From the NCBI GenBank assembly GCA_944341445.1, contig CALVLZ010000010.1:1-64000 (forward strand): DNA of 64,000 nt, read 5' to 3'. Below, one piece after another: positions 1-64,000 of this stretch. The position numbers were made by a program, and so were the translations under genes. Under the pieces are notes generated by a model. That model searched no databases and had not been told where the DNA came from. It saw only the letters and a program-made list of their open reading frames with translations. Source of the DNA: an uncultured Clostridia bacterium. GTDB taxonomy: Bacteria > Bacillota > Clostridia > Christensenellales > UBA1242. Numbering within the stretch: the first letter of the stretch is position 1; each line of letters starts with the position of its first letter.

Positions 1-2
1 AA

Positions 3-3000
3 AGTGTAACAGGCTCATACAACAACGCAACTTGGGAAACAACAGGCAACGTTGTTGGATACTATTCAAAAGTTGTTACAAAAGCAACAACTAATAAAGG
101 TTCTAAATTTAAAAATTGGATATATAACACAACAGATTTTGGAACCGTGAACATTGAAAATTTAGGCGATACTAATAAGGCAACCTTCAATGGATTAAGA
201 GGAACAAATAATAACACTATAACTATTAGCGCAGATTATTACGTCGTTTATGATATAGAAGGCGTTGCTGTTATTAAAAAGGCAGATGGCACAGAAGTTA
301 GCGGTGGTGGAACTTTACAATTAAAAACAGATGTTGAAGGTTCAGACATTACAAATGCTTCTAGTGAAATAATAAAAGATAAAAACTACACAATTACTAT
401 TAATCCAATTGTTGAAGGAGATGTCCAAACAAGATTAGATTCTATTTTTGTTAACGGAAACAAATTAATATTTGATGAAAATGGAATAAGTGGTAATTAT
501 AAGTTAATAAGTACTGGTTCAGCTTATTCATATGAATTATCTTTTGTTGCAAATGAACAAACAACAGGAACATATAAATTTGTATTTAAAGAAGTTGTTC
601 AAATAACTGTTGAAACAGAAAATGTTCCAAACGGTGAAAATAATGCTTATGCAGGCTTCAAAGTTATTGAAAACGAAGAAGGCGAACCTGTAAATGAACA
701 AACATACGGAAAATCAGATTTTGTATTCATTGGTTCAACAATTGAATTGAAAGCTTTTGAAGAAAATTTTGTTGATGGAAATATAATTAGATACGCATTT
801 AAAAACTGGAGTGAAAATGTTGGAATTGATAACATTAACAATGCAACAATTTCAATAAAGGTTGATAATGATACTGCAGGAACATATGTTGCAACATTTG
901 TTAAGCAAATAAAAGTTGATAAAAATGTTAACGTGTTTAGTGCAGAATACAACAGCAATATAAACAATTCTGTAATTAATGAAACTGCTGGAGATATTGA
1001 AATATTTGTTAACGATAATGAACAAAATTTTGCAAATTATGGTGATACAATAAGTATTCATCCAACTAGTATTCAAAATGCTGGTGGTAATTGGGTTTTT
1101 GTTGATTATTTCTTTGAAGATGAATCTGGCAGATATATGCCATTTGATATTGCAAATGAAAATAAAAAATTAACAAATTTAACATTATTGGAAGATAAAT
1201 CAATATCATTCACATATGATGAAAAATATGAAAATGTTAAGATTTATGCAATGTTTATTAGAAATCATAGTTTCTCAATAAGTTCTAATGATCCAAATGT
1301 TACAATCACATTATCTTATAGCCATGAAACTTTAGGAAGTGGGGAATTCACAGGAACAGGAGAACCTGTGTTTGCTGTTATTCCAGAGAATTCTGAAGTT
1401 ATAGTTACTGCAACAATAAATGAATCAGAAAACAAAATAAGATTCACAAAATGGTTAAAAGATGGTGTTGAATTTGCAAAATATTCAAATAAAAAATTAA
1501 CAGATAATAGTGGTGTTGATATAACTAGAACAAATATAAGCACAAATCCAAATTTGGAAGCAACTATTGATACATTTAATAATGCTACTCTTAACTTTGT
1601 TGCAAGTAAAGATACTGCATCTTCAAATTATGTTATTGAAACAACAAGAGTTTATAATATAAATGTTTTGGGAATTGAAACTAATTATATAACAAGTGGA
1701 ATTTCAATCGCTCCAACAACAGGTGTTGCTTTTGCTGCTGTTGATACCGAGTTGGAAAATGTTGATAATGGCATAGTTTGGTATGATGAAAACTCATTAA
1801 TTAGATTTACTAGTAATGTAGTTAGCGGATTTAAATTTGCATCTTTTGATTTAGATGGAACTTCATTTATTAGTGATAATGCAGAATTTACAATTAACAA
1901 AAATTTAGAAACATATGTTTACTTTGAAGAAAAGTATGTAACATATGAGTTTGAAATTGTTGGCGGTGGAAGAGTTGATGCTTCAGCTAATTCAAACGAT
2001 GGTACAACATTTGGTGTGTTTGGTGAATTAACTTTGACAGCTGTTCCAAGTGAAAATTTTAGATTTGATTATTTTGAACATGCTGAACAATATGATGAAG
2101 ATTTTGAATTCTCCAATGGGGAAAGCTTAAACATTCAAAATATAACAGTTGTTAATAAAGACACAGAAACAAATCAAATTATAATTAAAGCAGTTTTTGT
2201 TTCAGTTCATAATTTTGCGGCAGAGGTTAGAGCAATTAGTGTTGATGGAGATGCAATTGAAAATACTAATATAACAATAACTGGAAATAAAAACACAGAA
2301 GGAAACTTTGACACAGGTGAATTGGTAACAATAACATTGCCAAAAAATGCTATCTTTGACTTTATGTATTGGTGCAAAGATGGTGTTAGAATTAATAGTG
2401 ACTCTAACTTTGTGATATCTACAAATGAAAATGGTGATGCTGTTCTTCAAATGTATGCAAGCGTCGAAACCGAAGGCTTATATACAGCAGTTGTAGCAAC
2501 AAAAGTTTTAGTAACTGTTGTTGTTGAAGATTCTGAAGCTGCAGAATTAACAATTGTTAGATTTAACCCAGTTTTAAATACAAATGAATCATTTACATTT
2601 AATGAAACAACAAGTGTTGAAGTTTATGCTAGTTACGAAATTTCATTAAACGCTATTGAAAATGAAAATTATAAATTTGCAGGTTGGTTCACAGAAGAAA
2701 ATGAGTTAGTATCGATTGAAGCATTTTATAACTTAACTTTGGAAAATGATGCTACATATATAGCTAAATTTGCAAAAGCATTGCCTGTTCAATTCGAAAT
2801 TATTCCTGCAGATGGAGGAAAAGTTCAAGTTGAAAGTGATATTGACCCACATTCTGAAGGTATGTATTATGTTGGTACAAAATTAACAGTAACAGTAACA
2901 GATAATGCAGGTTATGAATTTGATAATGCAAAACATCAATCAAGTGAAACTGAGTATAACGAAAGAGTGTTTGAATTTGTTGTTGATGAGAACACTTATG

Positions 3001-6000
3001 GAATATATTTAGTTAACTTTGTTAAACTTTACACAATAAATCTATCTGCGAAACCTTCTGTTGTTGATGCAACTTTTGTTGTAGAGAAAATGAACGAGGC
3101 TGGCGTTTGGGAAAATATATCTAATGACGGCACAAGTTATGTTTTAAGAGACGGCACAAACGTTAGAATAACAGCAGTTAATAATTCTGGAGAAACTTAT
3201 TCATTCAAAGGTTGGTACGTTAATAATTCTGAAGTTGCAACAACAGAAGCATATGAGTTTGTTATTAATCAAGATGCTAACTTAGTTGCACAGTATTCTG
3301 TTGATAGCAACACTGTTGTAATCAATGGTTTAGGTTCTGTTATTTCAAATGGAATAGAATATTCAGAACAAATTAACGAAGTGCCTGTTCCAGAGAATGT
3401 AGATAGGTTCAGTTTCACAATCACTCCGGGTAAATATTCAACTCTTGCCAATGTTGTGGTTGTTGATGCAGAAGGAAAGGATGTTACTTTTGATTTAACC
3501 CAAGGGGTTTATTCAATAGATTTATCTGTTGGAACAGTAACAATAACTGTTAATTTCTTAACAGAAACTTGGGCAATGTTCGGGGAAGAAATGCAAGGAA
3601 GTGGAACACCTTTAGACCCTTACTTAATTTCAAAACCAGAGCATTTAGGTTATTTAGCAAATATTTTATCTGCAACAAGTTTGCAAACAAATCCAACTGC
3701 TGGAAAATATTATAAGTTGACTTCAAATATTAGTTTGCAAGGCAAGTGGTGGGTTGGAATTGGAACAATTCAAAATCCATTCCTAGGAATTTTTGATGGC
3801 GATGAATATACAATTGATGGAGTTGAAATATATTTCAGAAAAGGTTTAATTCAAAGCAAAATAAATTCAGAATTCTATGATAACTCTCTTGCTGGTTTCT
3901 TTGCTTATGTTGGTAACTCAAAAAATACTGCTAGAATTGTTAATTTAAGAATTAATGGAACTGCAATTGTTGAATCAACAAAAAATAATGTTTCATATTA
4001 TGGTGGATTAGTTGCAAAAGCAAGTGGAAATGTTGCAATTTCAAACTGCTATGTTAACCAAACTTTTGAAATAACTCAATCACAAGAAGCATCTAGCGAA
4101 TTTATGTTTGGTGGAATTGTTGGAAATGGTGCAAACGCAGATGTAACAGTTTCTAATAGTTTTGCAAATATTAATTTAGAAGCAATTAGTAATGCAACAA
4201 AGGTTTATGTTTCAGGTATTGCAAATAATGTTACAGAAATAAACTTGTCAACAGCAATATTAAATGGAAAATTAAGTGTATTTAGTAACTTATCAACAAA
4301 CGTTGAAATTATGGGTGTTGGTAATGTAACAAGAAATATAACATTAAGCACTGCTTCAACAACATTTGAAGTTAGCCGAATTGCAGGAACAAACACAAAA
4401 GATACAAACTTAGTGTTTGAAGGAATTGGTAATTTTGCAAATGAAAGTGGTTTAATTAATGAAGTTTTTGCTTCAAGTTTATTAAGTGTAACAGGAGATA
4501 AAACTCAATTAACAACAACTATTCACGGCATAACAAAACAAACTGCTGAAAATGTTTCTGGAAAATTGTTTAACGCTTTCTATTCTTCAAACTTATTAAA
4601 TGTTGAAAGTGGTAGTGTTGGAGAAAAATTATCACAAACAAACTTAATGCAAAAAGCAAATGACTTTATGTGGGTAACAACAGATAGTAAGTTCACAGTG
4701 CCAGTTGCTAAAAATATTGTTTATAATTTAAATAATGCATATTTTGAAAACGAAAATAGTGTTGCCCCAGCAATTTATAACAATAAATATCAAATAACAA
4801 ATATTTCAAATATAATATGGCTTGCAAAAAATACTTGGGCTGTTGATTATGCAATATTGTTAAATGATATCGATGCCGATGGTGCTTGGTGGTTGGAATT
4901 TAACATTCCATCTGGAAAAACTTTTGATGCATCTGGTTATGCTATTAAAAATGTTTACATTAAAGCAAACAAACAAAATAACGGATTTGTTGCAACAAAC
5001 AACGGAACAATAAAAAATATTAATTTAAGCATGCAAAATGAAAACATAACAATATTTGTTATGGAAAATAGTTCTGTTGAAAATGTTGGTGGTGTTGTTG
5101 GAAGAAATAGTGAAACAGGAACAGTTCAATATTCTTCAGTTATTGCCAATATTTATAATTTTGCTGTTGCTGATTATAAGAATATCAGTTTGGGCGGTTT
5201 AGTTGGTTTTAATGAAGGAACAATTTTAAGAAATAACATTTGCAAATTTTATGAAGTTATGGATATTAATACATACTTTGGAACTGCTTATCAAAACAGT
5301 GAAAATGTGTTAATTAATTCAAAATATAACTACATTATTGGTGGTGTTGCTGGAACAAACAGTTCTACAATTGCAATTAAAGAAGTTGCTTCTGCGGTAA
5401 CAGCTAATAGCAATCCTAACACTTCAATTATTGGTGGAATTGTTGGTGCTGCTAATGCTGGAACAATAATTAACGATTCTTATGTTGATGAATTTGTTAC
5501 TGCAAACGTTGGAACAATAGATAATCCTAAAGCTGGTATTGTTGGAAATGTGTTAGGAAGTACTTCAATTTACAACACATATATTCAAGCTGATAGTGGA
5601 ATATCTAATAACAATTCATATGTTGCAATTGTTGGAAAAAATTCAACAAATGCAAATATTCAAAGGTCATATATTTCAAATGCGGGGACAATAACCGTAG
5701 ATAAAGTTGTTAATGGCGAATTAGTAGATTATACTTATTTGCAAAACAGAGATAACTTTGTTGATTGGAATAATTTTGATGAAATTTGGACATTAAATGG
5801 TATTATTGGAACAGATGGACCAGATTTGTTAAGAGCAGGAAATGTACACGAAATTGTTGTAAGTATTCAAGGTAATGGTAGTGTAACACCTGCAAACAAT
5901 GGAATAATTTATGTAAAACATAACGATACTTTAAATTTGAACTTTGTTGCAGATAAAGATTGGTTATTATCAAGTGTTACTTATAATAATGAATTAATTA

Positions 6001-9000
6001 ATGTTGTTAATGGCTCATATCTAATTCCAAATGTATTAACAGATGGTGAATTAAATGTTGTATTTAAACCAGAAACTGTTACAATTGGTGTTGAATTTAA
6101 TATACCAGAATATGCAAGCGCTGTATTAGATTCACCAAATGGAATTTATGAAATTGGTGATAATGCAACAATTACAATAACAACACAAAATAATTACTTA
6201 ATTAACAACATTGTTTTAAACGGAGAAAGTATTTTAGAAAATTCCGTTTACACAATAACAACAGAAAATAACACAACAACAATTAGTTTTGTTGTTTCAA
6301 AAGAAACTGCTGGAACATATGTTGTTGAATTAATAAAAACACAAGAGATAACAGCAACAATCAAGAGTGATAGTTTAGGCGTTGTTAATGGTTCTGTAAC
6401 AATAAAAGGAACACAATTTAATAATGTTGAAAATACTTATGTAGACGGAACTGAAATAGTTTTAGAAATAAATTGCAACGAACATTATTTAGTTAAAGAT
6501 TTATACTTAAATGGTAATTTAATTTCAAAAGATAATACTAATTATACGTTTGGTTTAAGTTCAAATGCTGGAACATTATCAACAATAAGATTTATTGTTA
6601 ATGATGTAACATCAGGTGATTATGAAATTGAACTAAAAGTTGAAAAATTATCGGCTAATATTTTAAAAAATTTAGGTATATCAATAACTTATAATAATCA
6701 ACAATTTACAAATGAAGATGGATATACTTTTGATATAACTTATGATTATGGTTCAGATGTTGTTTTAAATATTGAATTACATGAGTATTTTGAATTATCA
6801 ACTATTAAAATTAACAATGTTGAACAAAGTGTTTCATCTGTTGTTAATGGTGAGCTAACAATAAGTACTAACAACTTAGAAGAATTAAATATTATAATAT
6901 TTAGTAAAGCTAAGCGTTGGGATGAAAATACAAGTGTGTTTGTAACAGGTGATGAATCTTTAGGTATTCAAACTATTGGTGGAAAAAATTACGATGGTTT
7001 AACCAAAGAAACAGCTTATCAAATTGGAACACCGTTCCATTTGGCAAGAGTTGCATATTTAACAAACACTAAAGCAAGTTACACAATTGATGGTCAAACT
7101 TATTATTACGCAAATGCATTCTATAATATCACTCAAGATATTGATTTATCAGGTAGAGTTTGGGTTCCAATTGGAGCACAAGACGATGTGTATGGTGATA
7201 TAACAGATCACGGTGAAGACATTTATTTTGGTGGTTCAATGTTTAGCACATCGAACGCAAAAATAAAAAATATGTTTATTGCTTCAACAACCTCAATATT
7301 AAGAACTAGTTATTATACAACTAACGTAATTGGTTTGTTTGGACATATTAATAATGCAAATTCAAACATTTCTGCAATTGAAAATATAACAATTGACAAT
7401 CCAATAATGATGGTTGATTCATTAGACCATCATTCAGTTGAAGGTGGTTTTGTTGCTGGATATGCAAGCAATGTGTTTATTAATAATGTTAATGTTATAA
7501 ACCCTGTTGTTTATAACTATAGACAAGAAGATTTCTGGATTGCTGGATTTATTAATTACGCTTATGGCGGAACTATCAATAATTCATCAGTTCAAAACTT
7601 AAAGATATATGACTATTCAACAAACAATTACGAAAATGAATATTCAGGCTTTACAAATGCAAATATTTGCAACGTTTCAAATAGTTATGTAACTATTAGT
7701 GGAATTATCAGCAATAATGAATATGTTGAATCTAATTTAACAGGATTGTTTGGTTTTAACCTTGGAACTATTGAAAATGTGTTTGTAAGAATTGATAACA
7801 CATCGAATATAAGAAAAGAAAATAAAGTTGCAATTGCAAAACAATATGTAATTTCAAAATTACAAAATGTTTATGCAATAGCAAATGGTGTTTCATTGTT
7901 TGGAGATACAAACTTAAAAGTATTCTCGCAAGCAAATGTTAGTGCTTTAACAACTGCAAACATAAAAGAAAACTTTGTTGGTTTTGATTTTGATAATATT
8001 TGGAGTATGGGAAGTAAAAATCCAGAGTTAAAAACATTGCAAAATTATGTAAACCAAAGTTCTTTTGCAAGTGGTAGTGGCACAGAAGAAGATCCTTATA
8101 TTATTTCAAGTGCAGATGAGTTTAATTTCTTCAAAAATCAAATAAATGCAAACAACACACAATATAATTCTTCAAACGTTTACTTTAAATTAAATGCAGA
8201 CATTAATTTAAGTGGATTTAAGTTTGAACCAATTGGAACAGAAGCAAATCCTTTTGTGGCAAATTTAGATGGAAATAACTACGAAATAATTGGAGTTAAT
8301 ATTGTTAGTGCCGTTGGTAAAAATGTTGGTTTATTTGGAGTTGTTGGTGGCTCAATCAGTAATTTAAAAGTTTCTGGCTATATTATTGGCTACGAAAATG
8401 TTGGATTGATTGGTAAAACAATAAATGCAAACATTGCGAACGTTCAAAGTATGTTAAATATTTCTGCAGTTAAAAATGTTGGCGGGGTTGTTGGTTATTC
8501 ACAAAACACAACATTAAAAAATATTTACTATTTTGGAAGTTTAACAACACCTGTTGGTTATAATGTTGGTGGGGTTATCGGAAATATGGAAGGTGGCTCT
8601 TTAGATGGAGCATACATTGAACATAACTCTTCAATCGCATCTTCATTAGATTTTGTAAAATATGAAAGCACAGGATATGGCAATAAAGATTTTACATTTG
8701 AAGAAACATTCAACTATTTAACAATTGGTGGTGCAATCGGTTTAGCAAATGGTGCAAACATATTAAATGTTGGTGTTAATGCAGAACTTAATGCAATTAA
8801 TGCTGGTGGTATTGTTGGTCAAATGAAAAATTCAACATTGAATTATGCATATATTTACGGCTTACAATATAATTTATCTTCAATGCTTGCAAGTATGTTA
8901 AGGTTAGAAATTAAAGATAATATATACTATTTTGCATTTAATATGGATGCAACAAGCAGTGCAAACAATGTTATATATGCAAACGATAAGATGAACGTTG

Positions 9001-12000
9001 GATCAACAGGCAGTACAATAAGTTACATTGATGCAATCAAAGAATCTGGCGCAGTTGTTCAAAGTTCAGGATATGCAAGCGTTGCTTTGCAACAAAAATC
9101 CACTTATTCTGGTTGGGATTTTGAATTTGTTTGGGCAATGTATTCTCCAGCTGGGGTAACTCCTGTTCTAATTATGTTTAATAGTAATCCAATTTATATT
9201 GAAATAATTGGAGAAGGAACAGTTGAAACAGATTATGGAACAATAAGTAATGGAAAAATCTATGTATTAGTTGGCAATGATATAACATTTAATATCACAG
9301 CTAAATCAAATTATCATATTTCAGTGTTGAAAGTTGATGAAACTTCAGACGCTGTTGGAAAAAATGTTGTAAATATGCAAAAAACATTAACTAATGTTGT
9401 TTCAGAACACAAGTTATATGTTGAATTTGAACCAGATAAATTTGAAATTTCAATGAATGTTGAACCACAAATAACTTCAATTAATATGTCTGGAGCAAAC
9501 ACATATTTATATGGTGAAGTGGTCAACTTAATGTGGTCAAACTTTGGCACATATAGATTTGAAGGTATTTATAAAGACGGAGAATTGCTAGATACAACAA
9601 ATACAGAAGTATATACATTAGAACAATCAGATAATGCAATAAGATTAACTTTCACAGCTGGAAGTTTAACAGAAGGCAATTATGTTGCAAAATTTGTTAA
9701 ACAATATAAAGTAACAATAGCAACAAATGATGAAAGTTATGGTTCTGTTTCAACAACCGCATTTGCTGGAATGGAAGGTTATGTTGACGAGAATACTGTT
9801 ATTAATTTAACTGCAACTCCTAATGTTGGTTTTGAATTTGTTAATTGGACAAGAGATAATAATATTGTTTCAACATTGCAAAATTTTGCAATTGTTGTAG
9901 ATGGTGATATGTCATTATTAGCAACATTTAAAATTAAACAATACACAATAACTATTAATGGCGCAAACAATTCGTCATTTGAAGTATTGAGCGAAACTGT
10001 TAATAACAATAACAGTAAACAAGTTATAGTTAACCATGGCGGATCTTTAAATATTAAAGTTACAGCAAATGAAACATATAAAGTTAATCAAATAACTTCA
10101 ATTAATAAACCTGCTGAAACACAAGAAGTTATAACAGGAACTATTAATGAAAAATATGTTGAATATTCAAATATTGTTGGAAACTTCGAAGTTAACATTT
10201 TTGTTAATAGAGAAACATGGGAAGACCACGCTAGTGCATCGTTAAAAGGAAGTGGAACTCAAAATGACCCTTACTTAATTACAAGTGGAGAAGATTTTGG
10301 ATATTTCACAAAACAAATGAACACAGTTCCAAATTATAGTGAAAATAAATATTTCTTAGTTGCAAATGATATTGATTTAAACAATTATTATTTCAATACT
10401 GCTGGAGATGTAACTAACGAACAATTTATGTTCAAAGGTTATTTCAATGGTGGAAATAGAAATATTGCAAATATGCATTTGGATTGCAATAATACTCTAA
10501 ATGGTATGTTTAGTGCTAATTTAGGAACTATTAATAACTTAACAATTACTAATGCAGATGTTCATGTTTCTTTAAATACAACAACTGCCGGTATTGTTGC
10601 GGGAAGAAACAATGGAAGCATTAGATTTGTGAATATTAGTGGATCTGTGTTAAATGGTGCTAACAAACTTGGTGGAATTGTTGGAATTAATAATGGAACA
10701 ATTAGCAATTCAAATACACAAGTTATATTTGATGCAACAGAAAGATCTTCATATATTGGAGGCATTAGTGCAGAGAATAATGGTACAATTATAAATGCAT
10801 ATAGCCAAAGTGAAATTAATAATGCAGATATTGCTGGCGGAATTGTTGCAAACAATTTAAGCACAGTAACAAACTGCTTTAACAATGGAAGTATTGAAAA
10901 TTGTGGAACTGCAGGTGGTATTGCTGGTAGAACAACAACAAACATTACAAATTGTTATAACACAGGTGAAATTAGTGGAACAAAATCTGCAGGTATCGTT
11001 TATGAACTTGCAAATAACAGCACTGTTTCAAACACATATAACTTATCAATTATTTCTAATGGTGCTATATATGGTACATCTAGCAACAATTCATCAGTTA
11101 ATAACTATGCAATAATTGGTAATAATGCTCAAAATGGCGTAACAATTTTAACTGATGAGCAGATGAAACAAAAAGATAGTTTTGTTGGATTTAATTTTAA
11201 TTATCCATGGGTTATCGATGCAGAAAACAATGAAGGCTATCCAATGTTAAGAGAAAGTGTATTCTCAGATTATTGGATTAATTATGCAACAGAAATTACT
11301 CCAAATTCACAAGGTGTTTATGAAATTTCAACACCAGAACAACTTGCTTGGGTTGCAAAACAAACAAATAGTGTTGCAGGTTTTACAAATGGTAAAACAT
11401 TTAAAGTTGTTAATGATATCAATTTATTAGGAAAATACTTCACACCGATAGGTAATATAACAAACAAATTTAATGGTATATTTGATGGCGGAAGCTTTAC
11501 TATTAACTACTTAACAATTAATGAAGTAAGTTTTGGAGATAATGGTTTAGGGCTATTTGGATATACCGACACCGCATCACAAATAAAAAATATTACAATT
11601 GAAAATATTTACTTAAATGATGCAGGAAGATATACAGGTTCTGCTGTTGGTTATAACAATGGTATTGTTGAAAGCATAAAAGTAAAATCTGGATATATTC
11701 AAAATACACTACAACTTAATAACAATGACCTTTGGAGTGGTATTGGTGGTATTGTTGGAGTTAACGAAAGCAATGGTAGAATTTCATATAGTTACAATTA
11801 TGCTAATATTTATGGAAAATCTTACGTTGGTGGAATTGCTGCATATAATAGTAACACTAATAACTTAATAAATGAATGTTATAATGCTGGTGACTTAGTT
11901 ATTGAAAATGGTTGGGAAATTGGAGGAATTGTTGCTGTTAACCGTGGTGGTTTAGCTGCAACGACTGATGATGACTTTAACAATAAGGGTGTTATAGATT

Positions 12001-13097
12001 GTTATAACATTGGCTCCATAACTGCAAAAGGAACACTTGATTATGCTGGTGGTATAGTTGGTTATAATAGTACTGGTAACAAGAGCGATGCTGGTGGTAT
12101 TAGAAGAACTTATAGTTTAGGATACATTTCAATAGAACAAGGTCACGCAGGTGCTATAGCTGGTTTCACTGGTAGACATATACCTTGGGCTGCTGGAAGA
12201 GGTTCATTATTATATTCGAACTACTTCACTTCAAGCACAGGATTTACCGAAACTAAATATGGTATTTACAAAGTAGATGTGTACGATAATGGTAACTCTT
12301 GGGCTTTTGGCACAGGAACATTTGGTTCAAAATTCCCAGTTGAGCGTTTTGAACACAAAGATGACAGTTGGTTAAAAACACAAAGTAATTTGGAAAATCA
12401 AACATTTGATTTCTCGAACGTTTGGTTATATTCAACAGCAGGCGATGGATTCAATAACAATGGTTTCCCAATGCTTATTAAAACACTTGATTATAATACT
12501 GTTACAGTTATTGTTAATGGTGAAGAGTTTGGTAAAGTTACAAATTCAAGCGGAACAACATTGAAAGGGGAGAGTTTATTCCAAACAGGAACAAACGCAG
12601 TGTTGAACTTTGTTGAATTTGATAATGGATTATTATCAAGCGTTAAAATTGATGGTGTTGAAGTTGGAACAAATAACAAATCTTACACATTTAACACAAT
12701 AACAAGTGATCATACTGTTGAAGTAACATTTGTAAGACGTGCTTATGACATAACAATTAAAGGTGTTATTGATGCGGATGAAGGTTATAGTGTTAGCGCA
12801 AACACAAGAATTAGTGCTGTTATTAAAGATGTTACAAATGGAATTAATTACTACGTAACATTAAAAAATAACGAAGAAATTTTATACAAAGAGTTAAAAC
12901 TAGGTGAATATATCATTGTGTTTAACAATCCAATGTATTACATTTCAAGCATTAAATTTAATGATGCAGGTGATTATGAACAAACAACTTCAAAATCATT
13001 CACAATGGTTGGAAATCAATCAATATTCACAATAACATTAAGAATAACTAAAAATAATGAAAAATGGATAAACAGTTCCGCTGGGAACTTAAAGTAA
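3..13097 (+). CDS. Giant secreted/surface repeat protein (GLUG and InlB-like repeats), 5' partial
   Basis: The frame is open from position 3, so the gene starts outside the window; the first GTG at 147 is not a start because coding continues upstream of it. About 4,365 residues are visible. Two repeat styles alternate. Beta-rich InlB/Listeria-Bacteroides-like modules carry G/N-W-x motifs (GWFTEENELV, GWYVNNSEVA, NWTRDNNIVS). Glycine-rich GLUG blocks (over 20 copies such as GGLVGFNEG, GGIVGINNG, GGIVGYNSTG) probably form beta-helices; several follow a G-S-G-T-x-x-D-P-Y-x-I lead-in (near nt 3600, 8080 and 10250). Composition is rich in Asn, Thr and Ile and poor in Cys. No LPXTG, SLH or transmembrane segment is seen at the C-terminus. 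Families with these repeats are usually adhesins or wall-associated proteins; that role is inference. A terminator follows directly. Confidence 0.85.
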   Translation, partial: SVTGSYNNATWETTGNVVGYYSKVVTKATTNKGSKFKNWIYNTTDFGTVNIENLGDTNKATFNGLRGTNNNTITISADYYVVYDIEGVAVIKKADGTEVSGGGTLQLKTDVEGSDITNASSEIIKDKNYTITINPIVEGDVQTRLDSIFVNGNKLIFDENGISGNYKLISTGSAYSYELSFVANEQTTGTYKFVFKEVVQITVETENVPNGENNAYAGFKVIENEEGEPVNEQTYGKSDFVFIGSTIELKAFEENFVDGNIIRYAFKNWSENVGIDNINNATISIKVDNDTAGTYVATFVKQIKVDKNVNVFSAEYNSNINNSVINETAGDIEIFVNDNEQNFANYGDTISIHPTSIQNAGGNWVFVDYFFEDESGRYMPFDIANENKKLTNLTLLEDKSISFTYDEKYENVKIYAMFIRNHSFSISSNDPNVTITLSYSHETLGSGEFTGTGEPVFAVIPENSEVIVTATINESENKIRFTKWLKDGVEFAKYSNKKLTDNSGVDITRTNISTNPNLEATIDTFNNATLNFVASKDTASSNYVIETTRVYNINVLGIETNYITSGISIAPTTGVAFAAVDTELENVDNGIVWYDENSLIRFTSNVVSGFKFASFDLDGTSFISDNAEFTINKNLETYVYFEEKYVTYEFEIVGGGRVDASANSNDGTTFGVFGELTLTAVPSENFRFDYFEHAEQYDEDFEFSNGESLNIQNITVVNKDTETNQIIIKAVFVSVHNFAAEVRAISVDGDAIENTNITITGNKNTEGNFDTGELVTITLPKNAIFDFMYWCKDGVRINSDSNFVISTNENGDAVLQMYASVETEGLYTAVVATKVLVTVVVEDSEAAELTIVRFNPVLNTNESFTFNETTSVEVYASYEISLNAIENENYKFAGWFTEENELVSIEAFYNLTLENDATYIAKFAKALPVQFEIIPADGGKVQVESDIDPHSEGMYYVGTKLTVTVTDNAGYEFDNAKHQSSETEYNERVFEFVVDENTYGIYLVNFVKLYTINLSAKPSVVDATFVVEKMNEAGVWENISNDGTSYVLRDGTNVRITAVNNSGETYSFKGWYVNNSEVATTEAYEFVINQDANLVAQYSVDSNTVVINGLGSVISNGIEYSEQINEVPVPENVDRFSFTITPGKYSTLANVVVVDAEGKDVTFDLTQGVYSIDLSVGTVTITVNFLTETWAMFGEEMQGSGTPLDPYLISKPEHLGYLANILSATSLQTNPTAGKYYKLTSNISLQGKWWVGIGTIQNPFLGIFDGDEYTIDGVEIYFRKGLIQSKINSEFYDNSLAGFFAYVGNSKNTARIVNLRINGTAIVESTKNNVSYYGGLVAKASGNVAISNCYVNQTFEITQSQEASSEFMFGGIVGNGANADVTVSNSFANINLEAISNATKVYVSGIANNVTEINLSTAILNGKLSVFSNLSTNVEIMGVGNVTRNITLSTASTTFEVSRIAGTNTKDTNLVFEGIGNFANESGLINEVFASSLLSVTGDKTQLTTTIHGITKQTAENVSGKLFNAFYSSNLLNVESGSVGEKLSQTNLMQKANDFMWVTTDSKFTVPVAKNIVYNLNNAYFENENSVAPAIYNNKYQITNISNIIWLAKNTWAVDYAILLNDIDADGAWWLEFNIPSGKTFDASGYAIKNVYIKANKQNNGFVATNNGTIKNINLSMQNENITIFVMENSSVENVGGVVGRNSETGTVQYSSVIANIYNFAVADYKNISLGGLVGFNEGTILRNNICKFYEVMDINTYFGTAYQNSENVLINSKYNYIIGGVAGTNSSTIAIKEVASAVTANSNPNTSIIGGIVGAANAGTIINDSYVDEFVTANVGTIDNPKAGIVGNVLGSTSIYNTYIQADSGISNNNSYVAIVGKNSTNANIQRSYISNAGTITVDKVVNGELVDYTYLQNRDNFVDWNNFDEIWTLNGIIGTDGPDLLRAGNVHEIVVSIQGNGSVTPANNGIIYVKHNDTLNLNFVADKDWLLSSVTYNNELINVVNGSYLIPNVLTDGELNVVFKPETVTIGVEFNIPEYASAVLDSPNGIYEIGDNATITITTQNNYLINNIVLNGESILENSVYTITTENNTTTISFVVSKETAGTYVVELIKTQEITATIKSDSLGVVNGSVTIKGTQFNNVENTYVDGTEIVLEINCNEHYLVKDLYLNGNLISKDNTNYTFGLSSNAGTLSTIRFIVNDVTSGDYEIELKVEKLSANILKNLGISITYNNQQFTNEDGYTFDITYDYGSDVVLNIELHEYFELSTIKINNVEQSVSSVVNGELTISTNNLEELNIIIFSKAKRWDENTSVFVTGDESLGIQTIGGKNYDGLTKETAYQIGTPFHLARVAYLTNTKASYTIDGQTYYYANAFYNITQDIDLSGRVWVPIGAQDDVYGDITDHGEDIYFGGSMFSTSNAKIKNMFIASTTSILRTSYYTTNVIGLFGHINNANSNISAIENITIDNPIMMVDSLDHHSVEGGFVAGYASNVFINNVNVINPVVYNYRQEDFWIAGFINYAYGGTINNSSVQNLKIYDYSTNNYENEYSGFTNANICNVSNSYVTISGIISNNEYVESNLTGLFGFNLGTIENVFVRIDNTSNIRKENKVAIAKQYVISKLQNVYAIANGVSLFGDTNLKVFSQANVSALTTANIKENFVGFDFDNIWSMGSKNPELKTLQNYVNQSSFASGSGTEEDPYIISSADEFNFFKNQINANNTQYNSSNVYFKLNADINLSGFKFEPIGTEANPFVANLDGNNYEIIGVNIVSAVGKNVGLFGVVGGSISNLKVSGYIIGYENVGLIGKTINANIANVQSMLNISAVKNVGGVVGYSQNTTLKNIYYFGSLTTPVGYNVGGVIGNMEGGSLDGAYIEHNSSIASSLDFVKYESTGYGNKDFTFEETFNYLTIGGAIGLANGANILNVGVNAELNAINAGGIVGQMKNSTLNYAYIYGLQYNLSSMLASMLRLEIKDNIYYFAFNMDATSSANNVIYANDKMNVGSTGSTISYIDAIKESGAVVQSSGYASVALQQKSTYSGWDFEFVWAMYSPAGVTPVLIMFNSNPIYIEIIGEGTVETDYGTISNGKIYVLVGNDITFNITAKSNYHISVLKVDETSDAVGKNVVNMQKTLTNVVSEHKLYVEFEPDKFEISMNVEPQITSINMSGANTYLYGEVVNLMWSNFGTYRFEGIYKDGELLDTTNTEVYTLEQSDNAIRLTFTAGSLTEGNYVAKFVKQYKVTIATNDESYGSVSTTAFAGMEGYVDENTVINLTATPNVGFEFVNWTRDNNIVSTLQNFAIVVDGDMSLLATFKIKQYTITINGANNSSFEVLSETVNNNNSKQVIVNHGGSLNIKVTANETYKVNQITSINKPAETQEVITGTINEKYVEYSNIVGNFEVNIFVNRETWEDHASASLKGSGTQNDPYLITSGEDFGYFTKQMNTVPNYSENKYFLVANDIDLNNYYFNTAGDVTNEQFMFKGYFNGGNRNIANMHLDCNNTLNGMFSANLGTINNLTITNADVHVSLNTTTAGIVAGRNNGSIRFVNISGSVLNGANKLGGIVGINNGTISNSNTQVIFDATERSSYIGGISAENNGTIINAYSQSEINNADIAGGIVANNLSTVTNCFNNGSIENCGTAGGIAGRTTTNITNCYNTGEISGTKSAGIVYELANNSTVSNTYNLSIISNGAIYGTSSNNSSVNNYAIIGNNAQNGVTILTDEQMKQKDSFVGFNFNYPWVIDAENNEGYPMLRESVFSDYWINYATEITPNSQGVYEISTPEQLAWVAKQTNSVAGFTNGKTFKVVNDINLLGKYFTPIGNITNKFNGIFDGGSFTINYLTINEVSFGDNGLGLFGYTDTASQIKNITIENIYLNDAGRYTGSAVGYNNGIVESIKVKSGYIQNTLQLNNNDLWSGIGGIVGVNESNGRISYSYNYANIYGKSYVGGIAAYNSNTNNLINECYNAGDLVIENGWEIGGIVAVNRGGLAATTDDDFNNKGVIDCYNIGSITAKGTLDYAGGIVGYNSTGNKSDAGGIRRTYSLGYISIEQGHAGAIAGFTGRHIPWAAGRGSLLYSNYFTSSTGFTETKYGIYKVDVYDNGNSWAFGTGTFGSKFPVERFEHKDDSWLKTQSNLENQTFDFSNVWLYSTAGDGFNNNGFPMLIKTLDYNTVTVIVNGEEFGKVTNSSGTTLKGESLFQTGTNAVLNFVEFDNGLLSSVKIDGVEVGTNNKSYTFNTITSDHTVEVTFVRRAYDITIKGVIDADEGYSVSANTRISAVIKDVTNGINYYVTLKNNEEILYKELKLGEYIIVFNNPMYYISSIKFNDAGDYEQTTSKSFTMVGNQSIFTITLRITKNNEKWINSSAGNLK

Positions 13098-13114
13098 ATC
13101 ATTAATAAACATAT

Positions 13115-13157
13115 AAAAAGGCTTAAAAATCTCAAACATTGTTTGAGAAGCCTTTTT
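13115..13157 (+). terminator. Terminator of the giant repeat gene
   Basis: A long hairpin pairs AAAAAGGCTT with AAGCCTTTTT around an inner CTCAAAC/GTTTGAG stem, followed by a T-rich tail. It begins 18 bases after the stop codon. Confidence 0.85.
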
Positions 13158-13281
13158 ATTTTCTTTTTTACTTTTATTTAATTTAAATCAATTATTTTTA
13201 GCAAAATTTTACTATTTGTTTTATTTTTAAAACACTTGTTAATTAATTTTATTTTAGTTTAGATTGTGTATTATAATTTAT

Positions 13282-13316
13282 AAAAAAGTGCCGAACTAAA
13301 GGCACTTTTTATTTTT
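13282..13316 (+). terminator. Second, orphan terminator-like hairpin
   Basis: AAAAAGTGCC pairs with GGCACTTTTT around a GAACTAAA loop and is followed by a T-run. It lies ~125 bases after the first terminator with no gene between. The A-run on its left side means it could also stop minus-strand transcription. Confidence 0.75.
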
Positions 13317-13345
13317 TAAAATTAATTTAATTTATATTAAATATT

Positions 13346-13373
13346 TTGTTAAAATTGTGTTGTATGATATAAT
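13346..13373 (+). promoter_or_regulatory. Promoter of smc (sigma-A type)
   Basis: TTGTTA and TATAAT are separated by 16 bases, and the -10 carries a TGA extension (TGATATAAT). It lies 31 bases upstream of the TTG start, after the preceding terminator. Confidence 0.75.
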
Positions 13374-13404
13374 TAAACTAGTATATTTGTGTTGGAGGCA
13401 TATT

Positions 13405-16400
13405 TTGAATTTTAAGCAAATACAAATAGTTGGGTTTAAAAGTTTTGCAGACCCTGTTAAAATTGAATTTCAAGAAGGTATAACTGCAATTGTTGGACCT
13501 AATGGATGTGGAAAAAGTAATGTTGCAGATGCAATAAGATGGGTATTGGGTGAACAAAGCAGCAAAATGCTTCGTGGAACTTGTATGCAAGATGTTATTT
13601 TTAAAGGAACAGAAAAACGCAAAAGCTTAAGTTTTTGTGAGGTTTCTTTATGCTTTGATAACAGTAATAAAATATTTAATTGTGATTATGATGAAATTGT
13701 TATAACTCGTAAATTGTATAGAAGCGGTGAAAGCGAATATATGCTTAATAACACATCTTGCAGATTAAGAGATATAACAGATTTATTGCACGATTCTGGT
13801 TTAGGTAAAAGTGGTTATTCAATCATTGGACAAGGTAAAGTTGAAGAAATAATTAATAGTAAGCCAGAAGATAGACGTGTTATTTTTGAAGACGCCGCAG
13901 GAATTTCTAAGTTTAAGTATAAAAAGGTTGAAGCAGAAAGAAAACTTGAAAGAACACAGGAAAATTTAGTTAGAATAACTGATATTGTAAGTGAAATTGA
14001 AAGACAATTAAAACCTTTAAAACATCAAGCAGAAACTGCAAAAAAATACTTAGAACTTAAAGAAAAATTAAAAAGTTTAGAAGTTAACGAATATATTTAT
14101 CAATATGATTATGCCGCTGTTAATAAAGCCGAAATTGAAAGCAAAATAAATGCAATTTTAGAAGAATTGGGCTATAGACAAAACGAATTAACAAAAGTTA
14201 ATGAAGATTATAATAATATATTTAACGAAATTAACAATATTGATAATAAAATTTCAGAAGTTCGTGATGAGGTTTTAAAATATACCGTTGCACTTGAAAA
14301 ACAAGCAGGTGAAAGCAACTTAATAAAAGAAAAATTGCGTTTTAGTGAAAATGAAGATAAACGTTTATACGCAGAATTGAATAGATTAAATTCCGAAAGT
14401 TTGCTTTTAACAGAAGAATTAACAAATAAACAAAATTTAAAGCATGAAAAAACTAATTTGTTAGACAATGCTAATAATAACGTTAAAAATTTAGAAGTTG
14501 AATTTAAAAGTATTGATGATGAAGTTAGATTAAGCGAAAATGAAGCACAAGAAACACAACGCAAAATGTTTAAAGCGTTGGAAGAGTTGGGTGATGTTAA
14601 AGCACAAATTAGCGCATTAGAAGCCGAAAAACAAACTTATCAAAACCAAATTTTATCTTTAAAAGATTCTTTAAAAGAAATTGTTGAAAAGTGTGAACAA
14701 AGCAAAAATTCATTAAACGAAAGCAATGTTCAATTAAACAAATTTGCAGAAGAAAAAAATAGTTACAAAAATTTGTTAGATGGTTACATTTCAAACCAAA
14801 ACGAAAAATTAAACAATTTAAAAAATATTGAAGAAAAAGTTAACGTAACTTCAACAAACATAATAAGTATGCAACATCGTAAAAAAATGTTGGAAGATAT
14901 GCAAAAAGAATACGAAGGTTATGTTGGAAGCGTAAAAAGATTGTTAACTGATGCAGAACATAACGCAAATTTAAAAAATAAAGTTGTTGGTGTTGTTGCA
15001 TCAATTATTAAAGTTCCAAATAAATTTGAAACTGCAATTGAAATGGCGCTTGGAAATGCTTTGCAAAATATAATCACAGAAAATGATAATGATGCAAAGG
15101 AATTAGTTAACTATTTAAAAATAAAAGAATATGGAAGAGCAACATTTTTGCCAATTAAAAGTATAAAACCAAGATATTTTGATAATTCTTTAAGATACTT
15201 ATTAAAAGAAAATGGTTGTTTGGGTGTTGCTAGTGAAATAATTGAATATCCAAATAAAATAGAAAATGTTATTTTAAGTTTGCTTGGCACAACAGTTGTT
15301 GTTGATAACATTAACACAGCAGTATCTTTAGCAAATAAAAGCAAATATGCATTCAGAATTGTAACATTAGATGGCGATTTAATTAATCCACAAGGTAGCA
15401 TAACAGGTGGTAGTAAAAAAGCACAAGTTGCAAATTTGTTAAGCAGACAATCAAACATTGAAATGGCAGAAAAAACTTTGCAAAGTTTGTCTTCAGAGTT
15501 TGATAAATTAAAAATTGCTCAACAAGAAACAACACAAGAATTAAATGAGTTAAACAATAAAATTAAACAAATTAACGAAAATTTAAGAAATGCTGAATTA
15601 AATGAAGCAACAGAAAAAGAACGTTGTGAAAAGTTTGCTCAAATTTATAACGACTTAATTAAAGAACAAAACAAAACAGAAAGTGAAATTGCTAAATCAA
15701 AAGAAATTATTGAAGGCATTAATAAAGAACTTGTTAGAATTGGTGCAGTTCAATCTGATATTAATTCAAATAACACAACAGATATTAACACTAATAACTC
15801 TATGTTTGATAGTTTAAGACGCAGACGTGATGAGTTATTAAACAATATAACTAAGTTAAAAATTGAAATAGCAAGTTACACAAGTGAAATTTTAAGTTTA
15901 GAACAAGATATTGCAAGAATAAAATCAACATTGGAAAATAATTCTAAATTAAAAAGCGAATGTGAAATAATGCTATCAAATAATTCTAAAAAATTAAATG
16001 ATTTTAAAAACAAAATTTCAAGTGAAAACACAACTCAAGAAATTAGTGAACTATCTTCAAAACTTGCAAACGCAAATTCAGAACTAAGCAAAATTAGTGA
16101 TAACAAATTAGAACTTCAAGCAAATTTAAGAAGTTTAGAAGATAAACGTATGATATTAAATAATGAAGTTGCAAAACTTCAAGATAAAAAATATCAACAA
16201 GATTTGAATTTAACTAAAATTGATACAGATATTGAAGCGTTGCAAGAACGTGTTTGGACTGAATATGAATTAACATATAACACTGCATTGCAATATAAGC
16301 TTGAAACATTTGATGTTAAAAATGGACTTGTTGAAATTAATAAATTAAAAAGAGAAATTAACGGATTAGGAAATATTAACGTTAATGCTATTGAAGATAG

Positions 16401-16983
16401 TAAGTTATTAGAAGAACGCCATGGCAATTTATATAGTCAAGCGCAAGACTTAATTAAGGCTGAAGATGACTTAAAGAAAATTATAAAAGACTTGTCTGAC
16501 GAAATGGTGGATAGGTTTGAAACAGAGTTTAACAAAATTAATGAAAACTTTGGTTATGTGTTTAAAGAGCTATTTGGCGGTGGTAAAGCAAGATTAGAAT
16601 TAATAGACTCTGATGACCCATTGGCTGCAGGTGTTGACATTATCGCCGAACCTCCTGGCAAAAAGTTGAGTAATATAACACTTTTAAGTGGTGGCGAAAA
16701 AGCATTAACTGCAATTGCAATTTTATTTGCTATACTAAAATTAAAGCCAATGCCATTCTGTTTGTTAGATGAAATTGAAGCGGCTTTGGACGAAGCAAAC
16801 GTTGCAAGATTTGCAAAATATTTGCAAAGATACAGTAGTGAAACACAATTTATTGTTATAACACACAAAAAGCCAACAATGGAACACGCAAATGCATTGT
16901 TTGGTGTTACAATGGAAGAAAAAGGTGTAAGTAAAATTGTTTCAGTTAAATTAAGTGAAGCAGTGCAAAATATTGAACAATAA
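13405..16983 (+). CDS. smc: Chromosome segregation ATPase SMC
   Basis: This is the core ATPase of the SMC-ScpAB condensin that organises and segregates the chromosome. I chose the TTG start at 13405 because GGAGG lies 6 bases upstream and the product then begins MNFKQIQIVGFKSFADP, as SMC proteins do; the frame is open further upstream but that reading has no ribosome binding site. The product is 1,192 residues, a normal length. Walker A is GPNGCGKSN at residues 31-39. Two long coiled coils flank a hinge near residues 505-665, which ends in a GSITGGS motif. The C-terminal head has the LSGGEKAL signature and the LLDEIEAALDEAN Walker B. ftsY follows after 12 bases, as in other Firmicutes, so the two are cotranscribed. 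Confidence 0.97.
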   Translation: MNFKQIQIVGFKSFADPVKIEFQEGITAIVGPNGCGKSNVADAIRWVLGEQSSKMLRGTCMQDVIFKGTEKRKSLSFCEVSLCFDNSNKIFNCDYDEIVITRKLYRSGESEYMLNNTSCRLRDITDLLHDSGLGKSGYSIIGQGKVEEIINSKPEDRRVIFEDAAGISKFKYKKVEAERKLERTQENLVRITDIVSEIERQLKPLKHQAETAKKYLELKEKLKSLEVNEYIYQYDYAAVNKAEIESKINAILEELGYRQNELTKVNEDYNNIFNEINNIDNKISEVRDEVLKYTVALEKQAGESNLIKEKLRFSENEDKRLYAELNRLNSESLLLTEELTNKQNLKHEKTNLLDNANNNVKNLEVEFKSIDDEVRLSENEAQETQRKMFKALEELGDVKAQISALEAEKQTYQNQILSLKDSLKEIVEKCEQSKNSLNESNVQLNKFAEEKNSYKNLLDGYISNQNEKLNNLKNIEEKVNVTSTNIISMQHRKKMLEDMQKEYEGYVGSVKRLLTDAEHNANLKNKVVGVVASIIKVPNKFETAIEMALGNALQNIITENDNDAKELVNYLKIKEYGRATFLPIKSIKPRYFDNSLRYLLKENGCLGVASEIIEYPNKIENVILSLLGTTVVVDNINTAVSLANKSKYAFRIVTLDGDLINPQGSITGGSKKAQVANLLSRQSNIEMAEKTLQSLSSEFDKLKIAQQETTQELNELNNKIKQINENLRNAELNEATEKERCEKFAQIYNDLIKEQNKTESEIAKSKEIIEGINKELVRIGAVQSDINSNNTTDINTNNSMFDSLRRRRDELLNNITKLKIEIASYTSEILSLEQDIARIKSTLENNSKLKSECEIMLSNNSKKLNDFKNKISSENTTQEISELSSKLANANSELSKISDNKLELQANLRSLEDKRMILNNEVAKLQDKKYQQDLNLTKIDTDIEALQERVWTEYELTYNTALQYKLETFDVKNGLVEINKLKREINGLGNINVNAIEDSKLLEERHGNLYSQAQDLIKAEDDLKKIIKDLSDEMVDRFETEFNKINENFGYVFKELFGGGKARLELIDSDDPLAAGVDIIAEPPGKKLSNITLLSGGEKALTAIAILFAILKLKPMPFCLLDEIEAALDEANVARFAKYLQRYSSETQFIVITHKKPTMEHANALFGVTMEEKGVSKIVSVKLSEAVQNIEQ

Positions 16984-16995
16984 AAAGGAAATTTT

Positions 16996-17883
16996 ATGGG
17001 ATTTTTTTCAAAAATATTTCAAGGTTTAAAGAAAACTAAAGATGCAATCGCAAACAAACTTAACGCAATTTTTGTTGGCGAATTGAATGATGAGTTTTAT
17101 GAAGATTTGGAATATGTTTTAATATCAAGCGATATTGGAGCATCTGCAACAGAAGAAATTATTGAAGAAGTTAAAAAAGTTGCCAAAAAACAAAAAATTA
17201 AAACTTCTGAAGATTTAAACAAAGCATTAAGACAAATAATGGCTAATATGTTAACAATAGATGATGAAGAAATTGAATATCCAACATTAATTTCTTTTGT
17301 TGGAGTTAACGGAGTTGGTAAAACAACTGCAATTGGAAGAATTGCAAATAAATTTAAAAAAGATGGAAAATCTGTTTTAATGATTGCGGGTGATACTTTT
17401 AGAGCAGCTGCATCCGATCAGTTAACAGAATGGAGTTTAAGGTCAAAATCTAGAATTGTTAAATACACTGAAGGTGCAGACCCTGGTGCCGTTGTGTATG
17501 ATGGTATTAAAAGTGCACTAGCAAAAAAAGATGACGTTGTATTGGTTGATACTGCTGGTCGTTTGCATAACAAATCTAACTTAATGGAAGAATTGAAAAA
17601 AATCGAAAAAATAATAAATAGAGAATGGGAATACCAACATAAAAATTATCTAGTTATTGATGCAACAACAGGTCAAAATGCACTTTCACAAGTTAAAATG
17701 TTTAACGAATGCGTTGGCATAGATGGTATTGTTTTAACAAAACTAGATGGAACCGCAAAAGGTGGAATTGTTTTTGCTATTGCAAAAGAATTTGGAATCC
17801 CTGTTAAATACGTTGGCGTTGGCGAAGGTGTTGATGATATTGAAGACTTTAACGCAGAAGAATTTGTTAACGGAATAATATAA
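16996..17883 (+). CDS. ftsY: Signal recognition particle receptor FtsY
   Basis: This membrane-associated SRP GTPase pairs with Ffh to deliver nascent membrane proteins to the translocon. The 295 residues form only an N domain (about 1-90) and a G domain: Walker A GVNGVGKTT at 103-111, DTAGRLHNK, and TKLDGTAKGG. The long acidic A domain of enterobacterial FtsY is missing, as is common in Firmicutes. An amphipathic N-terminus (MGFFSKIFQGLKKTK) could bind the membrane. An AAGGA site precedes the ATG. It ends the smc-ftsY transcript at a clear terminator. Confidence 0.97.
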   Translation: MGFFSKIFQGLKKTKDAIANKLNAIFVGELNDEFYEDLEYVLISSDIGASATEEIIEEVKKVAKKQKIKTSEDLNKALRQIMANMLTIDDEEIEYPTLISFVGVNGVGKTTAIGRIANKFKKDGKSVLMIAGDTFRAAASDQLTEWSLRSKSRIVKYTEGADPGAVVYDGIKSALAKKDDVVLVDTAGRLHNKSNLMEELKKIEKIINREWEYQHKNYLVIDATTGQNALSQVKMFNECVGIDGIVLTKLDGTAKGGIVFAIAKEFGIPVKYVGVGEGVDDIEDFNAEEFVNGII

Positions 17884-17917
17884 AAATAAGCATACGCAAG
17901 TATGCTTTTTATTTTTT
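17884..17917 (+). terminator. Terminator after ftsY
   Basis: AAGCATAC pairs with GTATGCTT around a GCAA tetraloop (17888-17907), followed by a T-rich run. Confidence 0.88.
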
Positions 17918-17937
17918 AAAGTTATAATAAAAAAGTG

Positions 17938-17966
17938 TTGACTTGTGTTAATATATTTGATATTAT
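17938..17966 (+). promoter_or_regulatory. Promoter of the ylxM-ffh-rpsP-khpA operon
   Basis: TTGACT and TATTAT are spaced by 17 bases with a TGA extension of the -10. It sits between the ftsY terminator and the ylxM ribosome binding site. Confidence 0.85.
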
Positions 17967-18002
17967 TTATGTAAAGTTATTTAGCTTTACAAGGAGATTA
18001 AA

Positions 18003-18329
18003 GTGGAAATTAAAAAATCTCTACAATTAGGTTCTCTGTTGCAAATTTATGGTAATTTGTTAACAGAAAAACAACGTAAAATTGCAGAAGAATATTTTTA
18101 TTTTGATATTTCTTTAAGTGAAATAGCTGTTAACAACGGAATAACAAGGCAAGGTGTTAACGATGTTGTTAAAAAAGTTTCTAATTTATTATTGGAATAT
18201 GAAAACAAACTTGGCATTTTAGAAAAAAACAGATATGTAAAAAATAAATTACAACAAGTTTTAAATTCTAATAATATTGAAAGTAACAAAACATTAATAA
18301 ATAAAATAATAGAAGGTTTGGAGGTTTAA
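18003..18329 (+). CDS. ylxM: YlxM/p13-family helix-turn-helix protein
   Basis: A 108-residue protein of the UPF0122 (YlxM) family, almost always encoded next to ffh and thought to modulate the SRP pathway. It starts with GTG behind an AAGGAGA site. A sigma-70 region-4-like helix-turn-helix is visible around residues 35-60 (LSEIAVNNGITRQGVNDVV). The stop is 2 bases from the ffh start, so translation is probably coupled. The exact biochemical role of the family is not settled. Confidence 0.9.
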   Translation: MEIKKSLQLGSLLQIYGNLLTEKQRKIAEEYFYFDISLSEIAVNNGITRQGVNDVVKKVSNLLLEYENKLGILEKNRYVKNKLQQVLNSNNIESNKTLINKIIEGLEV

Positions 18330-18331
18330 AT

Positions 18332-19657
18332 TTGGCTTTATTTGGTTCATTAAGTGAAAAGTTAAATCATATATTTTCAAAACTTACAAATCGAGGAAAG
18401 TTAACAGAACTTGAAGTTAAAAATGCAATGAGAGAAATTAGAATTGCATTGCTTGAAGCAGACGTTAATTATATGGTTGTTAAAAAGCTTATTACATCAA
18501 TAAGTGAAAAAGCAGTTGGTGAAAGAGTTTTAAAAAGTTTAACTCCTGGTCAACAAGTTATAAAAATTGTTAATGAAGAATTAACCGAGCTTATGGGCGG
18601 AACTAATTCAAAATTAACAATAGCAAGTAAACCACCAACAATAATTTTAATGTGTGGATTGCAAGGTGCTGGTAAAACAACAATGTGTGGAAAACTTGCC
18701 AAGTATTTAACAAAACAAGGCAAAAAACCTTTGCTTGTTGCGTGTGATATTTACAGACCTGCAGCAATTAATCAACTTAAAGTTGTTGGAAAAAGCGTTA
18801 ATGTTGAAGTTTACGATGAAGGAACAAACAAACCTGCAAAAACTGCTGTTAATGCATTAAAATATGCAGAAAAAAAGGCGTATGACGTTGTGATTATCGA
18901 TACTGCTGGACGTTTGCATATAAATGAAGAATTAATGGATGAGTTAAGAGAAATTAAAAAAGCGGTTAATCCAACAGAAATTCTTTTAACAGTTGATAGT
19001 ATGACAGGTCAAGATGCAGTAACTGTTGCAGATACATTTAACAAAGAACTAGATATCACAGGTGTTATTTTAACAAAATTAGATGGTGACACTCGTGGTG
19101 GTGCAGCGTTAAGCATTAAAGATGTAACAGGTAAACCAATAAAATTCTGTGGTATTGGTGAAAAAATGGATGACTTAGAACCATTTCATCCAGATAGAAT
19201 GGCATCAAGAATTTTAGATATGGGCGATGTGTTAACACTAATTGAAAAAGCCCAACAAAATGTTGACGAAGAACTTGCTAAACAACAAATGAAAAAACTA
19301 AGAGAAAATAGTTTTACATTTGAAGATTATTTAGTGCAAATTGAACAGATGAAAAAGATGGGAAACATTGCAGATATTTTAGCAATGATTCCGGGTGCTA
19401 GCAAATTAAAATTAAACGCCGGAGCAATTGATGAAAAACAGATTGCAAAGAATAAAGCAATAATTCAAAGTATGACAAAGTATGAAAGGCAAAATCCAGA
19501 TAGCATTAAAAGTAGTCAAAGAAAAAGAATTGCCTTAGGCAGTGGAACAAGTATTCAAGATGTTAATGCTTTATTAAAACAGTTTGCTCAAGCAAGAGAT
19601 ATGATGAAACAATTATCTCAAAACAAAAGAAAAGGTTTGTTTAGAATGCCTTTTTAA
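18332..19657 (+). CDS. ffh: Signal recognition particle protein Ffh
   Basis: The SRP54-type GTPase binds 4.5S/6S SRP RNA and signal sequences and docks on FtsY. The TTG start at 18332 follows GGAGG in the end of ylxM; the product begins MALFGSLSEKLN. It is 441 residues: N domain, G domain with GLQGAGKTT (about residue 108), DTAGRLH, and TKLDGDTRGG, then a Met-rich M domain from about residue 300. The C-terminus (KGLFRMPF) is basic. No SRP RNA gene is seen in this window. Confidence 0.97.
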   Translation: MALFGSLSEKLNHIFSKLTNRGKLTELEVKNAMREIRIALLEADVNYMVVKKLITSISEKAVGERVLKSLTPGQQVIKIVNEELTELMGGTNSKLTIASKPPTIILMCGLQGAGKTTMCGKLAKYLTKQGKKPLLVACDIYRPAAINQLKVVGKSVNVEVYDEGTNKPAKTAVNALKYAEKKAYDVVIIDTAGRLHINEELMDELREIKKAVNPTEILLTVDSMTGQDAVTVADTFNKELDITGVILTKLDGDTRGGAALSIKDVTGKPIKFCGIGEKMDDLEPFHPDRMASRILDMGDVLTLIEKAQQNVDEELAKQQMKKLRENSFTFEDYLVQIEQMKKMGNIADILAMIPGASKLKLNAGAIDEKQIAKNKAIIQSMTKYERQNPDSIKSSQRKRIALGSGTSIQDVNALLKQFAQARDMMKQLSQNKRKGLFRMPF

Positions 19658-19671
19658 AAAATAGCCTTAGT

Positions 19672-19687
19672 TTTAAGGAAACTTAAA
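19672..19687 (+). other. Small GAAA-tetraloop hairpin upstream of rpsP
   Basis: TTTAAG-GAAA-CTTAAA forms a six-pair hairpin with a GNRA loop between ffh and rpsP. With no T-run after it, it is not a terminator. It could be a processing or stability element; the role is unproven. Confidence 0.35.
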
Positions 19688-19726
19688 TTAATATATATAA
19701 AAAAATAAATCAAAGGAGAAATTAAT

Positions 19727-20026
19727 ATGTCAGTAAAAATTAGATTAACAAGATTAGGAGATAAAAAATCACCATTTTATCGAGTTGTAGTTTCAGATTC
19801 TAGAAAAGCAAGAGATGGAGAATATATTGAAAAATTAGGAACATATAATCCATTAGTAAACCCAGCAGAAATTAAAGTTGATGTTGAACGTGCTAACTAT
19901 TGGTTATCTAATGGTGCACAACCAACAGAAACAGTTAAAACTATTTTAGTTAAAGCTGGCGCAATTAAAGAAAGTGGCAAGAAAACTGCTCCAAAAACTG
20001 ATAAAAAGAAAAAAGAAAGCAAATAA
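19727..20026 (+). CDS. rpsP: 30S ribosomal protein S16
   Basis: S16 is an early-binding small-subunit protein. The 99-residue product starts [20 protein letters not shown], the family hallmark, and has a Lys-rich tail (about residues 85-99). An AAAGGAG site precedes the ATG. It follows ffh and precedes khpA and rimM, the standard Firmicutes order. Confidence 0.97.
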
Positions 20027-20044
20027 TTAATAAGGTGAAATAAG

Positions 20045-20281
20045 ATGGAAGAATTGGTTAAATACATTGTTAAATCAATTGTTGATAAACCAGAAGAAGT
20101 GGTTGTTTCTCAAGAAGTTGAGAGCGAAAAAATTGTTATTGTTAACATTTCTGTTGCCCCTGAAGATATGGGTAAAGTAATTGGAAAAGGTGGAAAAGTT
20201 GCATCTTCAATTAGAACAATTGTTAAAACAGCTTCCGCAAAATCTGGAAAACGTTTTATTGTTAAAATAAACGAAAATTAA
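20045..20281 (+). CDS. khpA: KH-domain RNA-binding protein KhpA
   Basis: A 78-residue single KH-domain protein. The GxxG loop is clear in MGKVIGKGGKVASSIR. In related Gram-positives KhpA works with KhpB/EloR in RNA binding and cell-division control; that role is carried over from the family. It sits 18 bases after rpsP and ends in a terminator, closing this operon. Confidence 0.93.
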   Translation: MEELVKYIVKSIVDKPEEVVVSQEVESEKIVIVNISVAPEDMGKVIGKGGKVASSIRTIVKTASAKSGKRFIVKINEN

Positions 20282-20307
20282 AGTGCTTTTTTAAGCACTT
20301 TTTTTAA
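20281..20307 (+). terminator. Terminator after khpA
   Basis: AAGTGCTT pairs with AAGCACTT around a T-rich loop, with a long T-run after it. The stem begins at the last base of the khpA stop codon. Confidence 0.88.
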
Positions 20308-20328
20308 TTATTTTAACATTAAACAAAA

Positions 20329-20357
20329 TTGATTAAATTGGTTAATTGTGTTAAAAT
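20329..20357 (+). promoter_or_regulatory. Promoter of rimM-trmD-rbgA
   Basis: TTGATT and TAAAAT are spaced by 17 bases with a TGT extension (TGTTAAAAT). It separates rimM transcription from the upstream rpsP-khpA operon. Confidence 0.75.
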
Positions 20358-20385
20358 AATAAATAAGTGTTTAAAAGGATATATT

Positions 20386-20865
20386 ATGAAATATTTTTTA
20401 ATTGGATATGTAACAAAACCACAAGGTTTAAAAGGCGATTTTAGAATTAAAGTTGATTATAAGTTTTTTAAAACTATTAAAAATTTAAAATCAATAAAAA
20501 TTGGAACAAAAGCTTATGATATTGAAAAAATAACTGAAAGAGAAAGTTTTTTTATTGTTAAAACAAAACAAATTAACAGTGTTGAAGATGCTGAAAATTT
20601 AAGAAATTCAGAAATTTATGCTGAACTAAATGAAAAAGAAATTAATAAAAACTTTAATTTTATGAATTTTAATGTTGTTGTTAACAATAAAACAATTGGT
20701 AAAATTGTTAATGTTTCAAATTTTGGAGCATCAGATATTTTCACAATTTCTTGTGATAAACGTGAAATTATGTGTGCAGTTGTTGATAATTTAATAAAAT
20801 CAACCAATGAAGAAGAAAAAATGTTGGAATTTAACGAAGAAGTTTTTAATGAGGTTTCTGTATGA
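20386..20865 (+). CDS. rimM: 16S rRNA processing protein RimM
   Basis: RimM assists maturation of the 30S head and binds S19. I place the start at ATG 20386, after AAAAGGA; the open frame upstream to 20329 lies inside the promoter. The 159-residue product begins MKYFLIGYVTKPQGLKGDF, matching the family N-terminal beta-barrel, followed by a C-terminal PRC barrel. Its stop overlaps the trmD start (ATGA), so the two are translationally coupled. Confidence 0.95.
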   Translation: MKYFLIGYVTKPQGLKGDFRIKVDYKFFKTIKNLKSIKIGTKAYDIEKITERESFFIVKTKQINSVEDAENLRNSEIYAELNEKEINKNFNFMNFNVVVNNKTIGKIVNVSNFGASDIFTISCDKREIMCAVVDNLIKSTNEEEKMLEFNEEVFNEVSV

Positions 20866-21545
20866 AAATTGATATATTAACATTGTTTCCAGAAATGTTC
20901 ACACCTTTAAAAACAAGTTTGTTAGGAAAAGCTTGCGAAAAAAATATTTTAGAAATTAATATTATTGATATTAGAGAATTTTCTAAAGATAAACATAAAA
21001 AATGTGATGATTATCCTTTTAGTGGTGGGGCTGGTATGTTAATGACACCACAACCAATTGCAGATGCTTTTTTAAGTATTACAAATTATAAAGATGCTTT
21101 AAAAATATATATGTCTCCAAAAGGAGAAAGACTTAATCAAAATTTGGTTAAAGAATTATCTAAAGAAAATCATATAATTTTACTATGTGGACATTATGAA
21201 GGTGTTGATGAAAGAATTATTGATTTATTTATTGATAAGCAAGTAAGTATTGGTGATTATGTGCTAACAGGTGGTGAAATTCCAGCAATGGCAGTTGTTG
21301 ATGCAGTTAGTAGATATGTAGATGGCGTTTTGCATAATTCAGATAGCACAGAAGATGAAAGCTTTTTTGATAACTTGCTTGAATATCCACAATACACAAG
21401 ACCACAAAATTTTATGGGTTTGGAAGTTCCAGAAGTTTTAAGAAGTGGAAATCATAAAGAAATTGAAAAGTGGAAAAAGGAACAAAAAATATTACAAACA
21501 AAAAAGTATAGACCAGATTTGCTGGAAAATAATAATAACAATTAA
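20862..21545 (+). CDS. trmD: tRNA (guanine-N1-)-methyltransferase TrmD
   Basis: This SPOUT-fold enzyme makes m1G37 in tRNAs using S-adenosylmethionine, preventing +1 frameshifting. At 227 residues it is of normal length. The trefoil-knot motifs are visible: LLCGHYEGVDERII and SIGDYVLTGGEIPAMAVVD. The start overlaps the end of rimM by 4 bases. In many Firmicutes rplS follows trmD; here rbgA follows directly and rplS lies 3.3 kb downstream. Confidence 0.96.
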   Translation: MKIDILTLFPEMFTPLKTSLLGKACEKNILEINIIDIREFSKDKHKKCDDYPFSGGAGMLMTPQPIADAFLSITNYKDALKIYMSPKGERLNQNLVKELSKENHIILLCGHYEGVDERIIDLFIDKQVSIGDYVLTGGEIPAMAVVDAVSRYVDGVLHNSDSTEDESFFDNLLEYPQYTRPQNFMGLEVPEVLRSGNHKEIEKWKKEQKILQTKKYRPDLLENNNNN

Positions 21546-21559
21546 TGTTGGAGTTTAAT

Positions 21560-22474
21560 ATGATTATTCAATGGTTCCCTGGGCATATGACTAAAGCCTT
21601 AAGGGTTATGGAAAAAGAAATAAAAATAGTTGATGTTATAATTTATGTTTTGGATGCTCGTGCACCATTTTCTTGTGTTAATCCAAAGTTGAACAATTTG
21701 GTTAAAGGAAAACCAATCATTTACGTGTTAAATAAAACAGATTTAAGTGAAAAGAATGGTGTGAGTGAGTGGACAGAGTATTTTAAAAAGAAAGGTTTTT
21801 GCATAACTTTAAATAGCACTCAATCTGGTGCATCAAAAATATTAGAAAATGCAATAAGGGATGCACTAAAAGATAAAATTAATAAACTAAAAGAAAAAAA
21901 CATAAATGCAACAATCCGAGCAATTGTTTTAGGTGTTCCTAACTGTGGCAAAAGCACTCTTATTAATAACTTATGTGGAAAAGCAAAAACTATTACAGGT
22001 AACAAACCAGGTGTGACAAAAGGTAAACAATGGGTTAAAATTGCAAGCGGTATTGAACTTTTAGACACTCCTGGGACATTGTGGCCAGCATTTGATAACA
22101 ATCAAGTTGCAAAACATTTAGCATATATCGGAAGCATTAAAGAAGAAGTTTTAGATATTCCATCTTTAAGTTTGGAATTTATTGCTGATATTAATAAAAT
22201 AAACACAAATTATATAAAACAAAGATATAATATTAATTTTGATGAAAGTGAAACACCTTTACAAATATTAGAAAAAATTTGTGTTGCAAGAGGCTTTTTG
22301 TTAAAGAAAGGTGAACTTGATTATGACAGAGGAGCTTATGCTTTAATGAATGATTTTAAATCTGGAAAACTTGGAAAAATAATATTAGAAACTCCAAAAG
22401 ATATAAGAGCATTACTAGTTAACGATAGATTGAATGCAAAAATCAATAAAACTAATAATGAAATTGAAGATTAA
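21560..22474 (+). CDS. rbgA: Ribosome biogenesis GTPase RbgA (YlqF)
   Basis: RbgA drives late 50S subunit assembly. I chose ATG 21560 because GTTGGAG lies 6 bases upstream and the product starts MIIQWFPGHMTKALRVM, the family start; an in-frame ATG at 21545 overlaps the trmD stop and lacks a site. The GTPase motifs are circularly permuted: NKTD (G4) comes before GVPNCGKSTLIN (G1) and LDTPG (G3). The 304 residues include a C-terminal helical ANTAR-like region. A terminator follows. Confidence 0.94.
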   Translation: MIIQWFPGHMTKALRVMEKEIKIVDVIIYVLDARAPFSCVNPKLNNLVKGKPIIYVLNKTDLSEKNGVSEWTEYFKKKGFCITLNSTQSGASKILENAIRDALKDKINKLKEKNINATIRAIVLGVPNCGKSTLINNLCGKAKTITGNKPGVTKGKQWVKIASGIELLDTPGTLWPAFDNNQVAKHLAYIGSIKEEVLDIPSLSLEFIADINKINTNYIKQRYNINFDESETPLQILEKICVARGFLLKKGELDYDRGAYALMNDFKSGKLGKIILETPKDIRALLVNDRLNAKINKTNNEIED

Positions 22475-22493
22475 TTTTGAAAATAAAATCAAT

Positions 22494-22524
22494 AAGATAT
22501 TGCAAACTGCAATATCTTTTTTTG
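22494..22524 (+). terminator. Terminator after rbgA
   Basis: AAGATATTGCA pairs perfectly with TGCAATATCTT around an AAC loop, followed by a T-run. Confidence 0.9.
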
Positions 22525-22800
22525 TATATTTATAATAATGTTTATTTTATATATTTTTAAATTAGTTTATCACAACACTAAATATAACAATAAAATATTA
22601 AAAAATATTAATATTTAATAAAAAAATAAGAAAAAGAAAATAAAAAATAAGTGTTGGCATAACATTATTCAAAATAATTCAATTTTATTTTCGTATAATA
22701 ATGCAAAAATATTAATAAATATAACAAATTAAATTTGCTTAATTTCGTATGAGATTTTGTTTTAATACTGCAATATTTAATTTATTAAAATGTTTGTTTG

Positions 22801-22809
22801 TGGTATTAT
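22801..22809 (+). promoter_or_regulatory. Possible extended -10 upstream of rnhB
   Basis: TGGTATTAT matches an extended -10, but no good -35 is present at 17 bases. If it is used, the leader would be only ~10 bases before the ATG at 22826. Confidence 0.4.
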
Positions 22810-22825
22810 TTATTAGGTGGTTAAA

Positions 22826-23443
22826 ATGAAAAAAGAAAAAACAAAAGAACTTTATGATTATGATTTAAATTTGAAACAAAAAGGCTATAACTTGATTGCT
22901 GGCATGGATGAGGCAGGAAGAGGATGTTTGGCAGGACCTGTTGTTGTTGCTTCTGTTATTATGCCGTTAGATTTTATGATTGATGGTATTAATGATAGTA
23001 AAAAAATAACACCAAAGAAAAGGGAAGAATTGTATTCATTAATAGTAGATAATGCAATTGCTTATTCTATAGTTTTTAAAGATAATAATGTAATAGATGA
23101 AATTAATATTTTAAATGCAACAAAACTTGCAATGGTAGAATGTGTTGATAATTTAACACCAAAACCAGATATTATTTTGATTGATGCTGTTAAATTAGAT
23201 AATATTAATACAGAGCAATTAAACATTGTTAAAGGTGATTCAACTAGTTATAATATTGCTGCAGCATCAATATTGGCTAAAGTTACAAGAGATAGATATA
23301 TTTCATCATTGTCAGATGAATACAATATTTATAATTTTTCAAAACATAAAGGATATGGAACTAAAGAACATATTGAACTATTAAATAAATTTGGCGCATC
23401 TGATATTCACAGAAAAACATTTATAAAAAATATTATAAAATAA
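22826..23443 (+). CDS. rnhB: Ribonuclease HII
   Basis: RNase HII removes ribonucleotides and RNA from RNA-DNA hybrids. The ATG at 22826 follows AGGTGG by 5 bases; the GTG at 22817 lies inside that site and is rejected. The 205-residue product has the active-site motif GMDEAGRGCLAGPV, the LIDAVK aspartate region, and a C-terminal GDSTSYNIAAASILAKVTRD motif followed by HKGYGTKEH. yraN follows 11 bases later, a common pairing. Confidence 0.95.
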   Translation: MKKEKTKELYDYDLNLKQKGYNLIAGMDEAGRGCLAGPVVVASVIMPLDFMIDGINDSKKITPKKREELYSLIVDNAIAYSIVFKDNNVIDEINILNATKLAMVECVDNLTPKPDIILIDAVKLDNINTEQLNIVKGDSTSYNIAAASILAKVTRDRYISSLSDEYNIYNFSKHKGYGTKEHIELLNKFGASDIHRKTFIKNIIK

Positions 23444-23454
23444 GGTTTTATGTT

Positions 23455-23799
23455 ATGAGTTATAAAGAGATTGGCATAAAAGGTGAAGTTTTTGCCAAAA
23501 ACTATTTAATAAAAAACAAATATAAAATAATTGAAACAAATTATATTTGTCCGCTTGGAGAAATTGATATAATATCAAAAGATAGAGATGTTCTTGTTTT
23601 TATTGAGGTTAAAACTAGAACAACAGATAACTTTGGTTTACCACAAGAAGCGGTTAATTTTAAAAAACAACAAAAAATTAAACAAGTGGCAACATATTAT
23701 TTAGTGAGTAAAAATTTATATAATAAGGTTCAAGTTAGGTTTGATGTTGTTTCAGTTTTAAATGATAATATAACGCTCATCAAAAATGCTTTTGACTAA
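23455..23799 (+). CDS. yraN: YraN family (UPF0102) nuclease-fold protein
   Basis: A 114-residue protein with a restriction-endonuclease-like core: E-x-D in GEIDIISKDRDVLVF, then E-V-K in IEVKTR, and a following Q-rich helix (FKKQQKIKQVA). It is regularly coded next to rnhB and comM/dprA in bacteria, which suggests a link to DNA repair or uptake, but the substrate of the family is not established. It starts with ATG 11 bases after rnhB. Confidence 0.9.
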   Translation: MSYKEIGIKGEVFAKNYLIKNKYKIIETNYICPLGEIDIISKDRDVLVFIEVKTRTTDNFGLPQEAVNFKKQQKIKQVATYYLVSKNLYNKVQVRFDVVSVLNDNITLIKNAFD

Positions 23800-23892
23800 T
23801 GTTGATTTGTTTTAATATTTTAGATTATTTCAAAATTGTTTTTAAGAATCTTGTTATTTATTTACATTGTTTAATTTTGATAATTACTTTAT

Positions 23893-23922
23893 TTGTTGAG
23901 TTGAGTAGTGATGTGTTAAAAT
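23893..23922 (+). promoter_or_regulatory. Promoter upstream of the serine hydrolase gene
   Basis: TTGTTG and TAAAAT are spaced by 18 bases with a TGT extension. Transcription would begin near 23929, on the first in-frame GTG, while the ribosome binding site (AAGGGAGAGAG) lies downstream of that GTG. Confidence 0.6.
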
Positions 23923-23928
23923 TAGATA

Positions 23929-24504
23929 GTGTTTAAGGGAGAGAGTTTATTATATAAAAAATTATTTTATTATTCTGCATTAGGAAGGCATAGTGGAAAT
24001 TGTTGGTACCCTTGGCTTAAAAATCATATAGAAACAAAAGGGTATAGTTGTTATGTGCCAACACTTCCAGATGTTAGTAATATGAGTTATGATTCTTGGG
24101 AGAAAAAGTTTAAAAGTTATGCAAAAAATTTGAATAGTGAAAGTGTTGTTATAGCTCATTCAATAGGAAGTATTTTTTTAGTGCATTATTTAGTAAAACA
24201 TAAAATAAAAATACAAAAATTTATTGGTGTTGTTTCTTTCAATAGAGTTAATAATAGAGATGTTAACAAAGAATGGGATAAAATTAATGAAACTTTTTTT
24301 ATTGATAATTTAGAAGATTTAAAAATCTATGCAAAACAAAGAATATGTTTTTATTCTCCAACAGATATTTATGACTTTAATGCGTTAGAGGAATTTGCAA
24401 ATAAAATTGATGCAAAGAAAGTTATTATTGAAAAAGCAGGTCATTTTACTGCTGTTTCTGGATATGGTGAAAAATTTGAAGAAATTTTAAAGTATATAGA
24501 TTAA
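23929..24504 (+). CDS. RBBP9/YdeN-like alpha/beta hydrolase, 5' end probably frameshifted
   Basis: The frame encodes up to 191 residues of a small serine hydrolase. Visible landmarks are the substrate-side motif CWYPWLKNHIETKGY, PTLPD, the nucleophile elbow AHSIGS, an aspartate region YSPTDIYDF and the histidine in KAGHF, so the triad may be complete. The 5' end is odd: the only in-frame start is GTG 23929, which precedes the AAGGGAGAG site. A different frame placed correctly after that site reads (ATA)KNYFIILH and then stops at 23981. Families of this type begin with a similar strand and HG turn, so a lost ATG plus a one-base deletion near 23980 is likely. It may be a pseudogene or a sequencing error. 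It also interrupts the usual rnhB-yraN-comM order. Confidence 0.6.
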   Translation: MFKGESLLYKKLFYYSALGRHSGNCWYPWLKNHIETKGYSCYVPTLPDVSNMSYDSWEKKFKSYAKNLNSESVVIAHSIGSIFLVHYLVKHKIKIQKFIGVVSFNRVNNRDVNKEWDKINETFFIDNLEDLKIYAKQRICFYSPTDIYDFNALEEFANKIDAKKVIIEKAGHFTAVSGYGEKFEEILKYID

Positions 24505-24575
24505 TTAATTGAAATAAAAAAATTAGTTCTTAGTTATTTGTTCTATTTTGAAAATATTTTGAATAAGATATCGAT

Positions 24576-24598
24576 TATTACATTTGTAATATTTTTTA
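24576..24598 (+). terminator. Weak terminator after the hydrolase gene
   Basis: TATTAC pairs with GTAATA around ATTT and is followed by a T-run. The stem is short and AT-rich, so termination would be modest. Confidence 0.45.
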
Positions 24599-24698
24599 TA
24601 TTGTTTAGTGATATATAATAAATTAAAAAAATTTATTTTATTGTTGTTTTCGATTTTTTTGTTAGTTTAATTTTTAAATTATTTATAGTTTTTTTACA

Positions 24699-24727
24699 AG
24701 TCATAAAGTTTCAAAAGTAGTCATAAA
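24699..24727 (+). repeat. Two direct copies of AGTCATAAA upstream of the rplS promoter
   Basis: Nine identical bases recur with a 20-base period, ending 36 bases before the -35 hexamer. The spacing is about two helical turns, which would suit a regulator binding on one DNA face; no binding protein is known. Confidence 0.5.
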
Positions 24728-24762
24728 ATATTAAAATTTTACAAAATTATACAAAAAAATAC

Positions 24763-24791
24763 TTGTCAAGTTTTTGTAACTATGGTAATAT
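24763..24791 (+). promoter_or_regulatory. Promoter of rplS
   Basis: TTGTCA and TAATAT are spaced by exactly 17 bases with a TGG extension. Confidence 0.85.
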
Positions 24792-24870
24792 ATAGCGTAT
24801 GACTTAGGATGGTCCGCTGTTTGTTTAGGTAACAATCAAGAACGTCTAGTAAAATTCGGAGGGTTAAAAG
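24792..24870 (+). ncRNA. L19-type ribosomal protein leader of rplS
   Basis: The ~75-base untranslated leader contains GGATGGTCCGCTG and a downstream CAAGAACGTCTAG segment. These resemble, from memory, the conserved blocks of the Firmicutes L19 leader, which is thought to let L19 regulate its own mRNA. AGCG at 24793 can pair with CGCT at 24815. A covariance-model search would be needed to confirm. Confidence 0.65.
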
Positions 24871-24872
24871 TC

Positions 24873-25226
24873 ATGAATTTTGTAGATTTAATTGAAAAAG
24901 AAAATTTAAAACAAGATATTCCTAATTTCAATGTTGGTGATACTGTTAAAGTGTTCCATAAGATTGTTGAAGGAACTAGAGAAAGAATTCAAGTTTTTGA
25001 AGGCGTTGTTATTGCTAGAAAAAATGCAAGCATAAGAGAAACTTTCACAGTTAGACGTGTTTCTTTTGGCGTTGGCGTTGAAAAAACTTTCCCTATTCAT
25101 AGTCCAAGAATTGATCACATTGAAGTTGTTAAAAAAGGTAAAGTAAGACGTGCTAAATTGTATTACTTACGTGATTTAACAGGTAAGGCTGCAAAAATTA
25201 AAGAAAAACAAACAACAAAAAAATAA
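24873..25226 (+). CDS. rplS: 50S ribosomal protein L19
   Basis: L19 lies at the 30S-50S interface. The 117-residue product has the family core ([46 protein letters not shown]) and a C-terminal [20 protein letters not shown] segment. CGGAGGG precedes the ATG by 9 bases. It has its own promoter, leader and terminator, so it is a single-gene unit here rather than part of a trmD-rplS operon. Confidence 0.97.
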
Positions 25227-25251
25227 AGCAAACATATGCTTTATTTTTTTT
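25223..25251 (+). terminator. Terminator after rplS
   Basis: ATAAAGCA pairs with TGCTTTAT around AACATA and is followed by a T-run. The stem overlaps the rplS stop codon. Confidence 0.85.
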
Positions 25252-25625
25252 GTTTTAAAACTACAAGTTAAATTAATTAGTTTAATGGTTATTAAAAATT
25301 AGTATGTTTGTATTAGAAATTAATAAATGATATTTGTAAAACAAAGTACATTTCAAAAGTTTTTAAAATTATTACATTTAGATATGCTTATAATGTTTAA
25401 GTGTTAGATGAAATATTAAATATTTTTATCTAATTAAATTTTTATATGTTATTTTGGGCTAAATATTATATATATATTATTTAAAGATATATTTATTATA
25501 TTAATGTCATATTTAAAGTTGCAAACGGGCAAAATTTGTGTTTTTAACTTACTAAAATATTAAATAATACTTGTTAAATGTTTTTTATAATTGTATAATT
25601 GAATATTAAAATTTTGGAGAAGTGA
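25227..25625 (+). other. AT-rich intergenic region before comM
   Basis: Nearly 400 bases without a supported gene. It holds an AT hairpin at 25404-25433 (TTAGAT/ATCTAA outer stem) without a T-run, an isolated TATAAT at 25389-25394 lacking a -35, and the comM promoter at its 3' end. I see nothing else interpretable. Confidence 0.55.
25571..25599 (+). promoter_or_regulatory. Promoter of the comM-to-trxA operon
   Basis: TTGTTA and TATAAT are spaced by 17 bases, 26 bases upstream of the comM ATG. This is the only strong promoter I find before iscR at 38 kb. Confidence 0.85.
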
Positions 25626-27158
25626 ATGTTAGCAAAATTAAATAGTTTTGGTTTATCTGGAATTGAAGGATATTTGGTAACTATTGAAATAGATATAAAC
25701 AAGGGTTTGCCTGGTTATGATATTGTTGGGATGGTTGGCACAAGCATAAAAGAAAGCAAAGAAAGAGTTAGAAGTGCAATAAAAAATAGTGCTTTAAATT
25801 ATCCAATTAACAAAATAACAATAAATTTGGCTCCTGCAAACACAAAAAAAGATGGTGCTTTTTATGATTTGCCAATTGCCTTAGGTTTGCTTTCTGCAAC
25901 AGATCAGGTTAACAACGAAGAAATTAAAAAATACATAATTTTAGGCGAGTTGGGTTTAGATGGCTCTGTTAGAAAAGTTAATGGTGTTTTGCCAACTTTA
26001 ATTTCAGCAAGAGAATTGGGTTTTAAAAATTTTATTATTCCAAAAGAGAATGAAAAAGAAGCATCATACATTGATGGAATTAATGTTTACACTGTTAAGT
26101 GTTTATCTGAAGCGGTGGATTTTTTAAATGGTGATTTAAAATTAAACAAAGTTGAATTAACAACATTTCAAGAAATTAGAGAAAACAATGTTTCAAAAGT
26201 TGATTTTAAATATGTTAAAGGTCAAACAATTGCAAAAAGAGCATTAGAGATTGCTGCTGCGGGTGGTCATAATATAATTATGGTTGGTCCACCTGGAAGC
26301 GGAAAAACAATGCTTGCTAAATGTTTTCCAACAATTTTGCCAGATTTAACTTTTGAAGAAGCTTTGGAAGTTACAAAAATTCATTCAGTTGCTGGTGTTT
26401 TGGATGAAAGCAAAGGAATTATCACTAACAGACCATACAGGGCACCTCATCACACAGCAACGACTTTATCCTTAACAGGCGGTGGAAAGCATGCAATGCC
26501 GGGTGAGATAAGTTTGGCTCATAATGGCGTGCTATTTTTAGATGAAATGCCAGAGTATAACAGACATACAATTGAAACTTTAAGACAACCATTGGAAGAT
26601 GGAGTTATAACAATTTCCAGAGTTGAAGCAACTGTTGAATATCCTGCAAATTTCACACTTATTGCAAGTATGAATCCTTGTCCTTGTGGAAATTATGGAA
26701 GCCGTGAAAAAGAGTGTAAATGCACACCTCAACAAATTCATAAATATTTAAGTAAAATATCTGGACCATTAATGGATAGAATTGATTTGCAAATTGAAGT
26801 TGATAATGTTAAATATGAAGAATTAACTTCAACCGATTTAGAAGAAAGCAGTGAAGAAATTAAAAAGAGAGTTGATTTTGCAAGAAAAATTCAACTTGAA
26901 AGATTTAAAAATGATAAAAACTTTTGCAACGCAAAAATGAATGATGTTCAATTAAAAAAATATTGTAAACTAAGTTCAAATTGTGCAAGCATTTTAAAAA
27001 CAGCGTTTGAAGAATTAAGCTTAAGTGCTCGTGCATATTCTAGAATTTTAAAAGTTGCAAGAACTATTGCAGATTTAGATAATTCTGATGAAATTTTAGA
27101 AGATCATTTAATTGAAGCAATTTCATATAGAAGCATAGATAAAAAATATTGGGATTAA
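25626..27158 (+). CDS. comM: ComM/YifB family Mg-chelatase-like AAA+ ATPase
   Basis: ComM-type helicases extend branch migration during natural transformation in other bacteria; here the next gene is dprA, which supports a recombination role. The 510 residues comprise an N-terminal Lon-protease-like (ChlI) domain (1-170), the AAA+ core with Walker A GPPGSGKTMLAK at 221-232, Walker B VLFLDEMPEYN, and a Cys-containing NPCPCGNYGSREKECKC insert before the C-terminal lid. The ATG follows GGAGAAG. dprA begins just after the stop. Confidence 0.94.
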   Translation: MLAKLNSFGLSGIEGYLVTIEIDINKGLPGYDIVGMVGTSIKESKERVRSAIKNSALNYPINKITINLAPANTKKDGAFYDLPIALGLLSATDQVNNEEIKKYIILGELGLDGSVRKVNGVLPTLISARELGFKNFIIPKENEKEASYIDGINVYTVKCLSEAVDFLNGDLKLNKVELTTFQEIRENNVSKVDFKYVKGQTIAKRALEIAAAGGHNIIMVGPPGSGKTMLAKCFPTILPDLTFEEALEVTKIHSVAGVLDESKGIITNRPYRAPHHTATTLSLTGGGKHAMPGEISLAHNGVLFLDEMPEYNRHTIETLRQPLEDGVITISRVEATVEYPANFTLIASMNPCPCGNYGSREKECKCTPQQIHKYLSKISGPLMDRIDLQIEVDNVKYEELTSTDLEESSEEIKKRVDFARKIQLERFKNDKNFCNAKMNDVQLKKYCKLSSNCASILKTAFEELSLSARAYSRILKVARTIADLDNSDEILEDHLIEAISYRSIDKKYWD

Positions 27159-27163
27159 CAAAA

Positions 27164-28258
27164 ATGTATAATAAAACAGAAAAACAATTAATTTGGCTTT
27201 GCAGTGTTGATTTTTTAACACTGAATAAGCAAAATTTAATACTGAATGTTTGTGGTGGTGCAAACAATTTATTTGATAATTTTGTAAGTAAAAAGTTAGA
27301 AATTTTGAAGATTGTTGATAATTCTCAATACGAAGAAATGTTGGGAATAATGAATGAACAAAAAATTGACAAAATTATTGATAAATATGAAAAATGTAAC
27401 ATCAAATTTGTTACATATGAAAGTTGCACTTATCCTAAACTACTAAAAGAAACAAATTCTGCACCGTTAGTTCTTTACGCAAAAGGCAATGTTGATTTGT
27501 TAAATTCAAATTGCATTGCGTGTGTTGGAACAAGAAGAATAACTAATTATGGTAAAACGGTTACAGAAATGTTTTGCAAAACTTTGTGTAAGCATTTTAC
27601 AATTGTTAGCGGGCTTGCAGATGGTGTTGATACAGTTGCTGCTAAAACAACAATTGAAAATGGTGGTAAAACAATTGCAGTGTTAGGAAGTGGTTTAAAT
27701 GAAATTTATCCAGCAACTAACACAAATTTGGCAAATAAAATTGTTGAAAGTGGTGGTTTGATTATTAGTGAATATAAACCAAACGAAAAACCTCAAACTT
27801 ATTATTTCCCTTTAAGAAATAGAATTATTGCAGGAATTAGTTTGGGAACACTAATAACAGAAGCCACAGAAAAAAGTGGAAGTATGCACACTAAAAATTA
27901 CGCACTTGAATATAACAGAGATTTGTTTGTAGTTCCAGCAAGAATAACAGATATGTATTCTTTGGGTTGCAATAAAATAATTAAAAGCATGCAAGGATGC
28001 ATTGTTTTAAATCCTAATGATATTTTAGAAAATTACAAAAAAGAACTTGAAGAAGAAAACAAAAAAACAATTCAATTAACAATTCAAGAAGCAAAAATTA
28101 TTAATGTGTTGCAAAAGGGTGAATGCCATTTTGATGAAATTTTAGAAAAAACAGGGTTTGAAAGCCGTGTTTTAACAACACAATTAATAAAAATGGAAAT
28201 GAAAAAACTTGTTAAAAAACTTCCTAACAATTATTACGAAATTACAAAAAACTTTTAA
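27164..28258 (+). CDS. dprA: DNA processing protein DprA
   Basis: DprA loads RecA onto incoming single-stranded DNA. I use ATG 27164; the TTG at 27149 lies inside comM. The ribosome binding site is weak (GGGATT), suggesting coupling to comM. The 364-residue product has an N-terminal helical region, the Rossmann core with VGTRRITNYGK, SGLADGVDT, VLGSGLNEIYP, PLRNRIIAG and SGSMHTKNYALE, and a C-terminal winged-helix domain (about 290-364). Together with comM it implies DNA uptake or recombination capacity, though the uptake machinery is outside the window. Confidence 0.94.
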   Translation: MYNKTEKQLIWLCSVDFLTLNKQNLILNVCGGANNLFDNFVSKKLEILKIVDNSQYEEMLGIMNEQKIDKIIDKYEKCNIKFVTYESCTYPKLLKETNSAPLVLYAKGNVDLLNSNCIACVGTRRITNYGKTVTEMFCKTLCKHFTIVSGLADGVDTVAAKTTIENGGKTIAVLGSGLNEIYPATNTNLANKIVESGGLIISEYKPNEKPQTYYFPLRNRIIAGISLGTLITEATEKSGSMHTKNYALEYNRDLFVVPARITDMYSLGCNKIIKSMQGCIVLNPNDILENYKKELEEENKKTIQLTIQEAKIINVLQKGECHFDEILEKTGFESRVLTTQLIKMEMKKLVKKLPNNYYEITKNF

Positions 28259-28288
28259 TATTTGTTTGGCATATTATTTGGAGGAATA

Positions 28289-30436
28289 ATGGATTTAGTT
28301 ATTATAGAAGGTATTGGAAAGGTTGAAACAATAAAAAAATTGGTTGGTTCTAACTATGACGTTGTTGCAACAAATGGCCACGTTAGAGATTTGCCAACTA
28401 ACAGACTTGCAGTTAATATTCTTGATAATTTTGAACCACAATATGAAATAATACCTGATAAAAAAGATATTGTTAAAAAATTACAAGACAAAATTAAAAA
28501 AGCAAATAATGTTTATTTAGCAAGCGACCCAGACCGAGAAGGGGAAGCAATTTCTTGGCATTTAAGTCAAATTTTAGGTTTAGACCCTAAAAAGCCAATT
28601 CGTGCAACTTACAACCAAATTTCAAAAGAAGCAGTGCTTGAAGCATTAAAAAATCCAAGACCTTTGGATGAAAATTTATTTAATGCACAACAAGCAAGAA
28701 GAATACTAGATAGATTGGTAGGTTATAAACTTTCTCCAATTTTAAACAAAAAAATTCAACCAAAACTTAGTGCAGGTAGAGTTCAAAGTGCAACATTAAA
28801 AATATTGGTTGATAGAGAACGTGAAATTAGAAAATTTAAACCACAAGAATATTGGACATTTTTAGCAAATTTATCTAAATTGAACGATGAAAATCAAAAC
28901 TTTAGAGCAAGTTTAATAAAAGTTAGCAACAAAAAAGTTAATGTTAAAAACAAAGAAGAAGCAGACGTTGTTTTAAATGAACTAAACCAAAACAATTTTG
29001 TTGTTAAAAACATAAAAAAGAGTGTTGGAAAAAGCAAACCACAAGCACCTTTCACAACTTCAACAATGCAACAAGAAGCATCTTCAAAACTTGGCTTTAA
29101 TGTTAAAAAGGTTAGTTCTTGTGCTCAACAATTGTATGAAGGTGTTGAAATTAAAGGCGAAGGAAAAGTTGCGTTAATAACATACATTCGTACAGACTCT
29201 GTTAGAGTTTCACCAGAAGCACAAAGCATGGCTAAAAATTTTATTATTGATAAATTTGGAAAGAAATATTATCCATCAACACCAAATGTTTATAAAACAA
29301 AAAAATCTGCACAAGATGCGCACGAGGCTATTAGACCAATTAATTTGAATAGAACACCAGAGATGGTTAAAGATTCTTTAAGTGCAGATAACTACAAATT
29401 ATACAAATTAATTTACAATAAATTTTTAGCAAGTCAAATGGCAGAAAGCACATATAATTCCGTTGTTGCAGAAATTGAAAATGATAAATATTTATTTAAA
29501 GCTGTTGGAAAAACACCCTTGTTTGATGGTTACACAGCAGTTTATAATTTAGATAAAAAACCAACTAAAAAGTTAGATAACAATGAAGAAGTTGATGAAA
29601 GTGAAAATGCAAATTTGCCAGAGTTAACTGAAAATGAATTGTTAAAATTATTAAGCATTGTTCCAAGCCAAAAATTCACAAAACCACCAAGCAGGTTCAC
29701 TGAAGCAAGTTTGGTTAAGGAAATGGAAGAAAGCGGAATTGGAAGACCATCAACTTATGCTGCAACAATAACAGTTTTAGCAAACAGAAAATATACCGAA
29801 CTAGACGGAAAAAGTTTAAAACCAACAGAATTGGGCGAAAAAGTTACCGAAATGTTAGAAAAATATTTTGGTGATATAATTGAAGTTGATTTTACTGCAA
29901 GTATGGAAAATAAACTAGATGAAATTGCTGAAGAAGGCTTAGATTGGCACGGAGTTATTAGAAAGTTTTATGACCATTTTGCAAAAGAGTTGCAGGTTGC
30001 AGATAAAGATTTTGTTAAATTTAAAATGGAACCAAAACAAACAGATATTAAATGTGAAAAATGTGGTAGTCCAATGTTAATAAGAACAGGAAAATTTGGC
30101 GAATTTTTAGCTTGTAGTAATTATCCAGCTTGCAAAAATGCAAAAAGGTTAGAACATGTTATTGCAAAATGCCCAAAATGTGGAAAAAATGTTTTGGAAA
30201 AGAAAAGCAAGAAAAACAAAACTTTTTATGGTTGTGAAGATTATCCTAATTGCGATTTTGTTTCTTGGGAAATTCCTGTTGAAGAAAAATGCCCAAATTG
30301 TGGAAGTTATATGACTAAAAAAGAATATTACGGAAATGTTAGAATTAAATGCTCTAATGAAAAATGTAATTATTCAAAAACAATAAAAAAAGAACAAAAT
30401 GCTAATAATTCAAAAGAACAAAATGCTGAACAATAA
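28289..30436 (+). CDS. topA: DNA topoisomerase I (type IA)
   Basis: The enzyme relaxes negative supercoils through a tyrosyl-5'-phosphate intermediate. The ATG at 28289 follows GGAGG; an upstream in-frame TTG (28262) is rejected. The 715 residues contain a Toprim domain (ASDPDREGEAISWHL), the AGRVQSATLKILVDRE DNA-binding segment, the catalytic tyrosine in TYIRTDSVRVS, and three C-terminal zinc ribbons (CEKCG...C, CPKCG...C, CPNCG...C) from about residue 590. The dprA-topA-trmFO order is the classical Firmicutes one. Confidence 0.97.
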   Translation: MDLVIIEGIGKVETIKKLVGSNYDVVATNGHVRDLPTNRLAVNILDNFEPQYEIIPDKKDIVKKLQDKIKKANNVYLASDPDREGEAISWHLSQILGLDPKKPIRATYNQISKEAVLEALKNPRPLDENLFNAQQARRILDRLVGYKLSPILNKKIQPKLSAGRVQSATLKILVDREREIRKFKPQEYWTFLANLSKLNDENQNFRASLIKVSNKKVNVKNKEEADVVLNELNQNNFVVKNIKKSVGKSKPQAPFTTSTMQQEASSKLGFNVKKVSSCAQQLYEGVEIKGEGKVALITYIRTDSVRVSPEAQSMAKNFIIDKFGKKYYPSTPNVYKTKKSAQDAHEAIRPINLNRTPEMVKDSLSADNYKLYKLIYNKFLASQMAESTYNSVVAEIENDKYLFKAVGKTPLFDGYTAVYNLDKKPTKKLDNNEEVDESENANLPELTENELLKLLSIVPSQKFTKPPSRFTEASLVKEMEESGIGRPSTYAATITVLANRKYTELDGKSLKPTELGEKVTEMLEKYFGDIIEVDFTASMENKLDEIAEEGLDWHGVIRKFYDHFAKELQVADKDFVKFKMEPKQTDIKCEKCGSPMLIRTGKFGEFLACSNYPACKNAKRLEHVIAKCPKCGKNVLEKKSKKNKTFYGCEDYPNCDFVSWEIPVEEKCPNCGSYMTKKEYYGNVRIKCSNEKCNYSKTIKKEQNANNSKEQNAEQ

Positions 30437-30447
30437 GGAAAATAAAA

Positions 30448-31779
30448 GTGAAACAAAAAAATAATACTGTTAATGTTATAGGTGCAGGGCTTGCTGGGTG
30501 TGAAGCGTGCTATCAATTGTTAAAAAGAGGAATTAATGTTAACTTGTATGAAATGAAACCTGTTAAATTTTCTCCTGCACACAAAAACCCAAACTTTGCA
30601 GAACTTGTTTGTTCAAATTCATTAAAAAGCAATCTGCTTTCAACTGCTGGTGGGATGTTAAAAGAAGAGTTAAGAACTTTGGATAGTTTAGTTATTAAAT
30701 GTGCTGATATTACTAAAGTTCCAGCAGGTGGTGCACTTGCAGTTGATAGAAATAAATTTAGTGAACTTATAACAAACGAATTAAAAAAATTTGAAAACCT
30801 TAAAATAATTAACGAAGAAGTTAAAAAAATAGATGTTAATATTCCAACAATAGTTGCAACAGGCCCACTAACTAGTGATGATTTGTTTAGCAACTTAAAA
30901 GAAATTTTAGGTGAAGAATATTTATATTTTTTTGATGCAATTGCACCAATTGTGGCATACGATTCCATAGATTTTAATTATGCCTTTGTTGGTGATAGAT
31001 ATGGCAAAGGAACAGGCGATTATATTAATTGCGTTATGAATAAAGAAGAGTATTTAACATTTTATAACGAATTAATAAATGCCCAAACTGCAGAATTGCA
31101 CGATTTTGAAAATGATAAAGTTTTTGAAGCGTGTATGCCTGTTGAAGTTTTAGCCAAAAGAGGAGAAGATGCTTTAAGGTTTGGACCATTAAAACCTGTT
31201 GGATTAACAAATCCAAATAGCAACGAAAAACCATATGCAGTTGTTCAGTTAAGAAGAGAAACTGTTATGAATGATTATTTTAATATGGTTGGATTTCAAA
31301 CGCATCTAACTTGGGCAGAACAAAGAAGAGTGTTTAGTTTAATTCCCGCATTAAGAAATGCAGAATTTATTAAATATGGTGTTATGCATAGAAACACATA
31401 TATAAATGCCCCAAAACTATTAAACGAATATTATCAATTAAAAAGCATTCCTAACATATTCTTTGCGGGGCAAATAACAGGTGTTGAAGGCTATATTGAA
31501 AGCATTTCTAGTGGGTTAATGGCTGGAATTAATTTATATAATTACATAAACCAAAAACCATTATTGTGCTTTGGCAATAAAACTATGATAGGTGCGTTAG
31601 CAAATTATATTGCAAATGCAAGCATCAAGGGTTTTCAACCAATGAGTAGTAATATGGGAATTGTTGAACCACTAGATGTTAGAATAAAAGATAAAACAGA
31701 AAGATATTTAAAAATAGCAGAAAGAAGTTTAAACATAATAAAACAAGAAATAAAAGGAGAAAATTATGAGCGAGTTTAA
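30448..31779 (+). CDS. trmFO: tRNA uracil-54 methyltransferase TrmFO (folate/FAD-dependent)
   Basis: TrmFO forms m5U54 (ribothymidine) in tRNA using methylenetetrahydrofolate and FAD. It starts with GTG 30448 after AAGGAAA. The 443-residue product has the FAD site [16 protein letters not shown] near the N-terminus, the conserved [11 protein letters not shown] segment, and a C-terminal [16 protein letters not shown] motif. It overlaps hslV by 14 bases. The folate requirement matters because folD is missing from its usual nusB-xseA position downstream. Confidence 0.96.
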
Positions 31780-32302
31780 AGGAACAACAATTGTTGCAGT
31801 AAAAAAAGATGGCAAAACAGCAATTGCAGGTGATGGCCAAGTAACTTTAGGAGAAAGAGTTATTTTAAAAGGAAACGCTGTTAAAGTTAGAAGAATTTTT
31901 AACGATAAAGTTGTTTTAGGTTTTGCTGGCTCCGTTGCAGATGCTTTTGCATTAAGCGCAAGATTTGAAGAGTTGTTGCAAAAATTTAGTGGCAATTTAA
32001 TGCGTAGTGCAGTTGAAATTGCAATTGGATTTAGAGATGATAAATATGCAAGAAAATTAGAAGCACAAATGATTGTTGCAGACAAAGATTCTGTTATGTT
32101 AGTTTCAGGAACAGGTGAGGTTATTGAACCAGATGGCGGTGTTATTGCAATTGGAAGTGGTGGAAATTATGCGTTTGCAGCGGCAAAAGCATTGGTGCAA
32201 AACACTAACTTATCTGCAAAAGAAATTGCGGAAAAAGCAATAAGATTGGCTGGTGAAATTTGTGTGTTCACAAACGACCACATAACAGTTGAGGAGGTTT
32301 AA
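31766..32302 (+). CDS. hslV: ATP-dependent protease subunit HslV (ClpQ/CodW)
   Basis: The proteolytic core of the HslVU protease. The 178 residues begin [12 protein letters not shown]; the catalytic N-terminal threonine would be Thr7 (or Thr8) after removal of a short propeptide, similar to Bacillus ClpQ, which also has residues before the catalytic end. [10 protein letters not shown] and the [14 protein letters not shown] segment are typical. An AAGGAGA site lies within the 3' end of trmFO. Confidence 0.95.
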
Positions 32303-32303
32303 T

Positions 32304-33620
32304 ATGAATTTATCACCAAAGGAAATAGTTTTAGAATTAGATAAATATATTATTGGTCAAGAAAAAGCAAAAAGAGCAGTTGCAATTGCTTTAAGAAATA
32401 GATATAGAAGAAGTAAATTATCTAAAGAATTAAGAGATGAAATAACTCCTAAAAACATAATTATGCAAGGCCCAACAGGTGTTGGTAAAACAGAAATTGC
32501 AAGAAGACTTGCGAAACTTGTTAAAGCACCTTTTATTAAGGTTGAAGCAACAAAATACACAGAAGTTGGCTATGTTGGAAGAGATTGCGAAAGCATGATT
32601 AGAGATTTAGTTGAAGTTTCTGTTCGTATGGTTAAAGAAGAAAAAATTAAACAAGTTAAAGATAAAGCAGAAGAAGTTGTAACAAACAAAATTGTTGATG
32701 CAATAATTGAACAAAAAAGAATGTCTGGTTCTACAGATATTGTTAATTGGGATGAATATAAAACTTCATTAAAAGAAGATGTTAAACTTGGAAAATGTGA
32801 TGATGAAATTATTGAAATAAATGTTAAGGAAGCTTCAAAACCATTAGGTATGATTGCAGGGCTTGGTGGGGATATGGATATTTCAAATATGTTAGGTTCA
32901 ATATTTCCAGCAGGCAAAAGAAGAAAAAAAGTAACAGTAGCCCAAGCAAAAACATTATTAACAGATGAAGAAAGCGAAAAATTAATTGATGAAGAAAGTG
33001 TTAATGCTGAAGCAATAAGAAGAGCAGAACAAGAAGGTATTGTTTTTATTGATGAAATAGATAAAATTGCAGGCAAAAATGCATCAAAAGGTCCAGATGT
33101 TTCTAGAGAAGGTGTTCAAAGAGATATTTTACCTTTAGTTGAAGGTTCAACTGTTACAACAAAATATGGCACAATAAAAACAGACTACATTTTGTTTATT
33201 GCTGCAGGTGCTTTCCACGTTAGCAAAGTTGAAGATTTAATTCCAGAATTTCAAGGAAGATTTCCAATTAGAGTTGAACTTAGCAGTTTAACAAAATATG
33301 ATTTTTATAAAATTTTAACACAACCAAAAAATGCTTTAACATTGCAATATGCAGAAATGCTAAAAGTGGATAATATAAATTTAATATTCAAAGAAGATGC
33401 GCTAGAAGCTATTAGTGAATTAGCAGAAAAAGAAAACGAAACACAAGAAAATATTGGAGCAAGAAGATTGCACACATTAATGGAAGCTTTGGTTGAAGAT
33501 ATTTCGTTTAACGCAAACGGAACACAACCAATGACTGATGTTGTAATTGATAATGCTTATGTTTCAAAAGTGTTTAAGGAAACTAAAAAGAAATACGATT
33601 TACACAAATATATTTTGTAA
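32304..33620 (+). CDS. hslU: HslVU unfoldase ATPase subunit HslU (ClpY/CodX)
   Basis: The AAA+ unfoldase of HslVU. The ATG at 32304 follows GAGGAGG; an upstream TTG at 32289 is rejected. The 438 residues show IIGQEKAKRAVAIA, Walker A GPTGVGKTE, Walker B VFIDEIDKIA, the LIPEFQGRFPIRVEL sensor region, and a C-terminal KYIL tail that in the family docks into HslV. In Bacillus codY follows; here a HelD-like gene follows. Confidence 0.96.
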   Translation: MNLSPKEIVLELDKYIIGQEKAKRAVAIALRNRYRRSKLSKELRDEITPKNIIMQGPTGVGKTEIARRLAKLVKAPFIKVEATKYTEVGYVGRDCESMIRDLVEVSVRMVKEEKIKQVKDKAEEVVTNKIVDAIIEQKRMSGSTDIVNWDEYKTSLKEDVKLGKCDDEIIEINVKEASKPLGMIAGLGGDMDISNMLGSIFPAGKRRKKVTVAQAKTLLTDEESEKLIDEESVNAEAIRRAEQEGIVFIDEIDKIAGKNASKGPDVSREGVQRDILPLVEGSTVTTKYGTIKTDYILFIAAGAFHVSKVEDLIPEFQGRFPIRVELSSLTKYDFYKILTQPKNALTLQYAEMLKVDNINLIFKEDALEAISELAEKENETQENIGARRLHTLMEALVEDISFNANGTQPMTDVVIDNAYVSKVFKETKKKYDLHKYIL

Positions 33621-33648
33621 TATCTAATTAAAATGCAAAGGAAAATTT

Positions 33649-35712
33649 ATGCAAAACAAAGAGTTTGAAATTGAACAACAATATCTAAATAATGTTGAAA
33701 ACGCAATTAGCGAACAAATCTGTGAAATAAATAAATTTGTTGAAGTTCAAAACAAAAAAATTGACCAAGATAAGGAAAATTTTAGAGATTTGCGTAGTAC
33801 AGAATTTGATGCTCAAGAACGTGACCAAATGTTTGAAGACATTGAAAATCGTGTTAACGATATTAACACTAAACTTGCTTATGCAAACAGTATAAACAGA
33901 ATAAAAAATAACCCATATTTTGGTAGAGTTGATTTGGTTGAAAATGGTTCTAATAAAGTTTTAAAAAACTACGTTGGCTTTAGAAATATTCAAAATGAAA
34001 AACAGCAATATTTAGTTCTAGATTGGCGTGCACCAATTGCTAGCATGTTTTATGATTATGATAAAGGCCCTTATTCTTATAAAACAAGTTCAGGTGTTAT
34101 TAAAGGTGAAATAATTAATAAAAGACAATATAGAATAAGAAACGCAAAATTGGAATATTATTTTGATTCTGACATAAAAGTGGATGATGAATTATTGCAA
34201 GAAGCTTTAAGTGGAAATGCTGGCACAAAAATGCAAAATATTGTTGCAACAATTCAAAAAGAACAAAACAAAGTTATACGATGTGATGAAAACAAAAACA
34301 TTGTGGTTTTGGGCGTTGCGGGAAGTGGTAAAACATCCATTGCCTTGCACAGAGTTGCATATATTTTATATAAAATGCGTGGCAAAATTTCACATAACGA
34401 AATTTTAATATTATCACCAAACAATGTTTTTTCTAGTTATATTTCTTCTGTTTTGCCAGATTTGGGTGAGGAAAATGTTATTGAAACAACTTTTGATAAC
34501 ATAATTTCTGAAGAACTAAACAGTGAATATAAAATTGAATCTAAAATGGAACAAATTGAAAGAATTATGAATAATGAAAGTGAAGTGGCAGATTTTGAAG
34601 AAAAAGTTTCTTACGATTTTTTTGAAAATATGCTAAATTATTTGTATCAATTTGTTAACATTAATTTCAAACCAAAAGATATAACTTTAGGAAATGTTGT
34701 AATTAAAGATAGCTATATAAAATACAGGTTTTTTAAATCATATTCTAACCAAAAACCAAGCGTAAGAATCAGATATATTCTAAACGATATTGTTGAAGAT
34801 AACTTTAAAAATGTTGGTAATTTATTGCCAGATATTGAAGAGTTTTTAAACGCAAAACTTTATAGAATGTTTAAACAAAATAACATCTATAATATTTACT
34901 CTGAGTTTTTAAAAAGCATTAATAAAAAATTTATTTTTGCAAACCACAAAATTAAAAATGAAGACGCACAAAGTTTGTTATTAATTAAAGACTTCTTATA
35001 TGGAACAAACGTAAGAAGTAATTTCAAACATTTAATTATTGATGAAATGCAAGATTACAGTGCAACAGCACTTTATATGATTAATAATTTGTTTAATTGC
35101 CCAAAAACAATTTTAGGGGATATTGCTCAATCTGTTGATTCAGAAATAAGCAAGCAAACTTTTGCAGAATTGAATAAATTAATTGGAAATGATTATGAAT
35201 TTGTTAAGTTAACAAAAAGTTATAGAAGTGCGTATGAAATAACAAAACTTGCAAACACAATAATAAAAAGAAAAAATGTGGAATTTGTTAATAAAAACGA
35301 AAGCATTCCATCTCTTTTAAAATGTGAAGATATAGAACATTTAGAAAAATCATTAACAACAAAAATAGAAGAATTTGAAAAAAATGGTTGCAAAACAATT
35401 GCTGTTTTAACAAAAAGTTTTAAAAAAGCAAAAGAAGTTTATAATTTGTTAAAACAAGCAAATGTTGATGTTACTTTAGTTAATGATGATTGCACAGAAT
35501 ATAATTCAAAAGTTATGGTTTTAAGCATTTATCAAAGTAAAGGCTTGGAATTTGATGGTGTTATAGTGTATAATACAAATGCAAAAAACTTTAAAAATAA
35601 AATAGATAAACAACTTTTGTATATTGGCGTTACTCGTGCATTAAAACAAGTTTGTTTAGTGTACACAGTTAAACCAACAAAGTTTGTTTTGAAATATTTT
35701 AATGAAAATTAA
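33649..35712 (+). CDS. helD: HelD-like superfamily 1 ATPase (RNA polymerase recycling factor)
   Basis: HelD proteins release stalled or inactive RNA polymerase using UvrD-like ATPase domains and an N-terminal coiled-coil arm. The 687-residue product starts with a charged coiled coil (about 1-90), then YLVLDWRAPIASMFYD, a HelD-type insertion, Walker A GVAGSGKTSIALHR (about residue 222), motif II LIIDEMQDYSATAL, and motif VI LLYIGVTRALKQ. The lack of UvrD helicase-specific architecture and the N-terminal arm favour HelD over UvrD/PcrA. It lies between hslU and hisS in the same transcript. Confidence 0.88.
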   Translation: MQNKEFEIEQQYLNNVENAISEQICEINKFVEVQNKKIDQDKENFRDLRSTEFDAQERDQMFEDIENRVNDINTKLAYANSINRIKNNPYFGRVDLVENGSNKVLKNYVGFRNIQNEKQQYLVLDWRAPIASMFYDYDKGPYSYKTSSGVIKGEIINKRQYRIRNAKLEYYFDSDIKVDDELLQEALSGNAGTKMQNIVATIQKEQNKVIRCDENKNIVVLGVAGSGKTSIALHRVAYILYKMRGKISHNEILILSPNNVFSSYISSVLPDLGEENVIETTFDNIISEELNSEYKIESKMEQIERIMNNESEVADFEEKVSYDFFENMLNYLYQFVNINFKPKDITLGNVVIKDSYIKYRFFKSYSNQKPSVRIRYILNDIVEDNFKNVGNLLPDIEEFLNAKLYRMFKQNNIYNIYSEFLKSINKKFIFANHKIKNEDAQSLLLIKDFLYGTNVRSNFKHLIIDEMQDYSATALYMINNLFNCPKTILGDIAQSVDSEISKQTFAELNKLIGNDYEFVKLTKSYRSAYEITKLANTIIKRKNVEFVNKNESIPSLLKCEDIEHLEKSLTTKIEEFEKNGCKTIAVLTKSFKKAKEVYNLLKQANVDVTLVNDDCTEYNSKVMVLSIYQSKGLEFDGVIVYNTNAKNFKNKIDKQLLYIGVTRALKQVCLVYTVKPTKFVLKYFNEN

Positions 35713-35726
35713 AAAGGATTAAGTTT

Positions 35727-36977
35727 ATGATAAATATACCAAAGGGTGTGCAAGATGTTTTGCCACAAGATAGTTATAAATGGAAAAAAGTTCAACAAGT
35801 AGCATATGATATTGCTAATAAATACAATTTAAAAGAAATTAAAACACCAATTTTTGAACACACAGAATTGTTTTTAAGAGGCGTTGGTTCTAGCACAGAT
35901 ATTGTTAATAAAGAAATGTACACTTTTTTAGATAAAGGTGAAAGAAGTTTAACATTAAAACCAGAAGGAACTGCTGGCGTTGTTAGAAGCTTTATTGAAA
36001 ATTCAATGTATAACGAACCGCTTCCAATTAAAATGTTTTACATAACAAATTGTTTTAGATATGAAAAACCACAAAGAGGAAGATTGCGTCAACATACACA
36101 ATTTGGTTGTGAAATTTTTGGTGCAGATACTGTTCAAGCAGATGTTGAAGCAATATTAATTGCAACAAATTTCTATAGAAGTTTTGGTATTAATCCTGTT
36201 GCATATATTAATAATTTGGGCTGTGCAGAGTGTAGAAAAAAATATGCACAAGCATTAAAAAATTATTTTGCAAAATATATAAACACAATGTGTCCAGATT
36301 GCCAAAAAAGGTTTGAAACAAACCCTTTAAGAATTCTTGATTGCAAAGTTGAAGATTGCAAAAAAATTGTTGCCAATGCTCCAAAAATTGGTGATGTTTT
36401 GTGTGATGATTGCAAAAACAACTTTAACAAACTTCAAGAGTTGTTGAAATCTGCAAATGTTAATTTTAAAGTTAACAATATGCTAGTTCGTGGGTTAGAT
36501 TATTACACAAATCTTGTTTTTGAATTTGTTGATGAAGATAAAAAACTTGGACAAAATGCTTTAGGCGGTGGCGGAAGATATAACAACTTAGTTGAAGAAC
36601 TTGGCGGAAAATCCACACCTGTTGTTGGTTTTGGAATTGGAATTGAAAGATTATTGTTATATTTGGAAGATAAAGGCATTGAAATTGAAAAAGATAACAA
36701 TGTTGATGTTTACATTGCAAGTTTAACTGATAATTTAAGTTATGTTATTAATGTTGCCGAAACTTTAAGAAAACTTGGATTAAAAGTTGAAATGGATATA
36801 GTTAACAGAAGTTTAAAAGCACAATTTAAATATGCAAATAAACTTGAAGCAAAATATGTTATAACAATTGGCGAAAATGAAATTTTAAGTAAAAAATTAT
36901 CTGTTAAAAATATGCAAGATGGTAACCAATACGAAGTAAGCGTTGAAGAAGTTTTAAAAGGTAACTTAAATGGATAA
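35727..36977 (+). CDS. hisS: Histidyl-tRNA synthetase
   Basis: A class II aminoacyl-tRNA synthetase of 416 residues. Motif 1 lies near FEHTELFLRGVG, motif 2 is FRYEKPQRGRLRQHTQFG, the histidine-binding motif is LVRGLDYYTNLVFEF, and motif 3 is FGIGIERLLLYL; the anticodon-binding domain follows. Several cysteines (CAECRKKY, CPDCQKRF, CDDCKNNF) sit in the insertion domain. Its end overlaps the tcdA start by 8 bases. Confidence 0.97.
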   Translation: MINIPKGVQDVLPQDSYKWKKVQQVAYDIANKYNLKEIKTPIFEHTELFLRGVGSSTDIVNKEMYTFLDKGERSLTLKPEGTAGVVRSFIENSMYNEPLPIKMFYITNCFRYEKPQRGRLRQHTQFGCEIFGADTVQADVEAILIATNFYRSFGINPVAYINNLGCAECRKKYAQALKNYFAKYINTMCPDCQKRFETNPLRILDCKVEDCKKIVANAPKIGDVLCDDCKNNFNKLQELLKSANVNFKVNNMLVRGLDYYTNLVFEFVDEDKKLGQNALGGGGRYNNLVEELGGKSTPVVGFGIGIERLLLYLEDKGIEIEKDNNVDVYIASLTDNLSYVINVAETLRKLGLKVEMDIVNRSLKAQFKYANKLEAKYVITIGENEILSKKLSVKNMQDGNQYEVSVEEVLKGNLNG

Positions 36978-37653
36978 TTGGAAAAAAAGAACAGAATTGT
37001 TAGTGGGTGAAAGCGGAATAAACAAATTAAGCAATTCATCTGTTTGCGTTTTTGGAATAGGTGGAGTTGGCGGATATGTTTGCGAAATGCTTGTTCGTGC
37101 TGGAATTGAAAACATAACAATTGTTGATTTTGATAAAGTTGATGAAACAAACATTAATCGTCAGATAATTGCAACAACCTTAACAATTGGAAAAAATAAA
37201 TGCGATGTTATGCGTGATAGATTAAAAAGCATAAACCAAAACGTTGTTGTTGATGCAAAAAATGTTAAATTTGGCGAAGAAACAATTGATTTTTGCTTTG
37301 ATAAACATTATGATTTTGTTGTTGATGCAATAGATATGGTTAAAAATAAAACACTGCTTATTAGTTATTGCAAAAGTAATAATATACCAATTATTAGTGC
37401 AATGGGTGCGGGAAATAGAGTTGGAGTTCCCAAATTTGAAATTGGTGATATTTTCAAAGCTTATAACGATGGTTTAGCAAAAGTTATGAGAAAAAATCTT
37501 AAAAATTTGGGAATAAATAAACATATATGTGCCTATACTACAGAATTAGCAAGTGCAAACAATAATTCAACAGATATTGGAAGCATATCATATTATCCAG
37601 CAATGTGTGGATGTGTGATTTCTGCATACGTCGTTAATGAATTATTAAAATAA
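36970..37653 (+). CDS. tcdA: tRNA threonylcarbamoyladenosine dehydratase TcdA (ThiF/E1 family)
   Basis: TcdA cyclises t6A37 to ct6A in an ATP-dependent reaction, usually helped by CsdA. The 227-residue E1-like protein has the nucleotide site VFGIGGVGGYVCEMLVRAG and the arginine motif DETNINRQI, followed by DAIDMVKNK. Its length and lack of a MoeZ/rhodanese domain fit TcdA better than ThiF or MoeB. The ATG lies inside the end of hisS, so translation is coupled. Confidence 0.9.
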   Translation: MDNWKKRTELLVGESGINKLSNSSVCVFGIGGVGGYVCEMLVRAGIENITIVDFDKVDETNINRQIIATTLTIGKNKCDVMRDRLKSINQNVVVDAKNVKFGEETIDFCFDKHYDFVVDAIDMVKNKTLLISYCKSNNIPIISAMGAGNRVGVPKFEIGDIFKAYNDGLAKVMRKNLKNLGINKHICAYTTELASANNNSTDIGSISYYPAMCGCVISAYVVNELLK

Positions 37654-37684
37654 TGAATTATAAATTTAATAAAGGAGATTGTGT

Positions 37685-38005
37685 ATGAGTAAGCAAATTT
37701 TAGAAAAAGATTTTGAAAAAGAAGTTTTAAACAGTGATAAAATAACTATTGTTGATTTTTTTGCAACTTGGTGTATGCCTTGCAAAATGCTTTCACAAGT
37801 TCTAGTGGACGTTGAAAGTGAATTGCCAAAGAATGTTCAAATTGTTAAAATTGATGTTGACCAAAATATGAATTTGGCAAAACAATTTGGAATTATGAGT
37901 GTTCCAACACTTTTGGTTGTTAAAAATGGTGAAGTTATTGAAAAAACAATGGGATTTAAACAAGCAAACGAAATTATTGAATTAGCAAATAAATATGTCG
38001 ATTAA
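37685..38005 (+). CDS. trxA: Thioredoxin with WCMPC active site
   Basis: A 106-residue thioredoxin-fold protein. The ATG at 37685 follows AAAGGAG by 7 bases. The redox site is WCMPC (Cys30 and Cys33) rather than the usual WCGPC, and the cis-proline loop SVPTLLVV is intact. The Gly-to-Met change may shift the redox potential or partner choice; this is inference. It is the last gene of the comM operon, followed by a terminator. Confidence 0.92.
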   Translation: MSKQILEKDFEKEVLNSDKITIVDFFATWCMPCKMLSQVLVDVESELPKNVQIVKIDVDQNMNLAKQFGIMSVPTLLVVKNGEVIEKTMGFKQANEIIELANKYVD

Positions 38006-38007
38006 TT

Positions 38008-38036
38008 AAAGCGGAAATTTTAACCGCTTTTTTTAT
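38008..38036 (+). terminator. Terminator of the comM-trxA operon
   Basis: AAAGCGG pairs with CCGCTTT and is followed by a long T-run. Confidence 0.87.
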
Positions 38037-38056
38037 TAATAATTAAACAAAACCTA

Positions 38057-38085
38057 TTGACAGTGCTTTTATTAATTGCTAAAAT
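38057..38085 (+). promoter_or_regulatory. Promoter of iscR-iscS-iscU
   Basis: A consensus TTGACA and TAAAAT spaced by 17 bases with a TGC extension; the strongest-looking promoter in the window. The AAATCAGACTAAAAAGG stretch just downstream could hold an IscR operator, but I cannot define a full palindrome. Confidence 0.88.
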
Positions 38086-38113
38086 AAATCAGACTAAAAA
38101 GGTAGGAATTTGA

Positions 38114-38518
38114 ATGAAACTTTCAACAAAAGGTAGATATGGCTTAAAAGCAATGTATTTTTTAGCAAAATTTCAAAGCGAAAAACAAGTTATAAGCATA
38201 TCGGAACTTTCAAAGTTAACACAAACATCCGATGCATATCTAGAAAAAATTATGTCTAAACTAAAAAAGAATGGTTTGGTTAAATCTTACAGGGGTGCTA
38301 GTGGTGGTTATGTGTTAGCAAAAAACACTAACTTAATAACTATTGGTGAAATTTTAAATGTTTTAGAAGATGGATTGTTGGTTTCAGATTGCACAACAAA
38401 ATGCACAGAAAAAACTTGTCCTAATAAAAACATTTTCAAATTTATCGATGGAGAAATAAACAAAGTTTTAAACAAAATAACATTAAAACAAATGGTGGAA
38501 GGTAAGGAACATGAATAA
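38114..38518 (+). CDS. iscR: Rrf2 family Fe-S regulator, IscR-like
   Basis: A 134-residue winged-helix regulator starting [18 protein letters not shown], typical of Rrf2. Three cysteines (Cys93, Cys97, Cys102 in [14 protein letters not shown]) could bind an iron-sulfur cluster, unlike CymR, which lacks them. The spacing C-x3-C-x4-C differs slightly from enterobacterial IscR. It is the first gene before iscS and iscU and overlaps iscS by 8 bases, so it probably autoregulates the cluster-assembly operon. Confidence 0.9.
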
Positions 38519-39692
38519 ACAAGTATATTTAGATAATGCTGCAACAACAAGTGTAAGACAAGAAGTTTTAAACGAAATGATTCCATATTTTACAAATATT
38601 TATGGAAATTCTAACTCTTTGCACTCTTTTGGTAGAGAAGCTTGTGCTGGAGTAGATAACGCACGTGATATTGTTGCAAAAGCAATTAATGCAGAAAGAA
38701 ATGAAATATATTTCACATCTGGCGGAACAGAAAGCAACAACTGGGCATTAAAAGGTGTTGCATATGCAAACGCTAAAAAAGGAAAGCATATAATAAGCAC
38801 AAAAATTGAACATCACAGTGTTTTGGAAACATTGGGGCAACTTGAAAGAGAAGGTTTTGAAGTAACATATCTTGATGTTGACGATGAAGGTTTAGTTGAT
38901 ATTGCTCAACTTTTACACGAAATTAGAAAAGATACTATTTTAGTTTCAATTATGAGTGTTAATAATGAAGTTGGCACAATTCAACATATAAAAACAATTG
39001 GACAATTGTGTAAAGAACATAACATATATTTCCACACAGATGCGGTTCAAGCAATGGGAACAATAAAATTTGATGTTAAAGATATGAACATAGATTTAAT
39101 GAGTATGTCTTCTCATAAAATTCACGGACCAAAAGGTGTTGGCGCTTTATATGTTAAAAAGAATGTTCCAATTGCAAAATTTATGCTAGGTGGAGAACAA
39201 GAATTTAACAGACGTGGGGGAACAACAAACGTTCCTGCTGTTGTTGGCTTTGGAAAAGCATTGCAACTAACAGAAGAAGAATTAGATTTTAATAATAAAA
39301 AATTAACAGAAATTAGTTCATATTTCACAAAGAAAGTGGAATATATGATTCCAGACGTTAAAGTTAATGGTTGCTTAACACAAAAATCACCTGCAATTGT
39401 TAACATATCTTTTAAGTATGTTGAAGGTGAAAGCATTTTAATGATGCTAGATATGCAAGGAATTGCTGTTTCAACAGGTTCTGCTTGTGCATCTGGTTCT
39501 TTATCAAAATCTCACGTTTTAAAAGCAATGGGCTTATCTCATGCAGATATTAATGGTGCAATAAGATTCTCATTTTCAACAGATATAACTAAAAATGATG
39601 TTGATTATGTTGTTGAAAAATTAGAAGCAATTGTTAAAAGATTAAGAGAAATGAGTCCGTTAACAAAAAGAAACAAAAAGGGAGAAAAATAA
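38511..39692 (+). CDS. iscS: Cysteine desulfurase IscS/NifS
   Basis: A PLP enzyme that supplies sulfur for Fe-S clusters and tRNA thiolation. The 393 residues include [15 protein letters not shown], the PLP lysine in [10 protein letters not shown] and the catalytic cysteine in [15 protein letters not shown], the class I desulfurase loop. The stop and the iscU start overlap (TAATG). mnmA, which often follows this pair in Firmicutes, is absent. Confidence 0.96.
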
Positions 39693-40288
39693 TGTATAAC
39701 GAAAAAGTAATGCAAATTTTTTCAAATCCTAAACACGTTGGCGAAATGAAAAACGCAAGCGGTGTTGGAATGGTTGGAAATGAAGTTTGTGGCGATATTA
39801 TGAAACTTTATATTAAAGTTAACGAAAAAGAAGAGATTGTGGATGCATCCTTCAAAACTTTTGGTTGTGCTGCAGCAATTGTTTCTAGTTCTGTTGCTTG
39901 CGATTTGATTATTGGAAAAACAATTGAAGAAGCTTTAAAATTAAAAAATAGTGATATTATCGAATATATTGGAGAATTGCCTTCACAAAAAATTCATTGC
40001 AGTATGCTTGCAAAAGAGGCTTTAGAAGAAGCTGTTAAAGATTATAGAAAAAAGCAAGAAAAGCTTGCAAAAAAAGAAGCAGAAGTTAAAACCGAAAAAC
40101 AAGCAAAACAAACAAAAAATGCAGATAAAAAAGAAGAAAAAATAGATACTAAAGCAGATAAAAAGGCAACTTTAAGCAAATTATCAAGCATAACAAACAA
40201 ATTAAAAGATAATAAAGAAAAAAAAGAAGATAAAAAAACAAACAAATTGAAAGATTTATCTAATAAAATTAAAAATTTGAAAAAATAA
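39692..40288 (+). CDS. iscU: Fe-S scaffold IscU with a long Lys-rich tail
   Basis: The scaffold on which clusters are built. Residues 1-120 are the IscU fold with the three cysteine ligands Cys33 (VCGD), Cys59 (FGCAA) and Cys103 (HCSML). The product is 198 residues, about 60-70 longer than usual; from about residue 120 onward it is a Lys/Glu-rich charged region (such as KKEEKIDTKADKKATLSK) ending in NKIKNLKK. The tail looks unstructured or coiled. Its role is unknown. It is cotranslated with iscS. Confidence 0.93.
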   Translation: MYNEKVMQIFSNPKHVGEMKNASGVGMVGNEVCGDIMKLYIKVNEKEEIVDASFKTFGCAAAIVSSSVACDLIIGKTIEEALKLKNSDIIEYIGELPSQKIHCSMLAKEALEEAVKDYRKKQEKLAKKEAEVKTEKQAKQTKNADKKEEKIDTKADKKATLSKLSSITNKLKDNKEKKEDKKTNKLKDLSNKIKNLKK

Positions 40289-40381
40289 TTTAACTTGCCA
40301 AATTTTGTCATATTTTAAAACTTATTTAACAAATAATTTAAACCAAACAACACATAATAATTAAAAACAAAGGAGATTATT

Positions 40382-40519
40382 ATGAAAGAAGGTTTAATTC
40401 TAGGAATGGCAATTGGAATAATTGCGGGTGCTGTTATTGTTGGAAGTAGCAAAAAAGCACAAGATATTGTTGAAAAAGGCAAAAAAGCAGTTAAAAAGAA
40501 AATTGAAAAAATGCAATAA
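40382..40519 (+). CDS. Small membrane peptide, 45 residues
   Basis: A short gene with a good AAAGGAG site 8 bases before the ATG. The product has an N-terminal hydrophobic glycine-rich segment (LILGMAIGIIAGAVIVG, about residues 5-21) and then a highly basic helix (KKAQDIVEKGKKAVKKKI). This suggests a single transmembrane anchor with a cytoplasmic positive tail, somewhat like short YtxH-type proteins. A strong terminator follows it. I do not recognise a family. Confidence 0.72.
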   Translation: MKEGLILGMAIGIIAGAVIVGSSKKAQDIVEKGKKAVKKKIEKMQ

Positions 40520-40532
40520 TAAAATATACTTT

Positions 40533-40572
40533 AAAGGATTTTTATGTAAATAATCATAAAAATCTTTTTTTT
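40533..40572 (+). terminator. Terminator after the small membrane peptide gene
   Basis: GATTTTTATG pairs with CATAAAAATC around an eight-base loop and is followed by a T-run; it ends the iscR-iscS-iscU-peptide unit. Confidence 0.87.
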
Positions 40573-40605
40573 AAATAAAAATTAGTGGCTTAAAATAAAA
40601 AAATA

Positions 40606-40614
40606 TGGTAATAT
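40606..40614 (+). promoter_or_regulatory. Extended -10 directly upstream of ruvX
   Basis: TGGTAATAT ends 6 bases before the ATG at 40621, so a transcript from it would start at or next to that ATG. No convincing -35 is present. Confidence 0.5.
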
Positions 40615-40620
40615 TTGGGT

Positions 40621-41046
40621 ATGGATGCATATTATAGAACTATGTCACTAGATTTAGGCGATGTGAGAATTGGAATTGCAATTAGCGATATTATGGGAAT
40701 AGTTGCAAACGGTTTGGAAACATACACACGCATAAATTTGGGAAAAGACATAAATCACATTGTTAATTTAATAAATCAAAACAATGTTAAAGTTGTTGTT
40801 CTTGGTTTGCCATTAAATATGGATGGAACTAAGGGTGAAAGGGTTGAAAAAACATACTCGTTTGCCAAAGAACTTCAAAAGCATACCGATGTTAAAATTG
40901 ATTATATTGATGAACGCTTAACTTCAGTTGCCGCAGAAAAGGTTTTAATATCGGCCGATGTTTCTCGTAAAAAACGCAAAAATGTAATAGATAAAATGGC
41001 TGCAACCATAATGTTACAAGATTATTTGAATATGCATACAAGATAG
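40621..41046 (+). CDS. ruvX: Holliday junction resolvase-like RuvX (YqgF)
   Basis: An RNase H-fold nuclease of the YqgF family, linked to 16S rRNA 5' end processing and Holliday junction resolution. From ATG 40621 the product is 141 residues. The conserved core is MSLDLGDVRIGIAISD, VVVLGLPLNMDG, and DERLTSVAAEKVL. A second in-frame ATG at 40642 would begin right at the conserved core. Neither ATG has a clear ribosome binding site; the promoter position favours a leaderless start at 40621. A DUF1292 gene follows, as in Bacillus (yrrK-yrzB). Confidence 0.9.
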   Translation: MDAYYRTMSLDLGDVRIGIAISDIMGIVANGLETYTRINLGKDINHIVNLINQNNVKVVVLGLPLNMDGTKGERVEKTYSFAKELQKHTDVKIDYIDERLTSVAAEKVLISADVSRKKRKNVIDKMAATIMLQDYLNMHTR

Positions 41047-41063
41047 TGCTTTAGCACAATTTT
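41046..41063 (+). terminator. Weak hairpin after ruvX
   Basis: GTGC-TTTA-GCAC followed by AATTTTT; a four-pair stem that may attenuate rather than end transcription into the next gene. Confidence 0.35.
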
Positions 41064-41106
41064 TAAATATTCAAACGCACAAAAAGTGCAAAAAAGGGGA
41101 GATAAT

Positions 41107-41433
41107 ATGAGTAAAGAAGAACAAAAATCACCAATTGAAATGCTTTTGGATGAAAACAACACTGAAAATTTAAAAATGTATGATGAAGACAACAACCTTG
41201 TTGAATTTGAACAAATTGCAATCATTCCAATTGCAGATAAAATTTATGCAATTTTAAAACCTGTTGAAAAAAGAGAAGACTTAGATGACGACCAAGCAAT
41301 TGTTGTTGCTGTTGACACAATTGATGATGAAGATTGCCTTGTTGAAGTTTACGATGAAGAAATAATTGATAAAGTATTTGATGAATACTATGAATTATTA
41401 AAAGAAGAAGGCATTAAAGTAGACGAAGAATAA
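41107..41433 (+). CDS. DUF1292 family acidic protein (YrzB-like)
   Basis: A 108-residue, strongly acidic protein. The ATG at 41107 follows AAAGGGGAG. The core (YDEDNNLVEFEQIAIIPI, KIYAILKPVE, VVVAVDTIDDEDCLVEV) matches the DUF1292 pattern, and its position after ruvX matches Bacillus yrzB. No catalytic motif is apparent and the family has no established function. Confidence 0.85.
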   Translation: MSKEEQKSPIEMLLDENNTENLKMYDEDNNLVEFEQIAIIPIADKIYAILKPVEKREDLDDDQAIVVAVDTIDDEDCLVEVYDEEIIDKVFDEYYELLKEEGIKVDEE

Positions 41434-41439
41434 AACCAT

Positions 41440-41480
41440 AAAAACTTAGTAGTTAATTATTTAATTATTAAGTTTTTTAT
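41440..41480 (+). terminator. Terminator after the DUF1292 gene
   Basis: AAAAACTTA pairs with TAAGTTTTT around an inner TAATTA-rich stem, followed by T-rich sequence. Confidence 0.8.
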
Positions 41481-41495
41481 TTTTTCATAAAAATG

Positions 41496-41524
41496 TTGCA
41501 TATATAAAATTTATTTGATATAAT
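41496..41524 (+). promoter_or_regulatory. Promoter of rpsB-tsf
   Basis: TTGCAT and a perfect TATAAT spaced by 17 bases with a TGA extension. Confidence 0.87.
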
Positions 41525-41530
41525 AAATCG

Positions 41531-41641
41531 TTTGAAAATTACACACTCGGCACAATTTAATTGCTGTTGCTTTAAATTTAAAGTTGCAATTAGAGCTATA
41601 AAGTGAGCGAGGAGGATAAAAAACAAGGAGGATTAAAAAAA
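41531..41641 (+). promoter_or_regulatory. Structured 5' leader of rpsB (candidate S2 autoregulatory leader)
   Basis: The ~110-base leader contains a nested inverted repeat: TAATTGC (41558-41564) pairs with GCAATTA (41586-41592) and encloses the palindrome CTTTAAATTTAAAG (41570-41583). Downstream, a GGAGGATAAAAAA block (41611-41623) is followed by a near copy GGAGGATTAAAAAA ending at the ATG, giving two ribosome binding sites. CTCG at 41546 could pair with CGAG before the first GGAGG. Regulation by S2 is a proposal. Confidence 0.5.
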
Positions 41642-42421
41642 ATGGCTGTAATTTCAATGAAACAATTGCTTGAAGCAGGCGTACATTTTGGTCACCAAAC
41701 AAGAAAATGGAATCCTAAAATGGCACCTTATATCTTCACAGCAAGAAATGATATTCATATTATTAATTTGGAGGAAACTGTTGTTCTTGTTGATAAAGCA
41801 TATGAATTTATCAAACAACAAGCAAAAGAAGGAAAAATTATTCTTTTTGTTGGAACTAAAAAACAAGCACAACAAGCAATTGCTGATGAAGCAAAACGTT
41901 GCGGAATGTACTACATTAACTCTCGTTGGTTAGGTGGAACATTAACAAACTTCAAAACAATCAAATCTAGAATTGAAAGATTAAACAAAATTAATCAAAT
42001 GGAAAAAGTTGGAGAATTTAATTTATTACCTAAAAAAGAAGTTATTAAATTAATTCAAGAACGTGACAAATTAGAGAAAAACATTGGCGGAATTAAAGAT
42101 ATGCCAAGAATTCCTGATGTTATGTTTGTTGTTGACACTAAAAAAGAACACATTGCTGTTAAAGAAGCAAAAAGTTTAGGAATTCCTGTTGTTGCATTAA
42201 TCGATACTAACTGCGACCCAGATTTAGTTGATTATGTAATTCCTGGAAACGATGATGCAATTCGTGCAGTAAGCTTAATTGCTGGAGCAATGGCTAATGC
42301 TGTTATTGAAGCTCGTGAAGGAACAGTTGTTAACAGCGAAAACGCTGAAGAAGCAGCTGCAACTGAAACAGTTGAAAACGAAGAAGCTAAAGTTGAAGAA
42401 ACAGAAAAAGTTAACGAATAA
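41642..42421 (+). CDS. rpsB: 30S ribosomal protein S2
   Basis: S2 binds late to the 30S platform. I place the start at ATG 41642 ([19 protein letters not shown]), 10 bases after AAGGAGG; the longer frame from GTG 41603 runs through the leader. The 259 residues include the family motifs [26 protein letters not shown] and [14 protein letters not shown], and an acidic Glu/Ala-rich tail (about 230-259). tsf follows after 17 bases, the universal pairing. Confidence 0.97.
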
Positions 42422-42438
42422 TTAGGAAGGTAAAATTT

Positions 42439-43086
42439 ATGATTTCAGCACAAGATGTAAAAAAATTACGTGATAGAACTAATGCTGGTATGCAAAAATG
42501 CAAAGAAGCATTGGAAGCTTGCAACGGAGATTTAGATAAAGCAGCAGAATGGTTAAGAGAAAAAGGTGTTGCTGCTGCTGCTAAAAAAGCAGATAGAATT
42601 GCTGCAGAAGGTATGGTTCAATCATACATTCATATGGGTGGTAAAATTGGTGTTTTAGTTGAAGTTAACTGCGAAACAGATTTTGCTTCAAAAAGTGAAA
42701 ACTTTAAAGAACTTTGCAAAAATATTGCACTACAAATTGCTGCTGCAAAACCATTGTATTTAAACACACAAGAGGTTCCTGCAGATGCTATTGAACACGA
42801 AAAAGAAATTTTAAAAGCTCAAGCATTAAACGAAGGGAAACCTGAAAAAGTTATTGATAGAATTGTTGAAGGTGGAATTAAAAAATTCTACAAAGAAAAC
42901 TGCTTAATGGAACAAGAATATGTTAAAGATCCTAAGAAAACAATCACAGATGTTATCAATGATGCAGTTTTAGTTATCGGCGAAAAAATTAGCGTTAGAC
43001 GTTTCACAAGATATGAAATGGGTGAAGGTTTAGAAAAACGTCAAGAAAATTTTGCTGATGAAGTTTTAAGCCAAATGAAAGGTTAA
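42439..43086 (+). CDS. tsf: Elongation factor Ts
   Basis: The EF-Tu nucleotide exchange factor. It is 215 residues, a short form compared with about 280-290 in enterobacteria. It has the N-terminal UBA-like domain ([20 protein letters not shown]), the [14 protein letters not shown] motif that contacts EF-Tu, and a single coiled region. The usual TGAGMMDCK motif reads [16 protein letters not shown] precedes the ATG. A strong terminator follows, so rpsB-tsf is a closed operon. Confidence 0.96.
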
Positions 43087-43089
43087 TAT

Positions 43090-43122
43090 AAAAATCACTT
43101 AGATTTCTAAGTGATTTTTTTG
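43090..43122 (+). terminator. Terminator of rpsB-tsf
   Basis: A 13-pair perfect stem AAAAATCACTTAG/CTAAGTGATTTTT with an ATTT loop and a T-run. Confidence 0.92.
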
Positions 43123-43211
43123 TTTTGTGTTATTAAAAATAAATTAAATTAAATTTTTTGTTATATTTAGTGTTTTTAAGTTTAAATTGTTTACGATTTT
43201 ATTGATTAAAA

Positions 43212-43241
43212 TTGCATATTTTGATACTATAATTATATTAT
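43212..43241 (+). promoter_or_regulatory. Possible promoter of frr-uppS-cdsA-rseP
   Basis: TTGCAT and TATTAT are spaced by 18 bases, 21 bases before the frr start. An overlapping TATAAT at 43228-43233 lacks a -35 at a good distance. Confidence 0.5.
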
Positions 43242-43262
43242 AAAAAAACAAGTAGGTGTAAA

Positions 43263-43832
43263 ATGTATACAGAGGAAATTGAATTATTTTTAGAAGAATA
43301 TAAAGAAAATTTGCAAAAATCAAAAAGTCATTTATCAGATGAATTAATTCAAATTAGAGCAGGTCGTGCAAACCCAAGAATTGTTGAACGTGTTATGGTT
43401 GATTATTATGGCACTTTAACTCCATTAAATCAAATGGCAACAATTAGTGCACCAGAACCAAGAATGGTTGTGGTTTCTTTGTGGGATATTTCTATGATTA
43501 AAGCTGCAAGCAAAGCAATAGAAGCTGCTAATTTAGGCGTTAATCCAAGTGATGATGGCAGAGTTATTAGATTAATTTTCCCAATCTTAACAGAAGAAAG
43601 AAGAAGAGAATTAATGAAAGATGTTAATAAACTTGTGGAATCTGCTAAAGTTACTTGTAGAAACGCAAGAAGAGATGTGTTGGACGAATTTAAGAAGTTG
43701 AAAAAAGATGGTTCAATTTCAGAAGATGAAATGGATAGACTAGAAAAAGACGTTCAAAAACAACTTGACGATATGATTTTAAGCATTGATAAAATGCAAC
43801 AATTAAAAGAAAAAGACATTATGGAAATTTAA
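43263..43832 (+). CDS. frr: Ribosome recycling factor
   Basis: RRF splits post-termination ribosomes with EF-G. The 189 residues show LIQIRAGRANPRIVERVMVDYYG, NPSDDGRVIRLIFPILTEERR, and the C-terminal helical arm. It starts with ATG after AGTAGGTG. pyrH, normally between tsf and frr, is absent. Confidence 0.97.
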   Translation: MYTEEIELFLEEYKENLQKSKSHLSDELIQIRAGRANPRIVERVMVDYYGTLTPLNQMATISAPEPRMVVVSLWDISMIKAASKAIEAANLGVNPSDDGRVIRLIFPILTEERRRELMKDVNKLVESAKVTCRNARRDVLDEFKKLKKDGSISEDEMDRLEKDVQKQLDDMILSIDKMQQLKEKDIMEI

Positions 43833-43898
43833 TAAGCATATACTATTTTAATATTGTTTTTAAATTTTCAATAAAAGGCAATATTAATCGGAGAAATT

Positions 43899-44618
43899 AT
43901 GTTTATAAAAAAAGAAGAATTGAACTTAAATACACTACCAAAACATATTGCGTTTATAATTGATGGCAATGGTAGATGGGCAAAAAAAAGAGGTATGCCA
44001 AGGTCTTTTGGGCACAAAATGGGAATGCAAACAGTTAAAAAAATTGTAACTGATTGTTACGATTTGGGCATTAAAGTTGTTAGCATTTTTGCTTTCAGCG
44101 CAGAAAATTGGAAAAGACCTAAAAAAGAAGTTGATTATTTATTTAACTTGTTTTATGAATATTTAACTAAAAACAAATCTTTATTTTTAGAAAAAAATAT
44201 TCAATTTAGAGTTATGGGAGATTACACAAAACTTCCAAAAGATTTAAGCGATGAAATAGAAAGTGTTATAAATTTAACAAAAAACAATTCAAAACTTATT
44301 TTAAATATTGGAATAAATTATGGTGGGCAAGATGAAATATTGCGTGCAGTTAATCTTGCCATTAAAGATGGAAAAGAATTATTAACAAAAGAAGATTTTG
44401 AAAATTATTTGTTCACTAAAAATTTATCTAATCCAGATTTAATAATTAGAACTTCTGGTGAAGAAAGGTTAAGCAATTTTATGCTTTGGCAATGTGCTTA
44501 TAGTGAACTATATTTCACAAAAACATATTGGCCATCTTTTAATAAAAAACAACTAGAAAAGGCTTTAATTAATTATCAAAAGAGAAATCGCAAATTTGGA
44601 GCGATAAAAGAGGAATAA
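43899..44618 (+). CDS. uppS: Undecaprenyl diphosphate synthase
   Basis: This cis-prenyltransferase makes the C55 lipid carrier for wall synthesis from FPP and IPP. The 239 residues contain HIAFIIDGNGRWAKKRG (the catalytic Asp), RSFGHKMG, NIGINYGGQDEI, and RTSGEERLSNFMLWQCAYSE. A CGGAGA site precedes the ATG. cdsA follows after 1 base. Its need for isoprenoid precursors contrasts with the absence of dxr, ispA and dxs from their expected sites in this window. Confidence 0.97.
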   Translation: MFIKKEELNLNTLPKHIAFIIDGNGRWAKKRGMPRSFGHKMGMQTVKKIVTDCYDLGIKVVSIFAFSAENWKRPKKEVDYLFNLFYEYLTKNKSLFLEKNIQFRVMGDYTKLPKDLSDEIESVINLTKNNSKLILNIGINYGGQDEILRAVNLAIKDGKELLTKEDFENYLFTKNLSNPDLIIRTSGEERLSNFMLWQCAYSELYFTKTYWPSFNKKQLEKALINYQKRNRKFGAIKEE

Positions 44619-44619
44619 A

Positions 44620-45567
44620 ATGAAAAACAGAATACTTACAAGTGTTGTTATTGTTGTTGTTTTAATAGGTGCATTCTTATCAAAAATGGCAACACCATAT
44701 TTTTTCGACGTAATCATTGGAATGCTTGCAGTTATTGCTGCAGGGGAAGTTGCTAAAGTTTTAGAAAGAGATTATAAGTTTAACAATGTTTATTTAGCAA
44801 CAGCTTTTGTTCCATGTTTATATGTTGGAATTGCTTTGGGAATAATTAATTCTTGGCGATTTGATGCATATTTATTGTTAATTTTAAGTTTAATTTTGTT
44901 CTTTAGCATATTGTGTTTTATTTCAGTTTTTGTTTTCAAAACAGTAACAAAACGTGAAATGGATAAATATATGTTTAAAGGCAGTGTTTCAAAATATGCA
45001 TTTAGAAAAACTATGAACACACTTTTAGTGTATTTGTATCCAACAATGTTTTTTATGTCATTATGGTTTGCTAATCACATTGTTGAATTGCCAACATTTT
45101 CATCATCATTCAATTTGTCAGATTTAAGTGTTGGATTTTTTGTGCTATTAACAATATTTTTAGTTTCAATCATAACAGACACTTTTGCAATGCTTTTTGG
45201 AATGCTTTTAAAGGGACCAAAATTAGCACCTAAAATTAGCCCTAAAAAAACAATAAGCGGGGCAATTGGTGGCTTATTAGGCGGTATTTTAATTGCATTT
45301 ATAGTTTACGCAGTTTTAATGACTCAAGATGGATTTGTAACTTTTGTTGAAACTGCAAATGTTTATTGGTGGCATATTCTTCTATTAGGTTTAATAGGTT
45401 CTATAATTTCACAAATAGGAGATTTATTTGCAAGTTTAATTAAACGTCACGCTAGAGTTAAAGATTATGGCACTATTTTCCCAGGGCATGGTGGTGTTAT
45501 GGACCGTGTTGATGGTTTAATTTTTAATTCAGTTTTTGTTATGATATTTATGTTGTTGTTAGTTTAA
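44620..45567 (+). CDS. cdsA: Phosphatidate cytidylyltransferase CdsA
   Basis: An integral membrane enzyme that makes CDP-diacylglycerol from phosphatidate and CTP. The 315 residues contain about eight hydrophobic segments and the C-terminal signature region IISQIGDLFASLIKR followed by KDYGTIFPGHGGVMDRVDGL. The gene starts 1 base after uppS. In most Firmicutes dxr would come next; here rseP follows 10 bases later. Confidence 0.95.
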   Translation: MKNRILTSVVIVVVLIGAFLSKMATPYFFDVIIGMLAVIAAGEVAKVLERDYKFNNVYLATAFVPCLYVGIALGIINSWRFDAYLLLILSLILFFSILCFISVFVFKTVTKREMDKYMFKGSVSKYAFRKTMNTLLVYLYPTMFFMSLWFANHIVELPTFSSSFNLSDLSVGFFVLLTIFLVSIITDTFAMLFGMLLKGPKLAPKISPKKTISGAIGGLLGGILIAFIVYAVLMTQDGFVTFVETANVYWWHILLLGLIGSIISQIGDLFASLIKRHARVKDYGTIFPGHGGVMDRVDGLIFNSVFVMIFMLLLV

Positions 45568-45577
45568 GGAGATTGAT

Positions 45578-46621
45578 TTGATTACACAGGGTATGTTACT
45601 TAGTTTTATATCAACAGTTAAGCAATTTGGTTTCATATTGCTTGCTGTTTTTATTTTGTTATTAATGGTAACTATTCACGAATTAGGTCATTACACAGCA
45701 GGCAAACTTTTAAAATTTAAAATTAATGAGTTTTCTGTTGGTTTTGGAAAGGTTCTTTTTCAAAAAAAGAAAAAATCTGGAGAGTTGGTTTCTTTAAGAT
45801 TAATTCCGCTTGGCGGATATTGTGCTTTTGATGGGGAAGAAGATGTTAAAGATGAAAGTTCTTTTAACTCTCAAAAACCTTGGAAAAGAATTATTGTTTT
45901 ATTATCTGGTGTTCTGTTTAACTTTATTTCTGCAATAATTTTTAGCATATTTTTGCTTGGAATTATTGGTAACGGAACACAAATTGTAACCGCAACAAAC
46001 GAAAATCAAACAGTTTTGCAAGCAAACGATATTATTGTTAGTGTTAACGGTGAAAAACCTTCTTATTTTAACGGCGGAATTGCAGGAATAACAAGCGATA
46101 TTAAAGATAAAATTAATATTAACGTTGTTGTTTTAAGAGATGGCAAACAAGAAGAGTTGATGGTTCAAAAATATGCAGTGCTAGAAATGGGCGAAACCAC
46201 ATATAAACTAGGAATATCAACAGGCTTAGTTAAAATGAGTTGGGGAGAAGCAATTTTGCAAGCAACTCCGTTCACTTTTGAAATGGCAGGAGAATGCTTT
46301 AAAATTTTTGGTGAGTTAATAACAGGAAAGATATCGCTAAGTCAGTTAGGTGGGCCAATTGCAACAATTAGCACAATTGCAACAAACACAAGTGCTAATA
46401 TTTTAAATTTATTGTTGTTGCTACCACTAATAGCGGTAAACTTGGCAGTGTTTAACATTTTGCCAATTCCAGCACTAGATGGCGCAAGAATTGTTTTTGT
46501 GTTAATAGAGTGGATTCGAGGCAAAGCAATTAACAGAGAATTAGAAGCAAAAATTCACGCAATTGGTTTGATGCTGCTATTTGCTTTTGTTATTTTGGTT
46601 GATTTTATGTTTATTTTTTAA
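45578..46621 (+). CDS. rseP: Site-2 intramembrane metalloprotease RseP/RasP
   Basis: This protease cleaves anti-sigma factors and signal-peptide remnants in the membrane. It starts with TTG 45578 after AAGGAG. The 347 residues have the zinc motif HELGH within TIHELGHYTAGKL near residue 36, a PDZ domain (about 140-210), and the third-ligand motif FNILPIPALDGARI. Four hydrophobic segments are visible. Upstream dxr and downstream proS/ispG of other Firmicutes are missing. Confidence 0.95.
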   Translation: MITQGMLLSFISTVKQFGFILLAVFILLLMVTIHELGHYTAGKLLKFKINEFSVGFGKVLFQKKKKSGELVSLRLIPLGGYCAFDGEEDVKDESSFNSQKPWKRIIVLLSGVLFNFISAIIFSIFLLGIIGNGTQIVTATNENQTVLQANDIIVSVNGEKPSYFNGGIAGITSDIKDKININVVVLRDGKQEELMVQKYAVLEMGETTYKLGISTGLVKMSWGEAILQATPFTFEMAGECFKIFGELITGKISLSQLGGPIATISTIATNTSANILNLLLLLPLIAVNLAVFNILPIPALDGARIVFVLIEWIRGKAINRELEAKIHAIGLMLLFAFVILVDFMFIF

Positions 46622-46636
46622 TAAAGTGGTGAACTG

Positions 46637-48217
46637 ATGACAAAATTATTAGAATTTATAAATAACAAATCTAACAACAAATTTAAAAATTATAAGTTAA
46701 CTTATGCTTGTTATAACAAAACAAATAAAGAATTGAACCTTAAGTTTGTTTATGATGATGAGTTAATAAACAAAGAAGATAAACAGTTGTTGTTTGATTT
46801 AATAAAAGAATATTTGAATTTAAATATTAATATCAACATTAAATGCAAAAAAAGTTTTGTTGATGTTGATGTTATAAAAAATGTGCTTTATGAGTATTTA
46901 ACAAAAAATTATGAAAACATAATAACTAATTTTTCAATAAATAACATAAATGTAAAAATAGAAGAAAATAATGTTTTTGTTGCAATAAAATTATTAGAAG
47001 TTTTTTATAATCATTTGCAACAAATTGGTTTTAAAGATGAAATAAAAAAATTTTTAGAAATGAATTTTTTTGCAAATATTGATGTTGAATTGGTTAAAGA
47101 AGAATCTGAAACAAACTTAGAAGAAAGTATTTTATTTCAAGCAGACATTATGGATGATTATGTTTATTCTGAAGAAAAAGAAGAGCAAACATTTGAAGTA
47201 ACAAATAAAGAAGTTTTTGTTGGTTCAGAAATATTAGAAAACCCAACTATAATAGCAGATATTAATGGAGAAAAGAAAGGTTTTGTTATTGCTGGAACAA
47301 TAAAATATTTAACTAAAAAAACTTTTGAAAGAAAGAAAAAAGATAGTGAAGAAGTTGTTGAAAAAGAGTTTTATAAATTTGTTTTAAACGACACAACAGG
47401 TGAAATTTCAGCGGTATATTTTCCGCTAAAAGCAGACTTAGAAAAAGTTGAAAATTTAAAAGATGGAATTAACGTTGTTGTTAAGGGCGACATTGAAAAG
47501 TATATGGATGCGTTTAACATAAAAGTTAAAGATATTTCTTTTTGTGAACTTCCAAAAGAAATTGTTAAAGAAGAAGTTATACAAAATATCGTTTATGATA
47601 AATATAGATATGTTCAACCAACACAATATGTTGGCTTAAAACAAGAAAATTTATTCCAAAAAGAAAATGAACAAATTCCACAATTTTTAATTGATAACAC
47701 TTGCGTTGTTTTCGACTTGGAAACAACAGGTTTGGATGCTCAAAATTGTGAAATCATTGAAATTGGTGCAGCAAAAATTGAAAATGGCGCAATAACTCAA
47801 CAATTTTGTTGTTTTGTTAAGCCAACAACTGCAATCCCTCAGGAAATAACAGAATTAACAGGTATAACTGATGATATGGTTAAAGATGCAGAACCTATTA
47901 AAAATTTAATACCAGATTTTTATAAGTTTTGTGAAAATTGTGTGATAATTGCTCATAATTTAGATTTTGATTATAAGTTTTTGTATATGGCTGGTAAAAA
48001 GGCTGGGTATGATTTTAACAACGCAAGGTTGGATACTTTGGCTTTGGCAAGAAGTGCAGTTAAAGGCTTAAAGAATTATAAGTTAAAAACGTTAGCAAAC
48101 CATTTTAATGTTTCATTAGAAAATGCTCACAGAGCGGTTCACGATGCAACAGCAACTGCAGAAGTTTTTATTAAAATGGCAGGTTCTGTTACAGATTCGT
48201 TTGTTCAGAAAAATTAA
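46637..48217 (+). CDS. PolC-derived protein: N-terminal, OB and exonuclease domains only
   Basis: The 526-residue product sits where full-length PolC (about 1,440 residues) normally lies, 15 bases after rseP. Residues 1-190 resemble the PolC N-terminal domain in position and style; about 213-302 form an OB fold (GFVIAGTIKYL, FVLNDTTGEISAVYF, VVVKGDIEKYMDAFNIKV). Residues 353-520 are a DnaQ-type 3'-5' exonuclease with all acidic motifs: D360/E362 in FDLETTG, D445 in AHNLDFD, and H498/D503 in AHRAVHD. The PHP region that brackets the exonuclease in PolC and the whole polymerase core are missing, and the stop is followed by the rimP promoter. It could serve as a separate proofreading subunit, or have become a general exonuclease; function is unproven. 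Confidence 0.85.
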   Translation: MTKLLEFINNKSNNKFKNYKLTYACYNKTNKELNLKFVYDDELINKEDKQLLFDLIKEYLNLNININIKCKKSFVDVDVIKNVLYEYLTKNYENIITNFSINNINVKIEENNVFVAIKLLEVFYNHLQQIGFKDEIKKFLEMNFFANIDVELVKEESETNLEESILFQADIMDDYVYSEEKEEQTFEVTNKEVFVGSEILENPTIIADINGEKKGFVIAGTIKYLTKKTFERKKKDSEEVVEKEFYKFVLNDTTGEISAVYFPLKADLEKVENLKDGINVVVKGDIEKYMDAFNIKVKDISFCELPKEIVKEEVIQNIVYDKYRYVQPTQYVGLKQENLFQKENEQIPQFLIDNTCVVFDLETTGLDAQNCEIIEIGAAKIENGAITQQFCCFVKPTTAIPQEITELTGITDDMVKDAEPIKNLIPDFYKFCENCVIIAHNLDFDYKFLYMAGKKAGYDFNNARLDTLALARSAVKGLKNYKLKTLANHFNVSLENAHRAVHDATATAEVFIKMAGSVTDSFVQKN

Positions 48218-48234
48218 CATTAAGTAATATTCTT

Positions 48235-48256
48235 AAATAATATGCTAATATTATTT
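48235..48256 (+). terminator. AT-rich hairpin after the PolC-derived gene
   Basis: AAATAATAT and ATATTATTT form a perfect nine-pair stem around GCTA. The following tract is T-rich but broken, so termination may be partial. Confidence 0.45.
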
Positions 48257-48265
48257 ATATTTAAG

Positions 48266-48294
48266 TTGAAATGTTAAAATAATTATGCTATAAT
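48266..48294 (+). promoter_or_regulatory. Promoter of the rimP-nusA-infB operon
   Basis: TTGAAA and TATAAT are spaced by 17 bases with a TGC extension. The element TATGCTA occurs three times nearby (48241, 48285 and 48312), once covering the -10. Confidence 0.87.
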
Positions 48295-48318
48295 GTAGTT
48301 ACTAGAATAATTATGCTA
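48278..48318 (+). repeat. Direct repeats of AATAATTATGCTA around the rimP start site
   Basis: A 13-base identical repeat at 48278-48290 (overlapping the -10) and 48306-48318 (in the leader), with a related TATGCTA at 48241. The arrangement suggests an operator or RNA element. Confidence 0.55.
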
Positions 48319-48345
48319 AAGAGTGGAACTTGAGTTTCCACTCTT
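48319..48345 (+). promoter_or_regulatory. Leader hairpin upstream of rimP
   Basis: AAGAGTGGAA pairs with TTCCACTCTT around CTTGAGT, followed by TTGGTTTT. The stem is strong but the T-run is interrupted, and a ribosome binding site follows 10 bases later. It could be an attenuator controlled by NusA, whose gene is in this operon; similar hairpins precede rimP in many clostridia. Confidence 0.6.
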
Positions 48346-48364
48346 GGTTTTATAAGGAGGAGGA

Positions 48365-48847
48365 ATGGCAAACAAAAGAATTGTTGATGTTGTGTTTGAA
48401 TGTGCTAAGCCAATTGTTAATGGTTTTGGGTTTGAACTAGTTGATGTTGAATACGTTAAAAAGCCAAACGGAATGAATTTAACAATTTATGTTGATAACC
48501 CAAACGGGGTTGTTAACCTAGAAGATTGTGAAAAAATTTCGCATGCGTTAGATGAACCACTAGATATTTTGGACCCAACCAAAGGAGAGTTCTATTATTT
48601 TAACGTTTCATCAATGGGCTTAGATAGGCCAATAACAACTGAATATCAATTTAATAAATATAAAGGTTCTGAAATTGAAATTAAGATGTATGAACCATTA
48701 AAGCCATATAACAAAAAACAACTTATTGGTAAGTTGGTTAGTTGGGATGAAAATTCAGTAACAATTGAAAGCAATTTAGAAAAAGATTTGCTTATTTCAA
48801 TTCCTAAAAAAGCAATTGCACAAATAGTGCCGGTTATAAAATTTTAA
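48365..48847 (+). CDS. rimP: Ribosome maturation factor RimP
   Basis: RimP assists 30S assembly. The 160 residues have the family pattern: GFELVDVEYVKKPNGMNLTIYVDNP, DCEKISHALDEPLD, and YYFNVSSMGLDRPI, followed by an SH3-like C-terminal domain. AAGGAGGAGG precedes the ATG closely. First gene of the classical rimP-nusA-ylxR-ylxQ-infB operon. Confidence 0.96.
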   Translation: MANKRIVDVVFECAKPIVNGFGFELVDVEYVKKPNGMNLTIYVDNPNGVVNLEDCEKISHALDEPLDILDPTKGEFYYFNVSSMGLDRPITTEYQFNKYKGSEIEIKMYEPLKPYNKKQLIGKLVSWDENSVTIESNLEKDLLISIPKKAIAQIVPVIKF

Positions 48848-48865
48848 ACAAAGAGGATATATAAA

Positions 48866-49984
48866 ATGATTAATAAGGATTTTTTTAAAGCATTAGAAGA
48901 TTTAGAAACTTTAAAAGGAATTAACAAAGAATATTTTTTAGACGCATTAGAAGCTGGTTTAACAAGCGCATATAAAAAGAATTTTGGAGAAGGCAAAAGT
49001 GCTTTCGTTAAATTAAATCCAGAAAAAAATAGCATTAAAGTTTATTCTTATAAAACTGTTGTGGAAGAAGTTGAAGACCCAGACAAACAAATTTCTTTAA
49101 AAGATGCAAAATTAATTAAGAAAAGTTATAAATTAGGGGATGAAGTTCAACAAGAAGAAACTCCTAAAAACTTTGGTAGAATTGCTGCTCAAACTGCAAA
49201 ACAAGTTGTTATGCAACGTTTGCACGAAGCAGAACGCAAAAAAATTATTGATGAAGTTAGCGCTAAAGAAAATGAACTTTTAACTGTTATTGTTAGAAGA
49301 GTTGAAGGCGATAATGTTTATGTTGATATGGGTATAACACAAGTTGAAGGTGTGCTATCTAAAAAAGACCAAATTCCTGGTGAAAGATATCAAATAAATT
49401 CTAGAATTAAAGTTTATGTTAAATCTGTTAAAGAATCTTATAATATGCCATACGTTCAATTAACAAGAGCAAATGCTGGATTTGTTAAAAAATTGTTTGA
49501 ATTGGAAGTTCCAGAAATTCAAAGCGGAGAAGTTGAAATTAAAAGCATAGTTCGTGAAGCAGGATACAGAACAAAGATGGCTGTTTATTCTCCAAACCCA
49601 AATTTGGATGCAATTGGTGCTTGTGTTGGTAATCGTGGAATGCGTGTTAACACAATTGTTAACGAATTAAATGGCGAAAAAATTGATATTATTCCTTGGA
49701 GCGAAAACCCTGTTGAATATATAACTGCAGCATTAAGTCCATCTCCTGTGTTACATGTTGATGTTAATATGTTAGATAAAACTTCATTGGCTGTTGTTCC
49801 AGATGAAAAATTATCTTTGGCAATTGGTAAAAATGGTCAAAATGTAAGACTTGCTGTTAAGTTAACAAATTGGAAAATAGATGTTAAACCAAAGTCTGCA
49901 GTTCCAACATTAAACATTGCAGAAAGCGAACCAAACTACGAAGATTTGTTTGAAAACGAAAATGCTTTTGATGATATTGAATAG
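48866..49984 (+). CDS. nusA: Transcription factor NusA
   Basis: NusA controls pausing, termination and antitermination. The 372-residue protein has an N-terminal RNAP-binding domain (1-125), an S1 domain (VEGDNVYVDMGITQVEGVL), and two KH domains (GACVGNRGMRVNTIVNEL and LAIGKNGQNVRLAVKLT). It lacks the acidic repeats of enterobacterial NusA, as is normal in Firmicutes. GAGG precedes the ATG. Confidence 0.97.
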   Translation: MINKDFFKALEDLETLKGINKEYFLDALEAGLTSAYKKNFGEGKSAFVKLNPEKNSIKVYSYKTVVEEVEDPDKQISLKDAKLIKKSYKLGDEVQQEETPKNFGRIAAQTAKQVVMQRLHEAERKKIIDEVSAKENELLTVIVRRVEGDNVYVDMGITQVEGVLSKKDQIPGERYQINSRIKVYVKSVKESYNMPYVQLTRANAGFVKKLFELEVPEIQSGEVEIKSIVREAGYRTKMAVYSPNPNLDAIGACVGNRGMRVNTIVNELNGEKIDIIPWSENPVEYITAALSPSPVLHVDVNMLDKTSLAVVPDEKLSLAIGKNGQNVRLAVKLTNWKIDVKPKSAVPTLNIAESEPNYEDLFENENAFDDIE

Positions 49985-49992
49985 GAGTATTT

Positions 49993-50268
49993 ATGGTTAA
50001 GCAAAAAAAGATACCAATGCGTATGTGTGTTGCTTGCCGTCAAATGAAAAATAAAAAAGACTTAATTAGAGTTGTTAAAATTGATGAAAACACTTTTGAA
50101 GTTGATGAAACAGGTAAGAAAAACGGACGCGGCGCATATGTTTGCAACAACCCAGAGTGCTTAGCAAAATGCGTTAAACAAAAAAGTTTTAATAAGTCTT
50201 TTAAACAACAAGTTGATTTATCAGTTTATAATAATATTGGTGGCGGTGAAGAGTGCAACAAACAATAG
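49993..50268 (+). CDS. rnpM: YlxR family RNA-binding protein (RNase P modulator RnpM)
   Basis: A 91-residue protein with the YlxR signature PMRMCVACRQMKNKKDLIRVV and GRGAYVCNNPECLAKC. The family has been reported to bind and modulate RNase P RNA in Bacillus. It overlaps the next gene by 16 bases. The position between nusA and the L7Ae-like gene is diagnostic. Confidence 0.93.
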   Translation: MVKQKKIPMRMCVACRQMKNKKDLIRVVKIDENTFEVDETGKKNGRGAYVCNNPECLAKCVKQKSFNKSFKQQVDLSVYNNIGGGEECNKQ

Positions 50269-50585
50269 AAGAAAAAATTAAAACATACTTTGGTTTTGCA
50301 ATAAAAAGCAGGGCAATAATTTTTGGATATGATAATATAAAAGATTATAGGAAGAAAAAGAAAATAACTGTTTTAGTTTGCAAAACTGCAAGTGAAAAAC
50401 AAAAACAAAAAATGCAACAATTTTGTGAGTTGAAAAACTTTGAAGTTTATGAAACAATAAATTGCACTTTAGAAGATTTTATAAATAGAAATTGCAAATT
50501 TGTTGCAATAGAGAATGAAAATTTGGCAAAATCAATTATAACAAATGGGGAACACTTTAAAATTTTAAAAAGAGGTGAATTTTAG
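50253..50585 (+). CDS. ylxQ: L7Ae-like ribosomal protein (YlxQ)
   Basis: A 110-residue L7Ae/L30e-fold protein of the YlxQ type, which binds kink-turn RNA in other Firmicutes. It begins with GTG 50253 inside the end of ylxR, behind GGTGGCGGTGAAGAG. The sequence is divergent: the helical core TYFGFAIKSRAIIFGYD and strand ITVLVCKTASEKQ can be matched, and synteny carries much of the call. infB starts at the base after its stop. Confidence 0.8.
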   Translation: MQQTIEEKIKTYFGFAIKSRAIIFGYDNIKDYRKKKKITVLVCKTASEKQKQKMQQFCELKNFEVYETINCTLEDFINRNCKFVAIENENLAKSIITNGEHFKILKRGEF

Positions 50586-52991
50586 TTGGATAAACAAAAA
50601 AATGTAAATAATTCAGAAAAAAATGCGTTTGCTTTTGAAAATTTAAAACTTATTAGTAACATTGTTAATGGTGGCGGAATTTCTAACATAGTTTCTGGAA
50701 TAAAGAAAGGCAGAATGCAACTAGATGCTTTTATTAAAGAAATTAAAACAAAAGTTGGCAAAGATGTTTCTGCAAAAATTGAGATTAAAAAAGAAATGCC
50801 AGAAAGCATTAAAGAAAATAAACAAAACTCAAACTTTAACAATGCAAAAACTCAAAACAACAAATTTCAACAAAATCAAGGAAAACAAAATTTTGTTAAA
50901 GATTTCAAAAAATCTCAAGAGCAATCACAAAATAAAAATTTCTCTCAAAAGCCTAATAATAATCAAAAGAATTTTTCAGATAAAAAATCTGGAACAGGTT
51001 TTTCTTCTGGAAAAATTGCCCCAACTGTTGAGTTAGATATAGTTAAAAAGCCAGAAAGAAATATGAATAACAAAACCAAAAACAGAAAATCTGATGATGG
51101 TGATAGTAAGTCTTTAAGTGTTAAGGCTAAACTAAGAATGGGTTATATAGACCTTGATGACCCAATGGATGATGAAGAAAGAATTGGCAGAGTTAGAGTT
51201 AAAACCAAAAAACAAAAACCAGCAGTTGTTGCTGAAAAAACTACTATTGATAATGCAACAATAACTAGTGAAAACATAACAGTTAAAGAACTATCTGAAA
51301 AAATTGGAAAACCTGTTTCTGAAATTTTGAAAAAATTGTTCTTATTAGGATTAATGTATAACATAAATTCTGTTATAGATTTTGACACTGCAGAACTTGT
51401 TGCATCAGAATTTAACATAACTTTAAATAAAAAATTTGATAAAAGTTATGAAGATCAATTAGAAGAAAGTTTTGAAAACTTAGGAGAACATTTGCAAAAA
51501 CGTCCTCCAATTGTAACAGTTATGGGTCACGTTGACCACGGCAAAACTTCACTTTTAGATGCAATTAAGAAAACTAACGTTATTAGTGGTGAAGCTGGTG
51601 GAATAACACAACATATTGGTGCATATTCAGTTTCTTTAAATGGAAATAAAATAACATTTATAGATACTCCTGGTCACGCTGCGTTCACAGAAATGCGTGC
51701 AAGGGGTGCAAAAGTAACAGATATTGCAATTTTAGTTGTTGCAGCTGATGATGGAATAATGCCTCAAACAATTGAAGCTATTAATCATATAAAAGCTGCA
51801 AATGTTCCTATGATTGTTGCAATAAACAAAATGGATAAACCAGAAGCAAACCCAGAAAGAATTAAACAACAATTAACTGAACATGATGTTTTACCAGAAG
51901 AATGGGGTGGCGATGCAATTTGTGTTCCAATCAGTGCAAAAACAGGTGCAGGAATCGATAAATTGCTAGAAATGGTTCTACTTGTTGCAGATATGCAAGA
52001 ATTAAAAGCAGACCCAACAATGCCAGCAAAAGGTAGCATAATTGAAAGTAAAATAGATAAAGGCCGTGGTATTGTTGCAACTGTTTTAGTTGAAAACGGA
52101 ACATTGCATGTTGGAGATTACTTGCTTTGCGGAGTAAGTTCTGGAAGAATTAGAGCAATGGTTGATTATAAAGGCAACAACGTTAAAAGTGCAGAACCAA
52201 GTATGGCAGTTTCTGTTTTAGGTTTGAACAGTGTTCCTGAAGCAGGAGAAAAAGCATATGTTGTTGATGAAAAATTTGCTAAAAATATAGTTCAAGAAAG
52301 AATGAACAAAATTCAACGTGAAATTAACTCAAAAGCAAGCGGTGTAAAACTTGAAGAATTCTTAAAACAAAATGCCGATAATGAAATTAAAACTTTAAAA
52401 TTAATTATTAAAGCAGATGTTAATGGCTCAATTGAAGCATTAAAATCTTCTTTAGAAGAATTAAGAAATGAAGAAGTTGTTGTAAAATGCATTCACGCAG
52501 CAGTTGGCGGAATTAATGAAAGTGATGTATTGTTAGCAAAAGCAAGTGATGCTATCATTATTGGCTTCAACGTTAAACCAGAAGCAAAAGCAAAATCTCT
52601 TGCAGAACATAATGGTGTTGATATCAAATTATACAGAGTTATTTATGAAGCAATTGATGATGTTTCAAAAGCAATAACAGGAATGCTTGCTCCTAAATAT
52701 GAAGAAAAAGTTGTTGGTCACGTAGAAGTTAGACAATTGTTTAAAATTAGTGCAATTGGAACAATCGCTGGTTCTTACGTGTTAGACGGTGTTGTTAACA
52801 GAAACAGTAAGATTAGAGTAATACGTGAAGGCAAAGTTATTCAAGAAACAGAAATTGAAACATTGCAACAACAAAAAGACCAAGCAAAGCAAGTTAAAGC
52901 TGGCTTTGAATGTGGAATTAAACTATTAAACTTTAATGATGTTAAGGAGTTTGATATTTTAGAAGCTTATGAAAATGTTCAAATAAATTAG
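50586..52991 (+). CDS. infB: Translation initiation factor IF-2
   Basis: IF-2 places initiator tRNA on the ribosome. It starts with TTG 50586 after AGAGGTGAA. The 801 residues comprise a variable N-terminal part (1-230) with an Asn/Gln/Lys-rich stretch (about 75-145), an IF2N module (TVKELSEKIGKPVSEILKKL), the G domain (GHVDHGKTSLLDAI, DTPGHAAFTEMRARGA, NKMDKPEANP), and domains II-IV. The extended N-terminus has amino-acid bias like the rest of this AT-rich genome. Confidence 0.97.
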   Translation: MDKQKNVNNSEKNAFAFENLKLISNIVNGGGISNIVSGIKKGRMQLDAFIKEIKTKVGKDVSAKIEIKKEMPESIKENKQNSNFNNAKTQNNKFQQNQGKQNFVKDFKKSQEQSQNKNFSQKPNNNQKNFSDKKSGTGFSSGKIAPTVELDIVKKPERNMNNKTKNRKSDDGDSKSLSVKAKLRMGYIDLDDPMDDEERIGRVRVKTKKQKPAVVAEKTTIDNATITSENITVKELSEKIGKPVSEILKKLFLLGLMYNINSVIDFDTAELVASEFNITLNKKFDKSYEDQLEESFENLGEHLQKRPPIVTVMGHVDHGKTSLLDAIKKTNVISGEAGGITQHIGAYSVSLNGNKITFIDTPGHAAFTEMRARGAKVTDIAILVVAADDGIMPQTIEAINHIKAANVPMIVAINKMDKPEANPERIKQQLTEHDVLPEEWGGDAICVPISAKTGAGIDKLLEMVLLVADMQELKADPTMPAKGSIIESKIDKGRGIVATVLVENGTLHVGDYLLCGVSSGRIRAMVDYKGNNVKSAEPSMAVSVLGLNSVPEAGEKAYVVDEKFAKNIVQERMNKIQREINSKASGVKLEEFLKQNADNEIKTLKLIIKADVNGSIEALKSSLEELRNEEVVVKCIHAAVGGINESDVLLAKASDAIIIGFNVKPEAKAKSLAEHNGVDIKLYRVIYEAIDDVSKAITGMLAPKYEEKVVGHVEVRQLFKISAIGTIAGSYVLDGVVNRNSKIRVIREGKVIQETEIETLQQQKDQAKQVKAGFECGIKLLNFNDVKEFDILEAYENVQIN

Positions 52992-53000
52992 GAGATAAAA

Positions 53001-53360
53001 ATGAGTGGAAGAATTTTGAAAATAAATGCAGAAATTCAAAAAGCTGTTAGTGAAATAATAACTTATAATTTAAAAAATCCACTAATAACAGGTATAATTT
53101 CTGTTATGAAAGTTGAAACAACAACAGACTTAGAATATTCTAAAATTTATTTAAGTATTTTCACAAACGATAATAAAGAAGATGTTTTTAATCAAATAAA
53201 ACACTCTGCTGGTTACATTAGAAAAGAATTGGCAAAAAAAGTTGATTTAAGAAAAGTTCCTTATTTGCAATTTAATATGGATAAATCTGCTGAATACACA
53301 AATGAAATTAACAATGCAATTAAAGTAATTCACGAACAAAGGAAAAATATTAATGATTAA
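53001..53360 (+). CDS. rbfA: Ribosome-binding factor A
   Basis: RbfA supports late 30S maturation and cold adaptation. The 119 residues show the KH-like fold with LIDGIISVMKVE-type core (here LITGIISVMKVETTTDL), YSKIYLSIF, and KKVDLRKVPYLQF. GGAGAT precedes the ATG. It overlaps nrnA by 8 bases. Confidence 0.94.
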   Translation: MSGRILKINAEIQKAVSEIITYNLKNPLITGIISVMKVETTTDLEYSKIYLSIFTNDNKEDVFNQIKHSAGYIRKELAKKVDLRKVPYLQFNMDKSAEYTNEINNAIKVIHEQRKNIND

Positions 53361-54327
53361 ATTTCCGCTTGAAATTATTGAAACAATAAAAAATAGTTCT
53401 TCTGTTGCAATTTTCACACACGTTAAACCAGATGGGGATTGTTTAGGGAGTGCAATGGCATTAAAACTAACTTTGGAAAAATTGGGTAAAAAATGCGATG
53501 TTTTTTGCCCAACTCAAATTAGTGAAGATTTTAAAATTATAAAAAATATTGCTAGTTTTAATTGTCCTAAATTAAAAAGTTACGATTTAGCAATTTCTGT
53601 TGATATTCCAGATAGAGGAAGAATGGGCTATGATATTAGCAGATTTGATTCAATTTCAAAAAGCATAAAAATAGATCATCACCTTGGTGGTTCGGAAAAC
53701 TTTGCAACTTATAATTTTTCTCTTCCAACAGCAAGCACTGCAAATTTAATTTATTATTTAATTTTGCAACTAAAAGTTGAAATTGATGATGATATTGCAA
53801 GTTGCTTATACACAGGAATTGCAACAGACACAGGTTGTTTTAAACATAAAAACACAACAAAAGAAGAACATTATATTGTTTCAAAATTAATGGAATTTAA
53901 CTTCGATTATAATGATATTAATTATCATATGTTTGTTCATAAAACAATGGATCAAGTTAATTTAATAAAAATTTTATACGAAAATATTAAATTACACTTT
54001 GGTGATAAAGTTTTAATTTCAAACATTTCATTAAAAGATTATGAAAGAACAAATTTAAGCACCGATAATGATAAAGAATTAATTCAAAACTTAAATGGTA
54101 TTGGAAATTCTTTAATTTATGTTTTAATTAGGCAGAACACTCCAAACAAATTTATAGTTGGCTTTAGGTCTTGCAGTGAAAAATATGATGTTGCAAGTTT
54201 TGCTCAAAAATACTTTGGTGGTGGTGGGCATCCTATGGCTGCAGGCTGCACAATTTATGGAAGTTATAAACTTGTTATATCAAAAATTTTATCGGCGTTA
54301 AAGGATGAATATGGTTGGATTTGTTAA
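53353..54327 (+). CDS. nrnA: NrnA-like DHH/DHHA1 phosphoesterase (oligoRNase or pAp phosphatase)
   Basis: A bifunctional nanoRNase/pAp-phosphatase in the family. The 324 residues contain HVKPDGDCLGSAMAL, the aspartate motif SVDIPDRGRMG, the DHH motif (IDHHLGG), and the C-terminal DHHA1 glycine motif FGGGGHPMAAGC. The position between rbfA and truB is standard for Firmicutes. It overlaps truB. Confidence 0.93.
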   Translation: MIKFPLEIIETIKNSSSVAIFTHVKPDGDCLGSAMALKLTLEKLGKKCDVFCPTQISEDFKIIKNIASFNCPKLKSYDLAISVDIPDRGRMGYDISRFDSISKSIKIDHHLGGSENFATYNFSLPTASTANLIYYLILQLKVEIDDDIASCLYTGIATDTGCFKHKNTTKEEHYIVSKLMEFNFDYNDINYHMFVHKTMDQVNLIKILYENIKLHFGDKVLISNISLKDYERTNLSTDNDKELIQNLNGIGNSLIYVLIRQNTPNKFIVGFRSCSEKYDVASFAQKYFGGGGHPMAAGCTIYGSYKLVISKILSALKDEYGWIC

Positions 54328-55180
54328 TGTTTATAAACCAAAGGGTATAACAAGTAATTATGTTTTAACCAAAATTAAAAAAACATTCAACATAAAAAAA
54401 GTTGGGCATATGGGAACTTTGGATCCTTTGGCAAGCGGTGTTTTGCCAGTTGCAATTGGCAAAGCAACAAAAATGTTTAACTATTTTCAAGATTACACTA
54501 AAACATATGTTGCAGAAATTACTTTTGGGTATGAAACAACAACACTAGATAGTGAAGGCGAAATTGTTAAAAAAGATAATAAAATAATAACTTTTAACGA
54601 ATTTAAAAATGTTTTAGATAGTTTTCCTAAAAGTTATGACCAAATGCCACCTAATTTTAGTGCTAAAAAAATAAACGGCACAAAAGCATATAAACTTGCA
54701 AGGCAAAACATAGATTTTGAATTAAAACCAAAAAAAGTTAATATTTATGGTTTTAGCAATTTAAAACAAATTGAAAACAATGTTTTTGAATTTATGGTTA
54801 GTTGTTCTAGTGGAACATATATTAGAAGTTTAGTTAAAGATATTGCAACTTTATTAAATACTTGTGCAACCATGACAAATTTAGAAAGGGTTGCAACAGG
54901 AGTTTTTAATAAAAATAATTCTGTTAATTTAGAAGATTTGTTAAAAGAAAATAACCTTGAAAATAATATAATTTCATTAGAAAATATTTTTAATTTTCCT
55001 AAATATCATTTTAGTGATGAATATAAAAAATTTTTAGATAATGGTGTTATTTTTGATTCACCTAATGAAATTAATAACAACGCTCCTTATTTTGCTTATT
55101 GTTGCAATAAGCTATATGGGGTTTATGAAAATGTTAATAATAAAGTCATTTTAAAAACTTATTTAAAGGATGAAATATGA
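54311..55180 (+). CDS. truB: tRNA pseudouridine-55 synthase TruB
   Basis: TruB makes Psi55 in the T-loop. I prefer ATG 54311 (MVGFVNVYKPKGITS), 5 bases after AAAGGA; ATG 54305 lies within that site. The 289 residues contain the catalytic aspartate in GTLDPLASGVLP, the MPPNFSAKKINGTKAY motif, and SSGTYIRSLVKDIA. ribF and rpsO, which usually come next, are absent; a nuclease gene follows with a 4-base overlap. Confidence 0.95.
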   Translation: MVGFVNVYKPKGITSNYVLTKIKKTFNIKKVGHMGTLDPLASGVLPVAIGKATKMFNYFQDYTKTYVAEITFGYETTTLDSEGEIVKKDNKIITFNEFKNVLDSFPKSYDQMPPNFSAKKINGTKAYKLARQNIDFELKPKKVNIYGFSNLKQIENNVFEFMVSCSSGTYIRSLVKDIATLLNTCATMTNLERVATGVFNKNNSVNLEDLLKENNLENNIISLENIFNFPKYHFSDEYKKFLDNGVIFDSPNEINNNAPYFAYCCNKLYGVYENVNNKVILKTYLKDEI

Positions 55181-56025
55181 TAAAATTTGGACCATCTGGC
55201 AATGATGTTTTATTTTATACAGAAGGAAATAAGCACACAATTGAAGCACCAAAATGGTTGCATAATTTTGGTTTGAATGCTTATGAATATTCTTTTGGTA
55301 AAGGCATTTTGCTAGGAGATGAAACTGCTGTTAAGATTGGTGAAGAAATGAAAAAGTATGGAATTGAAATTAGTGTTCACGCACCATATTTTATTAATTT
55401 TGCAACACCAACAGAAGAAATGGCATTAAAAAGTTATCAATATGTTTTAAACAGTTTGGCAAAATTAAAATTGCTTGGCGGTAAAAGGTTGGTTGTTCAT
55501 CCAGCAAGTTGTGGTAAATTAACAAGGGAAGAGGCTGTTAATTTAACAAAAGAAAGATTAAAAGTTTTGGCAAATTTAATTGTTGAAGAAGGTTATTCTG
55601 ATTATTTAATTTGTTTGGAAACAATGGGAAAAACCGCACAAATTGGCACATATGAAGAAATTATTGATTTTTGCACACTTTCTCCAAATTTCATACCAAC
55701 TTTTGATTTTGGACATATTAATGCTTTAACACAAGGCACTTTAAAAACAAAAGAAGATTATGAAAAAATAATTGATTTATGTTTGTTAAAATTGGGAAGA
55801 GAAAAAACAAACAAAATTCATATTCATTTTAGTAAAATTCAATATGGCGCTAAAGGCGAAATTAAACACTTAACCTTGGAAGATACTGAATATGGTCCAG
55901 AGTTTGAACCATTGGCAGAAGTTTTAAAACAACATAATTTAAGCCCTGTTGTGATTTGTGAAAGCAAAGAAGTTATGGCACAAGATGCTTTAAAATTAAA
56001 ACAAATTTATGAAAGTGTTAAATAG
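55177..56025 (+). CDS. nfo: Endonuclease IV-like TIM-barrel protein
   Basis: A 282-residue xylose-isomerase-like barrel resembling AP endonuclease IV, which cuts at abasic sites using zinc. Candidate ligands are His in SVHAPYF, His in VVHPASCG, Glu in ICLETMG, Asp and His in TFDFGHIN, His in IHIHFS, and Glu in VICES. The DTCH motif of typical Nfo reads DFGH and the D-x-H motif reads less clearly (GEIKH), so it is a divergent member and activity is uncertain. It starts in the truB stop (ATGA) and closes the operon. Confidence 0.78.
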   Translation: MIKFGPSGNDVLFYTEGNKHTIEAPKWLHNFGLNAYEYSFGKGILLGDETAVKIGEEMKKYGIEISVHAPYFINFATPTEEMALKSYQYVLNSLAKLKLLGGKRLVVHPASCGKLTREEAVNLTKERLKVLANLIVEEGYSDYLICLETMGKTAQIGTYEEIIDFCTLSPNFIPTFDFGHINALTQGTLKTKEDYEKIIDLCLLKLGREKTNKIHIHFSKIQYGAKGEIKHLTLEDTEYGPEFEPLAEVLKQHNLSPVVICESKEVMAQDALKLKQIYESVK

Positions 56026-56073
56026 CAAAAAAACATTTTAATTTGTAGAATTTTAATAATTTATATAAAAATA

Positions 56074-56106
56074 AAGCACATATAAAAAATATGTGTTTTT
56101 TTTGTT
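56074..56106 (+). terminator. Terminator of the rimP-to-nfo operon
   Basis: CACATAT pairs with ATATGTG around AAAAA, with a long T-run. Confidence 0.87.
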
Positions 56107-56175
56107 TTTGATTTTGTAATTTTTAAATATTTTACTCAGTAAATTATTTTAAATAAATTTAAAAGGTTTTTTATT

Positions 56176-57090
56176 ATGTTAAAAAATTTACTGCCTAATT
56201 TTATTTATAATTCAATAAAAAACATTCCTTTAAGAGTATTAACAGAAATAAGATTAAGAAAAAACAAGCCAATTGTTGTTAATGTTGCGGGTAAAAATGT
56301 TTTTTTAAGTGAAAATGGCATAACAGAAAATTCTAACTTGGCTTTAATGTGTTGCGAAAACGATATTAAAACAGTTATACAAAACATAAGCAACAACTCT
56401 TTGTATTCAATAAATGACCAAATAATTAATGGTTACGTAACTGTTTTTGGTGGTATTAGAGTTGGTGTTGCAGGTGAAGTGGTAACAAATAACAATATTA
56501 TTAAAACAATAAAAAACATTTCAAGTTTAAACATAAGAATTCCGCACGAAATTAAAGGATGCAGTTTAAAAATATATGATTATTTAGTTAATGGAAACGT
56601 GGTTTATAACACACTTATCATTTCTCCTCCAGGTGCTGGTAAAACAACTTTTTTAAGAGATTTTGCGTATCAGTTAAGCATTAGAAATGCAAGCCGTAAT
56701 ATTTTAATTGTGGATGAAAGGCAAGAGTTAACAGGTTATTACGAAAACAGCCAAAAACTAGATGTTGGTAACTTTGCGGATGTTTACACAAATTGCACAA
56801 AGGAATTTGCTTTTATAAATGGAATAAGAAGTATGAAACCAGATGTTATTATAACAGACGAAATAAATTTAGAAAAAGACCTTAATGCAATTGTTAATGC
56901 AATAACAAGTGGTGTTAGCGTTGTGTGTTCAATCCACGCAAAAAACATTGAAGATTTAAAAAATAAAAAAGCATTTTCCGAAGTTTTAAATAAAAAATTG
57001 TTTGATAGATATGTTGTCTTAGAAAGTATTAAAAACCCTGGTGAAATAGCGGCTGTTTATAATGAAAATTTGGTGTGTGTTTATTTATGA
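56176..57090 (+). CDS. spoIIIAA: Stage III sporulation ATPase SpoIIIAA
   Basis: A secretion-type ATPase of the mother-cell side of the SpoIIIA-SpoIIQ channel. The 304 residues contain Walker A PPGAGKTTFLRD and Walker B ILIVDERQEL, and the C-terminal IITDEINLEKDL and CSIHAKNIEDL motifs. AAAAGG precedes the ATG. I do not see a convincing sigma-E promoter in the ~70 bases between the terminator and this gene. Its stop overlaps the spoIIIAB start (ATGA). Confidence 0.95.
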   Translation: MLKNLLPNFIYNSIKNIPLRVLTEIRLRKNKPIVVNVAGKNVFLSENGITENSNLALMCCENDIKTVIQNISNNSLYSINDQIINGYVTVFGGIRVGVAGEVVTNNNIIKTIKNISSLNIRIPHEIKGCSLKIYDYLVNGNVVYNTLIISPPGAGKTTFLRDFAYQLSIRNASRNILIVDERQELTGYYENSQKLDVGNFADVYTNCTKEFAFINGIRSMKPDVIITDEINLEKDLNAIVNAITSGVSVVCSIHAKNIEDLKNKKAFSEVLNKKLFDRYVVLESIKNPGEIAAVYNENLVCVYL

Positions 57091-57557
57091 TTAAATTGCT
57101 TTTGTTGGTGTGTGTTTTTGTTGCCATAATTTTTTTAGGTTTTTCATATTATATGTTCTTTAAAAAGAAAGAAAATTTTTATAAAGATTTAACTTCTTTT
57201 TTAGAATTTGCAAGCAATGAAATTTCATTTAATAAAACAACAATTTCTACAATTGTTGAAAAATATAAGCCATACTTTTGTTCTGAACTTAAAACATATT
57301 TGAATAACAAGTTTATAAACAAAACTAATAATTTTAAGTTTGTTTATTTGAACGAAGAAGAAATTGTTGATATGGACGAGTTTTTTAATAAATTCGGAAC
57401 CTGTGATGCAGATACGGAAGTTTTAAAAGTTAAAAATTTTTCTGTGTTTGCAAACAATCATTTAGCTATTGCAAAAGAAAAGGTTGCAAAACAAGGAATG
57501 CTTGCTTTAAAACTTGCAATTGCGTTTGCTTTTATTGTGGTTATTATATTTATTTAA
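57087..57557 (+). CDS. spoIIIAB: Stage III sporulation protein SpoIIIAB
   Basis: A 156-residue protein related to type II/IV secretion GspF components. ATG 57087 overlaps the spoIIIAA stop; an in-frame GTG upstream is rejected. It has an N-terminal transmembrane helix (LLLVCVFVAIIFLGFSYYM), a helical cytosolic or intermembrane domain, and a C-terminal hydrophobic helix (LALKLAIAFAFIVVIIFI). Confidence 0.9.
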   Translation: MIKLLLLVCVFVAIIFLGFSYYMFFKKKENFYKDLTSFLEFASNEISFNKTTISTIVEKYKPYFCSELKTYLNNKFINKTNNFKFVYLNEEEIVDMDEFFNKFGTCDADTEVLKVKNFSVFANNHLAIAKEKVAKQGMLALKLAIAFAFIVVIIFI

Positions 57558-57569
57558 GGAAATTGATAT

Positions 57570-57767
57570 ATGGGAATAGATATTATTTTTAAAATAGTTG
57601 GAATTGGAATTTTAACAGCTGTTTCAAATCAAGTGTTAAAATATTCTGGCAAAGATGAAATAGCAACACTTGTTACTTTAGCAGGAGTTGTTGTTGTTTT
57701 GCTTATGGTTATAAATATGATTAGTGAATTGTTTGAAACAGTTAAAGATTTATTTTCGTTGTATTAG
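57570..57767 (+). CDS. spoIIIAC: Stage III sporulation protein SpoIIIAC
   Basis: A 65-residue protein with two transmembrane helices: IIFKIVGIGILTAVSNQVL and LVTLAGVVVVLLMVINMI, a typical SpoIIIAC size and pattern. AAGGAAATTG precedes the ATG. spoIIIAD follows within 7 bases. Confidence 0.93.
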   Translation: MGIDIIFKIVGIGILTAVSNQVLKYSGKDEIATLVTLAGVVVVLLMVINMISELFETVKDLFSLY

Positions 57768-57774
57768 GTGGAAA

Positions 57775-58161
57775 ATGGAAGTAGTTAAAATTGTTGGAAT
57801 TGGAATTATTTTAAGCATTGTTTTAGTGTTAATTAAACAAATAAAGCCAGAACTTGCAACGGTTGTTTTGGTTGCGGGTAGCGTTATTATGCTAACAATA
57901 ATTTTAAAATATTTTGCAAATGTTATGTCTGTTTTTGATGTTATCATTAACAAAACAGGAATAAACAAGGATCTTTTTGCAATTGTTTTAAAAATTGTTG
58001 GTGTTGGCTATTTAATTGAGTTCGGTGCTAACGTTTGTGTTGATAGCGGAAATAACGCAATTGCAGATAAAGTTTTATTAGGTGGTAAACTTATTATTTT
58101 AATTTTAGCAATGCCAATCATAACATCACTTTTAGATGTTGTTATAGGGTTAATTCCGTGA
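57775..58161 (+). CDS. spoIIIAD: Stage III sporulation protein SpoIIIAD
   Basis: A 128-residue protein with four hydrophobic segments, starting MEVVKIVGIGIILSIVLVLI, close in sequence to the SpoIIIAC start as expected for this related pair. ATG 57775 follows AGGTGG; an upstream in-frame start lies inside spoIIIAC. The stop overlaps the spoIIIAE GTG. Confidence 0.93.
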   Translation: MEVVKIVGIGIILSIVLVLIKQIKPELATVVLVAGSVIMLTIILKYFANVMSVFDVIINKTGINKDLFAIVLKIVGVGYLIEFGANVCVDSGNNAIADKVLLGGKLIILILAMPIITSLLDVVIGLIP

Positions 58162-59366
58162 TATTCGGCAAAAAAAAGAAAAGCAAATTAAAGTTTCTTT
58201 TAATACTTCTTACAATTTCAATAATTGTGGTGGCATTGACGCAATTTGGTTTTGTTGGAGCAATGAGCAGTGAAGAAATAAATTCAAATTTTGAATCTTC
58301 AATAAGTGACCAACTTGGAGATTTAGATTTTAGCAGTTTAGAAAGCATTTTAAGTTCACTAGAAGATGATTATTCAATATTTGGAAATGATAGTTTTAAA
58401 AATAAAGTAATTCAAATAATTAAAGGTGAATATTTCACAAATTATAGTTCAATTTTTCAAGCAATTTTAAGTTTGTGTTTTGATGGAATTGTTAGTTTTT
58501 TGCCAATGCTGTTAATTATAGTTGCAATAACAATTGTGGCTAATATTGTTGTTTCAATTAAAAGCAATGTGGCAAGTTCTGGTGTGCATAATTTAATTAA
58601 CTTTGTATGTTTTGCAGTTATTATAACTTTAATAGTTACGGCATTCTCACAAATTGCAAATTTAACATCTAGCACCTTAATGTTAATGAAAAATCAAATG
58701 GATGCAATGTTTCCAATTTTGCTAACCTTATTAACGGCAGTTGGTGGGGTTGCTTCTGTTGGAATTTATAAACCCGTTGTTGCAATACTATCTGGTTCAG
58801 TTGTTGAAATTTTTGCAAATGTGGTTTATCCATTGTTTATTCTAGCATTTATATTTGTTATTATCAGCAACTTAACTCCAAGCGTAAAATTGGGCAAATT
58901 TAACGGATTTTTATCAAGTGCGTTTAAATGGACGGTTGGTTTTGTATTCACAATTTTTAGTGCATTTTTAACTATTCAAGGCATAAGTGCAGGCAAATTT
59001 GATGGAATTAGTATTAAAACTGCAAAATTCGCAATGAAAAGTTATATTCCAATTGTTGGTGGCTACTTAAGCGATGGAATTGATTTTATATTGCTTTCTA
59101 GTGTTTTAATTAAAAACGCAATAGGCGTTGCAGGGTTGATTTTAATTTTTTTAACTATTCTTGTGCCTGTAATTAAAATTGTTGTGTTTAAATTAGGGTT
59201 ACAATTGGTTTCTTCCGTGTTAGAACCTGTTGGAGATGGAAGGGTGAGCAATATGATGAACTCTGTTTCAAAAATTTTAATTTATCCAATTGTTATATTG
59301 TTATCGGTTGCTTTTATGTATTTGTTATCAGTTGCGCTAATAATGTGCACTGCAAATGTAATTTAG
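58158..59366 (+). CDS. spoIIIAE: Stage III sporulation protein SpoIIIAE
   Basis: The large polytopic membrane component of the channel. It starts with GTG 58158 overlapping the spoIIIAD stop (GTGA). The 402 residues have an N-terminal helix that may be a signal sequence, an extracytoplasmic loop (about 35-95), and about seven further hydrophobic segments. Confidence 0.93.
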   Translation: MIFGKKKKSKLKFLLILLTISIIVVALTQFGFVGAMSSEEINSNFESSISDQLGDLDFSSLESILSSLEDDYSIFGNDSFKNKVIQIIKGEYFTNYSSIFQAILSLCFDGIVSFLPMLLIIVAITIVANIVVSIKSNVASSGVHNLINFVCFAVIITLIVTAFSQIANLTSSTLMLMKNQMDAMFPILLTLLTAVGGVASVGIYKPVVAILSGSVVEIFANVVYPLFILAFIFVIISNLTPSVKLGKFNGFLSSAFKWTVGFVFTIFSAFLTIQGISAGKFDGISIKTAKFAMKSYIPIVGGYLSDGIDFILLSSVLIKNAIGVAGLILIFLTILVPVIKIVVFKLGLQLVSSVLEPVGDGRVSNMMNSVSKILIYPIVILLSVAFMYLLSVALIMCTANVI

Positions 59367-59374
59367 GGGTTATT

Positions 59375-59848
59375 ATGAGTGCATGGATTTTAAGTATTGT
59401 TGGTGTTTGCTTTATTGGTGTTATTTTTGATGTTATTGTTCCGGAAGGTAAAACCAATGGTTTTATTAAAAGTATGTTTGCAATTTTCTTATTGTTCGTT
59501 GTTGTTTCACCATTGCCAAAATTGTTTAATAGAACCATAGATATTTCTACCTCTGGGGGAATAGAAATAGATAATAATTTTATTTACAACATAAACAAAG
59601 CTAAAATTGAAAGTTTAGAAAATGATATTGAAAATATGCTCGAAAAGAAGGGTTTTTCGAACGTTAATGTTTCAATTTCAGCAAATTTGTATGAAAGTGA
59701 ATTAACTGTATTAAAAGTTTACGTTAATATTAAAAATTTAGTTATATTAAACGGAAATGAAAATATAGATAAATATAAAGGAATTTCAGAAGTTGTTTTA
59801 GAATATTTAAATGTTAGCAAGGAGGATATTGTTTTTTATGATAATTAA
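59375..59848 (+). CDS. spoIIIAF: Stage III sporulation protein SpoIIIAF
   Basis: A 157-residue protein with two N-terminal transmembrane helices (WILSIVGVCFIGVIFDVIV and FIKSMFAIFLLFVVVSPL) and a C-terminal soluble ring-building-like domain (about 80-157). ATG 59375 follows AGGGG. The end overlaps spoIIIAG. Confidence 0.9.
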   Translation: MSAWILSIVGVCFIGVIFDVIVPEGKTNGFIKSMFAIFLLFVVVSPLPKLFNRTIDISTSGGIEIDNNFIYNINKAKIESLENDIENMLEKKGFSNVNVSISANLYESELTVLKVYVNIKNLVILNGNENIDKYKGISEVVLEYLNVSKEDIVFYDN

Positions 59849-60713
59849 AGAAAATAAAAATATAAAAAACAATAAAAAATCTAAAAATTCAGATGTTGAA
59901 CCTAAAAAGCAAGAAAGTGCTTTTGGAAAAATTGGCAGTTTATTTAAAAAGTTTTTAAAAACTTTTGAAAGCAAACCTGCAACCAAAAATAACACTGAAA
60001 ATTTAGGTGTTAATAAAGTTTCAAACAATATTAATTATAATGAAAAAAACACTGATGAAATTGAAAATTTTAGTTCTAAAACAGATAGTATTAATAATAT
60101 TAATAATATTGATAATACGATAAACGCAAATATTAAAAACACTGATGAAAAGAAAGAAACAAAAATTTTAAGCAATTTAAAATTTTTAAATCATAAAAAT
60201 GTTAAACTTGCGCTACTGATAATTGTGATTGGAATAGTTTTGCTAGTAACTATTAATGGCTTAAATTTTTCAGTAAAAAGTTCTAGTGAAACAGATTCTG
60301 AAAACTTTAACAATATTAGTTATATTTCTAGTTTGGAATATTCTGAAAAACTAGAAAACAAACTTATTAATGTTTTAAAAACAATTGAAGGTGTTGGAAA
60401 TGTTTCTTGTATGATTACATTAGAAAGTGGACCAGAACTTAAAATTGCAACATCTGTGGATGAAAAAACAACAACAATAACTAATGATGATAAAACTGAA
60501 ACAGTTGTAACAATTGTTGAAACTCCAATAATAGTAACAGAGAAAGGTGAAGAAAAACCATTAATACTAATGGAAATTATGCCTAAGTTAAAGGGGGTGG
60601 TTGTGGTTGCACAAGGTGCAAAAGATGTAAAAGTTAAATTGCAACTTTTAGAAGCTGTGCAAGCATTGCTTGAAATTTCAAGCGAAAACATACAAATATT
60701 TTCAGGCATTTAA
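59838..60713 (+). CDS. spoIIIAG: Stage III sporulation protein SpoIIIAG
   Basis: The ring-forming component of the SpoIIIA-Q channel. I use ATG 59838; AAGGAGG is 12 bases away, and TTG 59829 is an alternative. The 291-residue product has a long polar, Asn/Lys-rich N-terminal region (about 1-115), a transmembrane helix (LALLIIVIGIVLLVTIN), and a C-terminal ring domain with VLKTIEGVGNVSCMITLESG and LKGVVVVAQGAKDVKVKLQL. The N-terminal region looks longer than usual for the family. Confidence 0.92.
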   Translation: MIIKENKNIKNNKKSKNSDVEPKKQESAFGKIGSLFKKFLKTFESKPATKNNTENLGVNKVSNNINYNEKNTDEIENFSSKTDSINNINNIDNTINANIKNTDEKKETKILSNLKFLNHKNVKLALLIIVIGIVLLVTINGLNFSVKSSSETDSENFNNISYISSLEYSEKLENKLINVLKTIEGVGNVSCMITLESGPELKIATSVDEKTTTITNDDKTETVVTIVETPIIVTEKGEEKPLILMEIMPKLKGVVVVAQGAKDVKVKLQLLEAVQALLEISSENIQIFSGI

Positions 60714-60727
60714 AGGAGGGAATAAAA

Positions 60728-61204
60728 ATGCTATCTAAAAAGAAAAAAATATTTATTATTTGTGGTTTCTGCTTATTACTTGCAGTAACAGGTATTTTAA
60801 ACATTGTTTTAAATAATAAAGCAACAAGTGAAGTTAATGGAAATGTGGTAACAAGTGGAAACTTCTTTGCTACATATAGAGTTGATAGAGAAGAAACAAG
60901 ACAACAAGAAATTTTATATTTAGATGCAATTATTGCAAATGCAAGCAGCAGTGCTGAAGCAAAACAAACTGCAGAAACTAAAAAAGCAGAAATTGTTGCT
61001 TTAATGGAAAAAGAATTAGTTGTTGAAGGTTTAATTAAAGCAAAAGGTTTTGAAGATGTTGTTGTTTCATCAACTGCAACTGCAATAAATGTTATTGTTA
61101 AAAGTGCAGAATTACAAGCAGAAGAAGTTGCTCAAATTGTTGAAATAATTCAAAGTCAAACAGAATATTCATTAGATAATATTAAAATTATACCAGTTGA
61201 ATAA
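60728..61204 (+). CDS. spoIIIAH: Stage III sporulation protein SpoIIIAH
   Basis: SpoIIIAH spans the outer forespore membrane and binds SpoIIQ. The 158 residues have an N-terminal anchor (IFIICGFCLLLAVTGILNIV), an Ala/Glu/Lys-rich helix, and a C-terminal YscJ/FliF-like ring motif (AEEVAQIVEIIQSQTEY). AAAGGAGGG precedes the ATG. Last gene of the cluster. accB and accC, which often follow, are absent. Confidence 0.94.
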   Translation: MLSKKKKIFIICGFCLLLAVTGILNIVLNNKATSEVNGNVVTSGNFFATYRVDREETRQQEILYLDAIIANASSSAEAKQTAETKKAEIVALMEKELVVEGLIKAKGFEDVVVSSTATAINVIVKSAELQAEEVAQIVEIIQSQTEYSLDNIKIIPVE

Positions 61205-61233
61205 TTGCCAAATATTAGAACCTGTGATATACT
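61205..61233 (+). promoter_or_regulatory. Promoter of the Asp23 gene
   Basis: TTGCCA and TATACT are spaced by 17 bases with a TGA extension, immediately after spoIIIAH. Confidence 0.85.
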
Positions 61234-61257
61234 TAGTATAGTTTTATGGGGGCTAAT

Positions 61258-61647
61258 ATGAATAACGATAACATTGTTTCTGTTAAAGTAACTAACGGAA
61301 AAGTTAACTATAATAAGAAAATTTTACTATCTGTAATTAATCTTGCAACAAAAGAAATTGCAGGTGTAAGCTCTTTATCTAATAATTTTGGAAGTGCTTT
61401 AAAAAGATGGTTTAGCAAAAACTACTATGAAGGTGTTAAAATAAGCAACAACAACTCAGATTTGTGTGTGGATGTTTATATTAATGTTTTTTATGGCTTT
61501 AATGTTTCTGAAATTGCATATAAAGTTCAAGAAAATATTAAAAACAGTGTTTCATCAATGGTTGAAATAAAAATTAAACGTATAAATGTTCACGTTATTG
61601 GCGTTGATTTTCCAAAAGAAGTTGCTGAAAATGGAGTGGTTGATTAA
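61258..61647 (+). CDS. yqhY: Asp23/Gls24 (DUF322) envelope stress protein, YqhY-like
   Basis: A 129-residue Asp23-type protein. The ATG at 61258 follows GGGGG; an upstream ATG at 61246 overlaps that site. Core motifs are LLSVINLATKEIAGVSSLS, VDVYINVFYGFNVSEIAYKVQENIK, and INVHVIGVDF. The family is linked to cell-envelope homeostasis, and YqhY in Bacillus affects acetyl-CoA carboxylase; in Bacillus it lies next to accBC, which are missing here. Confidence 0.9.
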   Translation: MNNDNIVSVKVTNGKVNYNKKILLSVINLATKEIAGVSSLSNNFGSALKRWFSKNYYEGVKISNNNSDLCVDVYINVFYGFNVSEIAYKVQENIKNSVSSMVEIKIKRINVHVIGVDFPKEVAENGVVD

Positions 61648-61674
61648 ATATTGCCTTTTGGCAATATTTTTTTT
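61646..61674 (+). terminator. Terminator after the Asp23 gene
   Basis: AAATATTGCC pairs perfectly with GGCAATATTT around TTTT, followed by a T-run. The stem begins at the stop codon. Confidence 0.92.
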
Positions 61675-61714
61675 GTTTTAATTTTTTTATTTTGTGGAGA
61701 AATTTTGTTATTTG

Positions 61715-61723
61715 TGTTAAAAT
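61715..61723 (+). promoter_or_regulatory. Extended -10 upstream of nusB
   Basis: TGTTAAAAT matches the extended -10 seen at rimM and the hydrolase gene. No -35 is found at 16-18 bases; TTGTTA at 61705 is too close for this -10 but would fit TAATAA at 61728. Confidence 0.5.
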
Positions 61724-61756
61724 ATATTAATAATAGTTAATTGTTTGGAGAAAGTA

Positions 61757-62161
61757 ATGTCTAAAAAAAGTGCTAGAGATATGTTGTTTAAATTGGTTTT
61801 TGAACTTGGTTTTCACAAACCAGAAGAAAGCAATATGTATGAAAATTTTTTAAATGAAAATGATTTAGAAAGTGAAAATTTAGAATATGTTAAACGTTCA
61901 TACACTAAAATTGTTGAAAGTTATGAAGAATTAAAAGATGTTATTAAAAATAACACTGAATCTTTCGCAATTGAAAGAATATTTAAAGTTGATTTGGCAA
62001 TTTTGATTGTTGCAGTGTATGAATTAATGTATGAAAAAGAAACCCCTGTTGAAGTTATTGCAAACGAAGCGGTTGAACTTGCTAAAAAATACTCAACAGA
62101 TAAAAGCTATGTTTTTATTAATGGTGTGATATCAAATATAATTAAAACAGTGAGAAAATAA
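61757..62161 (+). CDS. nusB: Transcription antitermination factor NusB
   Basis: NusB binds BoxA RNA with S10 to support rRNA transcription. ATG 61757 follows TTGGAGAAAG. The 134 residues start MSKKSARDMLFKLVFEL and contain ERIFKVDLAILIVAVYELMY and the C-terminal DKSYVFINGVISNI, typical of NusB. The stop overlaps xseA (TAATG); folD, usually between them, is absent. Confidence 0.94.
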   Translation: MSKKSARDMLFKLVFELGFHKPEESNMYENFLNENDLESENLEYVKRSYTKIVESYEELKDVIKNNTESFAIERIFKVDLAILIVAVYELMYEKETPVEVIANEAVELAKKYSTDKSYVFINGVISNIIKTVRK

Positions 62162-63333
62162 TGCAAAATTCATATTATTCAATAACACAAATTAACAACT
62201 ATATAAAAAATATAATGGAAAGTGATGTTGTTTTATCTAATATTTGCATATATGGGGAAGTTGCCACATATAGCGAATCTAACAACATTGCTTATTTTTC
62301 ATTGAAAGATGAAAATGGCTTAATAAATTGTGTTATGTTTAATGCAAGTCGTTTTAAAAGGCCATCAATCGGCGATGTTATTTTAGCAACAGGTGGAATA
62401 AATTATTACGCAAAAATGGGTAAGTTAACCCTTAATGTGTTTCATATTGCGCCATATGGTAAAGGTTTGCTTTATGAAAAGTTTCTAGAGCTAAAAAATA
62501 AACTTGAAGCGAAAGGATATTTTAAAGAAGAAATTAAAAAACCAATTCCAAAATTTGTTAAAACAATAGGTGTTGTTTCTAGCCCAACAGGTGCAGTTAT
62601 TCAAGATATAAGAAATGTAACTAGAAGAAGAAATAATTCCGTTAATATTGTTTTATATCCAGTTAAAGTTCAGGGCGTTGGTTCAGAAAATGAAATAGCT
62701 AAAGGTATTGAATATTTTAGTAAACAAAAAAATGTTGATGTTGTTATTGTTGCTCGTGGTGGCGGAAGTTTGGAGGAATTGCAACCATTTAACTCTGAAA
62801 TAGTTGCAGATGCAACATATAACTGTGAAATTCCTATTGTTAGTGCGGTTGGTCACGAAACCGATTATACTATAATAGACTTTGTTTCAGATTTGCGTGC
62901 ACCAACACCATCTGCTGCGGCAGAATTAGTTGTTTGGAGCAAAGAAGAATTTAAAAGCAATATTTTAACATTGTTTACAAGAAGTTATAATAGTTTAAAT
63001 TTAGTTTTAAATTCTTATGAAAGTGATACTCTTAATGCGTTTAATGTGTGTGCTAATAACTTAAACAATAAAATTAATTTAACATTTAAAGAAACTAAAA
63101 ACTATTTTGAAAAAATTGATTTGTTGTTTAATAATGTTTTAAATATTTTTGAGCATAAAATATTAATTAATAAAGAAAAAATTGAAGGAATGAATCCTGA
63201 TAATATTTATAAAATGGGGTATGTTAAAGTTTTAAAAGATAATAAAGTTGTTAAAAGCGCAAAAGATTGTGTTGTTAAAGATATGCTTAAAATTAATTTT
63301 AAAGATGGTTTAGTTGATGTGGAGGTTAAATAA
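62161..63333 (+). CDS. xseA: Exodeoxyribonuclease VII large subunit
   Basis: The catalytic and DNA-binding subunit of ExoVII. The 390 residues have an N-terminal OB fold (NICIYGEVATYSESNNIAYF), the catalytic region (IGVVSSPTGAVIQDIRNVTRR, VVIVARGGGSLEELQPFN, SAVGHETDYTIIDFVSD), a helical rod, and a C-terminal VKVLKDNKVVKSAKD segment. xseB follows 2 bases after the stop. Confidence 0.96.
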   Translation: MQNSYYSITQINNYIKNIMESDVVLSNICIYGEVATYSESNNIAYFSLKDENGLINCVMFNASRFKRPSIGDVILATGGINYYAKMGKLTLNVFHIAPYGKGLLYEKFLELKNKLEAKGYFKEEIKKPIPKFVKTIGVVSSPTGAVIQDIRNVTRRRNNSVNIVLYPVKVQGVGSENEIAKGIEYFSKQKNVDVVIVARGGGSLEELQPFNSEIVADATYNCEIPIVSAVGHETDYTIIDFVSDLRAPTPSAAAELVVWSKEEFKSNILTLFTRSYNSLNLVLNSYESDTLNAFNVCANNLNNKINLTFKETKNYFEKIDLLFNNVLNIFEHKILINKEKIEGMNPDNIYKMGYVKVLKDNKVVKSAKDCVVKDMLKINFKDGLVDVEVK

Positions 63334-63335
63334 TT

Positions 63336-63539
63336 ATGGATGAAATGCTAAAAAGACTTAATGAAATTGTTTCAATTTTAGAAAAAGGTAACGTTACTTA
63401 TGAAGAAAGCGTTAAGCTTTATGAAGAAGCAGGAGAGATAACAAAAAAGTGTTTAAAAGAGTTATCTAAGCAGAAAGGAAAAGTTCAAATTGTTAAGCAA
63501 GATGTTGAAAATTTTGTTATGGAAGACTTTGAAATATAA
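63336..63539 (+). CDS. xseB: Exodeoxyribonuclease VII small subunit
   Basis: The 67-residue helical small subunit that wraps the XseA rod. The pattern MLKRLNEIVSILEKGNVTYE followed by SVKLYEEAGEITKKC matches the family. GGAGG lies upstream in the end of xseA. A terminator follows; ispA, dxs and yqxC, which commonly come next, are absent. Confidence 0.95.
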   Translation: MDEMLKRLNEIVSILEKGNVTYEESVKLYEEAGEITKKCLKELSKQKGKVQIVKQDVENFVMEDFEI

Positions 63540-63555
63540 AAATATATAAAATTTT

Positions 63556-63584
63556 AAAAGAAACAATTTTTGTTTCTTTTTTTA
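63556..63584 (+). terminator. Terminator after xseB
   Basis: AAAAGAAACA pairs with TGTTTCTTTT around a short loop, followed by T-rich sequence. Confidence 0.87.
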
Positions 63585-63713
63585 TTTCTTTAAAATGTAT
63601 ATTTATAAATTTGCTTAAAAAAATGGCTTTATTACGTTGTTTTTAACATATTTATAAATATGCAAAGCCAATTTATAATTATAAAAAGTTGTGTATAAAA
63701 ATAAAAAATAAAA

Positions 63714-63727
63714 TGTATAAATATTCA
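63714..63727 (+). promoter_or_regulatory. Candidate ARG box upstream of argR
   Basis: TGTATAAATATTCA matches the ArgR consensus TGAATWWWWATTCA at 13 of 14 positions. It ends 8 bases before the -35, consistent with autoregulation. Weaker relatives lie at 63596-63611 and 63648-63661 (a perfect ATATTTATAAATAT palindrome). Confidence 0.55.
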
Positions 63728-63735
63728 AAATAGTG

Positions 63736-63764
63736 TTGCATATTTAAAAAAATTGTTGTATAAT
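63736..63764 (+). promoter_or_regulatory. Promoter of argR
   Basis: TTGCAT and TATAAT are spaced by 17 bases. Confidence 0.85.
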
Positions 63765-63852
63765 TATTTTGCAATTTGAAAATTGACATTTATAAAAATT
63801 AAATTTATTAGTTTTTTAGTTCAATCAAAATTAATACTAAGGAGTTACATAA

Positions 63853-64000
63853 ATGGCAAGAAATGCAAGACAATCTAAAATATTAGAACTAATATCCACT
63901 AAAGAAATTGAAACTCAAGATGAGTTGGTTTCTGAATTAAAAAATGCAAATTATGATGTTACACAAGCAACAATAAGCAGAGATATTAAAGAACTTGGAC
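63853..64000 (+). CDS. argR: Arginine repressor ArgR/AhrC, 3' partial
   Basis: The visible 49 codons encode the N-terminal winged helix: [20 protein letters not shown] and the recognition helix region [14 protein letters not shown], a hallmark of ArgR. AAGGAG precedes the ATG. The C-terminal arginine-binding hexamerisation domain lies beyond the window. Its position downstream of nusB-xseA-xseB is the same as ahrC in Bacillus. Confidence 0.93.

Follow-up and report, generated by a model that had tools for sequence, protein, structure and literature searches.

A PolC stripped of its polymerase in one clade of Christensenellales, probably a clamp-tethered proofreader for DnaE

The polC gene of an uncultured Clostridia bacterium of the order Christensenellales (UBA1242; GenBank assembly GCA_944341445.1) is reduced to a coding sequence of 526 amino acids comprising an N-terminal double KH-like region, an OB fold, a linker with a putative clamp motif and a DEDDh exonuclease. 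From sequence comparison we infer both binding and activity of this reduced PolC, which has probably become a clamp-tethered, detached proofreader for DnaE. The gene occupies positions 46637-48217 (forward strand) of the window, by which we mean the whole stretch of 64,000 nucleotides analyzed (contig CALVLZ010000010.1, positions 1 to 64,000), as an intact open reading frame with exactly these bounds and an ATG start. It is preceded by rseP (45578-46621, forward strand), a conserved upstream neighbor of the polC slot, and followed by the conserved downstream neighbors rimP and nusA (48365-49984, forward strand, with starts at 48365 and 48866) and then by ylxR and infB. The order rseP-[gene]-rimP-nusA is that of the polC slot, which by location places the gene among the descendants of polC. 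The three genes rseP, rimP and nusA adjoin reduced polC in most short-form loci with sufficient flanking sequence, and full PolC is also followed by rimP and nusA at several loci of PolC-positive Christensenellales where the flank reaches that far. We note that a strong promoter-like site (11/12; 48266-48294) and a terminator-like hairpin (48319-48345) lie between reduced polC and rimP, upstream of the latter, suggestive of a promoter of its own for rimP-nusA with a leader hairpin; an Rfam search of the window returned no match.

The descent of the protein from PolC is apparent in each of its parts. The exonuclease domain (residues about 350-526; 47684-48214, forward strand) is recognized by Pfam as RNase_T (6e-38, residues 357-511) and has D360, E362, D445, H498 and D503 all present. 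Among curated relatives, the PolC exonuclease scores best (NF001688, 5e-58, PolC positions 418-590); the model for proteobacterial DnaQ (TIGR01406 dnaQ_proteo) yields 93 bits, short of its cut-off of 223, the PolC model scoring higher. The protein stops after the exonuclease and has no Pol3 core, TIGR01405 reaching 165 bits where its cut-off is 1043. Pfam gave a weak tRNA_anti-codon match (2.5e-5, below cut-off) on the OB fold (residues about 191-310; 47207-47566, forward strand) and nothing in the N-terminal region (46637-47107, forward strand). When a profile of 52-53 short forms was aligned with hhalign to one built from 11 full-length Christensenellales PolC proteins, a single collinear match ran from residue 17 to 518 (E 9.6e-72), and the N-terminal and OB parts aligned alone also matched full PolC, with E 9.6e-7 and 3.9e-14, respectively. 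The interval between OB fold and exonuclease in full PolC holds about 70-90 residues that bear the PHP motifs HxHT, TDH and GxE; in the alignment of the two profiles, the short form showed no PHP-N motif before the exonuclease and no PHP-C motif after it.

A structure model of the 526-residue protein (mean pLDDT 79; 87.7 for the N-terminal part alone, modeled with AF2) comprises two KH-like subdomains, an OB fold and an exonuclease. The first subdomain (residues 1-74) resembles the type-II KH domain of EngA (Z about 8) and the second (residues 76-157) the type-II KH domains of ribosomal protein S3 and Era (Z 8-9), both resemblances being modest and model-based. In agreement with this, a published prediction cited in PMC3919608 assigns to the N-terminal domain of PolC a pair of KH-like domains related to domain V of tau. 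Upon structural comparison, the modeled OB-exonuclease part (residues 192-526) matches the solved PolC structure 9qpc, with DinG and epsilon (Z about 22 for the latter) among the nearest structures. Judged by its sequence, the window protein is a descendant of PolC, neither a PolC enzyme nor a member of the epsilon lineage, that most likely works like epsilon. An earlier note made from the window alone had described a gene of 526 residues in the polC slot after rseP, with an OB fold and a complete DnaQ-type exonuclease kept and the PHP domain and whole polymerase gone; the frame coordinates and neighboring genes confirm the position and size, the RNase_T match, catalytic set and hhalign results confirm what was kept, and the alignment with the 11 full PolC proteins confirms what was lost.

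The short form and full PolC exclude one another. An even sample of 297 Christensenellales genomes, in which short forms were scored at E below 1e-80 over full length, contained 144 genomes with the short form, 98 with full PolC and none with both; the remaining 55 had neither at the thresholds used and include lineages with a degenerate exonuclease as well as incomplete genomes. The same holds at the family level, where 14 families have the short form and 17 full PolC, with no overlap. Full-length short-form matches in a sample of the class (391 genomes, E 1e-70) were found only within Christensenellales, the other matches being exonucleases inside long PolC frames of 986-1535 residues, and a sample of the phylum (398 genomes, 1e-80) revealed no short form besides the window's own. 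In a DnaE tree (56 proteins, rooted on other Clostridia), all 32 short-form genomes formed one clade (SH-aLRT 100), and the passage from PolC to the short form needs one change of state, with family f17 scored as short-form in view of the divergent and catalytically dead copy at its locus. As reconstructed from these sequences, polC lost its PHP halves and polymerase in the ancestor of one Christensenellales clade. The long DnaE stem branch (0.36) below this clade could be taken to reflect adaptation; this idea was rejected, some single-family stems being equal or longer.

The distribution and the tree further show that DnaE became the only replicase once the PolC polymerase was lost. The sole C-family polymerase of the window genome is DnaE (C9:59908-63087); a PolC polymerase encoded as a fragment at another locus was rejected, the remaining listed matches to the PolC model being DnaE, and the genome search proposed in the earlier note found no full-length PolC elsewhere and DnaE present. 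The PHP metal site of DnaE (HHDHEHCDH) is complete in the window genome and in 50/50 DnaE proteins examined, making intrinsic proofreading by DnaE possible, and the DnaE of the window genome carries an internal clamp motif, GQISMF. No further DnaQ-type (RNase_T) exonuclease was found in the window genome, which rules out a replacement DnaQ there, or in six same-family relatives. In another genome (G012, 96% complete) the short form is present and DnaE was not found, probably owing to a missing contig. The DnaE1 enzymes that coexist with PolC in Clostridia have a conserved putative epsilon-binding surface (PMC3919608), and the exonuclease of PolC in B. subtilis is believed to act in trans to correct the errors of DnaE (PMC11890065).

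The linker between the OB fold and the exonuclease contains a putative beta-clamp-binding pentapeptide, QENLF (residues 336-340; 47642-47656, forward strand). Of 50 relatives, 46 fit the pattern Q-x-x-[LMIVF]-[FL] and 49 keep Q336; in 2000 trials with each linker shuffled, 3.0 relatives fitted the pattern on average and never more than 10. Inside an otherwise variable linker, the QxxLF motif is as conserved as the catalytic residues; residues 336-344 are predicted with low confidence in the structure model and were read as flexible. Some relatives display the textbook forms QLSLF or QFSLF, the experimentally established clamp-binding consensus being QL[S/D]LF, or more broadly QxxLF, and a clamp motif is likewise found in epsilon of E. 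coli (QTSMAF; PMC12309361). None of the full PolC proteins of Christensenellales (n=11) has a clamp motif at the corresponding OB-exonuclease position; nine of them have a C-terminal Q-x-x-[LI]-F motif (e.g., QVSLF, QISLF) and the other two no C-terminal clamp motif in the open frames examined. Most simply read, the clamp contact shifted as the polymerase disappeared. Upstream of the motif, Y323 (47603-47605) and P328 (47618-47620) form a Y-x4-P arrangement kept in >90% of relatives and may be part of a longer contact or binding segment. The clamp motif, the intact DnaE PHP site and the lineages without a working exonuclease described below are additions beyond the earlier note.

Even with two thirds of the gene gone and a few lineages having later lost the exonuclease, it is hardly credible that reduced polC is a pseudogene in decay or a product of misassembly. 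The gene is present in all 35 same-family genomes of a first sample, in most of them at full length and 30-42% identity, the exceptions being three with the N-terminal/OB part alone and one cut by a contig end. At this level of identity the frame remains open and collinear in the sampled family and the catalytic residues are retained, and domain order and length are kept in all sampled family members bar the three devoid of exonuclease, as well as in 13 further families. Within genera, protein identity is 60-84% while synonymous sites are saturated; with saturation in nearly all pairs, dN/dS was measurable over the whole gene for a single pair (L176/L177), where it is 0.09. These observations show that reduced PolC is retained under selection, and family-wide conservation together with a locus shared by independent assemblies rules out decay or an assembly gap. 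The earlier note had likewise argued for a selected protein over decay, a view upheld here by the conservation, the catalytic residues and the dN/dS value. Its proposed search for orthologues of the same length succeeded in 14 families, and the assembly deletion that it had named as a possible refutation is contradicted by dozens of independent assemblies that have this architecture at this locus.

The catalytic set is complete in 48 of 50 relatives, and several lineages depart from the common pattern. Three proteins of the same family end directly after the OB fold (L101 in G014, L102 in G006 and L103 in G003; 312, 338 and 214 residues, respectively). Their three genomes form one DnaE clade, and genome searches of G006 and G014 found no RNase_T exonuclease at all. 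Members of family f20 at L117 (G053), L185 (G167) and L186 (G154) have kept their length and lost the catalytic residues; other members of this family, in G204 and G216, give a full-length profile match, with an RNase_T score of 2e-35 in G204. The f17 copy is catalytically dead (loci listed for f20 and f17: L117, L185, L186 and L116 in G050). This destruction of the active site in f20 and f17 is a fate separate from outright loss of the exonuclease. In family f6 (L176-L181, g106; L115, G039), the exonuclease is intact and the QxxLF motif missing. In all, at least three lineages have a missing or inactivated exonuclease next to persisting N-terminal/OB parts, indicating that proofreading is neither the only nor always an essential function of the protein. 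A second, structural role is probable for the N-terminal/OB part, and proofreading by reduced PolC is presumably dispensable in some lineages, where the DnaE PHP site would suffice.

A mechanism can be proposed for reduced PolC. The QxxLF motif would tether it to the sliding clamp next to DnaE, single-stranded DNA would be held by the OB fold and, in line with what has been proposed for PolC, the N-terminal KH-like region would touch the clamp loader or replisome, with the exonuclease trimming mismatched 3' ends left by DnaE. Reduced PolC would then be an epsilon-like subunit continuing the in-trans proofreading attributed to PolC in B. subtilis. The case for such a detached proofreader is strengthened by the fact that the clamp motif adjoins the exonuclease, that DnaE is the sole replicase and that no other DnaQ-type exonuclease is present. 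An alternative to which we attach a clearly lower probability gives the protein a mainly structural part in the replisome: its KH-like region and OB fold, formerly the front of PolC, would still connect the clamp loader with the clamp and DNA, and the exonuclease would be optional because DnaE proofreads with its own PHP domain. The PHP metal site intact in 50/50 DnaE proteins, the persistence of the N-terminal/OB parts where the exonuclease was lost or inactivated, and the two genomes (G006, G014) devoid of any RNase_T would all be accommodated by this alternative, which is at odds with the full catalytic set of 48/50 relatives and with the finding that the residues of the exonuclease and clamp motif are the most conserved and the N-terminal part the most variable. 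Less probable still is a clamp-associated exonuclease of repair or primer processing (e.g., 3'-end trimming) not acting on the growing end made by DnaE. Clamp motifs are common among repair proteins, DEDDh domains take many substrates and DinG stands alongside epsilon among the closest structural matches; yet in sequence the domain is nearest the proofreading domain of PolC itself, and both the locus and the mutual exclusion with full PolC tie the protein to PolC and the replicase.

Surveys name three bacterial Pol III layouts, namely DnaE1 only, PolC with DnaE1, and PolC with DnaE3 (PMC3919608, PMC12926913). No description of a polymerase-less PolC was found in the open-access literature searched, in keeping with the statement of the earlier note that it knew of no account of such a layout. 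On balance, we favor the existence of a fourth replicase layout, in which DnaE1 alone is accompanied by a clamp-tethered proofreader stripped out of PolC, fixed once in Christensenellales with the clamp contact rewired from the C-terminus to the OB-exonuclease linker. The clade displays an exit route from the two-polymerase state, one where the normally essential replicase was lost and its proofreader retained. As a natural experiment, it also bears on which PolC parts are needed in the absence of the polymerase, on in-trans proofreading and on the PolC-DnaE1 system of Clostridia, and leads to the prediction that the target of PolC-polymerase inhibitors is absent from these gut bacteria.

Among known systems, the PolC of Bacillota shares with the reduced form its locus and, in the same order, the double KH-like region, OB fold and DEDDh exonuclease (E 1e-71), and differs from it in having PHP halves, a Pol3 core, an HhH region and a C-terminal clamp motif, in place of which the reduced form has QxxLF between OB fold and exonuclease. 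E. coli DnaQ/epsilon is likewise a stand-alone DEDDh exonuclease with an intact active site, working in a DnaE-only system and having a clamp motif, putative in the reduced form, beside the exonuclease. Unlike epsilon, the reduced form is PolC-derived, carries additional KH-like and OB domains and has its motif before the exonuclease, where that of epsilon comes after. Domain loss from PolC in Clostridia is also known from the PolC proteins without the exonuclease insertion found in some Clostridia and Negativicutes (PMC3919608); these variants, however, represent the opposite loss, the polymerase having been kept and the exonuclease being gone. The exonuclease-DnaE1 fusion of Bacteroidetes (PMC3919608) is another way of giving DnaE1 a DnaQ-type proofreader, in this case one covalently fused to DnaE and of independent origin.
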